A stretch of 40,938 nucleotides of DNA, from IMG/VR virus record IMGVR_UViG_3300032268_000596, positions 1 through 40,938 of that record. One strand, 5' to 3'. This DNA is from a virus. This document shows positions 1 through 40,938 of this stretch, one piece after another. The notes beneath the pieces were generated by a model. The model saw only the letters and a list, made by a program, of their open reading frames with translations, searched no databases and was not told the origin of the DNA. The first letter of the stretch is position 1. The number at the start of each line of letters is the position of its first letter. Both the position numbers and the translations under genes were made by a program.

Positions 1-537
1 CTGAACTTCTGGTGGACTATGGATAGTCTTACCGAACCCCAATGGGAAGAAGTTGCTCGCCGTTATGATGCCCTAGACCCTGCCGCCAGGGATGCCGCCA
101 GGGATGCCGCCTGGGATGCCGCCGGGTCTGCCGCCAGGGATGCCGCCAGGGATGCCGCCTGGGATGCCGCCAGATATGCCGCCAGGTATGCCGCCTGGTA
201 TGCCGCCAGGAATGCCGCCTGGGATGCCGCCTGGGATGCCGCCAGGAATGCCGCCTGGAATGCCGCCAGGGATGCCGCCTGGTATGCCGCCGGGTATGCC
301 ACTTATGAACTAATTGGTATGCATACTCTATTGAATGACGGTAAGGACTTATTGTTTGTTCCTCTTTTTGACTTTACCGGAAACTATGAACTTTAAAGTC
401 TTGATGTAAAAGAGATTGAAACAAGAATCCAACGAATCAATGATTTCATTGGACCTAAAGTTGAGGTGGAGAATGATGTCAATATGAGGGCAGAAGTCCT
501 TCAGTGTTTTATTGAAGACATTGAACTATTTGATTAA
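1..537 (+). pseudogene. Ala-rich tetrapeptide-repeat protein, interrupted by an in-frame TAA
   Basis: The frame is open from base 1 with a candidate ATG at 19. Residues about 22-95 are a tandem array of four-residue units of the type A-A-(R/W)-(D/N/Y), encoded by a 12-base DNA repeat (gatgccgccagg-like) at about 76-300. A conserved-looking tail follows and reaches TAA at 394-396. The same frame then stays open from 397 to TAA at 535-537 and reads like protein (LDVKEIETRIQRINDFIG...), without a good start codon. I read this as one gene split by a nonsense change; two separate genes is the alternative. Function unknown; the repeat would form an amphipathic helix. The 5' end may lie outside the window. 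Confidence 0.55.
76..300 (+). repeat. 12-bp tandem repeat array inside the Ala-rich gene
   Basis: About 18 tandem 12-base units with core gatgccgcc followed by agg, tgg or ggg; some units have tat or aat in place of gat. The array keeps all three + frames and one - frame open, which explains the overlapping Pro/Gly/Met and Ala/Ser open frames here; these are shadows. Confidence 0.9.
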
Positions 538-555
538 ACTTGCAAATTTTTTATA

Positions 556-1500
556 ATGAACAATGAGTTCCTCTTCATCGAAAAATATAGGCCAAAAACG
601 GTAGATGACTGTATTCTCCCAGAGCAAATAAAGTCATACTTTATTGAACTGAGAGATTCAGGAAATGTCCCAAATCTTCTCCTTTCTGGCCCGTCTGGAA
701 CTGGAAAAACATCAGTAACACTTGCACTTGCTGATGAACTAGGTAGAGACTTCATAAAGATTAATGGAAGTGAAGAAAGAAGTATTGATGTGATTCGCAA
801 TAAGGTCAAGTCATATGCTTCTACGATTTCACTTTCATCAACCGGAAAGAAGTTCCTACTGATTGACGAGGCGGACAATCTCACTCACGATGCACAACTT
901 GCACTTCGGGCATTTATTGAAGACTTTCAATCAAACTGTGTCTTCATCTTCACTTGTAATTACAAGAACCGAATTGACAAGGCCCTGTGCTCAAGGTGTA
1001 TTAATAAGGACTTCACCTTTCCGTCTGACGAAAAACAAAAGATTCTTGCCAGATTCTTTAAGAGTGTTTGCACGATTTTAGAAACAGAGAACATTGAGTT
1101 TGACAAAAAAGTTGTTGCGTCTTATGTTGGTAAATATTATCCTGATTTTAGGAGAACCCTTCTAGAACTTCAGGGATATGCAAGAAACGGCATCATTGAT
1201 GTTGGTATTCTTGGAACAACATCTGATGTTTCAGTTATTGAATTATTTCAGCACATCAAGAGCAAGAACTATGCTAATGTGCGAAAATGGGTTATTCAGA
1301 ACATTGATAATGACCCATCCATTACCATCAGAAAAATCTTTGATGAGTTGTGGAAAAATGAAGAAATCGTTAAAGCAACGATTCCTCCTTGTATTGTGAT
1401 TCTGGCTAAATACCAGGATTTAGCAACGAGAGTTGCGGACCAGGAAATCAATATGATGTCCTGTATCACCGAAATTATGTACGAATTGGAGTGGAATTAA
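556..1500 (+). CDS. 44: Sliding-clamp loader large subunit (gp44, RFC-like AAA+ ATPase)
   Basis: Uses ATP, with gp62, to open and load the gp45 sliding clamp for the phage polymerase. The 314-residue product has the Walker A motif GPSGTGKT at residues 45-52, Walker B LLIDEAD at 101-107 and the RFC-type SRC arginine-finger motif at 146-148, followed by a helical collar region. Length matches T4 gp44 (319). It starts the replication block, with gp62 two genes downstream. No strong Shine-Dalgarno precedes the ATG. Assignment by motif and synteny is firm. Confidence 0.95.
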   Translation: MNNEFLFIEKYRPKTVDDCILPEQIKSYFIELRDSGNVPNLLLSGPSGTGKTSVTLALADELGRDFIKINGSEERSIDVIRNKVKSYASTISLSSTGKKFLLIDEADNLTHDAQLALRAFIEDFQSNCVFIFTCNYKNRIDKALCSRCINKDFTFPSDEKQKILARFFKSVCTILETENIEFDKKVVASYVGKYYPDFRRTLLELQGYARNGIIDVGILGTTSDVSVIELFQHIKSKNYANVRKWVIQNIDNDPSITIRKIFDELWKNEEIVKATIPPCIVILAKYQDLATRVADQEINMMSCITEIMYELEWN

Positions 1501-1502
1501 TT

Positions 1503-1760
1503 ATGAACCGAAATCAAACCGAAGACCTGGCTACACTTGCAACAGTTTTTTATAATAATCTATCTGAAGACTCAACCTGGCAGAATCCATTTGCATATGA
1601 CAACTGGAAGCCAAATATCGTTATGGACCTTCTAGGAGAAGAAGCCGCTGGCGAGTTTAGTGAATTACATCAAGATGCTCTAACCGAAGAGCAGCGCCAA
1701 TATGCATATAGTCTTTATAAGGGTCTACCCGAATTTCTGAAGACTGGAGTTGCACAATGA
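1503..1760 (+). CDS. Hypothetical protein between gp44 and gp62
   Basis: 85 residues, acidic, not recognised. The ATG at 1503 is preferred over a GTG at 1491 that would overlap the end of gp44. The stop overlaps the next start (ATGA at 1757), so the gene is probably translationally coupled to its neighbour within the clamp-loader operon. No signal peptide or membrane segment. Confidence 0.75.
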   Translation: MNRNQTEDLATLATVFYNNLSEDSTWQNPFAYDNWKPNIVMDLLGEEAAGEFSELHQDALTEEQRQYAYSLYKGLPEFLKTGVAQ

Positions 1761-2008
1761 ATGACATTAAACCACCGTGGGGCTATTCCGAAGACCCCTG
1801 GAAGGAGATTGACCTATTTCAAGATTGGGTGATTGAAAAAGACCTAAAGGCAATTGACGTAACTGATACGCTAACTCTTATTGAACTTTTTAGTCTATGC
1901 ACCGAAACGTTTGAGGTTGCAAATCCTCCTACTGAGTTTACTGCGCCAATCGTTGATATGGAACACGAGGCATTTCTTGAAACGGGTTTTTTACAAGACC
2001 TAGGATAA
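1757..2008 (+). CDS. Hypothetical acidic protein between gp44 and gp62
   Basis: 83 residues, rich in Asp, Glu and Trp (starts MNDIKPPWGYSEDPWKEIDL). Overlaps the preceding gene by ATGA and abuts gp62 directly (stop 2006-2008, next ATG 2009). Function unknown; position suggests an accessory to replication, but nothing in the sequence shows a biochemical role. Confidence 0.75.
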   Translation: MNDIKPPWGYSEDPWKEIDLFQDWVIEKDLKAIDVTDTLTLIELFSLCTETFEVANPPTEFTAPIVDMEHEAFLETGFLQDLG

Positions 2009-2401
2009 ATGACTGCACCAGATTTGGGACACTGGCTAACCTCAATCAATTTCTCAAAAGAGAATCTGATTGAGGAGATTCCTGAGAACATTTCTTCTTA
2101 TACTCCCTACATTATCAACAAATGTGTTGCAGGGCATCTTGATACGATTCTGTTTGCCAATGAACTGAATCAATATCCTTATATTTCTAAGGATATGCAA
2201 TATGCCTTTTATTTACATTCCCTGAGAAAGAAAAAGAGATATACTCCTTGGGTTAAAAAAGAAGATGCAGAGAATCTAGCCGCCATTAAAGAATATTATG
2301 GTTACAATGATAAACGGGCACTAGAAGCCCTAAGACTTCTAAATAGAGAAGAGATAAATTTTATCAAACAAAGATTGAATAAAGGTGGAATGAGAAAATG
2401 A
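2009..2401 (+). CDS. 62: Clamp-loader small subunit (gp62)
   Basis: 130-residue protein with the features typical of cyanophage gp62: YTPYIINKCVAGH near residue 31 and the DMQYAFYLHSLRKKKRY segment near residues 64-80. It is shorter than T4 gp62 (187), as is usual in cyanophages. It forms the gp44/62 clamp-loader complex. Its stop overlaps the regA start (ATGA at 2398), the order seen in T4. Confidence 0.88.
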   Translation: MTAPDLGHWLTSINFSKENLIEEIPENISSYTPYIINKCVAGHLDTILFANELNQYPYISKDMQYAFYLHSLRKKKRYTPWVKKEDAENLAAIKEYYGYNDKRALEALRLLNREEINFIKQRLNKGGMRK

Positions 2402-2850
2402 GTGAATTGAATAAAGAGGGATATGTTAATTGGAATCCCTCTCTGATGATTGAAGTAACACTTGATGAACCAGATACTTTTCTAGTTGTTAAAGAAACCC
2501 TGCAGCGTGTAGGCATTTCAAGTAAGCACGAAAAGAAACTATATCAGAGTGCTCACGTTCTTCATAAATCTGGAAAATATTATATCATTTCTTATAAAGA
2601 ACTCTTTGCTCTTGATGGTAAGTATTGTACTTTAACCGAAGATGATGTTCGGAGACGCAATAGAATTGCAAAACTTCTAAGTGATTGGGGTCTTGTTAAC
2701 ATTGTAAGACCAGAACAAATTGAAGATATGGCTCCTCTAAGTCTTATTAAAGTTCTTACTTATAAGGAACGTCAGGATTATGAATTGGTCTCAAAGTACA
2801 CGATTGGTGGTAAGAAAAAGCCACAAAAGGCGGAAAACCAAATAACCTAA
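2398..2850 (+). CDS. regA: RegA translational repressor
   Basis: 150 residues. RegA binds the initiation region of early phage mRNAs and blocks ribosome binding. The family pattern is visible: SLMIEVTLDEPDTFLVVKETLQRVGI near the N-terminus and DDVRRRNRIAKLLSDWGL in the middle. Position directly after gp62 is the T4 arrangement. The C-terminus is basic (KKKPQK). A small hairpin follows at 2849-2872. Confidence 0.93.
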   Translation: MSELNKEGYVNWNPSLMIEVTLDEPDTFLVVKETLQRVGISSKHEKKLYQSAHVLHKSGKYYIISYKELFALDGKYCTLTEDDVRRRNRIAKLLSDWGLVNIVRPEQIEDMAPLSLIKVLTYKERQDYELVSKYTIGGKKKPQKAENQIT

Positions 2851-2888
2851 GTTCGGTTTTACCGACTTGAACATTTGTTAATCCTCAT

Positions 2889-2895
2889 CTAAATA
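2889..2895 (+). promoter_or_regulatory. Late-type promoter CTAAATA
   Basis: CTAAATA in the gap between regA and hsp20, 60 bases before the hsp20 ATG; resembles the T4-like late promoter (gp55-dependent, TATAAATA in T4). Confidence 0.5.
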
Positions 2896-2955
2896 TGTGT
2901 AGCAAGATGCCTTATGGGTCTTGTTTTCATATACTCGCTTAAAAGGAGAAACAAA

Positions 2956-3387
2956 ATGACCATTTCGCGGTACACTACTGCTAATTTACCAAAACTTATT
3001 GATGAGATTGAAAGGTATGCTCTAGGCTTTGATACATTCTTTGATAGAGTATCATCGCTTTCTGGGACATACACAACCTACCCTCCAGTAAATATTGTCC
3101 AAGAATCTGAAACCCGTCGTAGAGTGGAAATGGCTCTAGCCGGTTTCAATAGTTCCGAACTCAAAGTATACGCCGAAAACGGAAATCTAATTGTAGAAGG
3201 ATCAAAGGAAACAAAATCAACGGATACATACATTGAACGAGGAGTTGCTTTCCGCAATTTCAAATGGGCAAGAGTTCTACCTGAAACTTGGAGAGTTGAT
3301 AATGTATCCTTTGCAAACGGTCTTCTGACTGTTACCATCAATCGCTATGTGCCCGAGCACGAAAAAAGACAGGATTATCGGTTCTAA
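2956..3387 (+). CDS. hsp20: Hsp20 / small heat-shock protein (alpha-crystallin domain)
   Basis: The ATG at 2956 is preceded by AGGAG at 2944, so the longer frame opening at 2914 is rejected. The 143-residue product has an alpha-crystallin domain (about residues 36-135) with the VEMALAGF and GNLIVEG strands, the GVAFRNFKWARVLPE segment and the C-terminal NGLLTVTINR strand. It is an ATP-independent holdase found in nearly all T4-like cyanophages next to gp43, probably aiding folding or head assembly. Its stop codon overlaps a CTAAATA late-promoter motif. Confidence 0.9.
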   Translation: MTISRYTTANLPKLIDEIERYALGFDTFFDRVSSLSGTYTTYPPVNIVQESETRRRVEMALAGFNSSELKVYAENGNLIVEGSKETKSTDTYIERGVAFRNFKWARVLPETWRVDNVSFANGLLTVTINRYVPEHEKRQDYRF

Positions 3388-3390
3388 ATA
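3384..3390 (+). promoter_or_regulatory. CTAAATA motif overlapping the hsp20 stop codon
   Basis: The stop TAA (3385-3387) is embedded in CTAAATA. A terminator follows within about 40 bases, so a transcript from here would be very short; this may be a non-functional match. Confidence 0.3.
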
Positions 3391-3426
3391 GAACGGGCTG
3401 CTCCCTAATTATCGTTGCCAATCAAA

Positions 3427-3470
3427 AGCAGGGCATCTGGCACATATCAGATAAAGCCCTGCTATTTTTT
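3427..3470 (+). terminator. Rho-independent terminator after hsp20
   Basis: Stem AGCAGGGC (3427-3434) pairs with GCCCTGCT (3456-3463), followed by a T run at 3465-3470. The loop holds CTGGCACA (3437), the box seen at many early promoters in the window, with TATTTT 36 bases downstream. Confidence 0.75.
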
Positions 3471-3480
3471 ACTATTTTAT

Positions 3481-3870
3481 ATGAATGGAATGACTGAAAC
3501 AATGCTAACTGAAGTTAATATGCCACAAGCCGCCCCGGCACAGCAAGCAACTAGAGCAAAAGCGAGAAAGAAAATATCCGTCTCAAAACTACTACCACCA
3601 ACAGAAAAACAAGTAGATGCTTGGATTGTAGTATTTTCACATATTGTACTGATTACTCAACTAGTTAAAAATGTGGATGAAGACGGAGAAAATGAATGGG
3701 TTATGATTGAGCCATTTGTTATAAAAGATGCAAATCTTTCTATACTTTCTCCATATCTATTAGAATATACTGATTCAAATAGGTTTGTCATCAATTCTGA
3801 TAAGATGTTAACATTGGCTAAACCCAATGCCGTGCTACAGTCAAAATATGAGAGCCTTCTTAACGGATGA
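3481..3870 (+). CDS. Conserved small protein between hsp20 and gp43
   Basis: A frame opens at 3415 but runs through the terminator; the ATG at 3481 (or 3490) is the plausible start, giving about 129 residues. Pro/Ala-rich N-terminal segment, then a mixed region with WVMIEPFVIKDANLSILSPYLLEY. Not recognised as an enzyme. Cyanophages commonly carry a small gene at this position. The stop overlaps the polymerase ATG (ATGA at 3867), suggesting coupling. Confidence 0.75.
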   Translation: MNGMTETMLTEVNMPQAAPAQQATRAKARKKISVSKLLPPTEKQVDAWIVVFSHIVLITQLVKNVDEDGENEWVMIEPFVIKDANLSILSPYLLEYTDSNRFVINSDKMLTLAKPNAVLQSKYESLLNG

Positions 3871-6365
3871 GATTTTATACAAACGTAAAGCAATTAGGAA
3901 ACTACATCTATGTTCGGGGTTATGAAGATGGAGTTCCTTTTAGAGACCGAGTTGAATATAACCCAACCCTATTTTTAAAAAGTCCAGAACCATCAAAATA
4001 TAAAACCCTACAAGGTGATTATCTAAAGCCAGTTCAACCTGGAACAATCAGAGACACCAGGGAGTTTATAAACAAGTATAAAGACATTGACAACTTCTCA
4101 ATCTATGGAGATATTTCTCCGGTAAATCAGTATATCTCGGATAACTATCCCGAAGAGAATATTTATTTTGATGTCAAAAAGATGAAAATCTACATTATTG
4201 ACATTGAGACAACTTCAACTTATGGCTTTCCCAATGTTGAGCAAGTAAGAGAAGAAGTTCTTCTTATTACGATTCAAGACTTTGCAACAAAGAAAACCTA
4301 TACTTGGGGTAGCCGCCCGTTTGCAGAAAAAGTAGAAAACAACATCTATTTTGAATGTAAAAATGAGATGGACTTGTTAGAGCAGTTTATTCAATTCTGG
4401 GAATCTGATTATCCAGATATTGTCTCGGGGTTCAATTGTGAGTTCTTTGATATGCCGTATCTTCTTCGTAGGATTGCGGTTACTTTATCTGAGGCTGATG
4501 CAAAAAGACTATCAGTATGGAAGTACATTAGAGAGCGTAAAGTAAGAGTTGAAAAAAGTAATAGAGAAGAATATGTTTATGAGATTTCAGGAGTTTCTTG
4601 TCTTGACTTCCTTGCTCTTTTTAAAAAGTTCAGTAACAGAAAATTGGAGAATAACCGACTGGATACTGTGGCCCAGGAAGTTCTAGGAGATTCAAAACTA
4701 GACCACTCACAGTATGAGACTTTTGCAGATTTCTATACTCAAGATTTTACAACATTCACTCTTTATAACATTAAAGACTGTGAACTTGTAAGTAGACTGG
4801 AAGAAAAAGAGGGTCTTATTGGTCTTGCTCTTACGATGGCATTTGATACTAGGGTAAACTTTGAAGATGTTTTCTTTCAAAGTAGAATGTGGGATTCAAT
4901 TATCTACAACTACCTCAGAAGGGAAAACATCTGTATTCCACAAAGGCAAGAGATAACACTAAAGACTGAGAAGTTCAAGGGAGCATATGTAAAAGAAACT
5001 CAAGTTGGTAAGTTTAATTATGTTGTAACATTTGACATACGTTCTCTATATCCATCAATTATTCGTACTTTTAATATTAGTCCAGAGACTCTTGTAAAAC
5101 AACGAAATCCTAATGTTTCAGTAGACGCTATTCTTTCTGAAGAGTTTACAAATGATACGGATTATAGTGTATGCGCCAATGGTTCAATGTATGATAGGTC
5201 TCAACAAGGTTTTCTACCAAAGCTGATGGAAAAACTTTACAATGAGCGGGTTATCTATAAAAATAAGATGTTAGCATCTGCGGCTGAATATGAGAAGAAT
5301 CCATCGGAAGAAGTTAAGAAAAATATTACGGTTTATAACAACTATCAGAACGTAAAGAAGACTGTTCTTAACTCTGCATTTGGAACTCTTGGTTGTGAGT
5401 ATTTTAGATATTATGACCTAAGAAACGCCGAGGCAATCACTTATACGGGTCAGGCAATTATTCGCCATTTAGAGCAAAGAATGAATGCTTTTCTTAATAA
5501 AATTGCCGGAACTGAGAACTTTGACTTTGCTATTGCAATGGATACTGATTCTATTATGATTAACTTTGAACCAATTATTCAGCGTATTTTTGGTGACAAA
5601 GAAGTTGAGATGGTAAAAATCATTGACTTTATGGATAAAGTTTGCTCCACTAAAGTTCAAGAGTGCATTGACAATTCATTTAATGAAATTTGCGATGTTC
5701 TTGGTTCTTTTGACCGACAACTCAGTATGAAGAGGGAAAAACTCTGTTCATCTGGTCTATGGGTCGCCAAGAAGAACTACATAATGAACGTGTGGGACAA
5801 TGAGGGTGTAAGATACGCTGAACCAAAGATTGTTATCTCTGGAATCTCTGCAATTAAGTCCTCAACCCCCGCATATTGTAGAAACAGAATCCGAGAAGGA
5901 ATCAAACTGATTCTTAATGGAGACAATAAAGATATCATTGATTTTATCAGTCATTGCAAAAAAGAGTTTTTCACTCTTACTCCAGAAGAAGTATCATTTC
6001 CAAAAAGCGTCAGTAACGTCAATAAATATGCAGCGCCTAGTAATTCTTACATAAAAGGAACACCCATTCAATCTAGGGCCTCACTGATTTATAATAGACA
6101 CATCAAAGAGAAGAAACTAGAAATGAAATACCCTTTGATTAAAGATGGAGAAAAGATTAAATTCTGCTATCTCAAAATGCCAAACCCAATCAATGAAAAT
6201 GCATTTGCATTCATTCAAAGATTTCCAACCGAGTTGGGTTTGAATAAATTTGTAGACTATAATACACAGTTTGAAAAGACATTCATTTCACCTCTTCGGG
6301 CTATCTTGGATGTTATCGGTTGGAATACAGTAGAAACAAGTTCACTAGACTTTTTATTTGGATGA
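3867..6365 (+). CDS. 43: DNA polymerase, family B (gp43)
   Basis: Replicative polymerase with 3'-5' proofreading, 832 residues. Exonuclease motifs: Exo I D112-I-E114, Exo II GFNCEFFDMPYL at 188-199, Exo III Y300-N-I-K-D304. Polymerase motifs: A at 390-397 (DIRSLYPS), B at about 498-508 (KTVLNSAFGTL), C D559-T-D-S562, and the KKxY-type loop VAKKNY. Uninterrupted by intein or intron. About 65 residues shorter than T4 gp43, mainly between motifs. Acts with gp44/62, gp41 and UvsX encoded around it. Confidence 0.98.
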   Translation: MRFYTNVKQLGNYIYVRGYEDGVPFRDRVEYNPTLFLKSPEPSKYKTLQGDYLKPVQPGTIRDTREFINKYKDIDNFSIYGDISPVNQYISDNYPEENIYFDVKKMKIYIIDIETTSTYGFPNVEQVREEVLLITIQDFATKKTYTWGSRPFAEKVENNIYFECKNEMDLLEQFIQFWESDYPDIVSGFNCEFFDMPYLLRRIAVTLSEADAKRLSVWKYIRERKVRVEKSNREEYVYEISGVSCLDFLALFKKFSNRKLENNRLDTVAQEVLGDSKLDHSQYETFADFYTQDFTTFTLYNIKDCELVSRLEEKEGLIGLALTMAFDTRVNFEDVFFQSRMWDSIIYNYLRRENICIPQRQEITLKTEKFKGAYVKETQVGKFNYVVTFDIRSLYPSIIRTFNISPETLVKQRNPNVSVDAILSEEFTNDTDYSVCANGSMYDRSQQGFLPKLMEKLYNERVIYKNKMLASAAEYEKNPSEEVKKNITVYNNYQNVKKTVLNSAFGTLGCEYFRYYDLRNAEAITYTGQAIIRHLEQRMNAFLNKIAGTENFDFAIAMDTDSIMINFEPIIQRIFGDKEVEMVKIIDFMDKVCSTKVQECIDNSFNEICDVLGSFDRQLSMKREKLCSSGLWVAKKNYIMNVWDNEGVRYAEPKIVISGISAIKSSTPAYCRNRIREGIKLILNGDNKDIIDFISHCKKEFFTLTPEEVSFPKSVSNVNKYAAPSNSYIKGTPIQSRASLIYNRHIKEKKLEMKYPLIKDGEKIKFCYLKMPNPINENAFAFIQRFPTELGLNKFVDYNTQFEKTFISPLRAILDVIGWNTVETSSLDFLFG

Positions 6366-6372
6366 TTAACGT

Positions 6373-7413
6373 ATGGACTTTTTAAAAGATTTAATTAAAG
6401 AGGCAGGTGGAGAATTAGCCTCAAAAATTGATGAAAAGGAAAGATATGTTGACACCGGCTCTTATGTCCTAAATGCCTTGGTCTCGGGGAGTATTTTTGG
6501 GGGTATTTCACAAAACAAGATTACTGCACTTGCTGCACCAGAATCTTGTGGAAAAACCTTTGTTGCACTTTCTGTAGTACGAAATTTTTTGGATAATAAC
6601 CCAGATGGGTATTGTCTTTATTTTGATACTGAATATGCTGTCAATATGGCAATGCTTTCGGAAAGGGGTGTTGATGTTAATAGGGTTGTTATTGTCAACG
6701 TCGTGACTATTGAAGAGTTCAGGTCAAAGGCTCTTAAGGCTGTAGATATGTATCTTAATCTTGAAGAGGAAAAAAGAAAGCCTTGTTTTTTTGTTCTAGA
6801 TTCATTGGGAATGCTATCATCAAATAAGGAGATTACCGACACTCTTGCAGAAAAAGATACAAGAGATATGACGAAAGCCCAACTCACAAAAGGCGCTTTC
6901 AGGATGCTGACTCTTAAACTCGGAAAGGCGGGAATCCCAATGATTGTGAATAATCATCTTTATGATTCTATGTCAATGTATTCACCTAAAGAGATGGCGG
7001 CGGGTTCAGGCTTGAAGTATTCCGCCTCAACAATCCTTTATATTTCTAAGTCAAAAGAAAAAGAAGGAACCGAAGTTGTTGGTGTTATTCTTAAATTCAA
7101 GACTGTAAAATCGCGTCTCTCAAGGGAAAACCGAGATGCAGAAGTAAGGCTATTCTATGATGAACGTGGGCTTGATCGTTATTATGGTTTATTGCCTCTT
7201 GCTGTAGAAGGCAGTGTTGTTGAAAGAGTGGGTAACCGTTATGTCTTTGGAGAGAAAAAGTTCTACGAAAAGGAGATTATGAAGAACCCTGAAACGTTCT
7301 TCACCCAAGACGTTTTAGAGCAAATTGATACTTTTGCTCAACTGAAGTTTAAATATGGTTCAGGTGCATCAAACCTGTTCCAAATTGACGATGAAGAGGA
7401 AACCGAAGAATGA
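6373..7413 (+). CDS. uvsX: UvsX recombinase (RecA-like)
   Basis: 346 residues. Strand-exchange ATPase for phage recombination and recombination-dependent replication. Walker A APESCGKT at residues 55-62, Walker B FFVLDSLGML at 139-148, and the VNNHLYDS loop as in T4 UvsX. The acidic C-terminus (DDEEETEE) is typical of UvsX/RecA. Seven bases separate it from gp43 and six from gp41, as in other T4-like genomes. Confidence 0.96.
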   Translation: MDFLKDLIKEAGGELASKIDEKERYVDTGSYVLNALVSGSIFGGISQNKITALAAPESCGKTFVALSVVRNFLDNNPDGYCLYFDTEYAVNMAMLSERGVDVNRVVIVNVVTIEEFRSKALKAVDMYLNLEEEKRKPCFFVLDSLGMLSSNKEITDTLAEKDTRDMTKAQLTKGAFRMLTLKLGKAGIPMIVNNHLYDSMSMYSPKEMAAGSGLKYSASTILYISKSKEKEGTEVVGVILKFKTVKSRLSRENRDAEVRLFYDERGLDRYYGLLPLAVEGSVVERVGNRYVFGEKKFYEKEIMKNPETFFTQDVLEQIDTFAQLKFKYGSGASNLFQIDDEEETEE

Positions 7414-7419
7414 TAATGA

Positions 7420-8790
7420 ATGGAAACAACTGAAGCACTAATTCTTAGAAACTTAATATACAATGAAGACTTCACAAGAAAAGTTCTTCCGTTTATCAAA
7501 ACTGAATACTTTAATGACACCTTGCAAAAGGTTCTTTATGATGAAATTTCATCATTCGTTGTTGAATACAATGCACTTCCAACTCAAGAATCTCTCTATA
7601 TTGAGTTGGAAAAAAGAACTGACTTAAACGAAGAGTCGTTCACAAATATTGTAGATATTGTTTCTGGTCTCTCCGATGAACACGCAGAGAAGGAATGGCT
7701 ACTAAAAACAACTGAACAATGGTGCAAGGATAGGGCAGTTTATCTTGCTATTCGTGAATGTATTCAGATTGCAGATGGTAGTGATTCCAAATTTACAAAA
7801 GAGGCAATTCCATCTATTCTTAGCGATGCCCTTGCCGTAAGTTTTGATAGCCACATTGGCCACGACTATCTTGAAGACTCTGATTCTCGTTATGAATCTT
7901 ATATCTTAAAAGAAGAAAAACTGCCATTTGATTTATCTTATTTTAATAGGATTACGGGTGGTGGTCTTTCGGCTAAAACTCTTACGGTTCTGATTGCGTC
8001 TACGGGTGTTGGAAAAAGTTTGGTAATGTGTCACTTCGCCGCATCATATCTTCTTCAAGGTAAGAATGTTCTTTACATTACTCTTGAAATGTCGGAAGAA
8101 AAGATTGCTCAGAGAATTGATGCAAATCTTCTTGATGTAGACATTAAAGACTTTTCGCGGATTGCAAAATCTGATTTTGATTCAAAGGTTAAGCGACTAT
8201 CTTCCAAAACCCAAGGAAAATTAATCGTTAAAGAATATCCTCCTGTATCAGCACACGCCGGTCACTTTAGGGCATTTATCAATGAACTAAAACTGAAGAA
8301 GTCATTTACTCCTGATGTGATTATCGTTGACTATCTAAATATCTGTGCTTCCAGCAGATTCAAGAGTAACGGCCAGGCAAATAGCTATACAATCGTAAAA
8401 TCTATTGCCGAAGAAGTGCGTTCAATTGCCGTGGAGTTTGATGTTCCAGTTATTAGTGCAACTCAAACAAATAGGAATTCGATGGCCAGTTCAGACTTAA
8501 ACCTCTCGGATACATCTGAAAGTATTGGTATTACACATACGGTTGATTATATGTTTGGTCTTATTTCAACTGAAGAACTAGAAGGTCTTAATCAGATTCT
8601 TGTTAAACAACTCAAGAATCGTTACGGGGCATTAGACCCTTATCGTCGGTTTACAGTTGGCATAGATAGGGCAAAGATGAGGCTGTATGATGTAGAGCAA
8701 GAAGCCCAGGATACACTTGTAGAAATAGTAGATTTAGAACCAGAAAAGAAAGACTTCAAATCCAAATTCAAAAACTTTAACTTTGATTGA
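7420..8790 (+). CDS. 41: Replicative DNA helicase (gp41, DnaB-like)
   Basis: 456 residues. Hexameric 5'-3' helicase that partners the gp61 primase encoded at 16.9 kb. N-terminal helical domain (1-150), then a RecA-fold domain with Walker A ASTGVGKS at 193-200, TLEMSEE at 221-227, Walker B IIVDYLN at 301-307 and the SATQTNR sensor region. Lies directly downstream of uvsX. Confidence 0.95.
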   Translation: METTEALILRNLIYNEDFTRKVLPFIKTEYFNDTLQKVLYDEISSFVVEYNALPTQESLYIELEKRTDLNEESFTNIVDIVSGLSDEHAEKEWLLKTTEQWCKDRAVYLAIRECIQIADGSDSKFTKEAIPSILSDALAVSFDSHIGHDYLEDSDSRYESYILKEEKLPFDLSYFNRITGGGLSAKTLTVLIASTGVGKSLVMCHFAASYLLQGKNVLYITLEMSEEKIAQRIDANLLDVDIKDFSRIAKSDFDSKVKRLSSKTQGKLIVKEYPPVSAHAGHFRAFINELKLKKSFTPDVIIVDYLNICASSRFKSNGQANSYTIVKSIAEEVRSIAVEFDVPVISATQTNRNSMASSDLNLSDTSESIGITHTVDYMFGLISTEELEGLNQILVKQLKNRYGALDPYRRFTVGIDRAKMRLYDVEQEAQDTLVEIVDLEPEKKDFKSKFKNFNFD

Positions 8791-8797
8791 AAACATT

Positions 8798-9208
8798 ATG
8801 ACACAACAAATCACCACAACTGAATATTCAAATTTTGTTACCCAAGTAACTTCAAAGACTTCTTCTGATGTTGAAGTTCTTAAGGCTCGAATTGACGAAC
8901 TTAATGAACAAGGTGTAAGCGTTCCACAACTTCTTACCGCATCTCACGGCATTGTTGCAGAGGCTGGGGAGTTTACTGATATTGTAAAGAAGATTTTATG
9001 GCAATCTAAACCATATAACGAAGAGAATATTACTAAATTGAAGAAAGAATTGGGAGATGTGCAATTTTACGTTCAAATCGCTTGCACTGCATTAGGTGTA
9101 TCTCTAGATGAGGTAATTCAGATGAACTTTGAAAAGCTATCGGCTCGTTATCCCGAGGGAACATTTGTCGCAAGCCGTTCTGAAACTCGTAAGGAAGGTG
9201 ATGTATGA
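8798..9208 (+). CDS. mazG: MazG-like nucleotide pyrophosphohydrolase
   Basis: The ATG at 8798 is chosen over an upstream in-frame TTG inside gp41. 136 residues with the MazG metal-binding pattern: EAGEF at 55-59 and KKELGDVQFY at 82-91. The family hydrolyses NTPs to NMP and pyrophosphate; cyanophage MazG has been reported to prefer dGTP/dCTP. Common in marine T4-like phages. Overlaps the next gene by ATGA. Confidence 0.88.
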   Translation: MTQQITTTEYSNFVTQVTSKTSSDVEVLKARIDELNEQGVSVPQLLTASHGIVAEAGEFTDIVKKILWQSKPYNEENITKLKKELGDVQFYVQIACTALGVSLDEVIQMNFEKLSARYPEGTFVASRSETRKEGDV

Positions 9209-9573
9209 CTTATTTAAATGTAATGGAAGAAAACACAATTTGTAATTATGAGCAGTGGTTAAAATTTCGGAAAAATCGTGATGATTTTGTTTTGAATAAA
9301 GATAACCTTGTTGAGTTTATTGAAACCATCAAAGACCATTTTATTGGCTTTTGTTTAACTCCAGTGTTTTTATATAAATCTAAGACATATACTGTAAAAT
9401 CTCGTGCAGCTGTATTTCCTTCCACAGAAGAATCTAAACGTCAAGTTATAGAATTCTTGAATGGAAATAAAAATTTAGTTTTATATGATATAGGGTTTTG
9501 CACCTATATTGAAGCTAACTCAAATAATTATCTTTCCCGTATAATTTTACGAATTGGTGAGGTAGAACTATGA
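9205..9573 (+). CDS. Hypothetical protein downstream of mazG
   Basis: 122 residues, no recognised domain, no signal peptide. Overlaps mazG and the next gene by ATGA at both ends (9205 and 9570), so it belongs to the same translationally coupled string. Confidence 0.75.
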   Translation: MTYLNVMEENTICNYEQWLKFRKNRDDFVLNKDNLVEFIETIKDHFIGFCLTPVFLYKSKTYTVKSRAAVFPSTEESKRQVIEFLNGNKNLVLYDIGFCTYIEANSNNYLSRIILRIGEVEL

Positions 9574-9989
9574 TTACAACTAAAGAAAGAGCAAGAAGGT
9601 TTAAAGTAAGACTTAAAACCCTCTTCAACATTCCAGAATACAATGAGTTTAGTTATAAAGTCAATGGAAAACTCAAACGCTCAGAGAAAATTTCCAACGC
9701 AAGAATTCCAGTAAAAATTCCAAACTTCTGGTATGACCCATTTGAACTTTATGTCTTGGCTCATATTCAAAGAGCACATTTTATTATGACTTGTAATGAG
9801 TGGGCTTATGTCGGTTCTTCAGTTGAAAATGCAAGGTATTTTAAACGTTCACCTTATCAACGTCAATGGCAAAACGAATATGTAACTAAACAGTTTGAAC
9901 AGAGTCTAAGAGTTTTCTCGGAAAGAATTGAAAAGAAAGACAAGGAGAGAAATGAAAATCCAAACACACAAACTGAATCTAACAACTGA
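9570..9989 (+). CDS. Hypothetical protein
   Basis: 139 residues; basic N-terminus (ERARRFKVRLKTLF), aromatic-rich middle, charged C-terminal tail KKDKERNENPN. Not recognised. The stop lies within the next gene (start 9952). Confidence 0.7.
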   Translation: MITTKERARRFKVRLKTLFNIPEYNEFSYKVNGKLKRSEKISNARIPVKIPNFWYDPFELYVLAHIQRAHFIMTCNEWAYVGSSVENARYFKRSPYQRQWQNEYVTKQFEQSLRVFSERIEKKDKERNENPNTQTESNN

Positions 9990-10107
9990 AGAAGCAAACG
10001 ACCTTATTGATGTTCTTATTGAACATCAGCGAGATTATGGAACCGAGCACACTCCTGAACGGATTGTTCGGATTCGCAAAGTGATTGACCAACTTGCAAA
10101 TATTTGA
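9952..10107 (+). CDS. Small hypothetical protein (51 aa)
   Basis: ATG at 9952 preceded by AAGGAGAG at 9940. Reads MKIQTHKLNLTTEEANDLID and onward; helical, charged. Overlaps the preceding gene by 38 bases in another frame. Good ribosome site and protein-like composition support it; function unknown. Confidence 0.65.
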   Translation: MKIQTHKLNLTTEEANDLIDVLIEHQRDYGTEHTPERIVRIRKVIDQLANI

Positions 10108-10115
10108 GGTAAAAA

Positions 10116-10262
10116 ATGGACGAACTACAACGCAGTAGACTTAAACTTGACATAATTTACGCGGCTAGAGAAATCGCAAAAGGTAGAAACGGGGACAATG
10201 AAGCCGCAATGGATGATATTCTCACAGTCGCGGAAAGACTTTTTAAATTTGTAACAGATTAA
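10116..10262 (+). CDS. Small hypothetical protein (48 aa)
   Basis: ATG at 10116, GAGGT upstream. 48 residues, largely helical (LKLDIIYAAREIAKG). Last gene before the terminator at 10270, so the end of the replication operon. Function unknown. Confidence 0.6.
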   Translation: MDELQRSRLKLDIIYAAREIAKGRNGDNEAAMDDILTVAERLFKFVTD

Positions 10263-10269
10263 ATAACTC

Positions 10270-10297
10270 AAAGGACGGCAAATCGCTGTCCTTTTTT
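10270..10297 (+). terminator. Rho-independent terminator ending the replication block
   Basis: AAAGGAC (10270-10276) pairs with GTCCTTT (10288-10294), continuing into a T run. It separates the replication genes from the late head-type cluster. Confidence 0.85.
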
Positions 10298-10303
10298 AAT
10301 ATT

Positions 10304-10310
10304 CTAAATA
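10304..10310 (+). promoter_or_regulatory. Late promoter CTAAATA
   Basis: CTAAATA directly after the terminator and 24 bases before the ATG at 10334; begins the head-type gene cluster. Confidence 0.7.
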
Positions 10311-10333
10311 GTTAGAGTAATTTAATTAATCAA

Positions 10334-10738
10334 ATGAACGGCAGTCAGTTTTGGGAACTATATCAGTCTTATGGCGATGTTTACCGCCAGGAAGTTCTTG
10401 ATGAAGAAGTGGGTGAACTTAATACCTCATACGAATATGACCTATACGATGTAGTTCTAGAGCATCTACTGAATGAAGGTTTCGCCGATACTCTTGAAGA
10501 TGCTCAAGTTCTTATGTCTAATATGAGCGAGAAATGGATTGATTCTATTGTTGAAGCATCTGAAGATAGTGAAGTTGCAGGAGAACTAGCAAGACTTCGC
10601 GGCCAAATGCGAACTGCAATGCAAAAGGGTGATGACTCATCTATTCAGTCTATTTCCCGGAGATTAGCTGAAATTCAACCCTCCGCCCGAGCCAAGATTG
10701 GTGCCGTGCTAAAAGGAAAGACTAAAAGACAAAAATGA
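10334..10738 (+). CDS. Head-type protein with the recurrent EGF/YADT helical module
   Basis: 134 residues. Residues about 37-75 hold a helical module (VVLEHLLNEGFADTLEDAQ...MSEKWIDSIVEA) that recurs in the proteins at 10926 and 23282; a basic tail follows (KGKTKRQK). Transcribed from a late-type promoter. No enzyme motif. The context suggests a prohead core or internal head protein; this is inference from composition and neighbours. Confidence 0.75.
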   Translation: MNGSQFWELYQSYGDVYRQEVLDEEVGELNTSYEYDLYDVVLEHLLNEGFADTLEDAQVLMSNMSEKWIDSIVEASEDSEVAGELARLRGQMRTAMQKGDDSSIQSISRRLAEIQPSARAKIGAVLKGKTKRQK

Positions 10739-10926
10739 AAACTTTTGACGATTTCTTAACTGAAGCAAGAGTCACAACAAAACGGGGAAGGATTCTAAGA
10801 ACTCTTTCTCGTCAAGTTAAAAAAGTTGGAAAAATTGCATTAAATTCAAAACCTGCCAAAAAAGCAAAACGATACGTTAAAGCAACTGCCACAGGCGTTG
10901 CTCTAAAACTACTCACTGGACTATAA
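10735..10926 (+). CDS. Small basic internal head-type protein with capsid-targeting-like N-terminus
   Basis: 63 residues beginning MKTFDDFLTEARV, very like T4 internal-protein capsid-targeting sequences (MKTYQEFIAEA type), where the head protease gp21 cuts after the Glu. The remainder is strongly basic (KRGR, RQVKKVGK, KKAKRYVK), as expected for a DNA-associated protein in the capsid. Overlaps the preceding gene by ATGA and the next by TAATG. Confidence 0.75.
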   Translation: MKTFDDFLTEARVTTKRGRILRTLSRQVKKVGKIALNSKPAKKAKRYVKATATGVALKLLTGL

Positions 10927-11708
10927 TGGAAGAATATCTTATTGATTATCTTATTGTTGAAGGGTATGCAAATACCGAAGGTTCTGCATATAAGATTCTT
11001 GAAGTTATTAGTGAAGGGTTTTATGAGTATCTTTTGGGTGAGGCTCTAACTCCAGAGGAGCGGGCAAGTCGCAGAAAAGATATTGAAACAAGACGGCAAC
11101 AAAATAGAGCAGTTGATCCATATCGGTCAACTTCTGGCGCACAAAAAGATAGGCCCAATCCCAGAGGTGGAGAACTGCCAACGATGGGACAAAGAGGAAG
11201 AACTGCAATTGCAAATCAAATTTTAGCAAGGGCTGGGGAAAATCCAAATAAACCACACTCTAAAGTTACAACCGGAAGAGGTTCATCGCTTATTTCCCAA
11301 TCTGATTTTTCTACCACAACTACTTCTTTTAAAGGAGTGAAGCCTGGTCAAAAATCTTCACAAGTTTTTAATCCTAATATCAGTTCAACTATTAATGTTG
11401 GTGCAAAAGTGGGTGGAACTACATCTCAAAGATATAGTAGAGACGAGTCTGATAATTTATCCAGAAGGGATTCGTCTCCAACCGAAAAGAAGAAACCCCA
11501 ACAAACAACTCAACCACCAGAATCTGCCTCGGGAAATCCAGTAAGACGTAGAGTTCTACCATCTGAGGCAAATCGTTCAACACCGCAACGACAAGCAACC
11601 GGAAGAAATCCGTCAAGAACCAATGCAAACGTAACTCAAAGGCAACTAAGAACGGGAACTAATAGAATACAAAGAGTTGTTGGTATTCAACGCCAACAAC
11701 CACAATAA
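10926..11708 (+). CDS. Low-complexity basic head-type protein with N-terminal EGYAxTE module
   Basis: 260 residues. The N-terminal 45 residues (DYLIVEGYANTEGSAYKILEVISE...) match the module at 10334 and 23282. The rest is low complexity, rich in Arg, Gln, Ser, Thr and Pro, with many RR/RK pairs, and is probably disordered. No catalytic motif. Likely packaged in or scaffolding the head; inference from module, composition and late promoter context. Confidence 0.72.
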   Translation: MEEYLIDYLIVEGYANTEGSAYKILEVISEGFYEYLLGEALTPEERASRRKDIETRRQQNRAVDPYRSTSGAQKDRPNPRGGELPTMGQRGRTAIANQILARAGENPNKPHSKVTTGRGSSLISQSDFSTTTTSFKGVKPGQKSSQVFNPNISSTINVGAKVGGTTSQRYSRDESDNLSRRDSSPTEKKKPQQTTQPPESASGNPVRRRVLPSEANRSTPQRQATGRNPSRTNANVTQRQLRTGTNRIQRVVGIQRQQPQ

Positions 11709-11711
11709 ATA
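11705..11711 (+). promoter_or_regulatory. Late promoter ATAAATA overlapping a stop codon
   Basis: ATAAATA includes the TAA stop (11706-11708) of the preceding gene and lies about 20 bases before the ATG at 11732. Confidence 0.6.
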
Positions 11712-11731
11712 GCAAATATAGTTAAGATATG

Positions 11732-12958
11732 ATGAAAACCTTCTCCGAGTTCTTATTAGAATACCGTGGAAGCCGAGCAAGTGAAAAAGCCTCCAGACTC
11801 GGCCTTATTTCAAATAAACACGGTGGATGGGTTGACCGCGCAGGAAAACTTATTGCGCAAACAGTGAGTGGTGATCTTCAGTTCGTCCAAAAAAAATCAC
11901 CATCTCCAGATAAGCCTGAAGCCAAGATAAATCCGGCTGCACAACGAGAAGCCCCGAAAGTTAAACCTGCCCAAAGTGGTGTTCGCCCCGGTATTGCTGC
12001 CCCTAAAGAACAGGAAGCTGCACCAGAAGTAGAAACTGAAAAGGTAATCACGATTGTTCTAGGAAGATTTAATCCACCGACAATAGGACACAAACGGGTT
12101 CTTGATAAGGCAAAACAAGTTGCATCCGGCGGAGAATTAAGAGTCTATCCCTCAAGACAGCAGAATAATACAACAGACCCTCTGAATCCCCCGCAGAAAA
12201 TTAAATATATGCGGAAGATGTTTCCTGAGTTTAAAAAGAAAATTGTCAACAATCAATCATTAAAAACAATTTTTGAAGTTCTTAGAAATATCTATGAAGA
12301 TGGCTTCAAGAAAGTTAATATTATTGTAGGAGCCGATAGGGTATCAGAATTTGAAAGGCTCGCAAATAAACATAATAAAGAAAAAGGAATTTATCAATTT
12401 CAAGAAATTAAAGTTATCTCCGCTGGCAATAGAGACCCAGATTCAACTGATGATGTAACAAATATGTCATCCGCTAAACTAAGAAAATCCGCAGCAGCTG
12501 ATGATTTTGTTGAGTTTAGAGCCGGTATCCCTAGAACAATGCCGCAAAAAGAAGTAGAGAATCTATTTCACGCTGTTCAACGTGGCCTAGAGAGTAAAGG
12601 GGCAGTCGCAGAGATGTGGAAGATTGCACCTAAACTGGATTACGAGAACCTAAAGGAGCAATATTATCAGAATAATATTTTCAACGTTGATGATATTGTA
12701 GAGAATCTTAATACCGGTTTGGTTGGTAGAATTACAAGACGCGGCCCAAATTATGTCATCTGTGTTACAGAAGATAATATGATGTTTAAGTCTTGGATTA
12801 AAGATATTACTGAATGGACGGATGTTTCCGGTGTTCCATCTGACCAGCGTTTAGTGGGAACCCCTGGACTTCTTAAATATGCAATGAAGATGACTGGAAC
12901 AAAGGAAATTCAAAACTTCTTGACCAATTATAGAAAGAGTAAGAAAAAATCTAAATAG
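11732..12958 (+). CDS. Capsid-targeted nucleotidyltransferase (NMNAT/cytidylyltransferase-like) fusion
   Basis: 408 residues from the second ATG (11732; 11729 is also possible). Three parts: residues 1-13 MKTFSEFLLEYRG, a T4-like capsid-targeting sequence; a Pro/Lys-rich linker (55-100); a nucleotidyltransferase core at about 104-300 with the T/HIGH-type motif GRFNPPTIGH at 111-120 and the SSAKLRKSA phosphate-binding motif at 246-254. A C-terminal domain (about 310-395) contains the stretch IVENLNTGLVGRITRRGPNY. Substrate is not determined by sequence; NAD or lipid/sugar nucleotide metabolism are options. The targeting sequence suggests delivery in the virion. Confidence 0.82.
   Translation: MKTFSEFLLEYRGSRASEKASRLGLISNKHGGWVDRAGKLIAQTVSGDLQFVQKKSPSPDKPEAKINPAAQREAPKVKPAQSGVRPGIAAPKEQEAAPEVETEKVITIVLGRFNPPTIGHKRVLDKAKQVASGGELRVYPSRQQNNTTDPLNPPQKIKYMRKMFPEFKKKIVNNQSLKTIFEVLRNIYEDGFKKVNIIVGADRVSEFERLANKHNKEKGIYQFQEIKVISAGNRDPDSTDDVTNMSSAKLRKSAAADDFVEFRAGIPRTMPQKEVENLFHAVQRGLESKGAVAEMWKIAPKLDYENLKEQYYQNNIFNVDDIVENLNTGLVGRITRRGPNYVICVTEDNMMFKSWIKDITEWTDVSGVPSDQRLVGTPGLLKYAMKMTGTKEIQNFLTNYRKSKKKSK
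12951..12957 (+). promoter_or_regulatory. Late promoter CTAAATA overlapping a stop codon
   Basis: CTAAATA runs into the TAG stop (12956-12958) of the nucleotidyltransferase gene, 26 bases before the next ATG. Confidence 0.65.
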
Positions 12959-12982
12959 TCATAAGTTCTTAATACAATCAAT

Positions 12983-14245
12983 ATGTCTGATCGCATTATT
13001 CAAGGTTTTTCTGAAATGAAAAATATTTATCTTACTCAGATTCTTACTGAAGAAAAAGAAGACGAGGATTATGGTGAAAAGTTTGAAAAGAAATATAAAA
13101 AGACTGGTAAAAAGAGCAAAGATTATGATGGTGACGGGGAAGTTGAAGATGAATCTGATGAATATGCCGGCGTAAAGGATAAAGCAATTAAGGATGCAAC
13201 AGAAGACGAAAAGCCCAAAAAGAAAAAGAGCGAAAAAGAAGATGACAATATGAAAACGGAGTCATTTTCTAGCTGGAGAGACGACCTCTATGAAGTAATC
13301 TCTAAACTAGAACCCGAACCGAAAGTGCGAGATATCGGCAATGAACAAATTACCGAAAAGCCGGTGAAAAATAAGATTACTTTAAATCCTACTGTTACCG
13401 AAAAGTTTGCGGTTATTGATTCTCAAGAACTATCTGAAGAATTTATTGTAGAAACATCTAATGCTGCTGCGGAATATTTTGCAAGTAAAGGTCTTAATGA
13501 ACACGGCCTTGAACTGGTAATTGATTATCTTGGTGAAGAGAAGTTTCTTGAATACTTATTCTATGTTGCCGAAGATTCACTTCTTACTGAAGCAGCTAAA
13601 ACTAGAAAAACTCCCGCTGAACTTAAAAGACTCAAACAGAAGAATGATGAAATAAAAGCGGAAAGTAAGAGAAAGCACGAAGAGGCAAAAGTATCCATTG
13701 CTAAAAAAATGACACAAAGCAAAGGGGATGAGGCAGTTAAAACTGCAGTAAGCCAGCAGCCCAAAACCAAGTCAAATTCCAATGCCAATAAAGAGAAACT
13801 TAAAAATGTAACAAAAGGAGTTTTTGCAACTTTAGCCCAGTCTGCAAGAGAAGGAATTGATAGAGACATTCGGGCGAGAGATGCACGTAAATCTGCAAAA
13901 GCCTCTGGTAAAGGGGTTGGGGGACAAATTGGTGCAGCACTTAAAGCTGCTTTCTATAAGCCAGAATTTAGAGAATGGGTTGAAAGATTAATTGATCAAG
14001 GCTACGACCTTTCCGAATGCACTCTAGGCCAATTGACCGAAAGATACGACTTTCTTGTAGAAAAGGCGACAAGCGAGCAGCAACAAAAAATCTTTGGTCT
14101 TGCTCTTTCTGTTAAGCGCGGCGAAACTCCACGCTCAAAAGTTAGCGATAAAGTTCTAGAAATGGTTGATGGTATGTCTGAGGCAGAACTCCGCAAGTTT
14201 GCGGCAACCAAGCATAAAGGTATTCCTCAAAAGAAAGAAGAATGA
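12983..14245 (+). CDS. Head-type protein with acidic DxDGDG segment and basic C-terminus
   Basis: 420 residues. Near residues 45-62 there is DYDGDGEVEDESDEY, which resembles a calcium-binding loop, then a Lys/Glu-rich segment. Residues about 155-200 are helical and end with FYVAEDSLLTEA, a possible head-protease site. A long Lys/Ala-rich region follows, and a C-terminal helical part (REWVERLIDQGYDL...). Cyanophage head-cluster proteins often have this layout. No enzymatic motif. Overlaps the next gene by ATGA. Confidence 0.72.
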   Translation: MSDRIIQGFSEMKNIYLTQILTEEKEDEDYGEKFEKKYKKTGKKSKDYDGDGEVEDESDEYAGVKDKAIKDATEDEKPKKKKSEKEDDNMKTESFSSWRDDLYEVISKLEPEPKVRDIGNEQITEKPVKNKITLNPTVTEKFAVIDSQELSEEFIVETSNAAAEYFASKGLNEHGLELVIDYLGEEKFLEYLFYVAEDSLLTEAAKTRKTPAELKRLKQKNDEIKAESKRKHEEAKVSIAKKMTQSKGDEAVKTAVSQQPKTKSNSNANKEKLKNVTKGVFATLAQSAREGIDRDIRARDARKSAKASGKGVGGQIGAALKAAFYKPEFREWVERLIDQGYDLSECTLGQLTERYDFLVEKATSEQQQKIFGLALSVKRGETPRSKVSDKVLEMVDGMSEAELRKFAATKHKGIPQKKEE

Positions 14246-14622
14246 AAACATTTGAACAGTTTTTCGGTGAAGCTCACGCATCTCAAAGAGATATTAAAGG
14301 CTCTGAACGTTTTCTAAGTGGAGCACACGGGACAATAAATGTTTCTTCAACAAGAAGAAGCAAAGAGGAAAAAGATAGAGCCCAACGCTTGTCAAATTTA
14401 CCAGCCGGAACTGGAACCTCTGCTTTGGCTGCACAGAGAGACATTCAAAGGCAGAGAGAAGCTCAAACAACCGAACAAGAGAGAAAGGACAAACTTACAA
14501 AAGCCGCTGAAATCCTGGCGGCTCGTCAACAAGACCCTGAACAGAAAGCGAAAAGAGAAAAAGCAGAAAAAGCTAGAGCAAGAAGCGCACAAAGAGCCGC
14601 GAGAAAAGCACAAAACTCCTAA
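14242..14622 (+). CDS. Basic coiled-coil internal head-type protein with capsid-targeting-like N-terminus
   Basis: 126 residues. Starts MKTFEQFFGEAHA, the third protein in this cluster with an MKTF..F..E start. The remainder is an Arg/Lys/Ala/Glu-rich helix ending in KAEKARARSAQRAARK. Likely a head internal protein that is cut after Glu10. The overlapping frame at 14339 is a shadow. The stop TAA is embedded in a CTAAATA motif. Confidence 0.75.
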   Translation: MKTFEQFFGEAHASQRDIKGSERFLSGAHGTINVSSTRRSKEEKDRAQRLSNLPAGTGTSALAAQRDIQRQREAQTTEQERKDKLTKAAEILAARQQDPEQKAKREKAEKARARSAQRAARKAQNS

Positions 14623-14625
14623 ATA
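14619..14625 (+). promoter_or_regulatory. Late promoter CTAAATA overlapping a stop codon
   Basis: Shares the TAA stop (14620-14622) of the preceding gene; 30 bases before the ATG at 14655, which has AAGGAG upstream. Confidence 0.65.
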
Positions 14626-14654
14626 GTTATAACCAATACTAAGGAGATATAATT

Positions 14655-14813
14655 ATGCTCACCAAATTCGCTGGCGCAGTAGTCAAAAAGTTCTGGGACT
14701 CTAAAGAAGCTCGCGCCCTAGTAGTTGCTCTTCTTGAGCGTTATGCCGCTTCTACCGATAACAAGATTGACAATGCTCTCGTTCAATTCGTTCGTTCTGA
14801 ACTCAAAGTCTGA
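14655..14813 (+). CDS. Small protein (52 aa), late gene
   Basis: ATG at 14655 preceded by AAGGAG at 14641. 52 residues: MLTKFAGAVVKKFWDSKEAR and onward; amphipathic helical. Stop overlaps the next ATG (TGATG). Function unknown. Confidence 0.7.
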   Translation: MLTKFAGAVVKKFWDSKEARALVVALLERYAASTDNKIDNALVQFVRSELKV

Positions 14814-14986
14814 TGTCACTAGCCGCTTGCCTCGCTCTTAATTCTGGTATTACGATTGTTTTGGGGATTCTTTTTGCATTCTCTGAATTTCTCGGCCAGA
14901 ATAAGAAAATAAAGGCAAACAATGTCTATCAGTTTATCCGCAACTTCTTAATAGCAGCAACCAAAAATAACAAAAGCGGAGAATAA
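14813..14986 (+). CDS. Small single-pass membrane protein (57 aa)
   Basis: One hydrophobic segment (about residues 11-27, SGITIVLGILFAFSEFLG) followed by a basic part. Small membrane proteins of this kind occur in late clusters of T4-like cyanophages; a holin-like role is possible but unproven. Coupled to the previous gene and followed at once by a terminator. Confidence 0.65.
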   Translation: MSLAACLALNSGITIVLGILFAFSEFLGQNKKIKANNVYQFIRNFLIAATKNNKSGE

Positions 14987-15000
14987 ATCTCCGCTTTTTT
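14972..15000 (+). terminator. Strong rho-independent terminator
   Basis: AAAAGCGGAGA (14972-14982) pairs with TCTCCGCTTTT, loop of five, T run through 15000. It overlaps the end of the small membrane protein gene. Confidence 0.92.
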
Positions 15001-15015
15001 GTAACAAAAAACTAG

Positions 15016-15023
15016 CATAAATA
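15016..15023 (+). promoter_or_regulatory. Late promoter CATAAATA
   Basis: CATAAATA between the terminator and the virion protein gene, 33 bases before its ATG. Confidence 0.7.
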
Positions 15024-15055
15024 ATTCTTAGCAAATACTATTTAAGGTAATATTA

Positions 15056-15826
15056 ATGGCTCTCTGGGGAATTTCAACAACTACTGAAACCGCTGCAAAC
15101 CGGTATGGTATTCCTAAGTTTCTTAAAGAAGTGGACAGAAACAGAACACCACACAACTGCTTTGCGGACGAAAGGGGGTGGATTTATCGTATCTATGGCA
15201 GTAACGAGCAATCTGGTCTTTCCACTTCTTACTATGATGAAGTTCTAGTACCAGTTGCAGGTCTTAATACTGTTGGTTTCGGTTCAAATACTACCGGACT
15301 TGGCCGTGCTACTCCCGTGGCAGTATTTTTTGAAGACTCTAATCGCTCCTCACCTATTTCTATTGGAGCTGGCGGCACTTCTGGCATTGGAACCGGTAGA
15401 AATGGTTTTGTTCATCTAGTTTTTAACGAAATTGTGAACGTTTCTGCTGGTGCTACTGTACTCATCAATCAATTTACGGCTACTGGTACTCCAACCGGCA
15501 CGCCAATTGTTGCTACTGCCCGCTCATTTGCAAATGGCGCAACTGTAACCAACTTCGTCAACGGTCAATCATTTAGAACAAATACATGTTATAACGGTCA
15601 AATCACTAATCGCGTTGCCTTTGCTTTTACTGCTCCTGCAACAGGTATTGGCTCCGTTCTTAGAATTGACACAGGTAAAGGCTTTATTGGAGTTATTACC
15701 GACTTCTCTGGTGGTGTTGGCGTAACTTCTGCCTTTACTGCCGATATGATTCGTAATATTGGTGGTGCGGGGGCCTTTGGTTCTGGCGTAGGCATTGGTA
15801 CTACTACTCTTACAATCTTTGCCTGA
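15056..15826 (+). CDS. Virion structural protein (cyanophage MALWG family)
   Basis: 256 residues. The MALWG start, the segment RNRTPHNCFADERGWIYRIYG (about residues 29-49) and LVPVAGLNTVG are like a structural protein family common in T4-like cyanophages. The rest is a Gly/Thr/Ser-rich beta-type sequence. Late promoter upstream, terminator before it. Its exact place in the particle is not shown by the sequence. Confidence 0.78.
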   Translation: MALWGISTTTETAANRYGIPKFLKEVDRNRTPHNCFADERGWIYRIYGSNEQSGLSTSYYDEVLVPVAGLNTVGFGSNTTGLGRATPVAVFFEDSNRSSPISIGAGGTSGIGTGRNGFVHLVFNEIVNVSAGATVLINQFTATGTPTGTPIVATARSFANGATVTNFVNGQSFRTNTCYNGQITNRVAFAFTAPATGIGSVLRIDTGKGFIGVITDFSGGVGVTSAFTADMIRNIGGAGAFGSGVGIGTTTLTIFA

Positions 15827-15833
15827 CCTCTAA

Positions 15834-16223
15834 ATGCAATTTAATGAATTGAATGAAGAAAACTTTCTTCTTTTTGCTATAAAAAATTATGAAAACCCCC
15901 AGGCAATAACCAAAGAAGACTTTGATAAAGACTTGAATCATTTTAAGTATATCAAACGTCTTCTTAAAAAATATAAAAAGACTGGGGAGCTGAAAGTTCA
16001 TCTTCTTCTTAATCATATTGTAATACTTTATAATATTTTTGGAGAAGCCGCAACTCCTATGCTATTTTTTAAAAACGACTTTGAAGTATGGAATACGATT
16101 AAAACTTTTATTGTATTTTTAAATCGTCTCCCGGAGTACCCGAAAAGCGACATCCATTGGATAGAAGAAGATCAATATTGTAAACGAGAACTTCTTGGGA
16201 TTGAAGATGACACCCTTAGATAG
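15834..16223 (+). CDS. Conserved hypothetical protein of T4-like cyanophages
   Basis: 129 residues, eight bases after the virion gene. Contains KDLNHFKYIKRLLKKYKKTGELKVHLLLNHIVILYNIFG, a pattern I associate with a small conserved cyanophage protein of unknown function. Mostly helical. Overlaps the next gene by 17 bases. Confidence 0.72.
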   Translation: MQFNELNEENFLLFAIKNYENPQAITKEDFDKDLNHFKYIKRLLKKYKKTGELKVHLLLNHIVILYNIFGEAATPMLFFKNDFEVWNTIKTFIVFLNRLPEYPKSDIHWIEEDQYCKRELLGIEDDTLR

Positions 16224-16428
16224 AGTAATAACAATTATACGCGAAGATTTAATGACTGCTAATCCCGTGGGGGAAGGTGGAGGATTCGGTGCAGATGCCA
16301 AAGATCCAAGAGCTGGATTTGACCCGGTGATGGGCTTAATGAAAAGGAAATCTGGCTTGATTGATAGAAGAGGTAGAAATTATAAGCGGCAATATGATGC
16401 ATGGCTCCGCACATCTGGGTTACTCTGA
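16207..16428 (+). CDS. Small conserved late protein (73 aa)
   Basis: The ATG at 16207 is preferred over an upstream in-frame TTG. MTPLDRVITIIREDL, then a Gly-rich segment and a basic C-terminus (RRGRNYKRQYDAW). Resembles small proteins in the late region of cyanophages; function unknown. Confidence 0.68.
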   Translation: MTPLDRVITIIREDLMTANPVGEGGGFGADAKDPRAGFDPVMGLMKRKSGLIDRRGRNYKRQYDAWLRTSGLL

Positions 16429-16430
16429 GA

Positions 16431-16437
16431 CTAAATA
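16431..16437 (+). promoter_or_regulatory. Late promoter CTAAATA
   Basis: Two bases after the preceding stop codon, 52 bases before the ATG at 16490. Confidence 0.6.
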
Positions 16438-16489
16438 GTTATAACTTTATGGCTATTTTGTGAGATAAAACATCTCCCCGGAGCGTACA

Positions 16490-16900
16490 ATGCAAGAAGA
16501 ATCTGTTCGCTTGGCCCTACTTGAAAGGGGTCAAGAAAATTCAGGGAAGGAGATGGCAACGATAAGAGAAGCAATCTCTGAAATTAGCAAAGTAAATGTA
16601 AGAATTAGTGAACTTCTTGCCGTTCATCAAGTACGACTCGAGCAAGAACAACAAAGAGTAGATGATATTAACCGAAAGGTAGAAGAGGGAATACGGGGGC
16701 TCACTTCAAAAATGAACACCGACAAAGAAGAAGTTTTGGGTGTAATTAAAGGATTGCAGGATAAGGTTAATATTGGCATTGGCATCGTTTTGGCCTTGAA
16801 TTTTTTATTCCTTGCTCTTCCGCCAATCGTCGGACTTTTTAAGGGGGACTTGACAAAACCGGCGGAACGTGCTATGATAAGGGTCCTTGACAAGGGATGA
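16490..16900 (+). CDS. Coiled-coil protein with C-terminal membrane segment
   Basis: 136 residues. Heptad-rich helix from about 12 to 93, then a hydrophobic segment at about 95-115 (GIGIVLALNFLFLALPPIVGLF), then a short basic tail. CGGAGCG precedes the ATG. Layout resembles small membrane-anchored coiled-coil proteins of T4-like cyanophages, possibly lysis-related; no direct evidence. Confidence 0.7.
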   Translation: MQEESVRLALLERGQENSGKEMATIREAISEISKVNVRISELLAVHQVRLEQEQQRVDDINRKVEEGIRGLTSKMNTDKEEVLGVIKGLQDKVNIGIGIVLALNFLFLALPPIVGLFKGDLTKPAERAMIRVLDKG

Positions 16901-17875
16901 ATGGATGCCATAGACGACTATTATATTAATCTCTTATCATCTCGCTTAGAAAAATTTAAGAAGATAAAACCTGGCCTCTACAATTGTAGATGTAATATCT
17001 GTGGAGATTCCCAGAAAAATAAAACAAAAGCCCGTGGTTACTTCTATGAAAAAAAGAATAACACGAACTATAAGTGTCACAACTGCGGCATAAACGTTTC
17101 TCTTAATAATTATCTAAAGCAAGTAGATCCAACACTTCACGAAGAATATTCTTTAGCGAAATATAAAAGGGGTCTAACTGGAAAGAATTTTGTAACAACT
17201 GCACCTAAGTTTGATAATCCTAAGCCCGTTTTTAGAGCAAGACTAAACCTGCCGAGAGCATCCGAAGGAGAAACAACGAGGAATTATCTTGAATCTAGAA
17301 ACATAGATGCCACAAAGTTCTATTATGCCAAGGAGTTTAAAAGGTGGGTGAATACTTTAAAGCCAACATTTAATAAACGCGCCCTGTATTATGAAGAGGA
17401 AAGACTAATCATTCCTCTTTATTATCACAAACAATTAATCGGTTTTCAGGGAAGAACTTTGGGCAAATCTACAATTAAATATATCACGATTATGCTAGAT
17501 GAAAATGCCCCAAAGGTATACAATTATGATAGCATAGATAATAATGAACCGGTTTACATTCTTGAGGGTCCGTTTGATTCCTATTTTATCAGTAACTCCA
17601 TTGCGATGTGTGGAGCGGATGTAGACCTAGCAAAACTAAATATCAAACAACCAATTTACATTTACGATAACGAACCCAGAAATAAAGAGATTGTTGATAG
17701 AATGGAAAGAACCATTGCTCAAAATCTACCATTAGTAATCTGGCCCAAAAACGTAAAACAAAAGGACGTTAATCTAATGGTTCTTTCTGGTTTGGATGTA
17801 AACCAGATAATTAAAAAAAACATCTATACTGGTCTTTTAGCAAATCTCAACTTTAACGAATGGAAGAAAAAATGA
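16901..17875 (+). CDS. 61: DNA primase (gp61)
   Basis: 324 residues. Makes RNA primers for lagging-strand synthesis with the gp41 helicase. Zinc-binding domain C31-x2-C34 and C59-x2-C62, with the CGDSQKNK loop; TOPRIM domain from about 215 with LEGPFDS at 221-227 and IYDNE at 254-257. Follows the coiled-coil gene without a gap and overlaps nrdA by ATGA. Confidence 0.93.
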   Translation: MDAIDDYYINLLSSRLEKFKKIKPGLYNCRCNICGDSQKNKTKARGYFYEKKNNTNYKCHNCGINVSLNNYLKQVDPTLHEEYSLAKYKRGLTGKNFVTTAPKFDNPKPVFRARLNLPRASEGETTRNYLESRNIDATKFYYAKEFKRWVNTLKPTFNKRALYYEEERLIIPLYYHKQLIGFQGRTLGKSTIKYITIMLDENAPKVYNYDSIDNNEPVYILEGPFDSYFISNSIAMCGADVDLAKLNIKQPIYIYDNEPRNKEIVDRMERTIAQNLPLVIWPKNVKQKDVNLMVLSGLDVNQIIKKNIYTGLLANLNFNEWKKK

Positions 17876-20670
17876 GCAATGGTATTACTGTAGTTAAGCG
17901 CAATGGCAATGTTGAGCCATTGATGCTAGAAAAAATTCACGATATGGTGAATTGTGCTTGCGTTGGTTTGGCCAATGTATCTGCCTCGCAGATTGAAATG
18001 AACTCTGGTCTTCAGTTTTATGCTGGAATTACAACTGATGAAATTCAGCAGATTCTTGTTAAGTCTGCATCGGATTTAATCAGTTTGGACCATCCAAATT
18101 ATCAATATGTTGCGGCTAGATTGCTTCTTTTTTCTATTCGTAAGCGTTTATACGGTGGCCGTATTGATATGCCACATCTTGAAGAACATATTAATTTTTG
18201 CATTGCTCAAGAATATTATGATGCAGATATTTACACCAAATATTCAAAAGAAGAAATTGATACCGTAAATTCTTTCATTGACCACGACCGAGATTTTCTT
18301 TTCACCTATGCTGGTCTTAAGCAGGCTGAAGATAAATATCTTGTTCAAGACCGCGATACTAAACAGGTCTTCGAGACGCCTCAGTTTATGTATATTATGA
18401 TTGCTCTTACAATCTTTGCAAATTATTCAAAAGATGTAAGGCTATCATATGTTAAGCGTTATTATGAGGTTGTAAGTAAGCATAAGATTAATCTGCCCAC
18501 ACCCGTAATGGCAAGTGTCAGAACGCCAGATAAGCAGGCTGCATCTTGTTGTCTCATTGATGTAGATGATACACTTGACAGCATCATTGCATCTGATGGA
18601 GCAATGATGAAATACGTTTCAGGTGGAGCCGGTGTTGGTATTGACGTTAGTAAAATTCGTGGCATTAGGAGTAAAATTCGTAAGGGTAAAGTTATTTCAT
18701 CGGGTTTGATTCCATATCTTAAAAAGTTTCAGGCGTCTCTTGAATCTTGCCATCAAGGTGGCGTAAGAAAAGGAAGTATGACGGCATACGTTAGCATTTG
18801 GCATCAAGAGATTGAAGATATTATTGTCCTTAAGAATAATAAGGGCAATGATGAAAACCGAGTAAGAAATATTGATTATGCAATCAAGATTTCAAAAATA
18901 TTCTACGAACGTTATATCCAAGACGGAGAAATTACTCTATTTTCTCCTCATCACGCTCCCAATCTAGAAGACTCGTTTGGAACTGAACGTTTTGATGACC
19001 TTTATGTTCAGTATGAGAATGATCCGACTATTCCTAAGCGTAAAGTAAAAGCCCAGGAACTTATTCTGAATATTCTCAAAGAAAGAAGCGAAACTGGTCG
19101 CATTTACATTATGAATATTGACCATTGCAATACTCATAGTTCTTTTAAAGACCATATTAGTATGAGCAACCTCTGTGTTGCTGGTGATACTAAAATTAGA
19201 ATTAAGTATCCAGTATCCATTGGTTCCTGTTTGGAACTATGCAGTGCCGAAATTGATATTCAAGAGTTGGAGGATTATTTTCTCGATAGAGAAAGAGAGG
19301 TTTCATTTCGCAAAGAAAGCGATGTTCCTAAAATTCAAGTTCTTTCTTACGATACTGAAAAAGGTGAAAGAGTTTGGAGTAATATTACTGCTTTTGCTCA
19401 AACATCTCCCAGCGCGAAAGTAATGTCTCTTAATGATGGTCGGGTTATTTTAACACCTGAGCATAAAGTCTTCACAGAAAATCGTGGGTATGTTGAGGCA
19501 AAAGATATTCAGGGGACAGATCAGCTAGTTGTTTTATGTGATGACGGAATTAAAAAAGTTAAAAATAAAAATAGAACTATTGAATACCTAGAGGAAGAAA
19601 TCCCAGTCTATGACATTACAGTAGAGGGAACGCATAACTTCTTTGCAAATGGAATTTTGGTTCATAACTGTGTCGAGGTAACTTTGCCGGTTCATCCTAT
19701 TCAAAGCCTTGAAGATGAACTGGCAGAAATTTCTTTGTGTATTCTCGGAGGACTGAATGTTGGAACAATCAAGAACGATAAGGAACTAGAGGAGTGCTGT
19801 GAATTGATTGTAAGGGCTCTTGAAGAACTGATTGATTGGCAAGATTATCTTGTGAAGGCTGCAGAAATTTCAACAAGGGCAAGAAGGTCTCTAGGTATTG
19901 GTATTATGGGTCTGGCTCACTATCTTGCTAAACTTGGCCAATCCTATCACGAACAATCGGCCTGGGATAGTTGCCATAGACTTGGTGAAAGTATTCAATA
20001 CTTCCTTCTAAGGGCATCTAATAAGATTGCACAAGAACGAGGTCACTGTGATTACTTTGGTAGAACGAAGTATGCAGATGGTATTCTTCCTATTGATACT
20101 TACAAGAAAGATGTTGATGAAATTTGTTCGGTTCCACTACAGCACGATTGGGAACAACTGCGGCAAGACATTCTACAATATGGCTTGAGACATTCTACTC
20201 TCAGTTGTGCGATGCCCGGTGAATCATCAAGCCTGATGTTAAATGCCCCAAATGGTATTGAAATGCCGAGAGAACATCTATCGGTTAAGCGTAGACTTAA
20301 GCAAATTGTTCCACAGTATTCATCTCTAAAGAACAATTATAGTCTACTCTGGGATGCCCCGTCTAATATTGGTTATCTTAACATTGTTGCGGTCCTTCAA
20401 AAGTTTATTGACCAATCAATCAGTGCCAATACTGCATACAATCCAGAGATGTTCCCTGATAAGGAAGTCCCAATGAGTCTTATTCTCGGCGAAGTTCTTT
20501 ATGCATACAAGATGGGGGTCAAGACGCTGTATTATCATAATACATACGATAGTAAGAAGGATTCTGATTCTGCTGAAGTTGAAATTGAACAGGTAAACGA
20601 ACTAGAAAATTTGATTAATACTATTGAAACAAGTGAAGGAGAAGATTATTGTGAAGGATGTAGCATCTGA
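17872..20670 (+). CDS. nrdA: Ribonucleotide reductase class Ia large subunit NrdA, with mini-intein
   Basis: 932-residue precursor from ATG 17872 (GGAAG upstream; ATGA overlap with gp61); about 767 residues after removal of the 165-residue intein. Makes dNDPs with NrdB. Active-site cysteines visible: CC at 226-227 (one is E. coli Cys225), radical Cys600 (Cys439), Cys623 (Cys462), and the C-terminal redox pair CEGC. N and E flanking the radical Cys are kept (SNL / CVE). The N-terminal ATP cone looks reduced. nrdB follows at once. Confidence 0.96.
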   Translation: MSNGITVVKRNGNVEPLMLEKIHDMVNCACVGLANVSASQIEMNSGLQFYAGITTDEIQQILVKSASDLISLDHPNYQYVAARLLLFSIRKRLYGGRIDMPHLEEHINFCIAQEYYDADIYTKYSKEEIDTVNSFIDHDRDFLFTYAGLKQAEDKYLVQDRDTKQVFETPQFMYIMIALTIFANYSKDVRLSYVKRYYEVVSKHKINLPTPVMASVRTPDKQAASCCLIDVDDTLDSIIASDGAMMKYVSGGAGVGIDVSKIRGIRSKIRKGKVISSGLIPYLKKFQASLESCHQGGVRKGSMTAYVSIWHQEIEDIIVLKNNKGNDENRVRNIDYAIKISKIFYERYIQDGEITLFSPHHAPNLEDSFGTERFDDLYVQYENDPTIPKRKVKAQELILNILKERSETGRIYIMNIDHCNTHSSFKDHISMSNLCVAGDTKIRIKYPVSIGSCLELCSAEIDIQELEDYFLDREREVSFRKESDVPKIQVLSYDTEKGERVWSNITAFAQTSPSAKVMSLNDGRVILTPEHKVFTENRGYVEAKDIQGTDQLVVLCDDGIKKVKNKNRTIEYLEEEIPVYDITVEGTHNFFANGILVHNCVEVTLPVHPIQSLEDELAEISLCILGGLNVGTIKNDKELEECCELIVRALEELIDWQDYLVKAAEISTRARRSLGIGIMGLAHYLAKLGQSYHEQSAWDSCHRLGESIQYFLLRASNKIAQERGHCDYFGRTKYADGILPIDTYKKDVDEICSVPLQHDWEQLRQDILQYGLRHSTLSCAMPGESSSLMLNAPNGIEMPREHLSVKRRLKQIVPQYSSLKNNYSLLWDAPSNIGYLNIVAVLQKFIDQSISANTAYNPEMFPDKEVPMSLILGEVLYAYKMGVKTLYYHNTYDSKKDSDSAEVEIEQVNELENLINTIETSEGEDYCEGCSI
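19174..19668 (+). mobile_element. Mini-intein in NrdA at the thiyl-radical cysteine
   Basis: 165 residues. Starts C1-VAGDTKI (block A), block B TPEH at 94-97, ends ...VYDITVEGTHNFFANGILVHN with C-extein Cys+1. Blocks N and C are complete for self-splicing; there is no room for, or trace of, a LAGLIDADG or HNH endonuclease, so it cannot spread by itself. Insertion splits SNL from CVE in the NrdA active site. Confidence 0.93.
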
Positions 20671-20680
20671 GATCAAAGGA

Positions 20681-21817
20681 ATGACTGTATTTAATTCAAC
20701 AAACGTAGATACAACAAAAGAAAAAATGTTCTTTGGGCAACCACTAGGGGTTCAAAGGTATGATGTCCACAAATATCCCGCATTTTATCGCCTTACGCAG
20801 GACCAACTAGGTGCATTCTGGAGACCAGAAGAGTTTCCGCTTCAAAAAGACCGCACGGACTACCTAAAACTTTCTCCATATCAAAAGCATATTTTTACTT
20901 CTAATCTGAAGTATCAAATTATGCTGGATTCAGTTCAAGGAAGGGGTCCAGGAATGGCCTTCATTCCTTATTGCTCTTTGCCCGAACTAGAATCTTGTAT
21001 GATTGCCTGGCAGTTTATGGAGATGGTTCACAGTTATTCTTATACATACATTATTAAGAATGTCTACACTAGTAACCCGTCTGAAGTATTTGACCATATT
21101 ATTGATGATGAAAAGATTCTAGAACGAGCATCTAGTGTTACCGCATCTTATGATGATTTTATTAATTCTGCTCAACAGTATGGTTCAACTGAATTATGGA
21201 AATTCAATAATGAAGGAGTTCCATTAGGAAAGCAAGAACTTTATGAACTAAAGCGGAAACTTTACCGGGCGGTGATGAATGTTAACATTTTGGAAGGCAT
21301 TCGTTTTTATATTTCCTTTGCCTGCAGTTTTGCCTTTGGTGAACGCGAACTAATGGAAGGTTCTGCCAAAATTATTTCTAAAATTGCCCTTGATGAAAGA
21401 CTTCATCTATTCTTAACTCAGAATATTCTTACGAAGTGGAGAAATGGCTCCGATGATCCTGATATGAAAAAAATTGCCGAAGAAGAAGAGCCTATTGCTT
21501 ATGAAATGTTTAAAGGGGTGGTTGAAGAGGAACAAAATTGGTCGAAATATCTTTTTCGTGATGGGAGTATGATAGGATTGAACGATAAACTTCTTTGTAA
21601 CTACATTGAATGGATTGCAAATAGGAGAATGAAAGCGATTGGCTTAAAACCAATTTATAATGTACCAATTAAAAATAATCCATTACCTTGGACCGAAAAA
21701 TGGTTAAATAGTAGAAACGAACAAGTTCCTCCACAAGAAGAGAATATCTCAAGTTATGTTGTTGGTGGAATTAAACAAGATGTTTCCGCAAATAGTTTCG
21801 CGGATTTTAAATTATAA
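20681..21817 (+). CDS. nrdB: Ribonucleotide reductase class Ia small subunit NrdB
   Basis: 378 residues from ATG 20681 (MTVFNSTN, the usual NrdB start; a GTG at 20651 with AAGGAG upstream is the alternative). Holds the di-iron tyrosyl radical. Ligands line up with E. coli almost number for number: D83, E114, H117, radical Tyr121, E205, E239, H242. Ten bases after nrdA. The C-terminal tail (NSFADFKL) fits the NrdA-docking peptide. Confidence 0.96.
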   Translation: MTVFNSTNVDTTKEKMFFGQPLGVQRYDVHKYPAFYRLTQDQLGAFWRPEEFPLQKDRTDYLKLSPYQKHIFTSNLKYQIMLDSVQGRGPGMAFIPYCSLPELESCMIAWQFMEMVHSYSYTYIIKNVYTSNPSEVFDHIIDDEKILERASSVTASYDDFINSAQQYGSTELWKFNNEGVPLGKQELYELKRKLYRAVMNVNILEGIRFYISFACSFAFGERELMEGSAKIISKIALDERLHLFLTQNILTKWRNGSDDPDMKKIAEEEEPIAYEMFKGVVEEEQNWSKYLFRDGSMIGLNDKLLCNYIEWIANRRMKAIGLKPIYNVPIKNNPLPWTEKWLNSRNEQVPPQEENISSYVVGGIKQDVSANSFADFKL

Positions 21818-21833
21818 TACTTTTGAGTTTTCA

Positions 21834-21840
21834 CTAAATA
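21834..21840 (+). promoter_or_regulatory. Late-type promoter CTAAATA upstream of homing cassette 1
   Basis: CTAAATA eight bases before the left arm of the hairpin at 21849; same distance as in the HNH cassette at 28987. Confidence 0.55.
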
Positions 21841-21848
21841 GTGGTGTC

Positions 21849-21932
21849 TGTTGAAACGGCAATTTCCACAGATAAGAATAGGTGTTCTTCACTGACACCT
21901 ATTCTGTTATAAATAACAATGCCGTTTCAACA
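21849..21932 (+). promoter_or_regulatory. Large hairpin before the GIY-YIG gene
   Basis: Left arm TGTTGAAACGGCA (21849-21861) pairs perfectly with TGCCGTTTCAACA (21920-21932). Inside, AGAATAGGTGT (21875-21885) pairs with ACACCTATTCT (21895-21905). The right outer arm ends nine bases before the ATG at 21942. A TATAAATA late promoter (21908) lies between the inner hairpin and the right arm. Confidence 0.85.
21908..21915 (+). promoter_or_regulatory. Canonical late promoter TATAAATA inside the hairpin
   Basis: Exact T4 late octamer. Initiation about six bases downstream would start the transcript in the right arm, so late mRNA would lack the left arm and could not form the hairpin. Confidence 0.75.
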
Positions 21933-21941
21933 AGAATATCA

Positions 21942-22962
21942 ATGACAACTCAAAGTCCAAGAATATACATATATAAAATTACTTTTGATGAAGTTCCGTA
22001 TTACTATTATGGAGTCCATAAGGAGAAAAGATTCAATGAAGTTTATTGGGGTTCACCAAAAACAAATAAATGGTGTTGGGGTTTTTATACGCCCAAGAAA
22101 CAAATATTAGAGATTTTTGAATTTAGTGATGACGGTTGGTTGGATGCATTGAATGTAGAATCTCGGATAATTAAATATTTTTATAATGATGACCAATTTT
22201 GTTTAAATAAGTGTTATGGCGGCATAGTTTCATTGGATATATCTAGAAAAACTGGTAAAAAAGTTGGAATTTATGTAAGAGATAATGGTCTAGGAATTTT
22301 TAGTCTAACAAAAGAAGAAAAGTCATTAATCGGAAAAAAGGGGGCGGAAAAATCAAGAGAAAGAGGTGTGGGAATTTTTGGGTTGTCTAGAGATGAATTA
22401 GTAGAAAACGGCAAAAAGGCAGGGAAACTTACTAAAGAATTGGGTAAAGGGTTTTTTGCGATGTCTCCAGAAGAAAAGTCTGAAGCCGGTAGGAAAGGCG
22501 GCAAAAAGGCAGGGAAATATAACAAAGAAAATGGGAAGGGTATCTTTTCACTAACCCGCGAGCAAATGTCCGAAAATGGCAAAAAGGCTGGAAAAATAGG
22601 CGGGAAAATCGGAGGAAAGCGCACCTATGAAAATAAAACGGGTATTTTCGCTATGACCAAAGAAGAAAGAATAAATGTTAATAAAAAGCTGGAAAAAAAA
22701 AGCGAAAGAACTAGAAGTGGGAATATTTGCTCTATCTAAAGAAGAGTTAAGTAATAATGGTAAGAAAGGGGGAAACTATTCAAAAGAAAATAATTTAGGT
22801 TTATTTGCAATGTCAAAAGAGCAAAAATCTGAACTAGCAAGAAAAGTTAATTCACAAAGATGGAAATGCACTGAAACCGATTACGTTTCTACTGCGGCCG
22901 GCCTCAGTAATTATCAAAAATCAAGGGGAATAAATACTACAAAACGAATAAGAATTGAATAA
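21942..22962 (+). pseudogene. GIY-YIG homing endonuclease with NUMOD3 repeats, frameshifted
   Basis: Residues 1-100 hold a GIY-YIG-type domain (IYIYKITFDEVPYYYYGVHKEK) and the C-terminal part is a series of NUMOD3-like DNA-binding repeats of the form GIFxLxxEExxxxGKKxG, about seven copies. The frame from 21942 stops at 22739, while the repeats continue in another frame to 22962. The break is at a nine-A run (22693-22701); one A fewer gives a continuous protein of about 339 residues. It stands directly after nrdB, a usual homing site. The frame opening at 21882 lies inside the hairpin and is rejected as start. Confidence 0.8.
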
Positions 22963-23083
22963 CCACAAAAGAAAATCATTTTAAAATTCAACCTTTAGAA
23001 AAAATTGCGTTGCTATTGTAAAATGATGACATTAATCTGGGCATAAATTCTACAGCCTTTGCAAACTTTAAACTTTAAACACA

Positions 23084-23251
23084 ATGGAAGAAACTTTTAC
23101 TTTAGACCAAATTAAGACCGCCTTTTGGGAGAACTTTCACGAATCGGGAGAGTTTTGGTTTGATTATCTCGGAAGCCCCGAAGATAATACCGAGGCAACA
23201 GACAAATACTGGGAAGACTTTGAAGAGAAGTTGCGGGGACAAGTTTCCTAA
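23084..23251 (+). CDS. Small acidic protein (55 aa)
   Basis: MEETFTLDQIKTAFWENFHE and onward; acidic and Trp/Phe-rich, a pattern seen in small early cyanophage proteins. An extended -10 element TGCTATTGT lies at 23011-23019. The stop TAA is part of a CTAAATA motif. Function unknown. Confidence 0.7.
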   Translation: MEETFTLDQIKTAFWENFHESGEFWFDYLGSPEDNTEATDKYWEDFEEKLRGQVS

Positions 23252-23254
23252 ATA
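23248..23254 (+). promoter_or_regulatory. Late promoter CTAAATA overlapping a stop codon
   Basis: Contains the TAA stop (23249-23251) of the small acidic gene; 27 bases before the ATG at 23282. Confidence 0.65.
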
Positions 23255-23281
23255 ATAGGAGAATATAACCTAAAACAAAAT

Positions 23282-24451
23282 ATGTCTAGATACCATTTAA
23301 CTGAATCTTACGGTGAACTATATAATAGCCGTTTTACTGAAGCCAGTTTTTACGATAACCTTCGCTTCGTAGACTATCTCCAACAAGAAGAAATTGAAGA
23401 AGTAATGGAATCCCTAATCTGGGAATTTATGGATTATGGTGATACTCTTGAAGAGGCTGTAGATACTCTTGAAGTCACTTTCTCTGATAATGAGATTCTC
23501 GCTGAATCTCTAGAGATGATTAATGAGGCAATGTCAGTTTCACAAAGAAGGTCTTCACAAAGGGGCTTGAGAGGCAATTATAGTGCTCAAGATGCCAAAC
23601 GCTTTAAAACTTCTGCAAAGGCTTCTGGTTCACGAGCAACAAGAGATTTGGAATCTGCTTCTGAACTTGCAAAACGTTCTCTTTCTTCTGCTTCAGATTC
23701 CGCCGCCAGAGCCCGGCGTGCATCTAGATCCGCTGCCATTCGTGGCGCTCTTAGTGGTGCAAAGCGAAGTGTTAAAGGTGCGATGGAAATCGCTAATAAG
23801 AAAATCAGAGATAGAAAGGCTCAACTAAAAAAAACTGGTAGTGAAGTAGCAGGAAAAGCTCAAGCCGCTCTGGCAAGAGTTGGCCGTGGCGGTAGACGCC
23901 TAGTAAATGCTGCTAGAGGCGCGTATCAGGGTGCTAAAAGCGGCTACAAGGCTCCTCTCACCAAGCCAACCCCCAGAACTCCTGGTAGGGAGCAAACTCG
24001 GCAGGCCAGAGCTTCTGCAGGAGCCGCAAATGGTGATGTGTTTTCAAAACCTACAACTCCAAAAGCCCCTGCTGCTGCCCAAAGTCTTCGTTCCGCTACT
24101 TCTGCGGAAACTAAACGGCCTAGATTGGGTCTACGGGGTCTAAGCAATAATCCCGCTGCTCCTGTTAATCCGACTGCCTTCCCATCAAGAACTAGATCAA
24201 AAATGGGGGTTCAAGTTACCTCTAAGGTTGGTAATCCTCTTAAAGGTTCGGCTGTTGCCCCTGCAATTCGCAGTGCAAGGAAACGGCAAAATGTAAATGC
24301 CTCAGTAGACTACGATCTCCTAACTCAATATATGATTGAAGACCTCATTGAGGAAGGATATGCTGAAACTGAAAGAGAAGCAGTATCTATCCTAGAGGAT
24401 ATGTCCACTGAAACCCTAACCGAGTTTGCAAGTAACTATCTAAACGACTGA
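23282..24451 (+). CDS. Large basic head-type protein with two copies of the helical module
   Basis: 389 residues. N-terminal acidic helical part (about 30-85, including YGDTLEEAVDTLEVTFSDNEILAE), a long Ala/Arg/Lys/Ser-rich, histone-like middle (about 90-340), and a C-terminal 45-residue module (MIEDLIEEGYAETEREAVSILEDMSTETLTE). The ends match the modules at 10334 and 10926. Probably a DNA-associated internal head or core protein, made late. Separated from the other head-type cluster by 9 kb. Confidence 0.75.
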   Translation: MSRYHLTESYGELYNSRFTEASFYDNLRFVDYLQQEEIEEVMESLIWEFMDYGDTLEEAVDTLEVTFSDNEILAESLEMINEAMSVSQRRSSQRGLRGNYSAQDAKRFKTSAKASGSRATRDLESASELAKRSLSSASDSAARARRASRSAAIRGALSGAKRSVKGAMEIANKKIRDRKAQLKKTGSEVAGKAQAALARVGRGGRRLVNAARGAYQGAKSGYKAPLTKPTPRTPGREQTRQARASAGAANGDVFSKPTTPKAPAAAQSLRSATSAETKRPRLGLRGLSNNPAAPVNPTAFPSRTRSKMGVQVTSKVGNPLKGSAVAPAIRSARKRQNVNASVDYDLLTQYMIEDLIEEGYAETEREAVSILEDMSTETLTEFASNYLND

Positions 24452-24505
24452 CACTTTAGAAACTGTCACACCTAAATCACTCTAGCCACAACTCTGTGCT
24501 AGAGT
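24449..24505 (+). promoter_or_regulatory. Early promoter with upstream dyad, copy 1
   Basis: GACA...CTGTCACA dyad at 24450-24470; extended -10 TGC-TAGAGT at 24500, 37 bases from the start of the CTGTCACA box. Drives the deaminase gene at 24526. Confidence 0.6.
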
Positions 24506-24513
24506 GATTTTTT
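24475..24513 (+). terminator. Rho-independent terminator overlapping an early promoter
   Basis: AATCACTCTAGC (24475-24486) pairs perfectly with GCTAGAGTGATT (24498-24509), followed by a T run. The 3' arm contains the proposed -10 element TAGAGT (24500-24505) of the next gene. Confidence 0.92.
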
Positions 24514-24525
24514 AATGCCTAACTG

Positions 24526-24969
24526 ATGTATCTTTTGAGCGATATTATTGCAGTTCCTTCACAAATGAAACCAGAGATTCTTAATAGTGCAATTTCGGTT
24601 GCAATGGCATCTCCTTCTAAAAAACGAGTTGGGAGCATTCTTCTTAAAAAGCGAAAAATTATTTCTGCCGCCTGTAATTATGATAGAAAGACACATCCTA
24701 TTCAAGAGAAGTATGCCATTCTTGCAAGTCGCATTCACGATAATGACGTGTATTCAAAAAAGCAGTTTTTGCATTCCGAAATTTTGGCCACAATAAGAGC
24801 GAAAGAGGAAGGTGATACAATTATTATCGCAAGAGTCGGTGGTCACGGCGGTAATAAACTCCGAAACTCCCGCCCGTGTCCTCTATGTACTTTGTTTCTT
24901 AAACATAATGGAATAACAAAAATTCACTATTCAACTGCAAGTGGATTTATGTTTGAAGATTGGTCTTGA
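24526..24969 (+). CDS. Zinc-dependent cytidine/deoxycytidylate deaminase-like protein
   Basis: 147 residues. The deaminase zinc motifs are present: H83-S-E85 (His ligand and proton-shuttling Glu) and P117-C-P-L-C121. Substrate unknown; dCMP or cytidine in nucleotide supply fits the nearby nrdAB, and base editing is possible. Shorter and less typical than T4 Cd. Its last 43 bases overlap the convergent GIY-YIG gene. Confidence 0.72.
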   Translation: MYLLSDIIAVPSQMKPEILNSAISVAMASPSKKRVGSILLKKRKIISAACNYDRKTHPIQEKYAILASRIHDNDVYSKKQFLHSEILATIRAKEEGDTIIIARVGGHGGNKLRNSRPCPLCTLFLKHNGITKIHYSTASGFMFEDWS

Positions 24970-25385
24970 ACAGTTTCAGATATTAAAACCTTACTATAAA
25001 TATTGTCTTTCTCGGGTGAAAAGAACTTACCCTCAACATTAGTATTGTAATAATCTTCACGCATAATAACGTCTCTTTTGAACTGCTCTAGTGTTTCAAA
25101 ATAAGACATTGACTTTTTATGCGGGCAAAGGTAAAGAATAGTTTTTCTGAAGTTTACACCTCCTAATTCTTTATAATCGGCAATCAATTCATCGCAACTC
25201 CCCATATAAGATTGCCAACTGCTCTCTTTTGTCTTTCTTCTGCCAGTCTTGCGATCTTTTCTCCTTTCCCAGAAGTGCTTCTTACCGATGTATTTTTTAT
25301 TGTTGGTCAAGTTCTCAATAAGATATACAAATCCTTCCATACCTACTGGAACAGTTTCTAGAACTTGATTGTTATACAGCCACAT
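24927..25385 (-). CDS. GIY-YIG nuclease (minus strand)
   Basis: 152 residues, the only clear minus-strand gene. GIY-YIG core GFVYLIENLTNNKKYIGKK at 18-36, then a basic stretch with Arg residues, WQSYMGS at 57-63 and the catalytic-type Glu in YFETLEQF near 95-102. Resembles a compact GIY-YIG protein common in cyanophages with no extra DNA-binding repeats. A CATAAATA late promoter lies just upstream on the minus strand. Confidence 0.85.
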   Translation of the reverse strand: MWLYNNQVLETVPVGMEGFVYLIENLTNNKKYIGKKHFWERRKDRKTGRRKTKESSWQSYMGSCDELIADYKELGGVNFRKTILYLCPHKKSMSYFETLEQFKRDVIMREDYYNTNVEGKFFSPEKDNIYSKVLISETVQDQSSNINPLAVE

Positions 25386-25394
25386 TTTTGTTTC

Positions 25395-25402
25395 TATTTA
25401 TG
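25395..25402 (-). promoter_or_regulatory. Minus-strand late promoter CATAAATA
   Basis: On the minus strand CATAAATA stands nine bases before the start codon of the GIY-YIG gene (25385); the gap is short, so the late mRNA may be almost leaderless. Confidence 0.6.
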
Positions 25403-25457
25403 GACAGTTTGAGAAGTGTCCACTGAAAGGCCCGTTAGGTTGTAGATGGCGTATGTT
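25402..25457 (+). promoter_or_regulatory. Early promoter with upstream dyad, copy 2
   Basis: GGACA...TGTCC dyad at 25402-25421 with perfect five-base arms; TATGTT at 25452, 49 bases from the GACA start. Precedes the small gene at 25484. Confidence 0.65.
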
Positions 25458-25483
25458 ATGTTGGCAGTTTACCAAACAACGAT

Positions 25484-25694
25484 ATGGCACAGAAAGATGG
25501 CCCTGCACAGAAAGTGTTGAATGCGTTCTTGTCAGAATGTGATGTTTATGCCGTTGACAAAGCAAGTTATGCCATTGCCGCCGCCCTCCGTGCCCTTGCA
25601 GACTGTAAAGATACAGAATATATGGATGATTATGGGAATTTTTTACATTGATGCAGAACAAGTTTGCGCAATCGCCGCTGAACTAGAGCAATAA
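25484..25694 (+). pseudogene. Small gene with frameshift at a T run
   Basis: The frame from ATG 25484 ends at 25651 (55 aa, MAQKDGPAQKVLNAFLSE and onward). The next frame continues as IDAEQVCAIAAELEQ to TAA 25692-25694. One T fewer in the six-T run at 25639-25644 would give a single 69-residue protein (...YGNFYIDAEQ...). Function unknown. Confidence 0.55.
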
Positions 25695-25718
25695 ATCCAT
25701 CCAGAATAGACCTATTAT

Positions 25719-25774
25719 GGACAGTTTAAGAAGTGTCCACTGAACGGTCCAACTATCAATAAATGATGTATGTT
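25719..25774 (+). promoter_or_regulatory. Early promoter with upstream dyad, copy 3
   Basis: Dyad at 25719-25738 differs from copy 2 by one central base; TATGTT at 25769, again 49 bases from the GACA start. Precedes the membrane protein at 25789. Confidence 0.65.
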
Positions 25775-25788
25775 AGAGGAGCCTTTAA

Positions 25789-25956
25789 ATGAAGATGATG
25801 GAATTTATTAAAATTGCAACATTAGTTAGTGCCAGTCTTTTTGGAATTGGTCTTTTATTCAGTTTTGCTGCTACCTATTTTAGCCCACTAGGATTTCTTT
25901 TATTTCTTTGTATTATTGTTGGTATTATTGCAGCGGGCTGCAGCACATATTCTTAA
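25789..25956 (+). CDS. Small membrane protein (55 aa)
   Basis: AGAGGAG upstream of ATG 25789. Two hydrophobic segments (about 9-30 and 33-50) joined by a short turn. Promoter copy 3 lies before it. Function unknown. Confidence 0.7.
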   Translation: MKMMEFIKIATLVSASLFGIGLLFSFAATYFSPLGFLLFLCIIVGIIAAGCSTYS

Positions 25957-25962
25957 ATAACT

Positions 25963-26108
25963 ATGAACAACGAACAAAAAATTGAAGAAGACAACAAGAA
26001 GTGGGTTTCTGAACGCTGTAAGCACTCACTGATAAAAACCTTACAAAATATAAAAAAGCAATTGTGGAGGAGTGGTCAGAACCACAACTGGCCACTGCTG
26101 CACCATAA
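25963..26108 (+). pseudogene. Small charged gene with frameshift at an A run
   Basis: MNNEQKIEEDNKKWVSERCK and onward. In frame it runs to 26115 with an odd tail; one extra A in the six-A run at 26052-26057 gives a more protein-like end, KAIVEEWSEPQLATAAP, stopping at 26108. Function unknown. Confidence 0.45.
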
Positions 26109-26129
26109 ACTCTAAAACTGTGCTATTCT
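26088..26129 (+). promoter_or_regulatory. Early promoter, copy 4 (degenerate box)
   Basis: CTGGCCAC at 26088 and extended -10 TGC-TATTCT at 26124, spacing 36 as in the other copies. Upstream of the RlpA-like gene. Confidence 0.5.
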
Positions 26130-26139
26130 ATCTTCAAGG

Positions 26140-26266
26140 TTGGGAAACCCAGCCTAAATACTTTTTCATAATGAAATAAGTGTTACTAGAGCCAGGGAGT
26201 GCTGCCTTTTAGAACGGGGGCGTTGCGACGGTACTCAAGCCTGGATGTCGAGTTCTATTCAACTAA
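26140..26266 (+). promoter_or_regulatory. Structured leader before the RlpA-like gene
   Basis: A first hairpin GGTTGGG-AAA-CCCAGCC lies near 26139-26154. A second fold pairs CCAGG (26192-26196) with CCTGG (26240-26244), GAGTGC (26197-26202) with GGTACTC (26230-26236, one G-T), and GCC with GGC inside. A late motif CTAAATA is at 26154-26160. It may be a regulatory leader or small RNA; I do not recognise a known riboswitch. Confidence 0.45.
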
Positions 26267-26731
26267 ATGCAAATTAACAAAACTATCTCAGTCCTTTTTG
26301 CTAGTGCAGTTCTGCTAACCCCAGTTCAGGCACGAGCAATTTCTTCTAGTTCTTATTCTACAGATGTTTCTCCTGAAACTTCTATTAATATGAATAAATG
26401 GATGATGGAGGAGAATCAAACTATTCAACATACGCTTGCCGGTGCATCCACTGGTGTTGCAAGTTGGTATGGTCCTGGATTCTATGGTAATCGCACTGCT
26501 AATGGTGAAACTTACCGACCGGGAACCTTTACTGTTGCTCACCGTAGTCTGCCATTTGGCACGAGAGTTCGCATCACTAATCTTAACAATGGTCGTAGTG
26601 CCGTTGCAAGGGTAAATGACCGTGGACCTTATGTTGGTGGCCGTATTGTAGACCTTGGACAGGGCATTGCAAGTCATCTTGGAGTAACCTCTAGTGGTCT
26701 TGCGGATGTCCGTCTTGAAGTTCTCAACTGA
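26267..26731 (+). CDS. RlpA-like double-psi beta-barrel cell-wall protein
   Basis: 154 residues. Signal peptide at 1-24 with an ARA-type cleavage site (basic start, hydrophobic core SVLFASAVLLTPV). DPBB domain from about 63 to 154 with the RlpA pattern GVASWYGPGFYGNRTANGE, AHRSLPFGTRVRITNL and the catalytic-type Asp in VNDRGPY. The family cuts or binds denuded glycan strands. Exported by the host, so it may alter the cell wall during infection or help lysis. No lipobox is visible. Confidence 0.85.
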   Translation: MQINKTISVLFASAVLLTPVQARAISSSSYSTDVSPETSINMNKWMMEENQTIQHTLAGASTGVASWYGPGFYGNRTANGETYRPGTFTVAHRSLPFGTRVRITNLNNGRSAVARVNDRGPYVGGRIVDLGQGIASHLGVTSSGLADVRLEVLN

Positions 26732-26756
26732 TTCAAACGGTTGATTTGGGTATGTT

Positions 26757-26783
26757 AAGGGTTTCTCTTTTGAGGGGCCCTTT
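26757..26783 (+). terminator. Possible hairpin terminator after rlpA
   Basis: AAGGG (26757-26761) pairs with CCCTT (26778-26782), with TCTC pairing GAGG inside. The T run is only three bases, so efficiency is doubtful. Confidence 0.4.
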
Positions 26784-26795
26784 GCCTGTATTATT

Positions 26796-27293
26796 ATGAA
26801 ACCACCAATGAAACACACCAGACCAATAACAACTGCATTCCTAAAAAATAATCCAGACTACTTTGAAGAGTTTGAAGAAGATTGGCAAAAAATTAACTCT
26901 TATGACTCTGAACAATTTTTGGAGTGGCTAGATTCTGCTGATCCAACTGCTATTGAAAACTTTAGAAGTTTCAGTGAGTATAAGAATCCACCGAGAGATA
27001 AAAGTAAAGGCTTTCTTAGACTCTGTAAAAAGATTCTAAACTTTTGTGGAACAGGAATAGTCTTTGTTTTTAAAGAGATTTGGGATATTCTTGAATTTTT
27101 ATGGGAACCTTTTTTCTCTAAAGTTCTTATTGCATTGGGAATTACTTTGGGAATTGCTGGCATTTTGGGTGGCATTTTTCTTTTTATTGGATTTGTTTTT
27201 CTGCCAATAATTAAATTTAATATTTTTGCTGGTATTGGATTTGCGGTTTTTCTTTTTGTTCTATTTGTCGTTTTCACTGGCAATCCATATTAA
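26796..27293 (+). CDS. Membrane protein with acidic N-terminus
   Basis: 165 residues. Residues 1-70 are soluble and acidic; about 80-100 and 110-162 hold two or three hydrophobic segments, rich in Gly, Ile and Phe. No enzyme motif. Lies between the two cell-wall genes, so an envelope role is plausible. An in-frame ATG at 26808 is an alternative start. Confidence 0.68.
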   Translation: MKPPMKHTRPITTAFLKNNPDYFEEFEEDWQKINSYDSEQFLEWLDSADPTAIENFRSFSEYKNPPRDKSKGFLRLCKKILNFCGTGIVFVFKEIWDILEFLWEPFFSKVLIALGITLGIAGILGGIFLFIGFVFLPIIKFNIFAGIGFAVFLFVLFVVFTGNPY

Positions 27294-27300
27294 ATAAATA
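27293..27300 (+). promoter_or_regulatory. Late-type promoter AATAAATA
   Basis: Overlaps the last base of the upstream TAA stop (27291-27293) and lies 24 bases before the LDT-like ATG. Confidence 0.5.
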
Positions 27301-27324
27301 ATTACAGTTCAATATGCTGCAATT

Positions 27325-27855
27325 ATGACTAAACCTGTAGGCCCCGGCAAAAGTCCAAAACAATTCGGATTTAAACCTGGCGATACTCACATCATCGTTA
27401 ATGATATTGTAGAAACTGCGAAGGCTTATGACTTCTATGGAAATCTTCTTTGGGAGATTCCTGCTCTTGCAAGAGGTCAAGGTAGCGATTATGTGTTCTC
27501 TTCTTATGCAAGTGATACTGTTCCCGGCCTTTATCGCCTCGGTGCTGTATATGATGATTATGGCACTTATGGTGCAAATCCTGCCTATGACCGCACTCTT
27601 ATGGCATATGGGTGGATGTCATTTGATATGGTAGAACTAGAGGGCCAAGAAGCAAGATATGGTAGAGCCGGTCTTATGGTTCACGGTGGCGGATCTGCCG
27701 CATTTTGGCCAGGAGCCTGGGCACCTAGACAACCACTATACCCCACACTAGGTTGTGTAAGACTTTATAACATTGATCTAAGAGATAAACTTCTACCACT
27801 TTATAAGAAAGGAACTGTATTTCTCTCTGTGTTTCAAGAACCTGGCTCTTATTGA
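27325..27855 (+). CDS. L,D-transpeptidase-like (YkuD) protein
   Basis: 176 residues. YkuD signature: MVHGGGSA with His120, and TLGCVRLYN with catalytic-type Cys144 and the following Arg. The family cross-links peptidoglycan or attaches proteins to it; some members are carboxypeptidases. No signal peptide is visible, so it may be released at lysis, carried in the virion or act on precursors. The DxxGNLLW... start fits a LDT beta fold. Confidence 0.8.
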   Translation: MTKPVGPGKSPKQFGFKPGDTHIIVNDIVETAKAYDFYGNLLWEIPALARGQGSDYVFSSYASDTVPGLYRLGAVYDDYGTYGANPAYDRTLMAYGWMSFDMVELEGQEARYGRAGLMVHGGGSAAFWPGAWAPRQPLYPTLGCVRLYNIDLRDKLLPLYKKGTVFLSVFQEPGSY

Positions 27856-27858
27856 TAG

Positions 27859-28299
27859 GTGAAAAACCTAACTATTAGATGGGCTATACTTTCAATAGTA
27901 TTCACAACGATTGTTTTCGGTATTTCCCGCTGCACCGGTTTATCTGAAGAGAAAGTTTGGGTTCCTATTGACTCTATTCAAAGAAATCATAAGTTATCTC
28001 CGAAAGAGTTAAATGAATACATCATCAAAACGCCTGAACTTCTTAACCAGAGAATTAAGCGTGATGTTGATTCTGCGATTTATGAGTATGAAAGAGAAGA
28101 GTCAAGGTCTTATCGTCTTACAATGAAGAACCAGCAGATACTTGACGAGTATCGCTATAGACCAGAACGGGTTCTTATTGAGAAGGCTGTTTATTATGAG
28201 TTTAATCCAGATAATAGCGCGGCTCAGAGGAAGTTAGGTGGTGTTATGGGTATTCGGGCATCTTTTGTCCCGCCGCATCCCGAAGAGATTAGCCAGTAG
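27859..28299 (+). CDS. Membrane-anchored or lipoprotein-like protein, GTG start
   Basis: 146 residues from GTG 27859. N-terminal hydrophobic segment (about 8-23), then SRCTGL with a Cys that is not a good lipobox, then a charged helical region and a C-terminal beta-like part. Not recognised; with the neighbouring cell-wall genes a spanin-like or envelope role could be considered. Followed by two repeated promoter units. Confidence 0.62.
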   Translation: MKNLTIRWAILSIVFTTIVFGISRCTGLSEEKVWVPIDSIQRNHKLSPKELNEYIIKTPELLNQRIKRDVDSAIYEYEREESRSYRLTMKNQQILDEYRYRPERVLIEKAVYYEFNPDNSAAQRKLGGVMGIRASFVPPHPEEISQ

Positions 28300-28304
28300 T
28301 CAAA

Positions 28305-28346
28305 CTGGCACACTCTTTCTCCGTTTTGTTGGTTTTGTGTTATTCT
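28305..28346 (+). promoter_or_regulatory. Early promoter with CTGGCACA box, copy 5
   Basis: CTGGCACA at 28305, extended -10 TGT-TATTCT at 28341 (36 bases). The 43-base unit is repeated almost exactly at 28431. It drives only a short terminated RNA. Confidence 0.7.
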
Positions 28347-28352
28347 TAATGA

Positions 28353-28414
28353 GTTGGGGATGAGCGCCCAACATTGTACCTCTAGGATAGACTGGAGCCC
28401 TTCGGGGCTCTTTT
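28353..28414 (+). ncRNA. Candidate 60-nt small RNA between promoter copy 5 and a terminator
   Basis: Predicted start about 28353, end at the T run at 28414. Hairpin 1: TTGGG (28354-28358) with CCCAA (28367-28371). Hairpin 2 is the terminator GAGCCC-TTCG-GGGCTC. No open frame of note. A small RNA, or an attenuator for the gene at 28479, are the options. Confidence 0.55.
28395..28414 (+). terminator. UUCG-loop terminator
   Basis: GAGCCC (28395-28400), tetraloop TTCG, GGGCTC (28405-28410), TTTT. Confidence 0.9.
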
Positions 28415-28430
28415 CGTGTCAATTGGCGAA

Positions 28431-28472
28431 CTGGCACACGCTTTCCCCGTTTTATTGGTTTTGTGCTATTCT
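28431..28472 (+). promoter_or_regulatory. Early promoter with CTGGCACA box, copy 6
   Basis: CTGGCACA at 28431, extended -10 TGC-TATTCT at 28467 (36 bases). The GTG start at 28479 is only seven bases beyond the -10, so the mRNA would be leaderless or nearly so. Confidence 0.7.
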
Positions 28473-28478
28473 TAAAAT

Positions 28479-28745
28479 GTGAATAAAATTCACGTTCTAT
28501 GCATTTTAACGATGATTATTCTACAACGATTTCTTTCTCTTCTACTTTGGATTCCACTATTTTATTTTTTAGACCAAGGAGTTAGTTCCTCGGTTAGTGT
28601 TTATGTAAACGATAATAATGTATCCTCTCTTGCCGGTGCATTCATTGTTACTGTTCTTCTTGACGTTTCAATGATACTGCTTTTCCTTTACGGGCATAAT
28701 TTTTATAGAAAAACCTTTGATTTGTCTGATGAAGTGAATGAATAA
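28479..28745 (+). CDS. Small membrane protein (88 aa), possibly leaderless
   Basis: GTG start at 28479 (ATG at 28500 is the alternative and gives 81 residues). Two hydrophobic segments (about 8-32 and 50-72) with a polar loop between, charged C-terminus. Function unknown. No Shine-Dalgarno before the GTG. Confidence 0.62.
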   Translation: MNKIHVLCILTMIILQRFLSLLLWIPLFYFLDQGVSSSVSVYVNDNNVSSLAGAFIVTVLLDVSMILLFLYGHNFYRKTFDLSDEVNE

Positions 28746-28780
28746 GCCTGACTTATTGTAATAGGTGTTCAGGTGCTTAT

Positions 28781-28819
28781 CTGTGTCGGTTCCGCAAATT
28801 GTGTGTTTTGTGTTATTCT
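28781..28819 (+). promoter_or_regulatory. Early promoter, copy 7 (degenerate box)
   Basis: Extended -10 TGT-TATTCT at 28814 in the same sequence context as copies 5 and 6 (gttttgtgttattctt); the upstream box is degraded to CTGTGTCG. Confidence 0.55.
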
Positions 28820-28825
28820 TAAAGG

Positions 28826-28880
28826 GTCAAGCGAAGGGAGACTAAATAGACAGACAACCCGAGTTATTTCGGGTTTTATT
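28826..28880 (+). ncRNA. Candidate 55-nt small RNA
   Basis: From promoter copy 7 to the terminator at 28856-28880 (AACCCGA pairs with TCGGGTT, then TTATT). No coding content seen. A CTAAATA motif at 28842-28848 lies inside it. Confidence 0.4.
28856..28880 (+). terminator. Rho-independent terminator before tRNA-Arg
   Basis: AACCCGA (28856-28862) pairs with TCGGGTT (28869-28875); T-rich end. Confidence 0.8.
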
Positions 28881-28904
28881 CTCTTCTTATTGAAGGGATT
28901 TTTT

Positions 28905-28978
28905 GCCCCGTTAGCTCAGTCGGATAGAGCGGAAGTTTTCTAAACTTTAGGTCGGGGGATCGTAGCCCTCACGGGGCG
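28905..28978 (+). tRNA. tRNA-Arg (UCU) with unusual T-loop
   Basis: Acceptor GCCCCGT/ACGGGGC, D-stem GCTC/GAGC, anticodon stem GAAGT/ACTTT with loop TTTCTAA (anticodon TCT), T-stem GGGGG/CCCTC. The T-loop reads ATCGTAG where TTCGAnn is expected: positions 54 and 58 are A and T instead of T and A. It may be functional with a swapped pair, or decaying. CCA is not encoded. Confidence 0.8.
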
Positions 28979-28986
28979 TTGAATGA

Positions 28987-28993
28987 CTAAATA
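28987..28993 (+). promoter_or_regulatory. Late-type promoter CTAAATA upstream of homing cassette 2
   Basis: Eight bases before the left hairpin arm at 29002, the same spacing as in cassette 1 (21834). Confidence 0.55.
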
Positions 28994-29026
28994 AAAATAC
29001 CTGAATTGAGTGACATCCTTCAGGGG

Positions 29027-29050
29027 AGGACCCGAAAGGGTCCTTTTTTA
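29027..29050 (+). terminator. Terminator inside homing cassette 2
   Basis: AGGACCC-GAAA-GGGTCCT (29027-29044) followed by a T run. Confidence 0.9.
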
Positions 29051-29052
29051 TA

Positions 29053-29059
29053 CTAAATA
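29053..29059 (+). promoter_or_regulatory. Late promoter CTAAATA inside the HNH hairpin
   Basis: Four bases before the right arm, the same spacing as in cassette 1. Late transcripts from here would lack the left arm and leave AAGGAG free for the ATG at 29091. Confidence 0.7.
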
Positions 29060-29090
29060 AAGAGTCACTCAATTCAAGGAGAATAGCAGT

Positions 29091-29935
29091 ATGGACTGCT
29101 CTTGTAGAACTTTAACACATAAACACCACATTATTCCCAGATACAAAGGTGGAACCGACGACCCCGAAAATCTAGTAGAGGTCACGGTAACACAACACGC
29201 AATGTATCATTATTGCAATTATCAACTTTGGGGAAATGTTGAAGATTATGTCGCTTGGAGAGGATTGAGTGGGCAAGTAAGTAAAGAAGAATTTTTATTA
29301 GAAAAATTCATAATATTTGGTAAAAAGGGATATCAAGGTCTATATAAAAAAATAAAAAATGACCCACAATTAGCAAAAGAGATAAAACAAAAACAAGTTG
29401 AAAGTTGGAATAAAAATAGGGAAAGGAATCTTGTAAAAATAAGATTGACACAGCCAAAAGCGGTTGAGGCAGCAAGAAGTCCCAAATCAAAAGAAAAGAA
29501 AAGAAAAATAAAAAATTTAAGGAAATAAAACATCAACAAGGCGAAAAGAATTCACAATACGGTAAAATGTGGATACATAACCTATTGTTAAGAAAAAATG
29601 TTAGAATTAATAAAGGTGACCCAATTCCTAATGGCTGGAATCCTGGAAGAATTATGAATTTTGACTCTTATTTTAAAAAGCAAGAAAAAAGACGAGAGAG
29701 GGCTGAAAAAGTGAAGGAAAAAAGAATAATATTAAGAGAACAAAAAATAAAATTTTATACCGAATGGTATGAGATTTATAAAAAAGTAGAATTTAAAGTA
29801 TTTTGTGAAATAACGGGTTACAATAAATCTCAACAGAATCTTTGCAGTATGTTTAAAGAATTTGTTGAATCTTATTCTCCCAAAGCCAAAAATGGACATT
29901 CTTTGCCACTTGCTAAACCGTCCACTACCCCTTGA
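29091..29935 (+). pseudogene. HNH homing endonuclease, frameshifted
   Basis: AAGGAG before ATG 29091. HNH core KHHIIPRYKGGTDDPENLVEV with HAMYHYCNYQLWG after it (residues 11-48). The first frame stops at 29528; the second, open to 29935, contains QYGKMWIHNLLLRKN...GWNPGR, typical of homing-endonuclease C-terminal parts, and a basic helix. One more A in the six-A run at 29510-29515 would join them into about 281 residues. Homing of this kind of gene spreads it to intergenic sites. Confidence 0.8.
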
Positions 29936-29960
29936 CAAAATCGCTTAAATAGCCTAAGGT
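29932..29960 (+). promoter_or_regulatory. Promoter TTGACA-N17-TAAGGT for the rRNA-like RNA
   Basis: Perfect -35 TTGACA at 29932-29937 and TAAGGT at 29955-29960, 17-base spacer. The only consensus -35 noticed at the promoters examined. A TTAAATA late-type motif overlaps at 29945. Start predicted near 29967. Confidence 0.6.
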
Positions 29961-29966
29961 AATCAA

Positions 29967-30151
29967 GGTTTCAAAAACAACGGGGCCATAACAGCGAAAG
30001 GTAGGCTTAGAAGCAGCCATCCTTTAAAGAGTAGAAAATGCACCAAGACTGCGAAATGCTTAGTAATGTCGGGCCTTAGAGGTGGCATATGTAAGTGATG
30101 TGGCGAGGAAAAATGCAGTTTCTTTTAGCGTAATAGCACATCGCTGTCAAC
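29967..30151 (+). ncRNA. RNA resembling the 23S rRNA GTPase-associated centre (L11-binding domain) with an insertion
   Basis: 30007-30032 is a 26-base stretch nearly identical to bacterial 23S helices 43/44 (loop UUAGAAGC, then CAGCCAUC and UUUAAAGAGU), and 30127-30137 is the helix-44 loop AGCGUAAUAGC. Closing helix 42 is kept by different bases: ACAGCG (29991-29996) with CGCUGU (30142-30147). A 94-base insertion (30033-30126) splits helix 44 and is closed by AGAAA/UUUCU and UGCA/UGCA. Bases equivalent to E. coli A1067 (30009) and A1095 (30132) are present. It has a promoter, no open frame, and tRNA genes downstream. No function is known; binding ribosomal protein L11 or translational GTPases is the obvious hypothesis. 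Confidence 0.8.
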
Positions 30152-30158
30152 CTAAATA
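30152..30158 (+). promoter_or_regulatory. Late-type promoter CTAAATA in the loop of a hairpin
   Basis: CTAAATA forms the whole loop between GTCAAC (30146-30151) and GTTGAC (30159-30164); 10 bases before tRNA-Pro. The hairpin shares bases with helix 42 of the rRNA-like RNA. Confidence 0.5.
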
Positions 30159-30168
30159 GTTGACACAT

Positions 30169-30240
30169 CCAGGAATAAGTCAGCGGTAGACGGCACCGTT
30201 TGGGGCGGTGAAGGCGTTGGTTCGATCCCAACTTTCTGGA
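30169..30240 (+). tRNA. tRNA-Pro (UGG)
   Basis: Acceptor CCAGGAA/TTTCTGG, discriminator A; D-stem GTC/GAC; anticodon stem CACCG/CGGTG with loop TTTGGGG (anticodon TGG); T-arm GTTGG-TTCGATC-CCAAC. 72 bases, no encoded CCA. Confidence 0.93.
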
Positions 30241-30243
30241 TTT

Positions 30244-30316
30244 GGTCAATTCGTCTAGTGGTCTAGGACACCTACCTGTCTAGTAGGTTACAGGAGTTCA
30301 AATCTCCTATTGACTG
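30244..30316 (+). tRNA. tRNA-Asp (GUC)
   Basis: Acceptor GGTCAAT/ATTGACT, discriminator G; anticodon stem CCTAC/GTAGG with loop CTGTCTA (anticodon GTC); T-arm AGGAG-TTCAAAT-CTCCT. Three bases after tRNA-Pro, so probably one precursor. Confidence 0.93.
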
Positions 30317-30338
30317 TTGGCTAAAAGCCAAATTCTTT
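30317..30338 (+). terminator. Probable terminator after the tRNAs
   Basis: TTGGC (30317-30321), loop TAAAA, GCCAA (30327-30331), then ATTCTTT. Confidence 0.55.
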
Positions 30339-30376
30339 CACATAGTTTTGCCTGTTTTGTGATGAAAGTCTTAATA

Positions 30377-30383
30377 ATAAATA
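30377..30383 (+). promoter_or_regulatory. Late-type promoter ATAAATA
   Basis: ATAAATA seven bases before the first stem of the structured RNA at 30391. Confidence 0.5.
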
Positions 30384-30388
30384 GGAAT

Positions 30389-30558
30389 TGGAAAGTGTAT
30401 CTCGCCCGGTGATTTAAAATCGCCACCTTGCGAGATAACCCTTTCATACCGTCGCTGCTCTACTCTTTTGAGTATCAGATTCATCGTTCTCTAAGAATTC
30501 TAGAAAAACTTAGAGAACCCCCGTTTAGAATCCCCGACTTCGGTTGGGGATTCATTTT
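30389..30558 (+). ncRNA. Candidate structured RNA with a Leu(UAA)-type anticodon hairpin
   Basis: Hairpin 1 (30391-30445): GAAAG/CTTTC, TATCTCGC/GCGAGATA (8 bp perfect) and GGTGAT/ATCGCC; the tip equals a tRNA-Leu(UAA) anticodon arm with loop TTTAAAA. Hairpin 2: GTTCTCTAAG (30486-30495) with CTTAGAGAAC (30509-30518). Hairpin 3 is the terminator. No D or T arm is present, so this is not a tRNA. Preceded by a late-type promoter. Confidence 0.5.
30528..30558 (+). terminator. UUCG-loop terminator
   Basis: GAATCCCCGAC (30528-30538), TTCG, GTTGGGGATTC (30543-30553), then ATTTT. Confidence 0.88.
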
Positions 30559-30586
30559 AATAAATATATCACTAAAGGAACTAACG

Positions 30587-30997
30587 ATGAAAGGTGTAGT
30601 AAACTCGGATACTTTTGAAAAATGGTTTGAACACTCCACAAGAGAGTCAACTGCAAATTGGCCTGTTACGTGTTGTTTACCAGAAGAACAAGCCAGAGAA
30701 TTTGCCTCACTTTTTGATCATTTTATGCTAAGCCCTAATAATTTATACTACGACGACAAAACTCAAAAAGTATATCCAATCGGTTCAAAGTCTCGTTTAT
30801 TTTCATCTATTGAAGAAATAAAAGAAAAAATATCTCTCTATAGAGAAAAGTATGACAAACTTATTCTATATGCTATTCAATTGGAACCAACCCAACAGCT
30901 TTACAAGGTAAGATGGGCAGTATTTCCTGAACAAGGTCATATGCATTCACCAGAAGGTGGGATGTCTGTGTATCATCATTGCCGGATATATAACTGA
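30587..30997 (+). CDS. Hypothetical protein (136 aa)
   Basis: The ATG at 30587 with AAAGGA at 30574 is chosen; the longer frame from 30428 runs through the structured RNA and its terminator. Product starts MKGVVNSDTFEKWFEHSTRE, mixed helix and strand, ends HSPEGGMSVYHHCRIYN. AATAAATA (30559-30566) may be its late promoter. Function unknown. Confidence 0.7.
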   Translation: MKGVVNSDTFEKWFEHSTRESTANWPVTCCLPEEQAREFASLFDHFMLSPNNLYYDDKTQKVYPIGSKSRLFSSIEEIKEKISLYREKYDKLILYAIQLEPTQQLYKVRWAVFPEQGHMHSPEGGMSVYHHCRIYN

Positions 30998-31010
30998 AGC
31001 CAATTAATGA

Positions 31011-31021
31011 CCCCCCCCCCC
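31011..31021 (+). repeat. Run of 11 C next to promoter copy 8
   Basis: Eleven consecutive C residues in an A+T-rich genome, one base before the CTGGCACA box region. Hypermutable or error-prone length. Confidence 0.9.
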
Positions 31022-31022
31022 A

Positions 31023-31066
31023 CTGGCACATTCCCAATCGAAGAACCCTGAATCCCGTGCTATAGT
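31023..31066 (+). promoter_or_regulatory. Early promoter with CTGGCACA box, copy 8
   Basis: CTGGCACA at 31023 and extended -10 TGC-TATAGT at 31061 (38 bases). Drives the TyrRS gene at 31088. Confidence 0.65.
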
Positions 31067-31087
31067 TTTATTATACGTTAAACACCA

Positions 31088-32230
31088 ATGAATTTACTCA
31101 GAGGCATCACTGACATTTTTCCCGCAATTACACCTGAAGAATTTTTTGCATATCCAAAAAGAGTGAAGTTAGGATTTGACCCAACATCAAACTTTCTACA
31201 CCTGGGTCACTCTATTCTTCTTCGTAAACTTCAGGCATTTCAAAATCAAGGTCACTCGCCAGTAATAATTATTGGAGATTTTACTGCAAGAATTGGTGAC
31301 CCATCTGGTAAATCTAACACGAGAAAACAGCTTACAAAAGAGGAAGTAGAAGCAAATATTGATAACTTTATTCAAACAGTATCAAGATTTATTGACCTAG
31401 AAAAATCTGAATTAGTTTTCAATTCTCATCATTTAGAAACACTGAATCTTACCGAAATTATTAAACTTCAGTCTTTAATGACTGTTCAACAACTTATTGC
31501 CAAACAGGACTTTTCTAATAGAATTGAATCTCAAACTCCTATTGGTTTACACGAATTTATGTACCCCTTACTTCAGGGATATGATAGTCTTCAAGTACAA
31601 TCAGACATCGAATTGGGTGGAACAGACCAAAAATTCAATGTTGGTTTGGGTAGGGATGTTCAGAAACATTTTGGTTCTCAAACTCAACAAGTGGGTATGT
31701 TAATGCCAATTCTTGTTGGAACTGACGGAACCCAAAAGATGTCTAAAAGTCTTAATAATGCAATTGGAATTGATGAGCATCCAATTCAAATGTTCTCTAA
31801 ACTTGAAAAAATTCCTGACCATTTAGTTGATGACTTTATCACTCTTTTAACTGATTGTGAAATAAGTCAATTTTCTAGTAATCCGAGAGAGAAGCAGAAA
31901 CAAATGGCATTTGAGGTCGTCTCCATTTTTCACGGCAGTCGTAATGCAGTTAAGGCAATGAAGGATGCAGAATCTCTTGTTTTTGCCGGTTCAACTGATG
32001 CAGAAGTTCCTGAAGTTTCAATTAAAGATATTGAGTTTCCTTGCCGTTTAGTAAATGTGCTCAAAACCTTAAATTTGGTAGAAAGTACAAGTGATGCTAG
32101 ACGTAAAGTAAAATCTGGTTCTGTTAAATTAAATGGAGTTAAAATTGTAGACGAAAATCATATGATTGATGATACGATTTCCGATCAAATTGTGCAATTA
32201 TCAAAAAGTCAGTTTTTTAAACTCGTGTAG
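31088..32230 (+). CDS. tyrS: Tyrosyl-tRNA synthetase
   Basis: 380 residues, class Ic synthetase. HIGH-type motif HLGHS at 38-42, GDFTARIGDPSGK at 63-75, the Tyr-site region QGYDSLQVQSDIELGGTDQKFN at about 163-184, KMSKS at 217-221, and a C-terminal S4 RNA-binding domain from about 315 to 375. Complete though slightly short of most bacterial enzymes. It charges tRNA-Tyr; no tRNA-Tyr gene is in the window. Own early promoter. Confidence 0.96.
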   Translation: MNLLRGITDIFPAITPEEFFAYPKRVKLGFDPTSNFLHLGHSILLRKLQAFQNQGHSPVIIIGDFTARIGDPSGKSNTRKQLTKEEVEANIDNFIQTVSRFIDLEKSELVFNSHHLETLNLTEIIKLQSLMTVQQLIAKQDFSNRIESQTPIGLHEFMYPLLQGYDSLQVQSDIELGGTDQKFNVGLGRDVQKHFGSQTQQVGMLMPILVGTDGTQKMSKSLNNAIGIDEHPIQMFSKLEKIPDHLVDDFITLLTDCEISQFSSNPREKQKQMAFEVVSIFHGSRNAVKAMKDAESLVFAGSTDAEVPEVSIKDIEFPCRLVNVLKTLNLVESTSDARRKVKSGSVKLNGVKIVDENHMIDDTISDQIVQLSKSQFFKLV

Positions 32231-32240
32231 ACACTCCCCA

Positions 32241-32284
32241 AACTGGCACACGATTTCCCCGTTGTGCCAGTTTTCGTGTATAGT
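32241..32284 (+). promoter_or_regulatory. Early promoter with CTGGCACA box, copy 9, with inverted repeat
   Basis: CTGGCACA at 32243, TATAGT at 32279 (36 bases). AACTGGCACA (32241-32250) and TGTGCCAGTT (32263-32272) form a perfect 10-base inverted repeat that may also end the TyrRS transcript. Confidence 0.65.
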
Positions 32285-32307
32285 GAACGTGTACCATACA
32301 AAAAATT

Positions 32308-32556
32308 ATGAACTACCCTGAATTCCCTAAACCCCGATTAATCCGTGAAGATTTCTTACCAGAACGAGACTCAATGAATAATTATCGCATTAAAAAAATT
32401 ACCAAAGGTGACGGAAGCGTTTGTTATAGTCCCCAAAAGAAGGTCCTGTGGTTTTTCTGGGTAGACATTTCTAACACTGGTTCTTATTCAAGCAAACACT
32501 GGGCAAATGAGATTATTACTGAGGATTTCCAAAAATCACAAAAAGATAAAATATAA
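32308..32556 (+). CDS. Hypothetical protein (82 aa)
   Basis: First gene of the small early cluster. MNYPEFPKPRLIREDFLPERD and onward, with a Trp/Phe-rich centre (KKVLWFFWVDI). Early promoter copy 9 lies 24 bases upstream. Function unknown. Confidence 0.65.
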   Translation: MNYPEFPKPRLIREDFLPERDSMNNYRIKKITKGDGSVCYSPQKKVLWFFWVDISNTGSYSSKHWANEIITEDFQKSQKDKI

Positions 32557-32567
32557 TATCTTCAACC

Positions 32568-32623
32568 AGACACTTCCCAAACTGTCCCACCCGAACCAAC
32601 CCCGCCACCAAAGGTGTCATAAT
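32568..32623 (+). promoter_or_regulatory. Early promoter with upstream dyad, copy 10
   Basis: GACA-C-TT-CCCA-AA-C-TGTC dyad at 32569-32586; CATAAT at 32618 preceded by TGT (49 bases from the GACA start). Confidence 0.65.
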
Positions 32624-32645
32624 ACTCGCATAAGCAACCAAACCG

Positions 32646-32921
32646 ATGGAAACTGAAATTATTAACGGACACAGAGTAATTGTCAGTCACATTTTTCCCC
32701 GAAAAGAATTTAAAGTTTGAACTCGTTGGGTTTCTGTTGATGGCGCTAATCTTGTCGTAACGATTGATGAGATTAAAATCTATCCAGCATCAGACCACGA
32801 AGATGAACACTGGTATGAGATTTATTATTCGGGGGAACTAAGAGGTGAGAAATATGCTCATCATAAAGACCACTTTAGTTTTCAATGCAAATACTGTATG
32901 ATCTTCGAGAAAACCGTATGA
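32646..32921 (+). pseudogene. Small gene with in-frame TGA
   Basis: METEIINGHRVIVSHIFPRK... meets TGA at 32718-32720 (codon 25), then continues in frame as TRWVSVDGANLVV... for 66 codons to TGA 32919-32921, which overlaps the next ATG as neighbouring genes do. A single Trp-to-stop change would explain it. C-terminal part has CKYC. Function unknown. Confidence 0.6.
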
Positions 32922-33076
32922 AACTACAACTTGAATATATCAAAAAAGAGTTTTATACTCGTTATGGTAATGATAGTGCTTATGATTTGATTGAAAAAGC
33001 ATTTGCACTAGGATGGGAAATCGGTTATGATACTTCTAAAACCGAGTTCACAAACATTATTAAGAAGCTGAAATGA
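32918..33076 (+). CDS. Small hypothetical protein (52 aa)
   Basis: Start ATG 32918 overlaps the upstream stop (ATGA); stop overlaps the next start (33073). MKLQLEYIKKEFYTRYGNDS and onward. Function unknown. Confidence 0.6.
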   Translation: MKLQLEYIKKEFYTRYGNDSAYDLIEKAFALGWEIGYDTSKTEFTNIIKKLK

Positions 33077-33300
33077 CAGATACTGAAAAACTATTATTTC
33101 TCAACAGGGTTCTCAAACAATACGCAGAGGCAAAACACTGCTACGACAGAGATAAGTTTTATGATGTTTATGATGAGAGGGACATTAGTGAAATTGTGGA
33201 ACACGCAGAAGAATACGCTGAAATTCTCTTTGCCCACACTCTATTAGAACAAATTGGTGAAACTTTTGAATACCCTTGTATGGAGAAAGAAAATGATTGA
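33073..33300 (+). CDS. Small acidic hypothetical protein (75 aa)
   Basis: MTDTEKLLFLNRVLKQYAEA and onward; helical, acidic. ATGA overlap with the upstream gene. Function unknown. Confidence 0.62.
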   Translation: MTDTEKLLFLNRVLKQYAEAKHCYDRDKFYDVYDERDISEIVEHAEEYAEILFAHTLLEQIGETFEYPCMEKEND

Positions 33301-33796
33301 CCCATTTGATAAGTTAATAGAAGAAATCCGAGAGAAATATAGATTGTCTTGGGAGAAATCTCTAGAAGAATTTGAAAAGTTTTGTAAATTTCAGGATGAT
33401 GACTTCAAGTTTGCAATAAAATACGGACACTTTTTCCCGAGAATTACTCTTGAAAAGATTGTAGTAGAAGCAAAATCAAGAAAGTTGAGAGCCGAGTATA
33501 GTCTAGAGGTTCTTCCAGATATAGCGTCTTATAATCTGGATTCATTTAGGGAATTACTTTTTAAAATGCAAGAGGAAGAAAATTCAAAGAATTATAATTC
33601 CATCATAATGCACCCAGACATTGCTAAACTAATTGAAGATTACAATAATCAAAACGCCACTCAAAAATTCTTACAGAAAATTAAGTGGGGTTTTGATGAT
33701 TGTCGTGATAACTTTAGAAACTGGCGAGGACATATGAAAGGTGAAGATTGGGATTTTTGGGAGATTTTGAGTGGTGAGGAGACTGGTTATGAATGA
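33293..33796 (+). CDS. Hypothetical protein (167 aa)
   Basis: ATG 33293 preceded by GGAGAAAG; the upstream frame from 33254 is rejected. Charged and helical, with an acidic, Trp-rich C-terminus (GEDWDFWEILSGEE). The largest gene of the early cluster. Function unknown. Confidence 0.68.
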   Translation: MIDPFDKLIEEIREKYRLSWEKSLEEFEKFCKFQDDDFKFAIKYGHFFPRITLEKIVVEAKSRKLRAEYSLEVLPDIASYNLDSFRELLFKMQEEENSKNYNSIIMHPDIAKLIEDYNNQNATQKFLQKIKWGFDDCRDNFRNWRGHMKGEDWDFWEILSGEETGYE

Positions 33797-33935
33797 GAAG
33801 CGAACTGAAGCAGAAGAGTGTTGGAAAGAACTTTACGGAGATTATCCAGATAAAGATAATGAAAATTGGTATTTGTTTCTTGACTGGTGGGAGATTGGTA
33901 TGGATAGTCAGTGGTTAGATGAGGAACTCAAATGA
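33789..33935 (+). CDS. Small acidic Trp-rich protein (48 aa)
   Basis: MNEKRTEAEECWKELYGDYP and onward; 6 Trp in 48 residues. Overlaps both neighbours (ATGA at 33932). Function unknown. Confidence 0.58.
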   Translation: MNEKRTEAEECWKELYGDYPDKDNENWYLFLDWWEIGMDSQWLDEELK

Positions 33936-34105
33936 CTGATGCAACAATTACCTTCACAAAAGAACAGATAGAAACTCTTTGTCTTGTTTGCTCTTTTTAT
34001 CGTTCTGCTATGGATAAACATTCATTTGCAGAAAGCGATGTAGATAAGGTAAAAGAACTTCAAACACTTTTAATCAAAAAACGGAGGGAATTTGAAAATG
34101 ACTAA
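33932..34105 (+). CDS. Small hypothetical protein (57 aa)
   Basis: MTDATITFTKEQIETLCLVC and onward; helical. Start overlaps the upstream stop; ends seven bases inside the next gene, whose Shine-Dalgarno-like GGAGGG lies within it. Function unknown. Confidence 0.58.
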   Translation: MTDATITFTKEQIETLCLVCSFYRSAMDKHSFAESDVDKVKELQTLLIKKRREFEND

Positions 34106-34298
34106 CAAAGTAGGACACGAATTCTGGGCGATTATGACTAAGCGCCAGGATAGAGAGGTCTATGCTGACTTACATAAGACAAATCAGAAAATATATCTTG
34201 AGTATGAGGACGCTTTAGAGGATTTTTATTACGATGCGCACTTTAAAGAAAACTATCATATAGTAAAAATGATTGCTTATTTGGATGAGGAATTATGA
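34098..34298 (+). CDS. Small hypothetical protein (66 aa)
   Basis: ATG 34098 with GGAGGG at 34083. MTNKVGHEFWAIMTKRQDRE and onward; aromatic-rich. Stop overlaps next ATG at 34295. Function unknown. Confidence 0.6.
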   Translation: MTNKVGHEFWAIMTKRQDREVYADLHKTNQKIYLEYEDALEDFYYDAHFKENYHIVKMIAYLDEEL

Positions 34299-34528
34299 AT
34301 GATAAAACTTTGGTAGAATATACTGATGTTAAACGGGTAAATTTTTCTATAACTGAAAATGCCCAAGGATATACTGCAGAAGGAACCCTTAATATTATAG
34401 TTTTTATGGATGGTGGATTTCATCATTCCTTTTGCGTTAAAGCAAGGGAAAATAAATTAGTGATTAGTGAAGGTTTTGGATATTGCCCATATATACCTAA
34501 TTTTGAGGGGCGAGGAAACAGGTTATGA
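34295..34528 (+). CDS. Small hypothetical protein (77 aa)
   Basis: MNDKTLVEYTDVKRVNFSIT and onward, beta-type sequence. Overlaps the neighbours on both sides. Function unknown. Confidence 0.6.
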   Translation: MNDKTLVEYTDVKRVNFSITENAQGYTAEGTLNIIVFMDGGFHHSFCVKARENKLVISEGFGYCPYIPNFEGRGNRL

Positions 34529-34695
34529 ATAGTAAAAAAGATGATTTAAGTATGAGTGGGTTTCATACTATTCAAATGGCGTTTTATATTTGGGGGTATA
34601 TTATGACTACGGATTTAGAAACTTTAAATAAAAGATGTAATGGTTTGACTGCATTTGATGACTTTTACATTTTATTGAATAATCGGAATTTATAA
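34525..34695 (+). CDS. Small hypothetical protein (56 aa)
   Basis: MNSKKDDLSMSGFHTIQMAF and onward. Starts in the ATGA overlap with the preceding gene. An internal ATG at 34603 could be an alternative start. Function unknown. Confidence 0.5.
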   Translation: MNSKKDDLSMSGFHTIQMAFYIWGYIMTTDLETLNKRCNGLTAFDDFYILLNNRNL

Positions 34696-34699
34696 GAGT

Positions 34700-34858
34700 A
34701 TGACCAAACTATCTTACGAAGAATGGGAAAAGGAGTACATTCAAAAAGAATGTACTATAACAGAAGAAGAGATTGAAAGTTCAAAAACCAAATATTATTG
34801 TGGTCTCAATACTTATGAGGAATTTAAAAGTCTTCTAAAACCCGAATACGAAAGATAA
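34700..34858 (+). CDS. Small acidic protein (52 aa)
   Basis: MTKLSYEEWEKEYIQKECTI and onward; strongly acidic helix. Stop overlaps the next ATG (TAATG). Function unknown. Confidence 0.58.
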   Translation: MTKLSYEEWEKEYIQKECTITEEEIESSKTKYYCGLNTYEEFKSLLKPEYER

Positions 34859-35007
34859 TGCCAAGATGATTAATCAAAATTGGGAACCCCCAAACGGCAG
34901 AAGAAATACTTAATAATATAAAAAAAGAGATAGAAAGGTGGTCAAAGTTAAGAATGCACTACACACTAAAAACAAAAATCAAACACAAAGGATTTAAGAA
35001 TGACTAA
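34858..35007 (+). pseudogene. Small gene with in-frame TGA at codon 4
   Basis: ATG 34858 is coupled to the upstream stop. MPR then TGA (34867-34869), after which the frame is open as LIKIGNPQTAEEILNNIKKE... to TAA at 35005-35007, overlapping the next start at 35000. Looks like a gene lost by one nonsense change. Confidence 0.5.
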
Positions 35008-35200
35008 CAGACCCGACTACATTAAATGCATTCAACATACACACGCCGACCGTAAGAGAACATCGTGGTGTGGTAAATCAATTTATTCCTTTGATTGGGT
35101 GTTCCAAGATATAGACCATGCGATTTATGCTACAATGAGTGAAGCACGACAAGTTCCGTGTCCAGAGTGTATCGCAGCAATTCGTGAGGTATTAAAATGA
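35000..35200 (+). CDS. Small Cys/His-containing protein (66 aa)
   Basis: MTNRPDYIKCIQHTHADRKR and onward. Two pairs of possible metal ligands: C10..H13/H15 and C54-PE-C57, with WCGK between. Resembles small zinc-binding-like early proteins of cyanophages. Function unknown. Confidence 0.65.
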   Translation: MTNRPDYIKCIQHTHADRKRTSWCGKSIYSFDWVFQDIDHAIYATMSEARQVPCPECIAAIREVLK

Positions 35201-35462
35201 ATATTAAACAATTGAAAGAAAACTAAATCAATTTCCAGAAGATATGGAAGTGATAATAGGAGACTGTGATTGGTATGAAAACGAATTCAATGTCAGTAAG
35301 ATAGAATTAAATCATTGTAACTATACAACAAAGTGGTCAAGTAATATTGATTATTTTTCTCAAGATGAAGATACTTGTGTATATAAAGACGAGATTGATG
35401 GTAAAATAGTATCTATAGAAATTCCTATGGAAAGAAAAGAGTTTGTAATCTTGGAGGTTTGA
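35197..35462 (+). pseudogene. Small early gene with frameshift near the N-terminus
   Basis: ATG 35197 (ATGA overlap) reads MNIKQLKEN then stops at 35224-35226. One more A in the run at 35219-35222 gives MNIKQLKEKLNQFPEDMEVIIGDCDW..., a typical phage early protein of about 88 residues ending at 35462. The downstream part could still be made from ATG 35244. Function unknown. Confidence 0.6.
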
Positions 35463-35463
35463 A

Positions 35464-35676
35464 ATGACTGACCTAATTGAAGCACTGCAAATTTTGTTGA
35501 AGTATGGTAATCCCAGATATCCTACTCATTGTGAGCACGATGTACTGACTATTGGGGAAATTGACCCACAAGATGTTTCCGAAGAGGATAAAGAGAAACT
35601 CGATGAACTTGGATTTTTTATATCAAATCAAGATGGAGAAGAATGTTTCCGCTCCTTTAGGTTTGGTAGTTGCTAA
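35464..35676 (+). CDS. Small acidic protein (70 aa), cyanophage type
   Basis: GGAGG at 35453. MTDLIEALQILLKYGNPRYP... with THCEHDVLTIG near residues 21-31 and EDKEKLDELGFF near 41-52; ends FRFGSC. I have seen this pattern in early proteins of T4-like cyanophages. Function unknown. Confidence 0.7.
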   Translation: MTDLIEALQILLKYGNPRYPTHCEHDVLTIGEIDPQDVSEEDKEKLDELGFFISNQDGEECFRSFRFGSC

Positions 35677-35689
35677 TCCTTACTAAATG

Positions 35690-35746
35690 GGACACTTCTC
35701 AAACTGTCACACTGCTCCTTGTGTGCAGTGGATTTTGTGCTACGAT
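35690..35746 (+). promoter_or_regulatory. Early promoter with upstream dyad, copy 11
   Basis: Dyad at 35690-35709, right-half box CTGTCACA at 35704; extended -10 TGC-TACGAT at 35741 (50 bases from the GACA start). ATG of the next gene at 35776 has AAAGGA. Confidence 0.68.
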
Positions 35747-35775
35747 ACTCTCGTAACCGAAAAGGAACTCCCATT

Positions 35776-35946
35776 ATGACCGAGGAAGAACAAGAACTTC
35801 TAAAATCTTATCAACAAGAAATTGAGGGGTGTTTCAAAATCGCACAAAAACTTGATTCTCTCAATCCCGGACTTGCGGGTTCTTTTACTGGAACTCCAAG
35901 CGAAAGAATTGAACGACAACTTTACACTATTGGTATTTTCAAATGA
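35776..35946 (+). CDS. Small hypothetical protein (56 aa)
   Basis: ATG 35776 with AAAGGA at 35761; the frame from 35719 would begin upstream of the predicted transcript start and is rejected. MTEEEQELLKSYQQEIEGCF and onward. Function unknown. Confidence 0.65.
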   Translation: MTEEEQELLKSYQQEIEGCFKIAQKLDSLNPGLAGSFTGTPSERIERQLYTIGIFK

Positions 35947-36134
35947 CGAAACAAGACCTAAAAGAACTTCTAACTCCAGAGTTCCTTTCCACCCTTCATA
36001 CTGCTGTAGAATGTTGGGGTTGGAGTGGGGATATGGTAGAGGCGATGGATTTTTGTCGGTGGTGTTATGGTATGGTAGAACTACCAACACCAGAGTTTGA
36101 TATTGACTTTCAGATGGAGGGAAGGTATGATTGA
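35943..36134 (+). CDS. Small hypothetical protein (63 aa)
   Basis: MTKQDLKELLTPEFLSTLHT and onward, Trp/Cys/Met-rich middle, acidic end. ATGA overlap upstream. Function unknown. Confidence 0.62.
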   Translation: MTKQDLKELLTPEFLSTLHTAVECWGWSGDMVEAMDFCRWCYGMVELPTPEFDIDFQMEGRYD

Positions 36135-36264
36135 CTTGAAGTATAAGATTGCATTGGTTATATATTATGGTTCACTTACTGTTGCTGCAATTTTAGTATT
36201 ATGTTCTATTGTTTATAACACTTCGAGGGTTATTCAACTTCATACAGAGATGCAATCTCTTTAA
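36127..36264 (+). CDS. Small membrane protein (45 aa)
   Basis: MIDLKYKIALVIYYGSLTVA and onward: a single hydrophobic span (about 8-30). Overlaps the preceding gene by eight bases. Function unknown. Confidence 0.58.
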   Translation: MIDLKYKIALVIYYGSLTVAAILVLCSIVYNTSRVIQLHTEMQSL

Positions 36265-36298
36265 CTGAACATAAATCAAACATCTAGGAGTAACTGAA

Positions 36299-36490
36299 AT
36301 GACTGACGAACAAATCCTATCACTTGTGAAAGAATACTTTAATGCAGCTGGAGTAAGAGATGATGGTAGTTCTTCTGAATACTGTGGAACACCTGATACC
36401 TTCTTGAAGTTTGCCCGAGCGATCTATAAAGATGGATACGAAGACGGCAGATGGGATGAGGGTTGGGATATAATGATTGGAAACAAATGA
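36299..36490 (+). CDS. Small acidic protein (63 aa)
   Basis: GGAG at 36287. MTDEQILSLVKEYFNAAGVR..., with FARAIYKDGYEDGRWDEG at the C-terminal side, a pattern common among cyanophage early proteins. Function unknown. Confidence 0.66.
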   Translation: MTDEQILSLVKEYFNAAGVRDDGSSSEYCGTPDTFLKFARAIYKDGYEDGRWDEGWDIMIGNK

Positions 36491-36648
36491 TGACTAAAGA
36501 ACAACAAATCCATGTTATGATTATTCCTCAACTTGAAAGTCTTGCCTCGCATTTGTGGGATAATGAATATCCTAGTGGAGGTAAAAGATTGGATAAAATT
36601 GTAAAGGAACTTACTGATATTCTTGATGAAGGAGACGAACTGAAATGA
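36487..36648 (+). CDS. Small hypothetical protein (53 aa)
   Basis: ATG 36487 (ATGA overlap) or 36490. MMTKEQQIHVMIIPQLESLA and onward; helical, acidic end. Function unknown. Confidence 0.6.
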   Translation: MMTKEQQIHVMIIPQLESLASHLWDNEYPSGGKRLDKIVKELTDILDEGDELK

Positions 36649-36782
36649 CTAAAGTTCAATTTTTATTAATCTTATCTAGTATTTGGATATCACGAGGTTC
36701 AAGAGATAAAACATTTGCACTCGGTATCGGTGTATTTTATTTGATTGTTGCAATTATTATGGGACTTTTGGGAAATGGCTAA
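36645..36782 (+). CDS. Small membrane protein (45 aa)
   Basis: MTKVQFLLILSSIWISRGSR and onward; two hydrophobic parts (4-15 and 26-43) around a basic loop. ATGA overlap upstream; overlaps the next gene start. Function unknown. Confidence 0.58.
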   Translation: MTKVQFLLILSSIWISRGSRDKTFALGIGVFYLIVAIIMGLLGNG

Positions 36783-37004
36783 AAAACTATTCTTGGTTGA
36801 AGTTGCTAAATTCGCTTGGGTTTAGCAGAAAGTTCTGAAGAAGCAGAAAAGTTTGCAGATAAAATTTTAGATACTGAATACCTTAAGGAGGTTGATGTAT
36901 TTCCCTATACTGAAGAATACCTAAAGGTTTCTGGATGGGATAAGAATTGTCTGGTATATCATAATGGAACTAACGACATTACAGTTGGAGATACATTGGA
37001 ATGA
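36775..37004 (+). pseudogene. Small early gene with frameshift
   Basis: ATG 36775 reads MAKKLFLVEVAKFAWV then TAG (36823-36825). One more T near 36812-36814 gives a continuous protein ...AKFALGLAESSEEAEKFADK... to TGA at 37002-37004. The second part has no good start of its own. Function unknown. Confidence 0.58.
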
Positions 37005-37192
37005 CTTACTACAACGAAATTCTTAAAATTCCATCTTTGGACGAAACAAACTTTCAATAGTTCCTTTCAAATAATCAAAGACAAATCTTTGTATCTGAAA
37101 CGGAAGATTATGACTATCATTACTATCTTCCGAGTTATTGTATGATTTCTAAAAGTTCCAAAGCAGAAGGAAAGTTTGCGAGGCAATGCTGA
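37001..37192 (+). pseudogene. Small early gene with in-frame TAG
   Basis: MTYYNEILKIPSLDETNFQ then TAG (37058-37060), open again as FLSNNQRQIFVSETEDYDYH... to TGA 37190-37192. Both ends overlap neighbours in the usual coupled way, so the TAG looks like a recent break. Confidence 0.55.
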
Positions 37193-37495
37193 TGACTAAA
37201 CAATCTAAACGCATTCAATTTAGAGAAACTGAAATGATTGAAGATTTTTTAGATAATCTGTCTTACCAATCATTTTACTGGAAACGGTTTGGTGTTGCAT
37301 TTAGAAGTTGGCATTTTCGTATGACTACTCTCTCTCTCTGATGAGGATTTAAAAAATAAAGTTCCAAATAATCCATTGGGAATTTATAGCACTTATTGTG
37401 ATAACTCCATATGGAGTCGTGGTGATGGAGTTCAAAACTTTTGGAATGCCATTAACGAGGGGCATATTGATATGACTTATGAATTTTTTAATTGA
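37192..37495 (+). pseudogene. Small early gene with frameshift at a (CT)6 repeat
   Basis: ATG 37192 gives MTKQSKRIQFRETEMIEDFL... and stops at 37341 just after (CT)6 at 37328-37339. One more CT unit joins it to SDEDLKNKVPNNPLGIYSTY..., open to TGA 37493-37495 (about 101 residues). Slippage in the repeat would switch the gene. Function unknown. Confidence 0.6.
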
Positions 37496-37507
37496 GGAGA
37501 ATTTGAA

Positions 37508-37717
37508 ATGGCTCAAATAAACAAAGACTCATTCTTCTATTACTTTCTTCAAGAAACTGGTGGTCTTTATGGCCCGAGACAGTTAAACTTGATGATTGAA
37601 AAACTCAAAGAGTGGTTGCCCGAAAGCACAGAAGATGATGATAGTTGGGACTATGCTCCAGACTACTATATCGGACAAGGTGAGTACAAGCAGTTCCTTA
37701 TGGAGAAACTAAAATGA
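37508..37717 (+). CDS. Small acidic hypothetical protein (69 aa)
   Basis: GAGGAG at 37494. MAQINKDSFFYYFLQETGGL and onward, acidic. ATGA overlap with the next gene at 37714. Function unknown. Confidence 0.64.
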   Translation: MAQINKDSFFYYFLQETGGLYGPRQLNLMIEKLKEWLPESTEDDDSWDYAPDYYIGQGEYKQFLMEKLK

Positions 37718-38004
37718 CCGAGATCACAAAAGAACTAGCGGTTGTTCTTCATCATATACGACGAGTTATAGATGACGGTAACGGAACCCCCGTTTATTTT
37801 GGCGACGCAACAAAGGTTCGCATTGATGCAATTCTTGAACGATATGAAGAATCCTGTAAGACCCCAGAACCCGTAATCAACAGAGTAGAAGTAATCACTC
37901 ACGATGAAGGCAGAGTCTATGTCAACTGGGAGAAAAATAATCGTATCACCACATCACTACAGGATGATGGGAGAACCCTTAAAATTTTTGTAAACAAACA
38001 TTAA
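37714..38004 (+). CDS. Hypothetical protein (96 aa)
   Basis: MTEITKELAVVLHHIRRVID and onward; C-terminal half looks beta-stranded (RVEVITHDEGRVYVNW). Function unknown. Confidence 0.65.
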   Translation: MTEITKELAVVLHHIRRVIDDGNGTPVYFGDATKVRIDAILERYEESCKTPEPVINRVEVITHDEGRVYVNWEKNNRITTSLQDDGRTLKIFVNKH

Positions 38005-38010
38005 CCTAAA

Positions 38011-38343
38011 ATGAAATTTAATCTTAAAGACTTTTTAAACAAAAAAGTGACGGTAAAACTTTTTAATGGACAAATACAAACAGGAGTAATTCTTCGTAAT
38101 CCTGATGGGGGATTGTTTAGGTTTCAGTATTCCACAATAGAATCAAAATCTGACGACTCGTATAGTGGGTATTATGAAGAAACTATGTTGGTATTCAACA
38201 AATATACATCAGACGGCCTTTATATTCCAGACAGGGGTGGAGTCTTTTATAGGAACATTGTAGACATTCAACTTGCATCTGAACAAATGTCTACTAAACC
38301 TGAATTTACTATTGAACCTGAACTAATTGAAGACCTCTGGTAG
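38011..38343 (+). CDS. Hypothetical protein (110 aa), SH3-like
   Basis: MKFNLKDFLNKKVTVKLFNG then QTGVILRNPDGG..., a strand-turn pattern reminiscent of Sm/SH3-like barrels (guess from the pattern only). Ends at TAG 38341; the same frame stays open beyond it into the next gene. Confidence 0.62.
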   Translation: MKFNLKDFLNKKVTVKLFNGQIQTGVILRNPDGGLFRFQYSTIESKSDDSYSGYYEETMLVFNKYTSDGLYIPDRGGVFYRNIVDIQLASEQMSTKPEFTIEPELIEDLW

Positions 38344-38385
38344 ACTACGGCAAACTATAGAACATTTGCTAATGATGTTGCAGAA

Positions 38386-38778
38386 ATGATGGTTTCTGGC
38401 ACTAAAGTAAAAGTATCAAATCAGTGGGCAACCGCCCTCTCAAATTTCATTGATAAACTTGGTGGAGATAGTCCTGCTCTTTGGGAATGGAACGGCATTA
38501 CTCCAACTCCAGAAAAAGTAGTTGCGGTTTTACCCAAACTATTTGATTTTCATATGCAAATTGCTGCCGATAATGAACTGGAAGAGTGTTGTAAGTGGAT
38601 TAATGTTGAAGCGCCTTCCGCGCAAGATCTCGCAGACGATATTCGCGCTGCCCGTCGTCCTCAACCAACTCTAAAATCACAGGCATTGAAAGATTTTGAG
38701 ACTGTGAGGAAACATAGTGATTTGCTTCCTGAAATTCTTGATACTATTGAGAACGCTCTGAAATCTATTCCAGAATGA
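38386..38778 (+). CDS. Hypothetical protein (130 aa)
   Basis: ATG 38386 or 38389; no Shine-Dalgarno. The frame is open back to the TAG at 38341 and reads TTANYRTFANDVAE before the ATG, so the original start may be lost or a non-ATG codon used. Helical, with WEWNGITPTPEKVVAVLPKLFDFH near residues 33-56. Function unknown. Confidence 0.6.
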   Translation: MMVSGTKVKVSNQWATALSNFIDKLGGDSPALWEWNGITPTPEKVVAVLPKLFDFHMQIAADNELEECCKWINVEAPSAQDLADDIRAARRPQPTLKSQALKDFETVRKHSDLLPEILDTIENALKSIPE

Positions 38779-38784
38779 TTTATT

Positions 38785-39042
38785 ATGACTAACCTTAACT
38801 GTGAAGATATGAATGAAATTCATTATTCGGAAAAGGAACAAAAACTCTTTATTGCCCTTGGTTATGAAGACCTACTCACACAACAACCTATTGTTCTTTA
38901 TAGATTGGTTGCTCTCAATATATTCAAACAGGATAAAACTGGTAGTCTTGTGTGTACTGTCCGTAGATGTTTGAATGCCATTGATAACGGGTCGCCTCAC
39001 CGTCTCACAAAAGAATTTGTTGACATTATTCATAATGACTAA
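38785..39042 (+). CDS. Hypothetical protein (85 aa)
   Basis: MTNLNCEDMNEIHYSEKEQK and onward. Its end overlaps the AlaRS-like gene by eight bases. Function unknown. Confidence 0.62.
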   Translation: MTNLNCEDMNEIHYSEKEQKLFIALGYEDLLTQQPIVLYRLVALNIFKQDKTGSLVCTVRRCLNAIDNGSPHRLTKEFVDIIHND

Positions 39043-39898
39043 CCGTAATTATGGAGAAAAGCCCCAAGTAATTGAATTATACAAGAGTTATTGCGAGTGT
39101 AATAACATTTCATTTAAGATAGACGATAGCGTGAAGTCATATGATGACACCACACTATTTTGTCCTGCTGGAATGCAACAGTTTAAAGATAAATTTAAAA
39201 ACCCAGATAATACATCTATAGCTAATAGCCAATCTTGCATTCGCCTACAAGATTTAAATGAAATTGGTGATGGGTCTCACTTACTGTATTTTAATATGTT
39301 AGGTCTTTTTTCCTTTGGTGAAATGACAATACAAGAAACCATTCATTTTTGGATGAGATTTTTTAATGATATATTAAAAGTTTCAATAGATTATGTGACT
39401 ATACATCCAGAAAAATATGACTCCTGGAAATATTTTTATTCGGACTACCTCAATCTGGAAATTAGATACGATTCGGAATGTATTTGGGGTGATGGTGAAC
39501 TTGGTGGCTATTGCACTGAATTTTATAAAAATGGAATTGAGATTGGTAACATTGTTAATACATCTGGACAGTTTATTGATGTTGGGTTTGGATTGGAAAG
39601 AATTGAAAGTATTCTGGGAAATCCAGTAAAAAGTTCAACGGAGACTTTAAAGGAAACCATCTATAAAATAATAGAATCTGGATATAAACCAGGGAACCAA
39701 AAACAGGAATATGTTTTGCGTAAATTATTGCGCCAACTCTATAAGAGTGGAGAAACTATTGAGCATCAATTTTTTGTAGATGAAGTTAACCGACAAAGTA
39801 AAATAACTTCACGATATTTAAAAATTAAAGATAAACATCCAGACAAAACAAAAGAGTGGTGGTATGAAACCCACGGGATAGATTTATCATTGATTTAA
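39035..39898 (+). CDS. Stand-alone alanyl-tRNA-synthetase-like catalytic domain
   Basis: 287 residues from ATG 39035. Class II AlaRS catalytic features: LFCPAGMQQFKDKF at 41-54 (AlaRS LxxNAGMxQFK), SQSCIR at 65-70, YFNMLGLFSFG at 85-95 and motif 3 GFGLER at 184-189. The tRNA-recognition, editing and C-Ala domains are absent; AlaRS is about 875 residues. It may charge a small substrate, a minihelix or a non-tRNA target, or be a regulator. The usual AlaRS NxG/GPCG residues are changed (GDGELGGYCTE). Confidence 0.78.
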   Translation: MTNRNYGEKPQVIELYKSYCECNNISFKIDDSVKSYDDTTLFCPAGMQQFKDKFKNPDNTSIANSQSCIRLQDLNEIGDGSHLLYFNMLGLFSFGEMTIQETIHFWMRFFNDILKVSIDYVTIHPEKYDSWKYFYSDYLNLEIRYDSECIWGDGELGGYCTEFYKNGIEIGNIVNTSGQFIDVGFGLERIESILGNPVKSSTETLKETIYKIIESGYKPGNQKQEYVLRKLLRQLYKSGETIEHQFFVDEVNRQSKITSRYLKIKDKHPDKTKEWWYETHGIDLSLI

Positions 39899-39899
39899 T

Positions 39900-39956
39900 G
39901 GACACTTAAGAAACTGGCACAAGAGAACTCCATAACCATCCAGAATGCCCTATAAT
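39900..39956 (+). promoter_or_regulatory. Early promoter with upstream dyad, copy 12
   Basis: GGACACTT...CTGGCACA at 39900-39921; TATAAT at 39951, 50 bases from the GACA start. Followed by AAAGGAG and ATG 39985. Confidence 0.7.
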
Positions 39957-39984
39957 ACACTCATACACTCAAAGGAGATTTTCA

Positions 39985-40155
39985 ATGTTTCAAGAACTTA
40001 GATTTGCTGCGACTATTATGCTGATGGTAACTTATGTCACATTTACCGTTCCCATTACATTTACTGCTGGAATTAATGTAGCACAAAAAATTAGATTGGT
40101 TGAATGTATTACTCCACAAGTTCAAAATACTAAAACAACAAAACCGGGTAATTAA
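39985..40155 (+). CDS. Small membrane protein (56 aa)
   Basis: AAAGGAG at 39971. One hydrophobic segment (about 7-33), polar C-terminus with Thr/Gln/Lys. Function unknown. Confidence 0.66.
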   Translation: MFQELRFAATIMLMVTYVTFTVPITFTAGINVAQKIRLVECITPQVQNTKTTKPGN

Positions 40156-40156
40156 A

Positions 40157-40420
40157 ATGGCAGAAATCACAAAAGAACAATTTATTGAAAAGTATGGAAC
40201 GGTAAAGGTAAAATTTGAGTCAGACTACAAATATACGTTTACTTATAGTGCAACACTTCCAGACAGTAAAACTATTTCTGTTGGTTATGGTGGTAATTCA
40301 GATGATATCTATAAATTTAGTGTTAACTCTGATTCGGAGCAAACTATTGAAGATTGTTATCCTTATACCGGTACAGTTTATGGTGGTGATGTAGAGATGG
40401 AGTATTTTTATGAATACTGA
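40157..40420 (+). CDS. Hypothetical protein (87 aa)
   Basis: ATG 40157; the upstream in-frame TTG is rejected. MAEITKEQFIEKYGTVKVKF and onward, beta-type, acidic. Overlaps the Pth2 gene by 11 bases. Function unknown. Confidence 0.62.
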   Translation: MAEITKEQFIEKYGTVKVKFESDYKYTFTYSATLPDSKTISVGYGGNSDDIYKFSVNSDSEQTIEDCYPYTGTVYGGDVEMEYFYEY

Positions 40421-40775
40421 AGAAAATAAACTACAACAAGTCATCGTAATCCGCAAAGACTTAAATATGCGTAAGGGTAAGATGGTTGCACAAGGCGCAC
40501 ACGCCTCTGTGGCTGCCGTTCTACCACATCTAACTGATTGGAGGGTCAAAGAGTGGCTAAAGGTGGCATTTACTAAGATTTGCGTATCAGTGGATTCTGA
40601 AGAAGAACTTTTAGCCATCTACGATAAAGCAAAACTAACCAATCAAATTTGCGAGATTATTGAAGACTCTGGACTTACCGAATTTAAAGGGGTTAAGACC
40701 CTTACTTGCTGTGCCATTGGTCCTGCAACAAAGGAAGAACTTCAGGATATTACTGGTCATTTGAAGTTGCTGTAG
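40410..40775 (+). CDS. pth2: Peptidyl-tRNA hydrolase 2 (Pth2)
   Basis: 121 residues. Releases tRNA from stalled or dropped-off peptidyl-tRNA. Pth2 pattern is clear: QVIVIRKDLNMRKGKMVAQGAHASVAA at 10-36 and the C-terminal VKTLTCCAIGPATKEELQDITGHLKLL. Pth2 is the archaeal/eukaryotic type, found in some bacteria and phages. Fits with the synthetases and tRNA genes nearby. Confidence 0.93.
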   Translation: MNTEENKLQQVIVIRKDLNMRKGKMVAQGAHASVAAVLPHLTDWRVKEWLKVAFTKICVSVDSEEELLAIYDKAKLTNQICEIIEDSGLTEFKGVKTLTCCAIGPATKEELQDITGHLKLL

Positions 40776-40778
40776 GGC

Positions 40779-40785
40779 CTAAATA
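40779..40785 (+). promoter_or_regulatory. Late promoter CTAAATA
   Basis: CTAAATA three bases after the Pth2 stop, before the partial gene at the window end. ACAGACT/AGTCTGT forms a hairpin just downstream. Confidence 0.6.
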
Positions 40786-40849
40786 AACTGACAGACTTTA
40801 ACACTAAACAAATGGGCATTTAGTCTGTATGCTCGTATTGAAAACGATG

Positions 40850-40938
40850 ATGTATTCAAAAAATTTTGCTGTGGCAATTAAAGTAAATGGTAAAATCTTA
40901 AGAGAGTTTGGAGATACAGTGTATCTACCATTTGGCTC
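40850..40938 (+). CDS. Partial gene at the right edge
   Basis: Possible starts 40829, 40847 and 40850. MYSKNFAVAIKVNGKILREFGDTVYLPFG and beyond, cut by the window end. Similar starts occur in cyanophage late proteins; the late promoter upstream agrees. Function cannot be judged. Confidence 0.6.
   Translation, partial: MYSKNFAVAIKVNGKILREFGDTVYLPFG

Follow-up and report, generated by a model that had tools for sequence, protein, structure and literature searches.

The window, that is, the entire 40.9-kb virus fragment analyzed here, belongs to a T4-like marine phage with a cyanophage-like character. From a reading of the open reading frames (ORFs), we take the replication genes to follow the cyanophage order (clamp loader, regA, gene 43, uvsX, gene 41, and mazG), and the genes 3' of the cluster under study are presumably those for a DUF7207 protein, gene 61 primase, nrdA, and nrdB. 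The cluster spans positions 10334 to about 16428 and is flanked by gene 41/mazG and gene 61 (Table 1). The original prediction described three gene starts of the form MKTF..F..E in this region, and all three are present: MKTFDDFLTEA (10735), MKTFSEFLLEY (11732), and MKTFEQFFGEA (14242). The first and the third each overlap the stop of the preceding gene. The longest ORF of the middle one, which encodes a nucleotidyltransferase, opens one codon upstream at 11729 (MMKTF..., 409 aa); 11732 is its second ATG and agrees with the start in close relatives.

Table 1. Features of the cluster and late-promoter-like sites in the window
Feature	Position	Strand	Details
Late-promoter-like CTAAATA	10304..10310	+	24 bases before 10334
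134-aa protein	10334..10738	+	Longer helical leader-like stretch ending SIVE|A
63-aa basic protein	10735..10926	+	Leader MKTFDDFLTE (10735-10764); proposed cut E10|A11
260-aa basic protein	10926..11708	+	39-residue leader ending LLGE|A
Late-promoter-like ATAAATA	11705..11711	+	18 bases before 11729
HxGH nucleotidyltransferase ("cytidyltransferase", phrog_395)	11729..12958	+	Leader MKTFSEFLLE (11732-11761); proposed cut E10|Y11; GLxSdGHG-type module at residues ~20-55, nucleotidyltransferase domain ~103-289, C-terminal domain ~310-360
Late-promoter-like CTAAATA	12951..12957	+	26 bases before 12983
420-aa protein, C-terminal DUF3008	12983..14245	+	Same position as the virion proteins S-SZBM1_139 and S-SCSM1_92/93 (counterparts assigned by position and by partial sequence likeness judged by eye)
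126-aa basic protein	14242..14622	+	Leader MKTFEQFFGE (14242-14271); proposed cut E10|A11
Late-promoter-like ATAAATA	15017..15023	+	33 bases before 15056
256-aa protein starting MALWG	15056..15826	+	Same position as the virion proteins S-SZBM1_136 and S-SCSM1_95
77-aa protein	16195..16428	+	Contains a segment resembling the N-terminal arm of mature gp23; same position as the virion proteins S-SCSM1_97 and S-CREM2 gp160

The shared start exceeds its expected count. Across the window, ATGAARACNTTY occurs three times against 0.41 expected, a count reached in one of 100 shuffles. Matches to M-K-x-[FY]-x-x-F-x-x-E number three in the window, six in G001 (a 243-kb close relative of the window virus), and three in T4 (ipII, ipIII, and 61.1). 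The reversed control pattern is absent from these three sequences and occurs once in S-SZBM1. The leader of T4 IPII and IPIII (MKTYQEFIAE|A) agrees with that of the window proteins in its length, its N-terminal position, and residues 1, 2, 4 (F/Y), 7, 8, and 10. Both sets consist mostly of small basic bodies and are found by one pattern. However, the bodies are unrelated as far as tested, and the window set includes one enzyme. The host also differs from that of T4 and is most likely a cyanobacterium, judging from relatives.

In T4 IPIII, mutagenesis assigned targeting to residues 4 and 7 and processing to residues 8 and 10, and the head protease gp21 cleaves after L/I-x-E (PMC9026906). In all three window proteins, the N-terminal leader is ten residues long and has aromatic residues at positions 4 and 7, which are invariant in tagged relatives. 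Residues 8-10 read LTE at 10735 and LLE at 11732; FGE at 14242 deviates at residue 8, where the G001 counterpart (MKTFEQFLGEA) has L. In the enzyme, the residue after the proposed cut is Y instead of A. No gp21-type protease is encoded within the 40.9-kb window, and G001 possesses one (E 1.7e-35) together with gp22 and gp23.

Conservation in the enzyme family indicates which leader positions matter. Six peptide patterns retrieved the starts of 57 environmental relatives, and 55 of them fit M[KR]x[FY]xxF[ILV]xE; the remaining two read MKTFSLFLEST, in which the Glu comes one position too soon. Across 28 distinct 30-base leader sequences, F4, F7, and E10 never change and residue 8 is restricted to I, L, or V, with residues 3, 5, 6, and 9 being highly variable. 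Third codon bases vary, and this retention of fixed residues despite synonymous change places the leader under protein-level selection. The conserved positions match those assigned to targeting and cleavage in T4. This agreement was not built into the sample, since only one of the six search patterns covers the leader and the leaders of relatives mostly miss it. The linker between leader and enzyme domain differs strongly in length and sequence. Four homologues from phages outside the group, 172-190 aa in length, consist of the bare domain and lack the leader. The cyanophage P-HM2 also has a bare form, and S-PM2 carries the domain as the final part of a 591-aa DUF6267 protein that has no such leader. 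The tag-free forms outside the group and in P-HM2 mark the leader as a trait of the marine T4-like branch that can be lost.

The leader is not confined to this enzyme. A scan of IMG/VR with a DNA pattern for MK[ST..]FxxFIxEA returned at least 125 matches; among the 125 listed, 122 open a frame of at least 40 aa. After removal of the first 11 residues, proteins of at least 60 aa in this listed set fall into 43 body families (BLASTP, E 1e-4). Pfam matches of the tagged bodies include HxGH nucleotidyltransferases, either single or fused to a P-loop kinase as in NadR, as well as DUF6267, GNAT acetyltransferase, AAA_33 kinase, adenylate kinase, S-adenosylmethionine lyase, and glucosaminidase. The tagged L116 protein matches a phage deoxyribonucleotidase family; PDB sequence searches with the L148 and L116 proteins gave no useful match. 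An ADP-ribosyltransferase look of L118, L148, and the first L107 ORF comes from motif reading only and is not claimed. Three of the 12 larger tagged contigs encode gp21, and the same three alone reach gp23, so that the other nine are uninformative on gp21.

Such a short motif could in principle recur by chance or through codon bias at gene starts, and its relaxed form does appear in one of the 167 undetected genes of S-CREM2. Two permuted patterns, built from the same codons in another order, gave only two matches and one match in the whole of IMG/VR, with no convincing gene start, against the at least 125 of the true pattern. These scans rule out a chance likeness, whose probability we regard as negligible. 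The near-absence of reversed matches noted above and the fixed residues with varying codons also argue against it. Together with the synteny and virion proteomes of relatives considered below, these results support the proposed T4-type capsid-targeting sequence.

Particle proteomes of related phages bear on packing. The enzyme (T4-GC190) was detected in S-SM1 particles; in S-PM2, it was listed as encoded and went undetected (Sullivan 2010, PMC3037559). It was also found in virions of S-SZBM1 (PMC9146016), S-SCSM1 (PMC9602691), and S-CREM2 (PMC10665884). Translated starts of the detected proteins read MKKFSAFLNEA in S-SM1, MKSFLQFLKEA in S-SCSM1, and MKNFSSFLTEA in S-CREM2, and that of S-SZBM1 (MRFRQFIIEA) is a close form of the tag. 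All 219 genes of S-CREM2 were compared with its 52 detected proteins. The strict motif marks three proteins, all detected (p 0.013), and the relaxed motif marks eight, seven of them detected (p 2e-4), the latter value being optimistic as the motif was widened after some S-CREM2 proteins had been seen. Among these seven, gp122 belongs to the baseplate and was probably matched by chance. The tag occurs on four of six virion proteins that the authors named non-structural: the SAM lyase gp6, the "Cas9" gp12 (a label for which Pfam gave no supporting hit), the kinase gp14, and the enzyme gp154. The same comparison in S-SZBM1 was not significant. In the syntenic cluster of S-SCSM1, ORFs 89-93, 95, and 97 are annotated as virion proteins, and 94 and 96 are not. 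Two further tagged proteins, SSCSM1_30 (elsewhere in that genome) and SSZBM1_191, are unreported in virions.

These detections could also reflect an auxiliary metabolic enzyme of the usual kind, produced in the cell and contaminating particle preparations, with the leader serving something else. Contamination is raised in two of the proteome papers (one being PMC9602691), peptide numbers are low (three in S-CREM2, PMC10665884; two in S-SZBM1, PMC9146016), and tag-free forms of the enzyme exist. Yet the enzyme was detected repeatedly, in four phages, the same short leader precedes 43 unrelated body families among the matches listed, and two thirds of the non-structural S-CREM2 virion proteins carry it. 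We consider contamination very improbable. At least two of the four proteome studies could not tell packing from contamination, and the conserved leader favors packing. The predicted presence of the nucleotidyltransferase in the head thus gains support from tagged homologues in the virions of four phages, along with leader conservation, pattern controls, and synteny.

Expression signals point in the same direction. Four sites of the form [AC]TAAATA, which we take to resemble the T4-type late promoter, precede genes of the cluster (Table 1), and they too argue against an ordinary enzyme made in the cell. In the window, 28 such sites lie on the coding strand and three on the other, and a site is located 15-45 bases upstream of 10 of the 41 gene starts, compared with 0.9 under random placement. 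The total is not enriched (31 vs 25), and the non-random signal lies solely in strand bias and position; TATAAATA likewise showed no enrichment. Late timing is easier to reconcile with a head protein than with an early metabolic enzyme.

The two small tagged proteins had been described as having basic tails, and the charges computed beyond residue 10 agree: net charge +16 and pI 12.0 for the 63-aa protein, and +12 and 10.9 for the 126-aa protein. Both cargos probably bind packed DNA. Orthologues of the 63-aa protein occur in L078 (87% identity) and L004 (66 aa), and its tblastn search against phage records gave only chance matches. IMG/VR scans returned three loci for the 63-aa protein and one for the 126-aa protein, scarcity that suggests fast-evolving or lineage-specific bodies. 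In profile searches, the sole match of the 63-aa protein to a T4 internal protein family was phrog_8765, at E 0.059.

The original focus on the tagged trio proved too narrow: several neighboring genes likewise have homologues among virion proteins, and many unrelated proteins of related phages bear the tag. The basic character of the two small proteins, together with the adjoining head-core and gp23-arm-like proteins, is compatible with an alternative in which the leader targets the prohead core and the proteins act inside the particle, in DNA condensation, head assembly, or maturation, instead of in the host. We find this explanation unlikely, though less so than contamination. Tagged adenylate kinase, SAM lyase, and NadR-like bodies have no evident head-building role, and T4 internal proteins bearing the same leader are injected (PMC12373910).

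Of the three tagged proteins, the middle one was predicted to contain a nucleotidyltransferase domain, and profile searches confirm this assignment (Pfam CTP_transf_like, 6.7e-06; phrog_395, 6.1e-86). Its place adjoining gene 41/mazG, in the order seen in S-SZBM1, S-SM1, and S-SCSM1, agrees with membership in phrog_395, and identity to most relatives is 44-52%. A structural model of residues 103-289 matches PPAT and NMNAT structures to the same degree (Z 12.6-13.8, rmsd ~3), the remainder of the model being of low confidence. The T/HxGH and S..K.R motifs of the adenylyltransferase fold are present, and 26 relatives all retain R112, T117, G119, H120, S246, K249, and R251. On this modeled fold, we assign the protein to the HxGH-superfamily adenylyltransferases of PPAT/NMNAT type. 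It shares the fold and the GRFxPxxxGH and S..K.R motifs with NadM/NadR and PPAT, but it has T for the first H of HxGH, shows 11-21% identity in structural matches, and misses the equivalog cut-offs; the nadR_NMN_Atrans match (E 0.0017) is far below its threshold. A PDB sequence search with the enzyme profile gave no useful match, the best being NMNAT (E 0.86). As a best guess from fold and context, the substrate is NMN or a related nucleotide. The leaning toward NMN comes from the GRFxPxxxGH form and from the tagged relative L112, in which the domain is fused to a P-loop kinase in the manner of NadR. The label "cytidyltransferase" names a superfamily and does not argue for CTP.

Current evidence makes it very probable that the three starts are T4-type capsid-targeting sequences in a late cluster that produces head cargo, one of them an enzyme, which would be cut and injected. 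From the sequence and from virion data on homologues, as opposed to this phage itself, we conclude that the leader is a putative working capsid-targeting sequence and that the nucleotidyltransferase is probably packed in the head. In the proposed mechanism, F4 and F7 of the leader would bind the protein to the prohead scaffold core, and a gp21-type head protease would cleave after Glu10 at L/I-x-E. The mature protein would remain with the packaged DNA and enter the host at infection. One cargo would be the adenylyltransferase, whose substrate is most likely NMN or a related nucleotide, and the carried enzyme could be active ahead of any phage gene expression, perhaps keeping up NAD+. The data suggest that enzymes travel into the host with the phage DNA. 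Phage NAD+ pathways are known, and NAD+ supply against an NAD-depleting defense is one possible benefit of a packed enzyme.

An enzyme carried in the head has a parallel in T4 Alt, which is not known to have the ten-residue leader. Alt is a head-packed ADP-ribosyltransferase processed by gp21 (PMC9026906). The window enzyme would likewise be carried in the head and cut by the head protease, but the enzyme families differ. The cyanophage cytidyltransferase/NMNAT-like virion protein (T4-GC190, phrog_395) shares family, synteny, and mostly the leader with the window enzyme, although the papers covered here report it in virions with no stated targeting mechanism. The T4 capsid-targeting sequence as a kind and the presence of the enzyme in particles are thus already known. 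In the open literature, we did not find the link between tag and packed enzyme, the range of enzyme cargos, or the marine spread of the tag; searches on capsid targeting and cyanophage gave one review only, and those on marine phage N-terminal effectors gave none.

A broader proposition, for and against which we see the balance as even, is that marine T4-like phages use the tag as a general portable loading leader, sometimes with a GLxSdGHG module, to mark changing enzymes (NadR/NMNAT-like, adenylate kinase, SAM lyase, GNAT, kinase, and DUF6267) for delivery into the host before phage genes are expressed. If true, searching with the tag would uncover injected phage proteins, and a packed NMNAT-like enzyme would represent a ready-made NAD+ supply against an NAD-depleting defense. 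The conserved leader itself would carry the T4 rule, by which a ten-residue stretch directs a protein into the head, over to phages abundant in the ocean and broaden it beyond small inhibitors to include enzymes. A simple sequence key already pulls many unrelated candidate injected proteins from metagenomes.

Two further shared elements were observed. In many tagged enzymes, the tag is followed by about 35 residues of the form LGLxSDGHGxWxDxxGxxxAxTxxGxL. The same module occurs in S-CREM2 gp12, in its S-H34 relative, and in the kinase of S-H34, and it is modeled as a small beta element (pLDDT ~80). The 10334 and 10926 proteins begin instead with a helical-looking stretch ending L/I-x-E|A. A regular expression for this long leader found none in S-CREM2 or S-SZBM1, which limits it to some phages. 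A stretch like that of the 10334 protein is present in S-SCSM1_89, annotated as a virion protein. In G001, a deletion of ~230 bases has brought the body of the 10926 protein behind the short tag, and this single case of the same body behind either leader suggests that both leaders do the same job.

The window encodes, shortly upstream of gene 61, a small protein similar to the N-terminal arm of the mature major capsid protein of G001, a 243-kb close relative of the phage. T4 61.1 (L083), S-SCSM1_97, and S-CREM2 gp160, small proteins likewise encoded just upstream of gene 61, each resemble the corresponding arm of their own phage's mature major capsid protein. With the G001 protein as reference for the window and each phage's own capsid protein for the other three, the capsid-arm alignment score exceeded 500 of 500 shuffles in each of the four phages. 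Two of these four proteins, S-SCSM1_97 and S-CREM2 gp160, are reported as virion proteins. The N-terminus of T4 61.1 also matches the capsid-targeting tag (MKTFKEFIKE). Elsewhere in the window, a 180-aa ORF matches Pfam Gp23 over 38 residues (E 1e-6); this stretch may be a fragment of a capsid protein or a further mimic.

In G001, a deletion of ~230 bases puts the short tag where the window protein starting at 10926 has the longer leader. A second G001 cluster holds three further tagged ORFs (at 223706, 223936, and 224574), along with another three that carry the longer leader instead.

Tagged DUF6267 proteins (L101, L144, L130) contain a KxDG motif, which is nucleic acid ligase-like, and in cyanophage S-PM2 the nucleotidyltransferase is fused to DUF6267. 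The tag and the GLxSdGHG module both occur on S-CREM2 gp12, which is annotated as a Cas9 nuclease and matched no Pfam family.

Locations of the genes and proteins discussed
Feature	Location
Capsid-arm-like protein before gene 61, window	16195-16428
S-SCSM1_97, capsid-arm-like protein before gene 61	L084 33121-33306
S-CREM2 gp160, capsid-arm-like protein before gene 61	L062 28342-29235
ORF with Gp23-like piece, window	33254-33796
G001 short tag in place of longer leader	L074 4622-5377 (reverse complement)
G001 second cluster (L076)	G001:C1:220082-225327
S-PM2 nucleotidyltransferase-DUF6267 fusion	L094 4795-6570
S-CREM2 gp12	L059 7704-10313
Repeat-bearing protein, window	19-396
Tyrosyl-tRNA synthetase-like gene, window	31088-32230
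PTH2 gene, window	40410-40775

Among other window genes, one encodes a repeat-bearing protein (repeat form of 11 protein letters, not shown) that had zero matches in a Pfam search. Another resembles tyrosyl-tRNA synthetase (tRNA-synt_1b, E 9.4e-70), to our knowledge an unusual gene for a phage of this kind, and a third encodes the peptidyl-tRNA hydrolase PTH2 (E 6.7e-33).

Follow-up and report, generated by a model that had tools for sequence, protein, structure and literature searches.

The GTPase-associated centre (GAC) of bacterial 23S rRNA is the binding site of ribosomal protein L11 and a contact site for EF-G, EF-Tu and IF2; relC mutations map to the L11 gene. In E. coli, the GAC occupies positions 1051-1108 (within Rfam family RF02541) and comprises helices 42-44 with the A1067 and A1095 loops, the tertiary pair 1082-1086, U1060 and A1088. 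Copies of rRNA protein-binding sites outside the ribosome are known from r-protein leaders (L20, S15, S4 and others; PMC7247131). The non-ribosomal OLE RNA has been proposed to sequester the ribosomal protein RpsU, and GOLLD and ROOL are large structured non-coding RNAs of phages and prophages, often found near tRNA islands, whose function is unknown (PMC12286853).

Here we describe a phage-encoded RNA that resembles the GAC in its predicted fold and is not a 23S gene, a GOLLD, ROOL or OLE RNA (Rfam) or an r-protein leader. It shares the features named above with the 23S GAC, but helix 44 is broken by 28-350 nt plus a UUUR linker, position 1101 is A and not U as in E. coli, and helix 42 is a freely variable stem. 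The phage RNA is far shorter than GOLLD and ROOL and, unlike them, includes an rRNA centre. A parallel can be drawn with OLE, for which sequestration of an r-protein has been proposed, although its ligand site and its carriers differ. The r-protein leaders act in cis in r-protein mRNAs, whereas the element studied here precedes tRNAs, and no r-protein gene was found to recur beside the element.

Results

The window, i.e. the whole stretch of 40,938 nucleotides that was analyzed (IMG/VR record IMGVR_UViG_3300032268_000596), is part of the genome of a T4-like phage; the DNA polymerase of this phage shares about 51% identity with those of cyanophages. Positions 29990-30148 of its plus strand correspond to E. 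coli 23S rRNA 1048-1111, the GAC, plus an insert (numbering checked on rrlB). Read along the plus strand, the order is ACAGCGA-AAGGUA-GGCUUAGAAGCAGCC-AUCCUUUAAAGAGU, followed by a 95-nt insert and then GCGUAAUAGCAC-A-UCGCUGU. The element and its neighbours are composed as follows:

29990-30148, plus strand: whole GAC-like RNA element, equivalent to E. coli 23S 1048-1111 with the 95-nt insert (covariance model R1 built without the window; homology to record L144 from 29989)
29991-29997, plus strand: helix 42, 5' strand (1049-1055), ACAGCGA (complementary to 30141-30147, 7 bp; register across 94 clusters)
29999-30023, plus strand: helix 43 (1057-1081) with the A1067 loop, the A1067 equivalent being 30009 (Rfam LSU match; covarying pairs)
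30024-30032, plus strand: equivalent of 1082-1090, with the tertiary pair 1082-1086, A1088 and the 5' strand of helix 44 (1082-1086 covariation; pair 1090-1101)
30033-30123, plus strand: inserted domain closed by stem P1, AGAAA 30033-30037 with UUUCU 30119-30123 (P1 pairs in 94 clusters; consensus fold of the window's insert type)
30124-30127, plus strand: linker UUUR, here UUUA, from the insert to G1091 (present in all selected clusters, but part of the selection pattern)
30128-30139, plus strand: helix 44, 3' part (1091-1102) with the A1095 loop, the A1095 equivalent being 30132 (23S identity; composition over 94 clusters)
30141-30147, plus strand: helix 42, 3' strand (1104-1110), UCGCUGU (same basis as the 5' strand)
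30168-30241, plus strand: tRNA-Pro (UGG), a neighbour outside the RNA (ARAGORN)
30243-30317, plus strand: tRNA-Asp (GUC), a neighbour (ARAGORN)

Positions 30004-30032 are thus equivalent to E. coli 1062-1090, with identity letter for letter over 1062-1079, and 30128-30139 to 1091-1102; the insert enters helix 44 between the equivalents of 1090 and 1091. A preliminary description of this DNA had recognized the match to helices 43 and 44 with both loop adenines, a helix 42 kept by different base pairs, an A in place of U1061 and tRNA genes downstream. All of this holds: the U1061 equivalent is A at 30003, helix 42 forms over 7 bp, both tRNAs are found by ARAGORN, and the 3' part of the match lies at 30128-30139. 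The insertion described there as 94 bases is indeed closed and lies in helix 44, but its length is 95 nt (30033-30127, including the UUUA linker). As stated, the segment carries no reading frame: no ORF of at least 60 aa overlaps the element, and the longest of any kind (57 aa) lies on the minus strand.

A TTGACA promoter and a start of the element at 29932 had also been proposed, and neither is supported. The TTGACA motif shares bases with the stop codon that ends the upstream ORF, a promoter scan finds no promoter there, and the motif is absent from the close relative L144. Homology to this 243-kb record sets in at precisely 29989 and extends beyond the element, whereas the upstream DNA is unrelated; TTGACA at 29932 is therefore not a shared promoter, and the element starts at about 29989. 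L144 has kept the GAC-like RNA, although the tRNA-Pro next to it is truncated there and escapes detection. In the window, the GAC-like RNA is probably co-transcribed with tRNA-Pro (UGG). Directly after the element, at 30145-30165 on the plus strand, a short UGUCAA/UUGACA hairpin would compete with the last pairs of helix 42. Its sequence is mostly retained in L144, and it might act as a switch or as a signal for processing. Elsewhere on the plus strand of the window, a tyrosyl-tRNA synthetase-like protein is encoded near the phage tRNA genes (31088-32230), and a ribonucleotide reductase large subunit contains an apparent intein splicing domain (17860-20670). The first 370 bases of the window match two regions of L144 in several overlapping blastn matches, which suggests a repeated sequence at 1-400 (plus strand).

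When the whole window was compared with Rfam, only three tRNAs passed their gathering scores, and cmscan returned no match to GOLLD, ROOL or OLE in the window or in the region. The bacterial LSU model (LSU_rRNA_bacteria), proposed earlier as a check, does hit 29999-30045 with 23.9 bits and E = 1.9e-5 (446 bases), but stays below its gathering score of 50 because the match ends at the insert. This is its only match, and none of the remainder of 23S/LSU rRNA was found in the window. Thermodynamic folding gave no unusual stability for the element (z = -0.46 and -0.75), so that covariation and homology, rather than energy, carry the case for an RNA. A covariance model, R1, was built from eight phage elements with the window's insert type, leaving out the window and its near relative L144. 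R1 matched the window at 29990-30148 with 113.3 bits (E = 9.9e-24), the next best match reaching 8.2 bits, and E. coli rrlB at 1048-1111 with 45.6 bits (E = 4e-8); the E-values are rough. For 11 elements of the window's insert type, including the window, RNAalifold predicted 41 pairs, of which 26 show double compensatory changes.

Relatives were found by several routes. A blastn search of the region gave unannotated matches in Pseudomonas phages pf16 and UNO-G1W1, both within tRNA arrays; in pf16 the element occupies KU873925 29415-29605 on the minus strand. The 17-mer GGCTTAGAAGCAGCCAT occurs in at least 119 stretches of IMG/VR. In most of these, the match is followed by GAGU, an insert, UUUR and GCGUARNAGCAC, and then by a strand that can pair with the sequence 5' of the match to form helix 42. 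Gapped-pattern searches yielded additional elements. Selection was based on the two loops, GAGU and the UUUR linker, and helix 42 was left out of it. The resulting set of at least 123 distinct elements, grouped at 80% identity into 94 clusters, was drawn from contigs of viruses, from named phage isolates and from a small number of bacterial assemblies. Among the named carriers are Cronobacter phage GAP32, Pectobacterium phage CBB, Serratia phage BF, Xanthomonas phages XacN1 and XbC2, several Erwinia phages, Pseudomonas phages Milchi and Astolliot, and Aeromonas phage 4_4572. Three contigs from bacterial assemblies also appear to carry the element. They are assigned to Flintibacter muris DSM 110149, to a Pricia MAG and to a Parcubacteria MAG; in the Flintibacter case it is surrounded by phage-like genes. 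Paenibacillus phage Pd_22F (L153) was excluded, as its match resembles ordinary 23S. By these sequence comparisons the GAC-like RNA is a widespread family carried by dozens of distantly related phages. It also looks like an undescribed one: in line with the preliminary description, no such phage RNA was found in Rfam 15 or in the open-access papers that the search covered.

With R1, one copy was found in 46 of 50 carrier records and two copies in 2, and the element was missed in 2. One phage record (L043) holds a tandem pair of GAC-like elements with different inserts on the plus strand (5125-5361 and 5442-5707), and record G020 (the record of L054) likewise has two adjacent matches. Another copy (L013, 3710-3775, plus strand), located upstream of a tRNA-like sequence, apparently lacks the helix-44 insert and is possibly an insert-free natural version.

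Across the 94 clusters, the six pairs of helix 42 in the E. coli register are standard in 500 of 564 cases. Shuffled partners gave a mean of 302 and a maximum of 332, and slid partners 180-260; GC, CG, AT and TA all occur. Within helix 43, pairs 1057-1081, 1058-1080 and 1062-1076 covary. The tertiary pair 1082-1086 is TA in 44 clusters, CG in 22, AT in 8 and GC in 1, so that 75 of 94 are standard and 19 are not, and U1060 and A1088 are present in 94/94. Since 1082-1086 covaries and U1060 and A1088 are fixed, it is the three-dimensional fold that is kept and not the helices alone. The pair 1090-1101, A-U in E. coli, is U-A in 90/94 clusters; 90/94 also have G-C at 1087-1102.

The loops of 1067 and 1095 are nearly fixed (1067 is A in 91/94 and G in 3/94). 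This near-invariance is partly imposed, because letters of the loops formed part of most searches. Among the 18 elements retrieved without any helix 43 letters, however, position 1067 is A (15) or G (3), position 1070 is A (13) or G (5), and the remainder of 1062-1076 is almost fixed, indicating that loop conservation is real, though not absolute. Stem P1 starts directly after 1090, and pairs one to three of this stem are kept in 92, 93 and 85 of the 94 clusters, respectively; all five pairs sum to 368/470, against a shuffle mean of 227 and a maximum of 256. The last base of the UUUR linker, which was part of the selection pattern, is G in 84 clusters and A in 10. Kinship between clusters inflates the pair counts somewhat, but hardly to the observed degree. 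The comparison of clusters shows that helices 42-44, the GAC tertiary contacts and the two factor-facing loops are under selection, and it bears out the earlier suggestion of selected structure.

The inserts range from 28 to 350 nt across the family. They fall into several classes that differ from each other and have diverged beyond alignment. We suspected that the insert might be a second piece of 23S rRNA (about 2371-2393, from GUGCGAAA...GUGAU), but the similarity of the inserts to 23S is no greater than that of shuffled inserts, and this candidate was rejected. Beside the usual helix-44 insert, some elements carry an extra insert of 6-91 nt at the bulged base 1078/1079 of helix 43 (L039, L042, L061, L079, L086, L096, L123, L125, L169, L170, L186, L118).

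No element was detected, at this sensitivity, in 13 polymerase relatives of the window phage, several of which are incomplete contigs; the element therefore appears dispensable in close lineages. A tRNA lies within 300 nt of 49/94 elements, compared to about 30 expected at random for the same loci, and tRNAs are absent from the examined DNA around 26/94. The search for a partner protein beside the elements revealed no widely recurrent family, and the top recurrent neighbours looked like HNH/GIY homing endonucleases (assigned from sequence). Neither an L11 gene nor genes with a RelA/SpoT domain were found in the 50 carrier records. An L12 C-terminal domain was found above the cut-off in 2/50 carriers and weakly in 5 more, against 0/14 controls, a difference that is not significant. 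In loci L190-L196 (records G039, G020, G041, G011, G036, G043 and G017), the whole or half of this domain is fused to unrelated N-terminal parts. Other neighbours are found at individual elements: in XacN1 an RNA ligase, 18 nt upstream (L151 1328-1978), a kinase-phosphatase-RNA ligase downstream in L008 and L163 (L163 2522-4714, the Flintibacter contig), and related TROVE/Ro60-like proteins of 393-481 aa (assigned from sequence) downstream in three clusters (L127, L011, L111).

Discussion

Based on these comparisons, we propose that the phage-encoded, free-standing GAC copy may act as a decoy for host GAC ligands, L11 first, a reading to which we give slightly less than an even chance. The GAC-like RNA would be made together with the phage tRNAs and would bind host GAC ligands in trans, ribosomal protein L11 foremost and perhaps GTPases. 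Ribosomes partly short of L11 would then resemble those of relC strains, with poor RelA activation as the most plausible outcome, and the weakened RelA response would keep the host metabolically active through infection. The inserted domain could serve as a stabiliser or as a phage-specific attachment. L11 binding is suggested by conservation, and several findings favour the proposal as a whole: the L11- and factor-facing loops stay near the rRNA sequence even where they were not selected for, whereas the inserts diverge; R1 connects the window, other phages and the E. coli GAC; helix 42 covaries well above the shuffle maximum; and the tertiary pair covaries around a fixed U1060 and A1088. With a universal host protein as the partner, the lack of a conserved partner gene is what one would expect. 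Thiostrepton bound in the L11-GAC cleft reduces RelA-dependent pppGpp synthesis (PMC9998046), and (p)ppGpp alters the success of phage infection in P. putida (PMC12814882). However, the latter effect goes both ways, helping some phages and harming others (PMC12814882). Ribosomes are abundant and hold L11 tightly, so that titration would need much RNA or would mainly hit newly made L11. Moreover, the helix-44 insert might hinder binding of L11 or factors, and the 13 polymerase relatives are without a detected element. The wider claim, that large phages of many lineages use a free GAC copy to bind L11 and translational GTPases and to uncouple RelA, which would make it an RNA-based inhibitor of the stringent response by rRNA mimicry, is more doubtful, and we put it forward as a tentative extension.

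Other explanations have to be weighed against a decoy. That the match is a chimeric assembly, host 23S contamination or chance has a negligible probability. Positions 30004-30032 are near the bacterial consensus and at least one phage record (L153) contains what appears to be ordinary 23S, but other parts of 23S are absent, the insert is not 23S-like, the element is single-copy in most carrier records, and it is present in complete named phages such as GAP32, CBB, XacN1, pf16 and Astolliot. The covarying homologues in 94 clusters and the 113.3-bit R1 match rule this explanation out, in agreement with the preliminary description, which had argued against chance or contamination. Alternatively, the RNA could be a scaffold that gathers L11, L12 and translational GTPases (EF-Tu, EF-G, IF2), or else tRNA, on behalf of the phage, e.g. 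beside the phage tRNA pool, with the insert as a docking arm. The association with tRNA arrays and the L12 domains, two clear and five weak, fit such a role. Nevertheless, we regard it as unlikely, as the L12 signal does not differ significantly from the controls, 26 loci have no tRNA in the examined DNA, and the insert architecture is not common across the family.

We consider it less likely still that the RNA is a counter-defence bait absorbing a host factor directed against the ribosomal GAC, be it a nuclease, a modifying enzyme or a toxin. The patchy, accessory distribution of the element would suit this role, as would the RNA-repair genes that adjoin a few elements (XacN1; L008/L163) and the TROVE proteins in 3 clusters, yet such genes occur in only about 5 of 94 clusters. 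To our knowledge, no anti-phage system targets the GAC, which counts against a bait, and one RNA facing thousands of ribosomes would be weak unless the enzyme were tightly inhibited. Similarly low is the probability that the GAC fold is merely a stable base for a variable insert with the real function, no rRNA ligand being bound. The inserts are structured, show covariation of their own and form several classes, but they share no part, the natural copy L013 seems insert-free, and unpaired loop positions stay near the rRNA sequence in the 94 clusters, beyond what the fold alone should need.

If the GAC-like RNA does act as a decoy, phages would have taken over a functional centre of the ribosome in the form of a separate RNA that has been selected across many lineages. 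It would be a natural tool to separate the function of L11 and the GTPases from the ribosome and a possible means of viral control over translation or the starvation alarm. Isolates such as pf16 and GAP32 make this reading testable, and it would assign a function to unannotated gaps in the genomes of cultured large phages.
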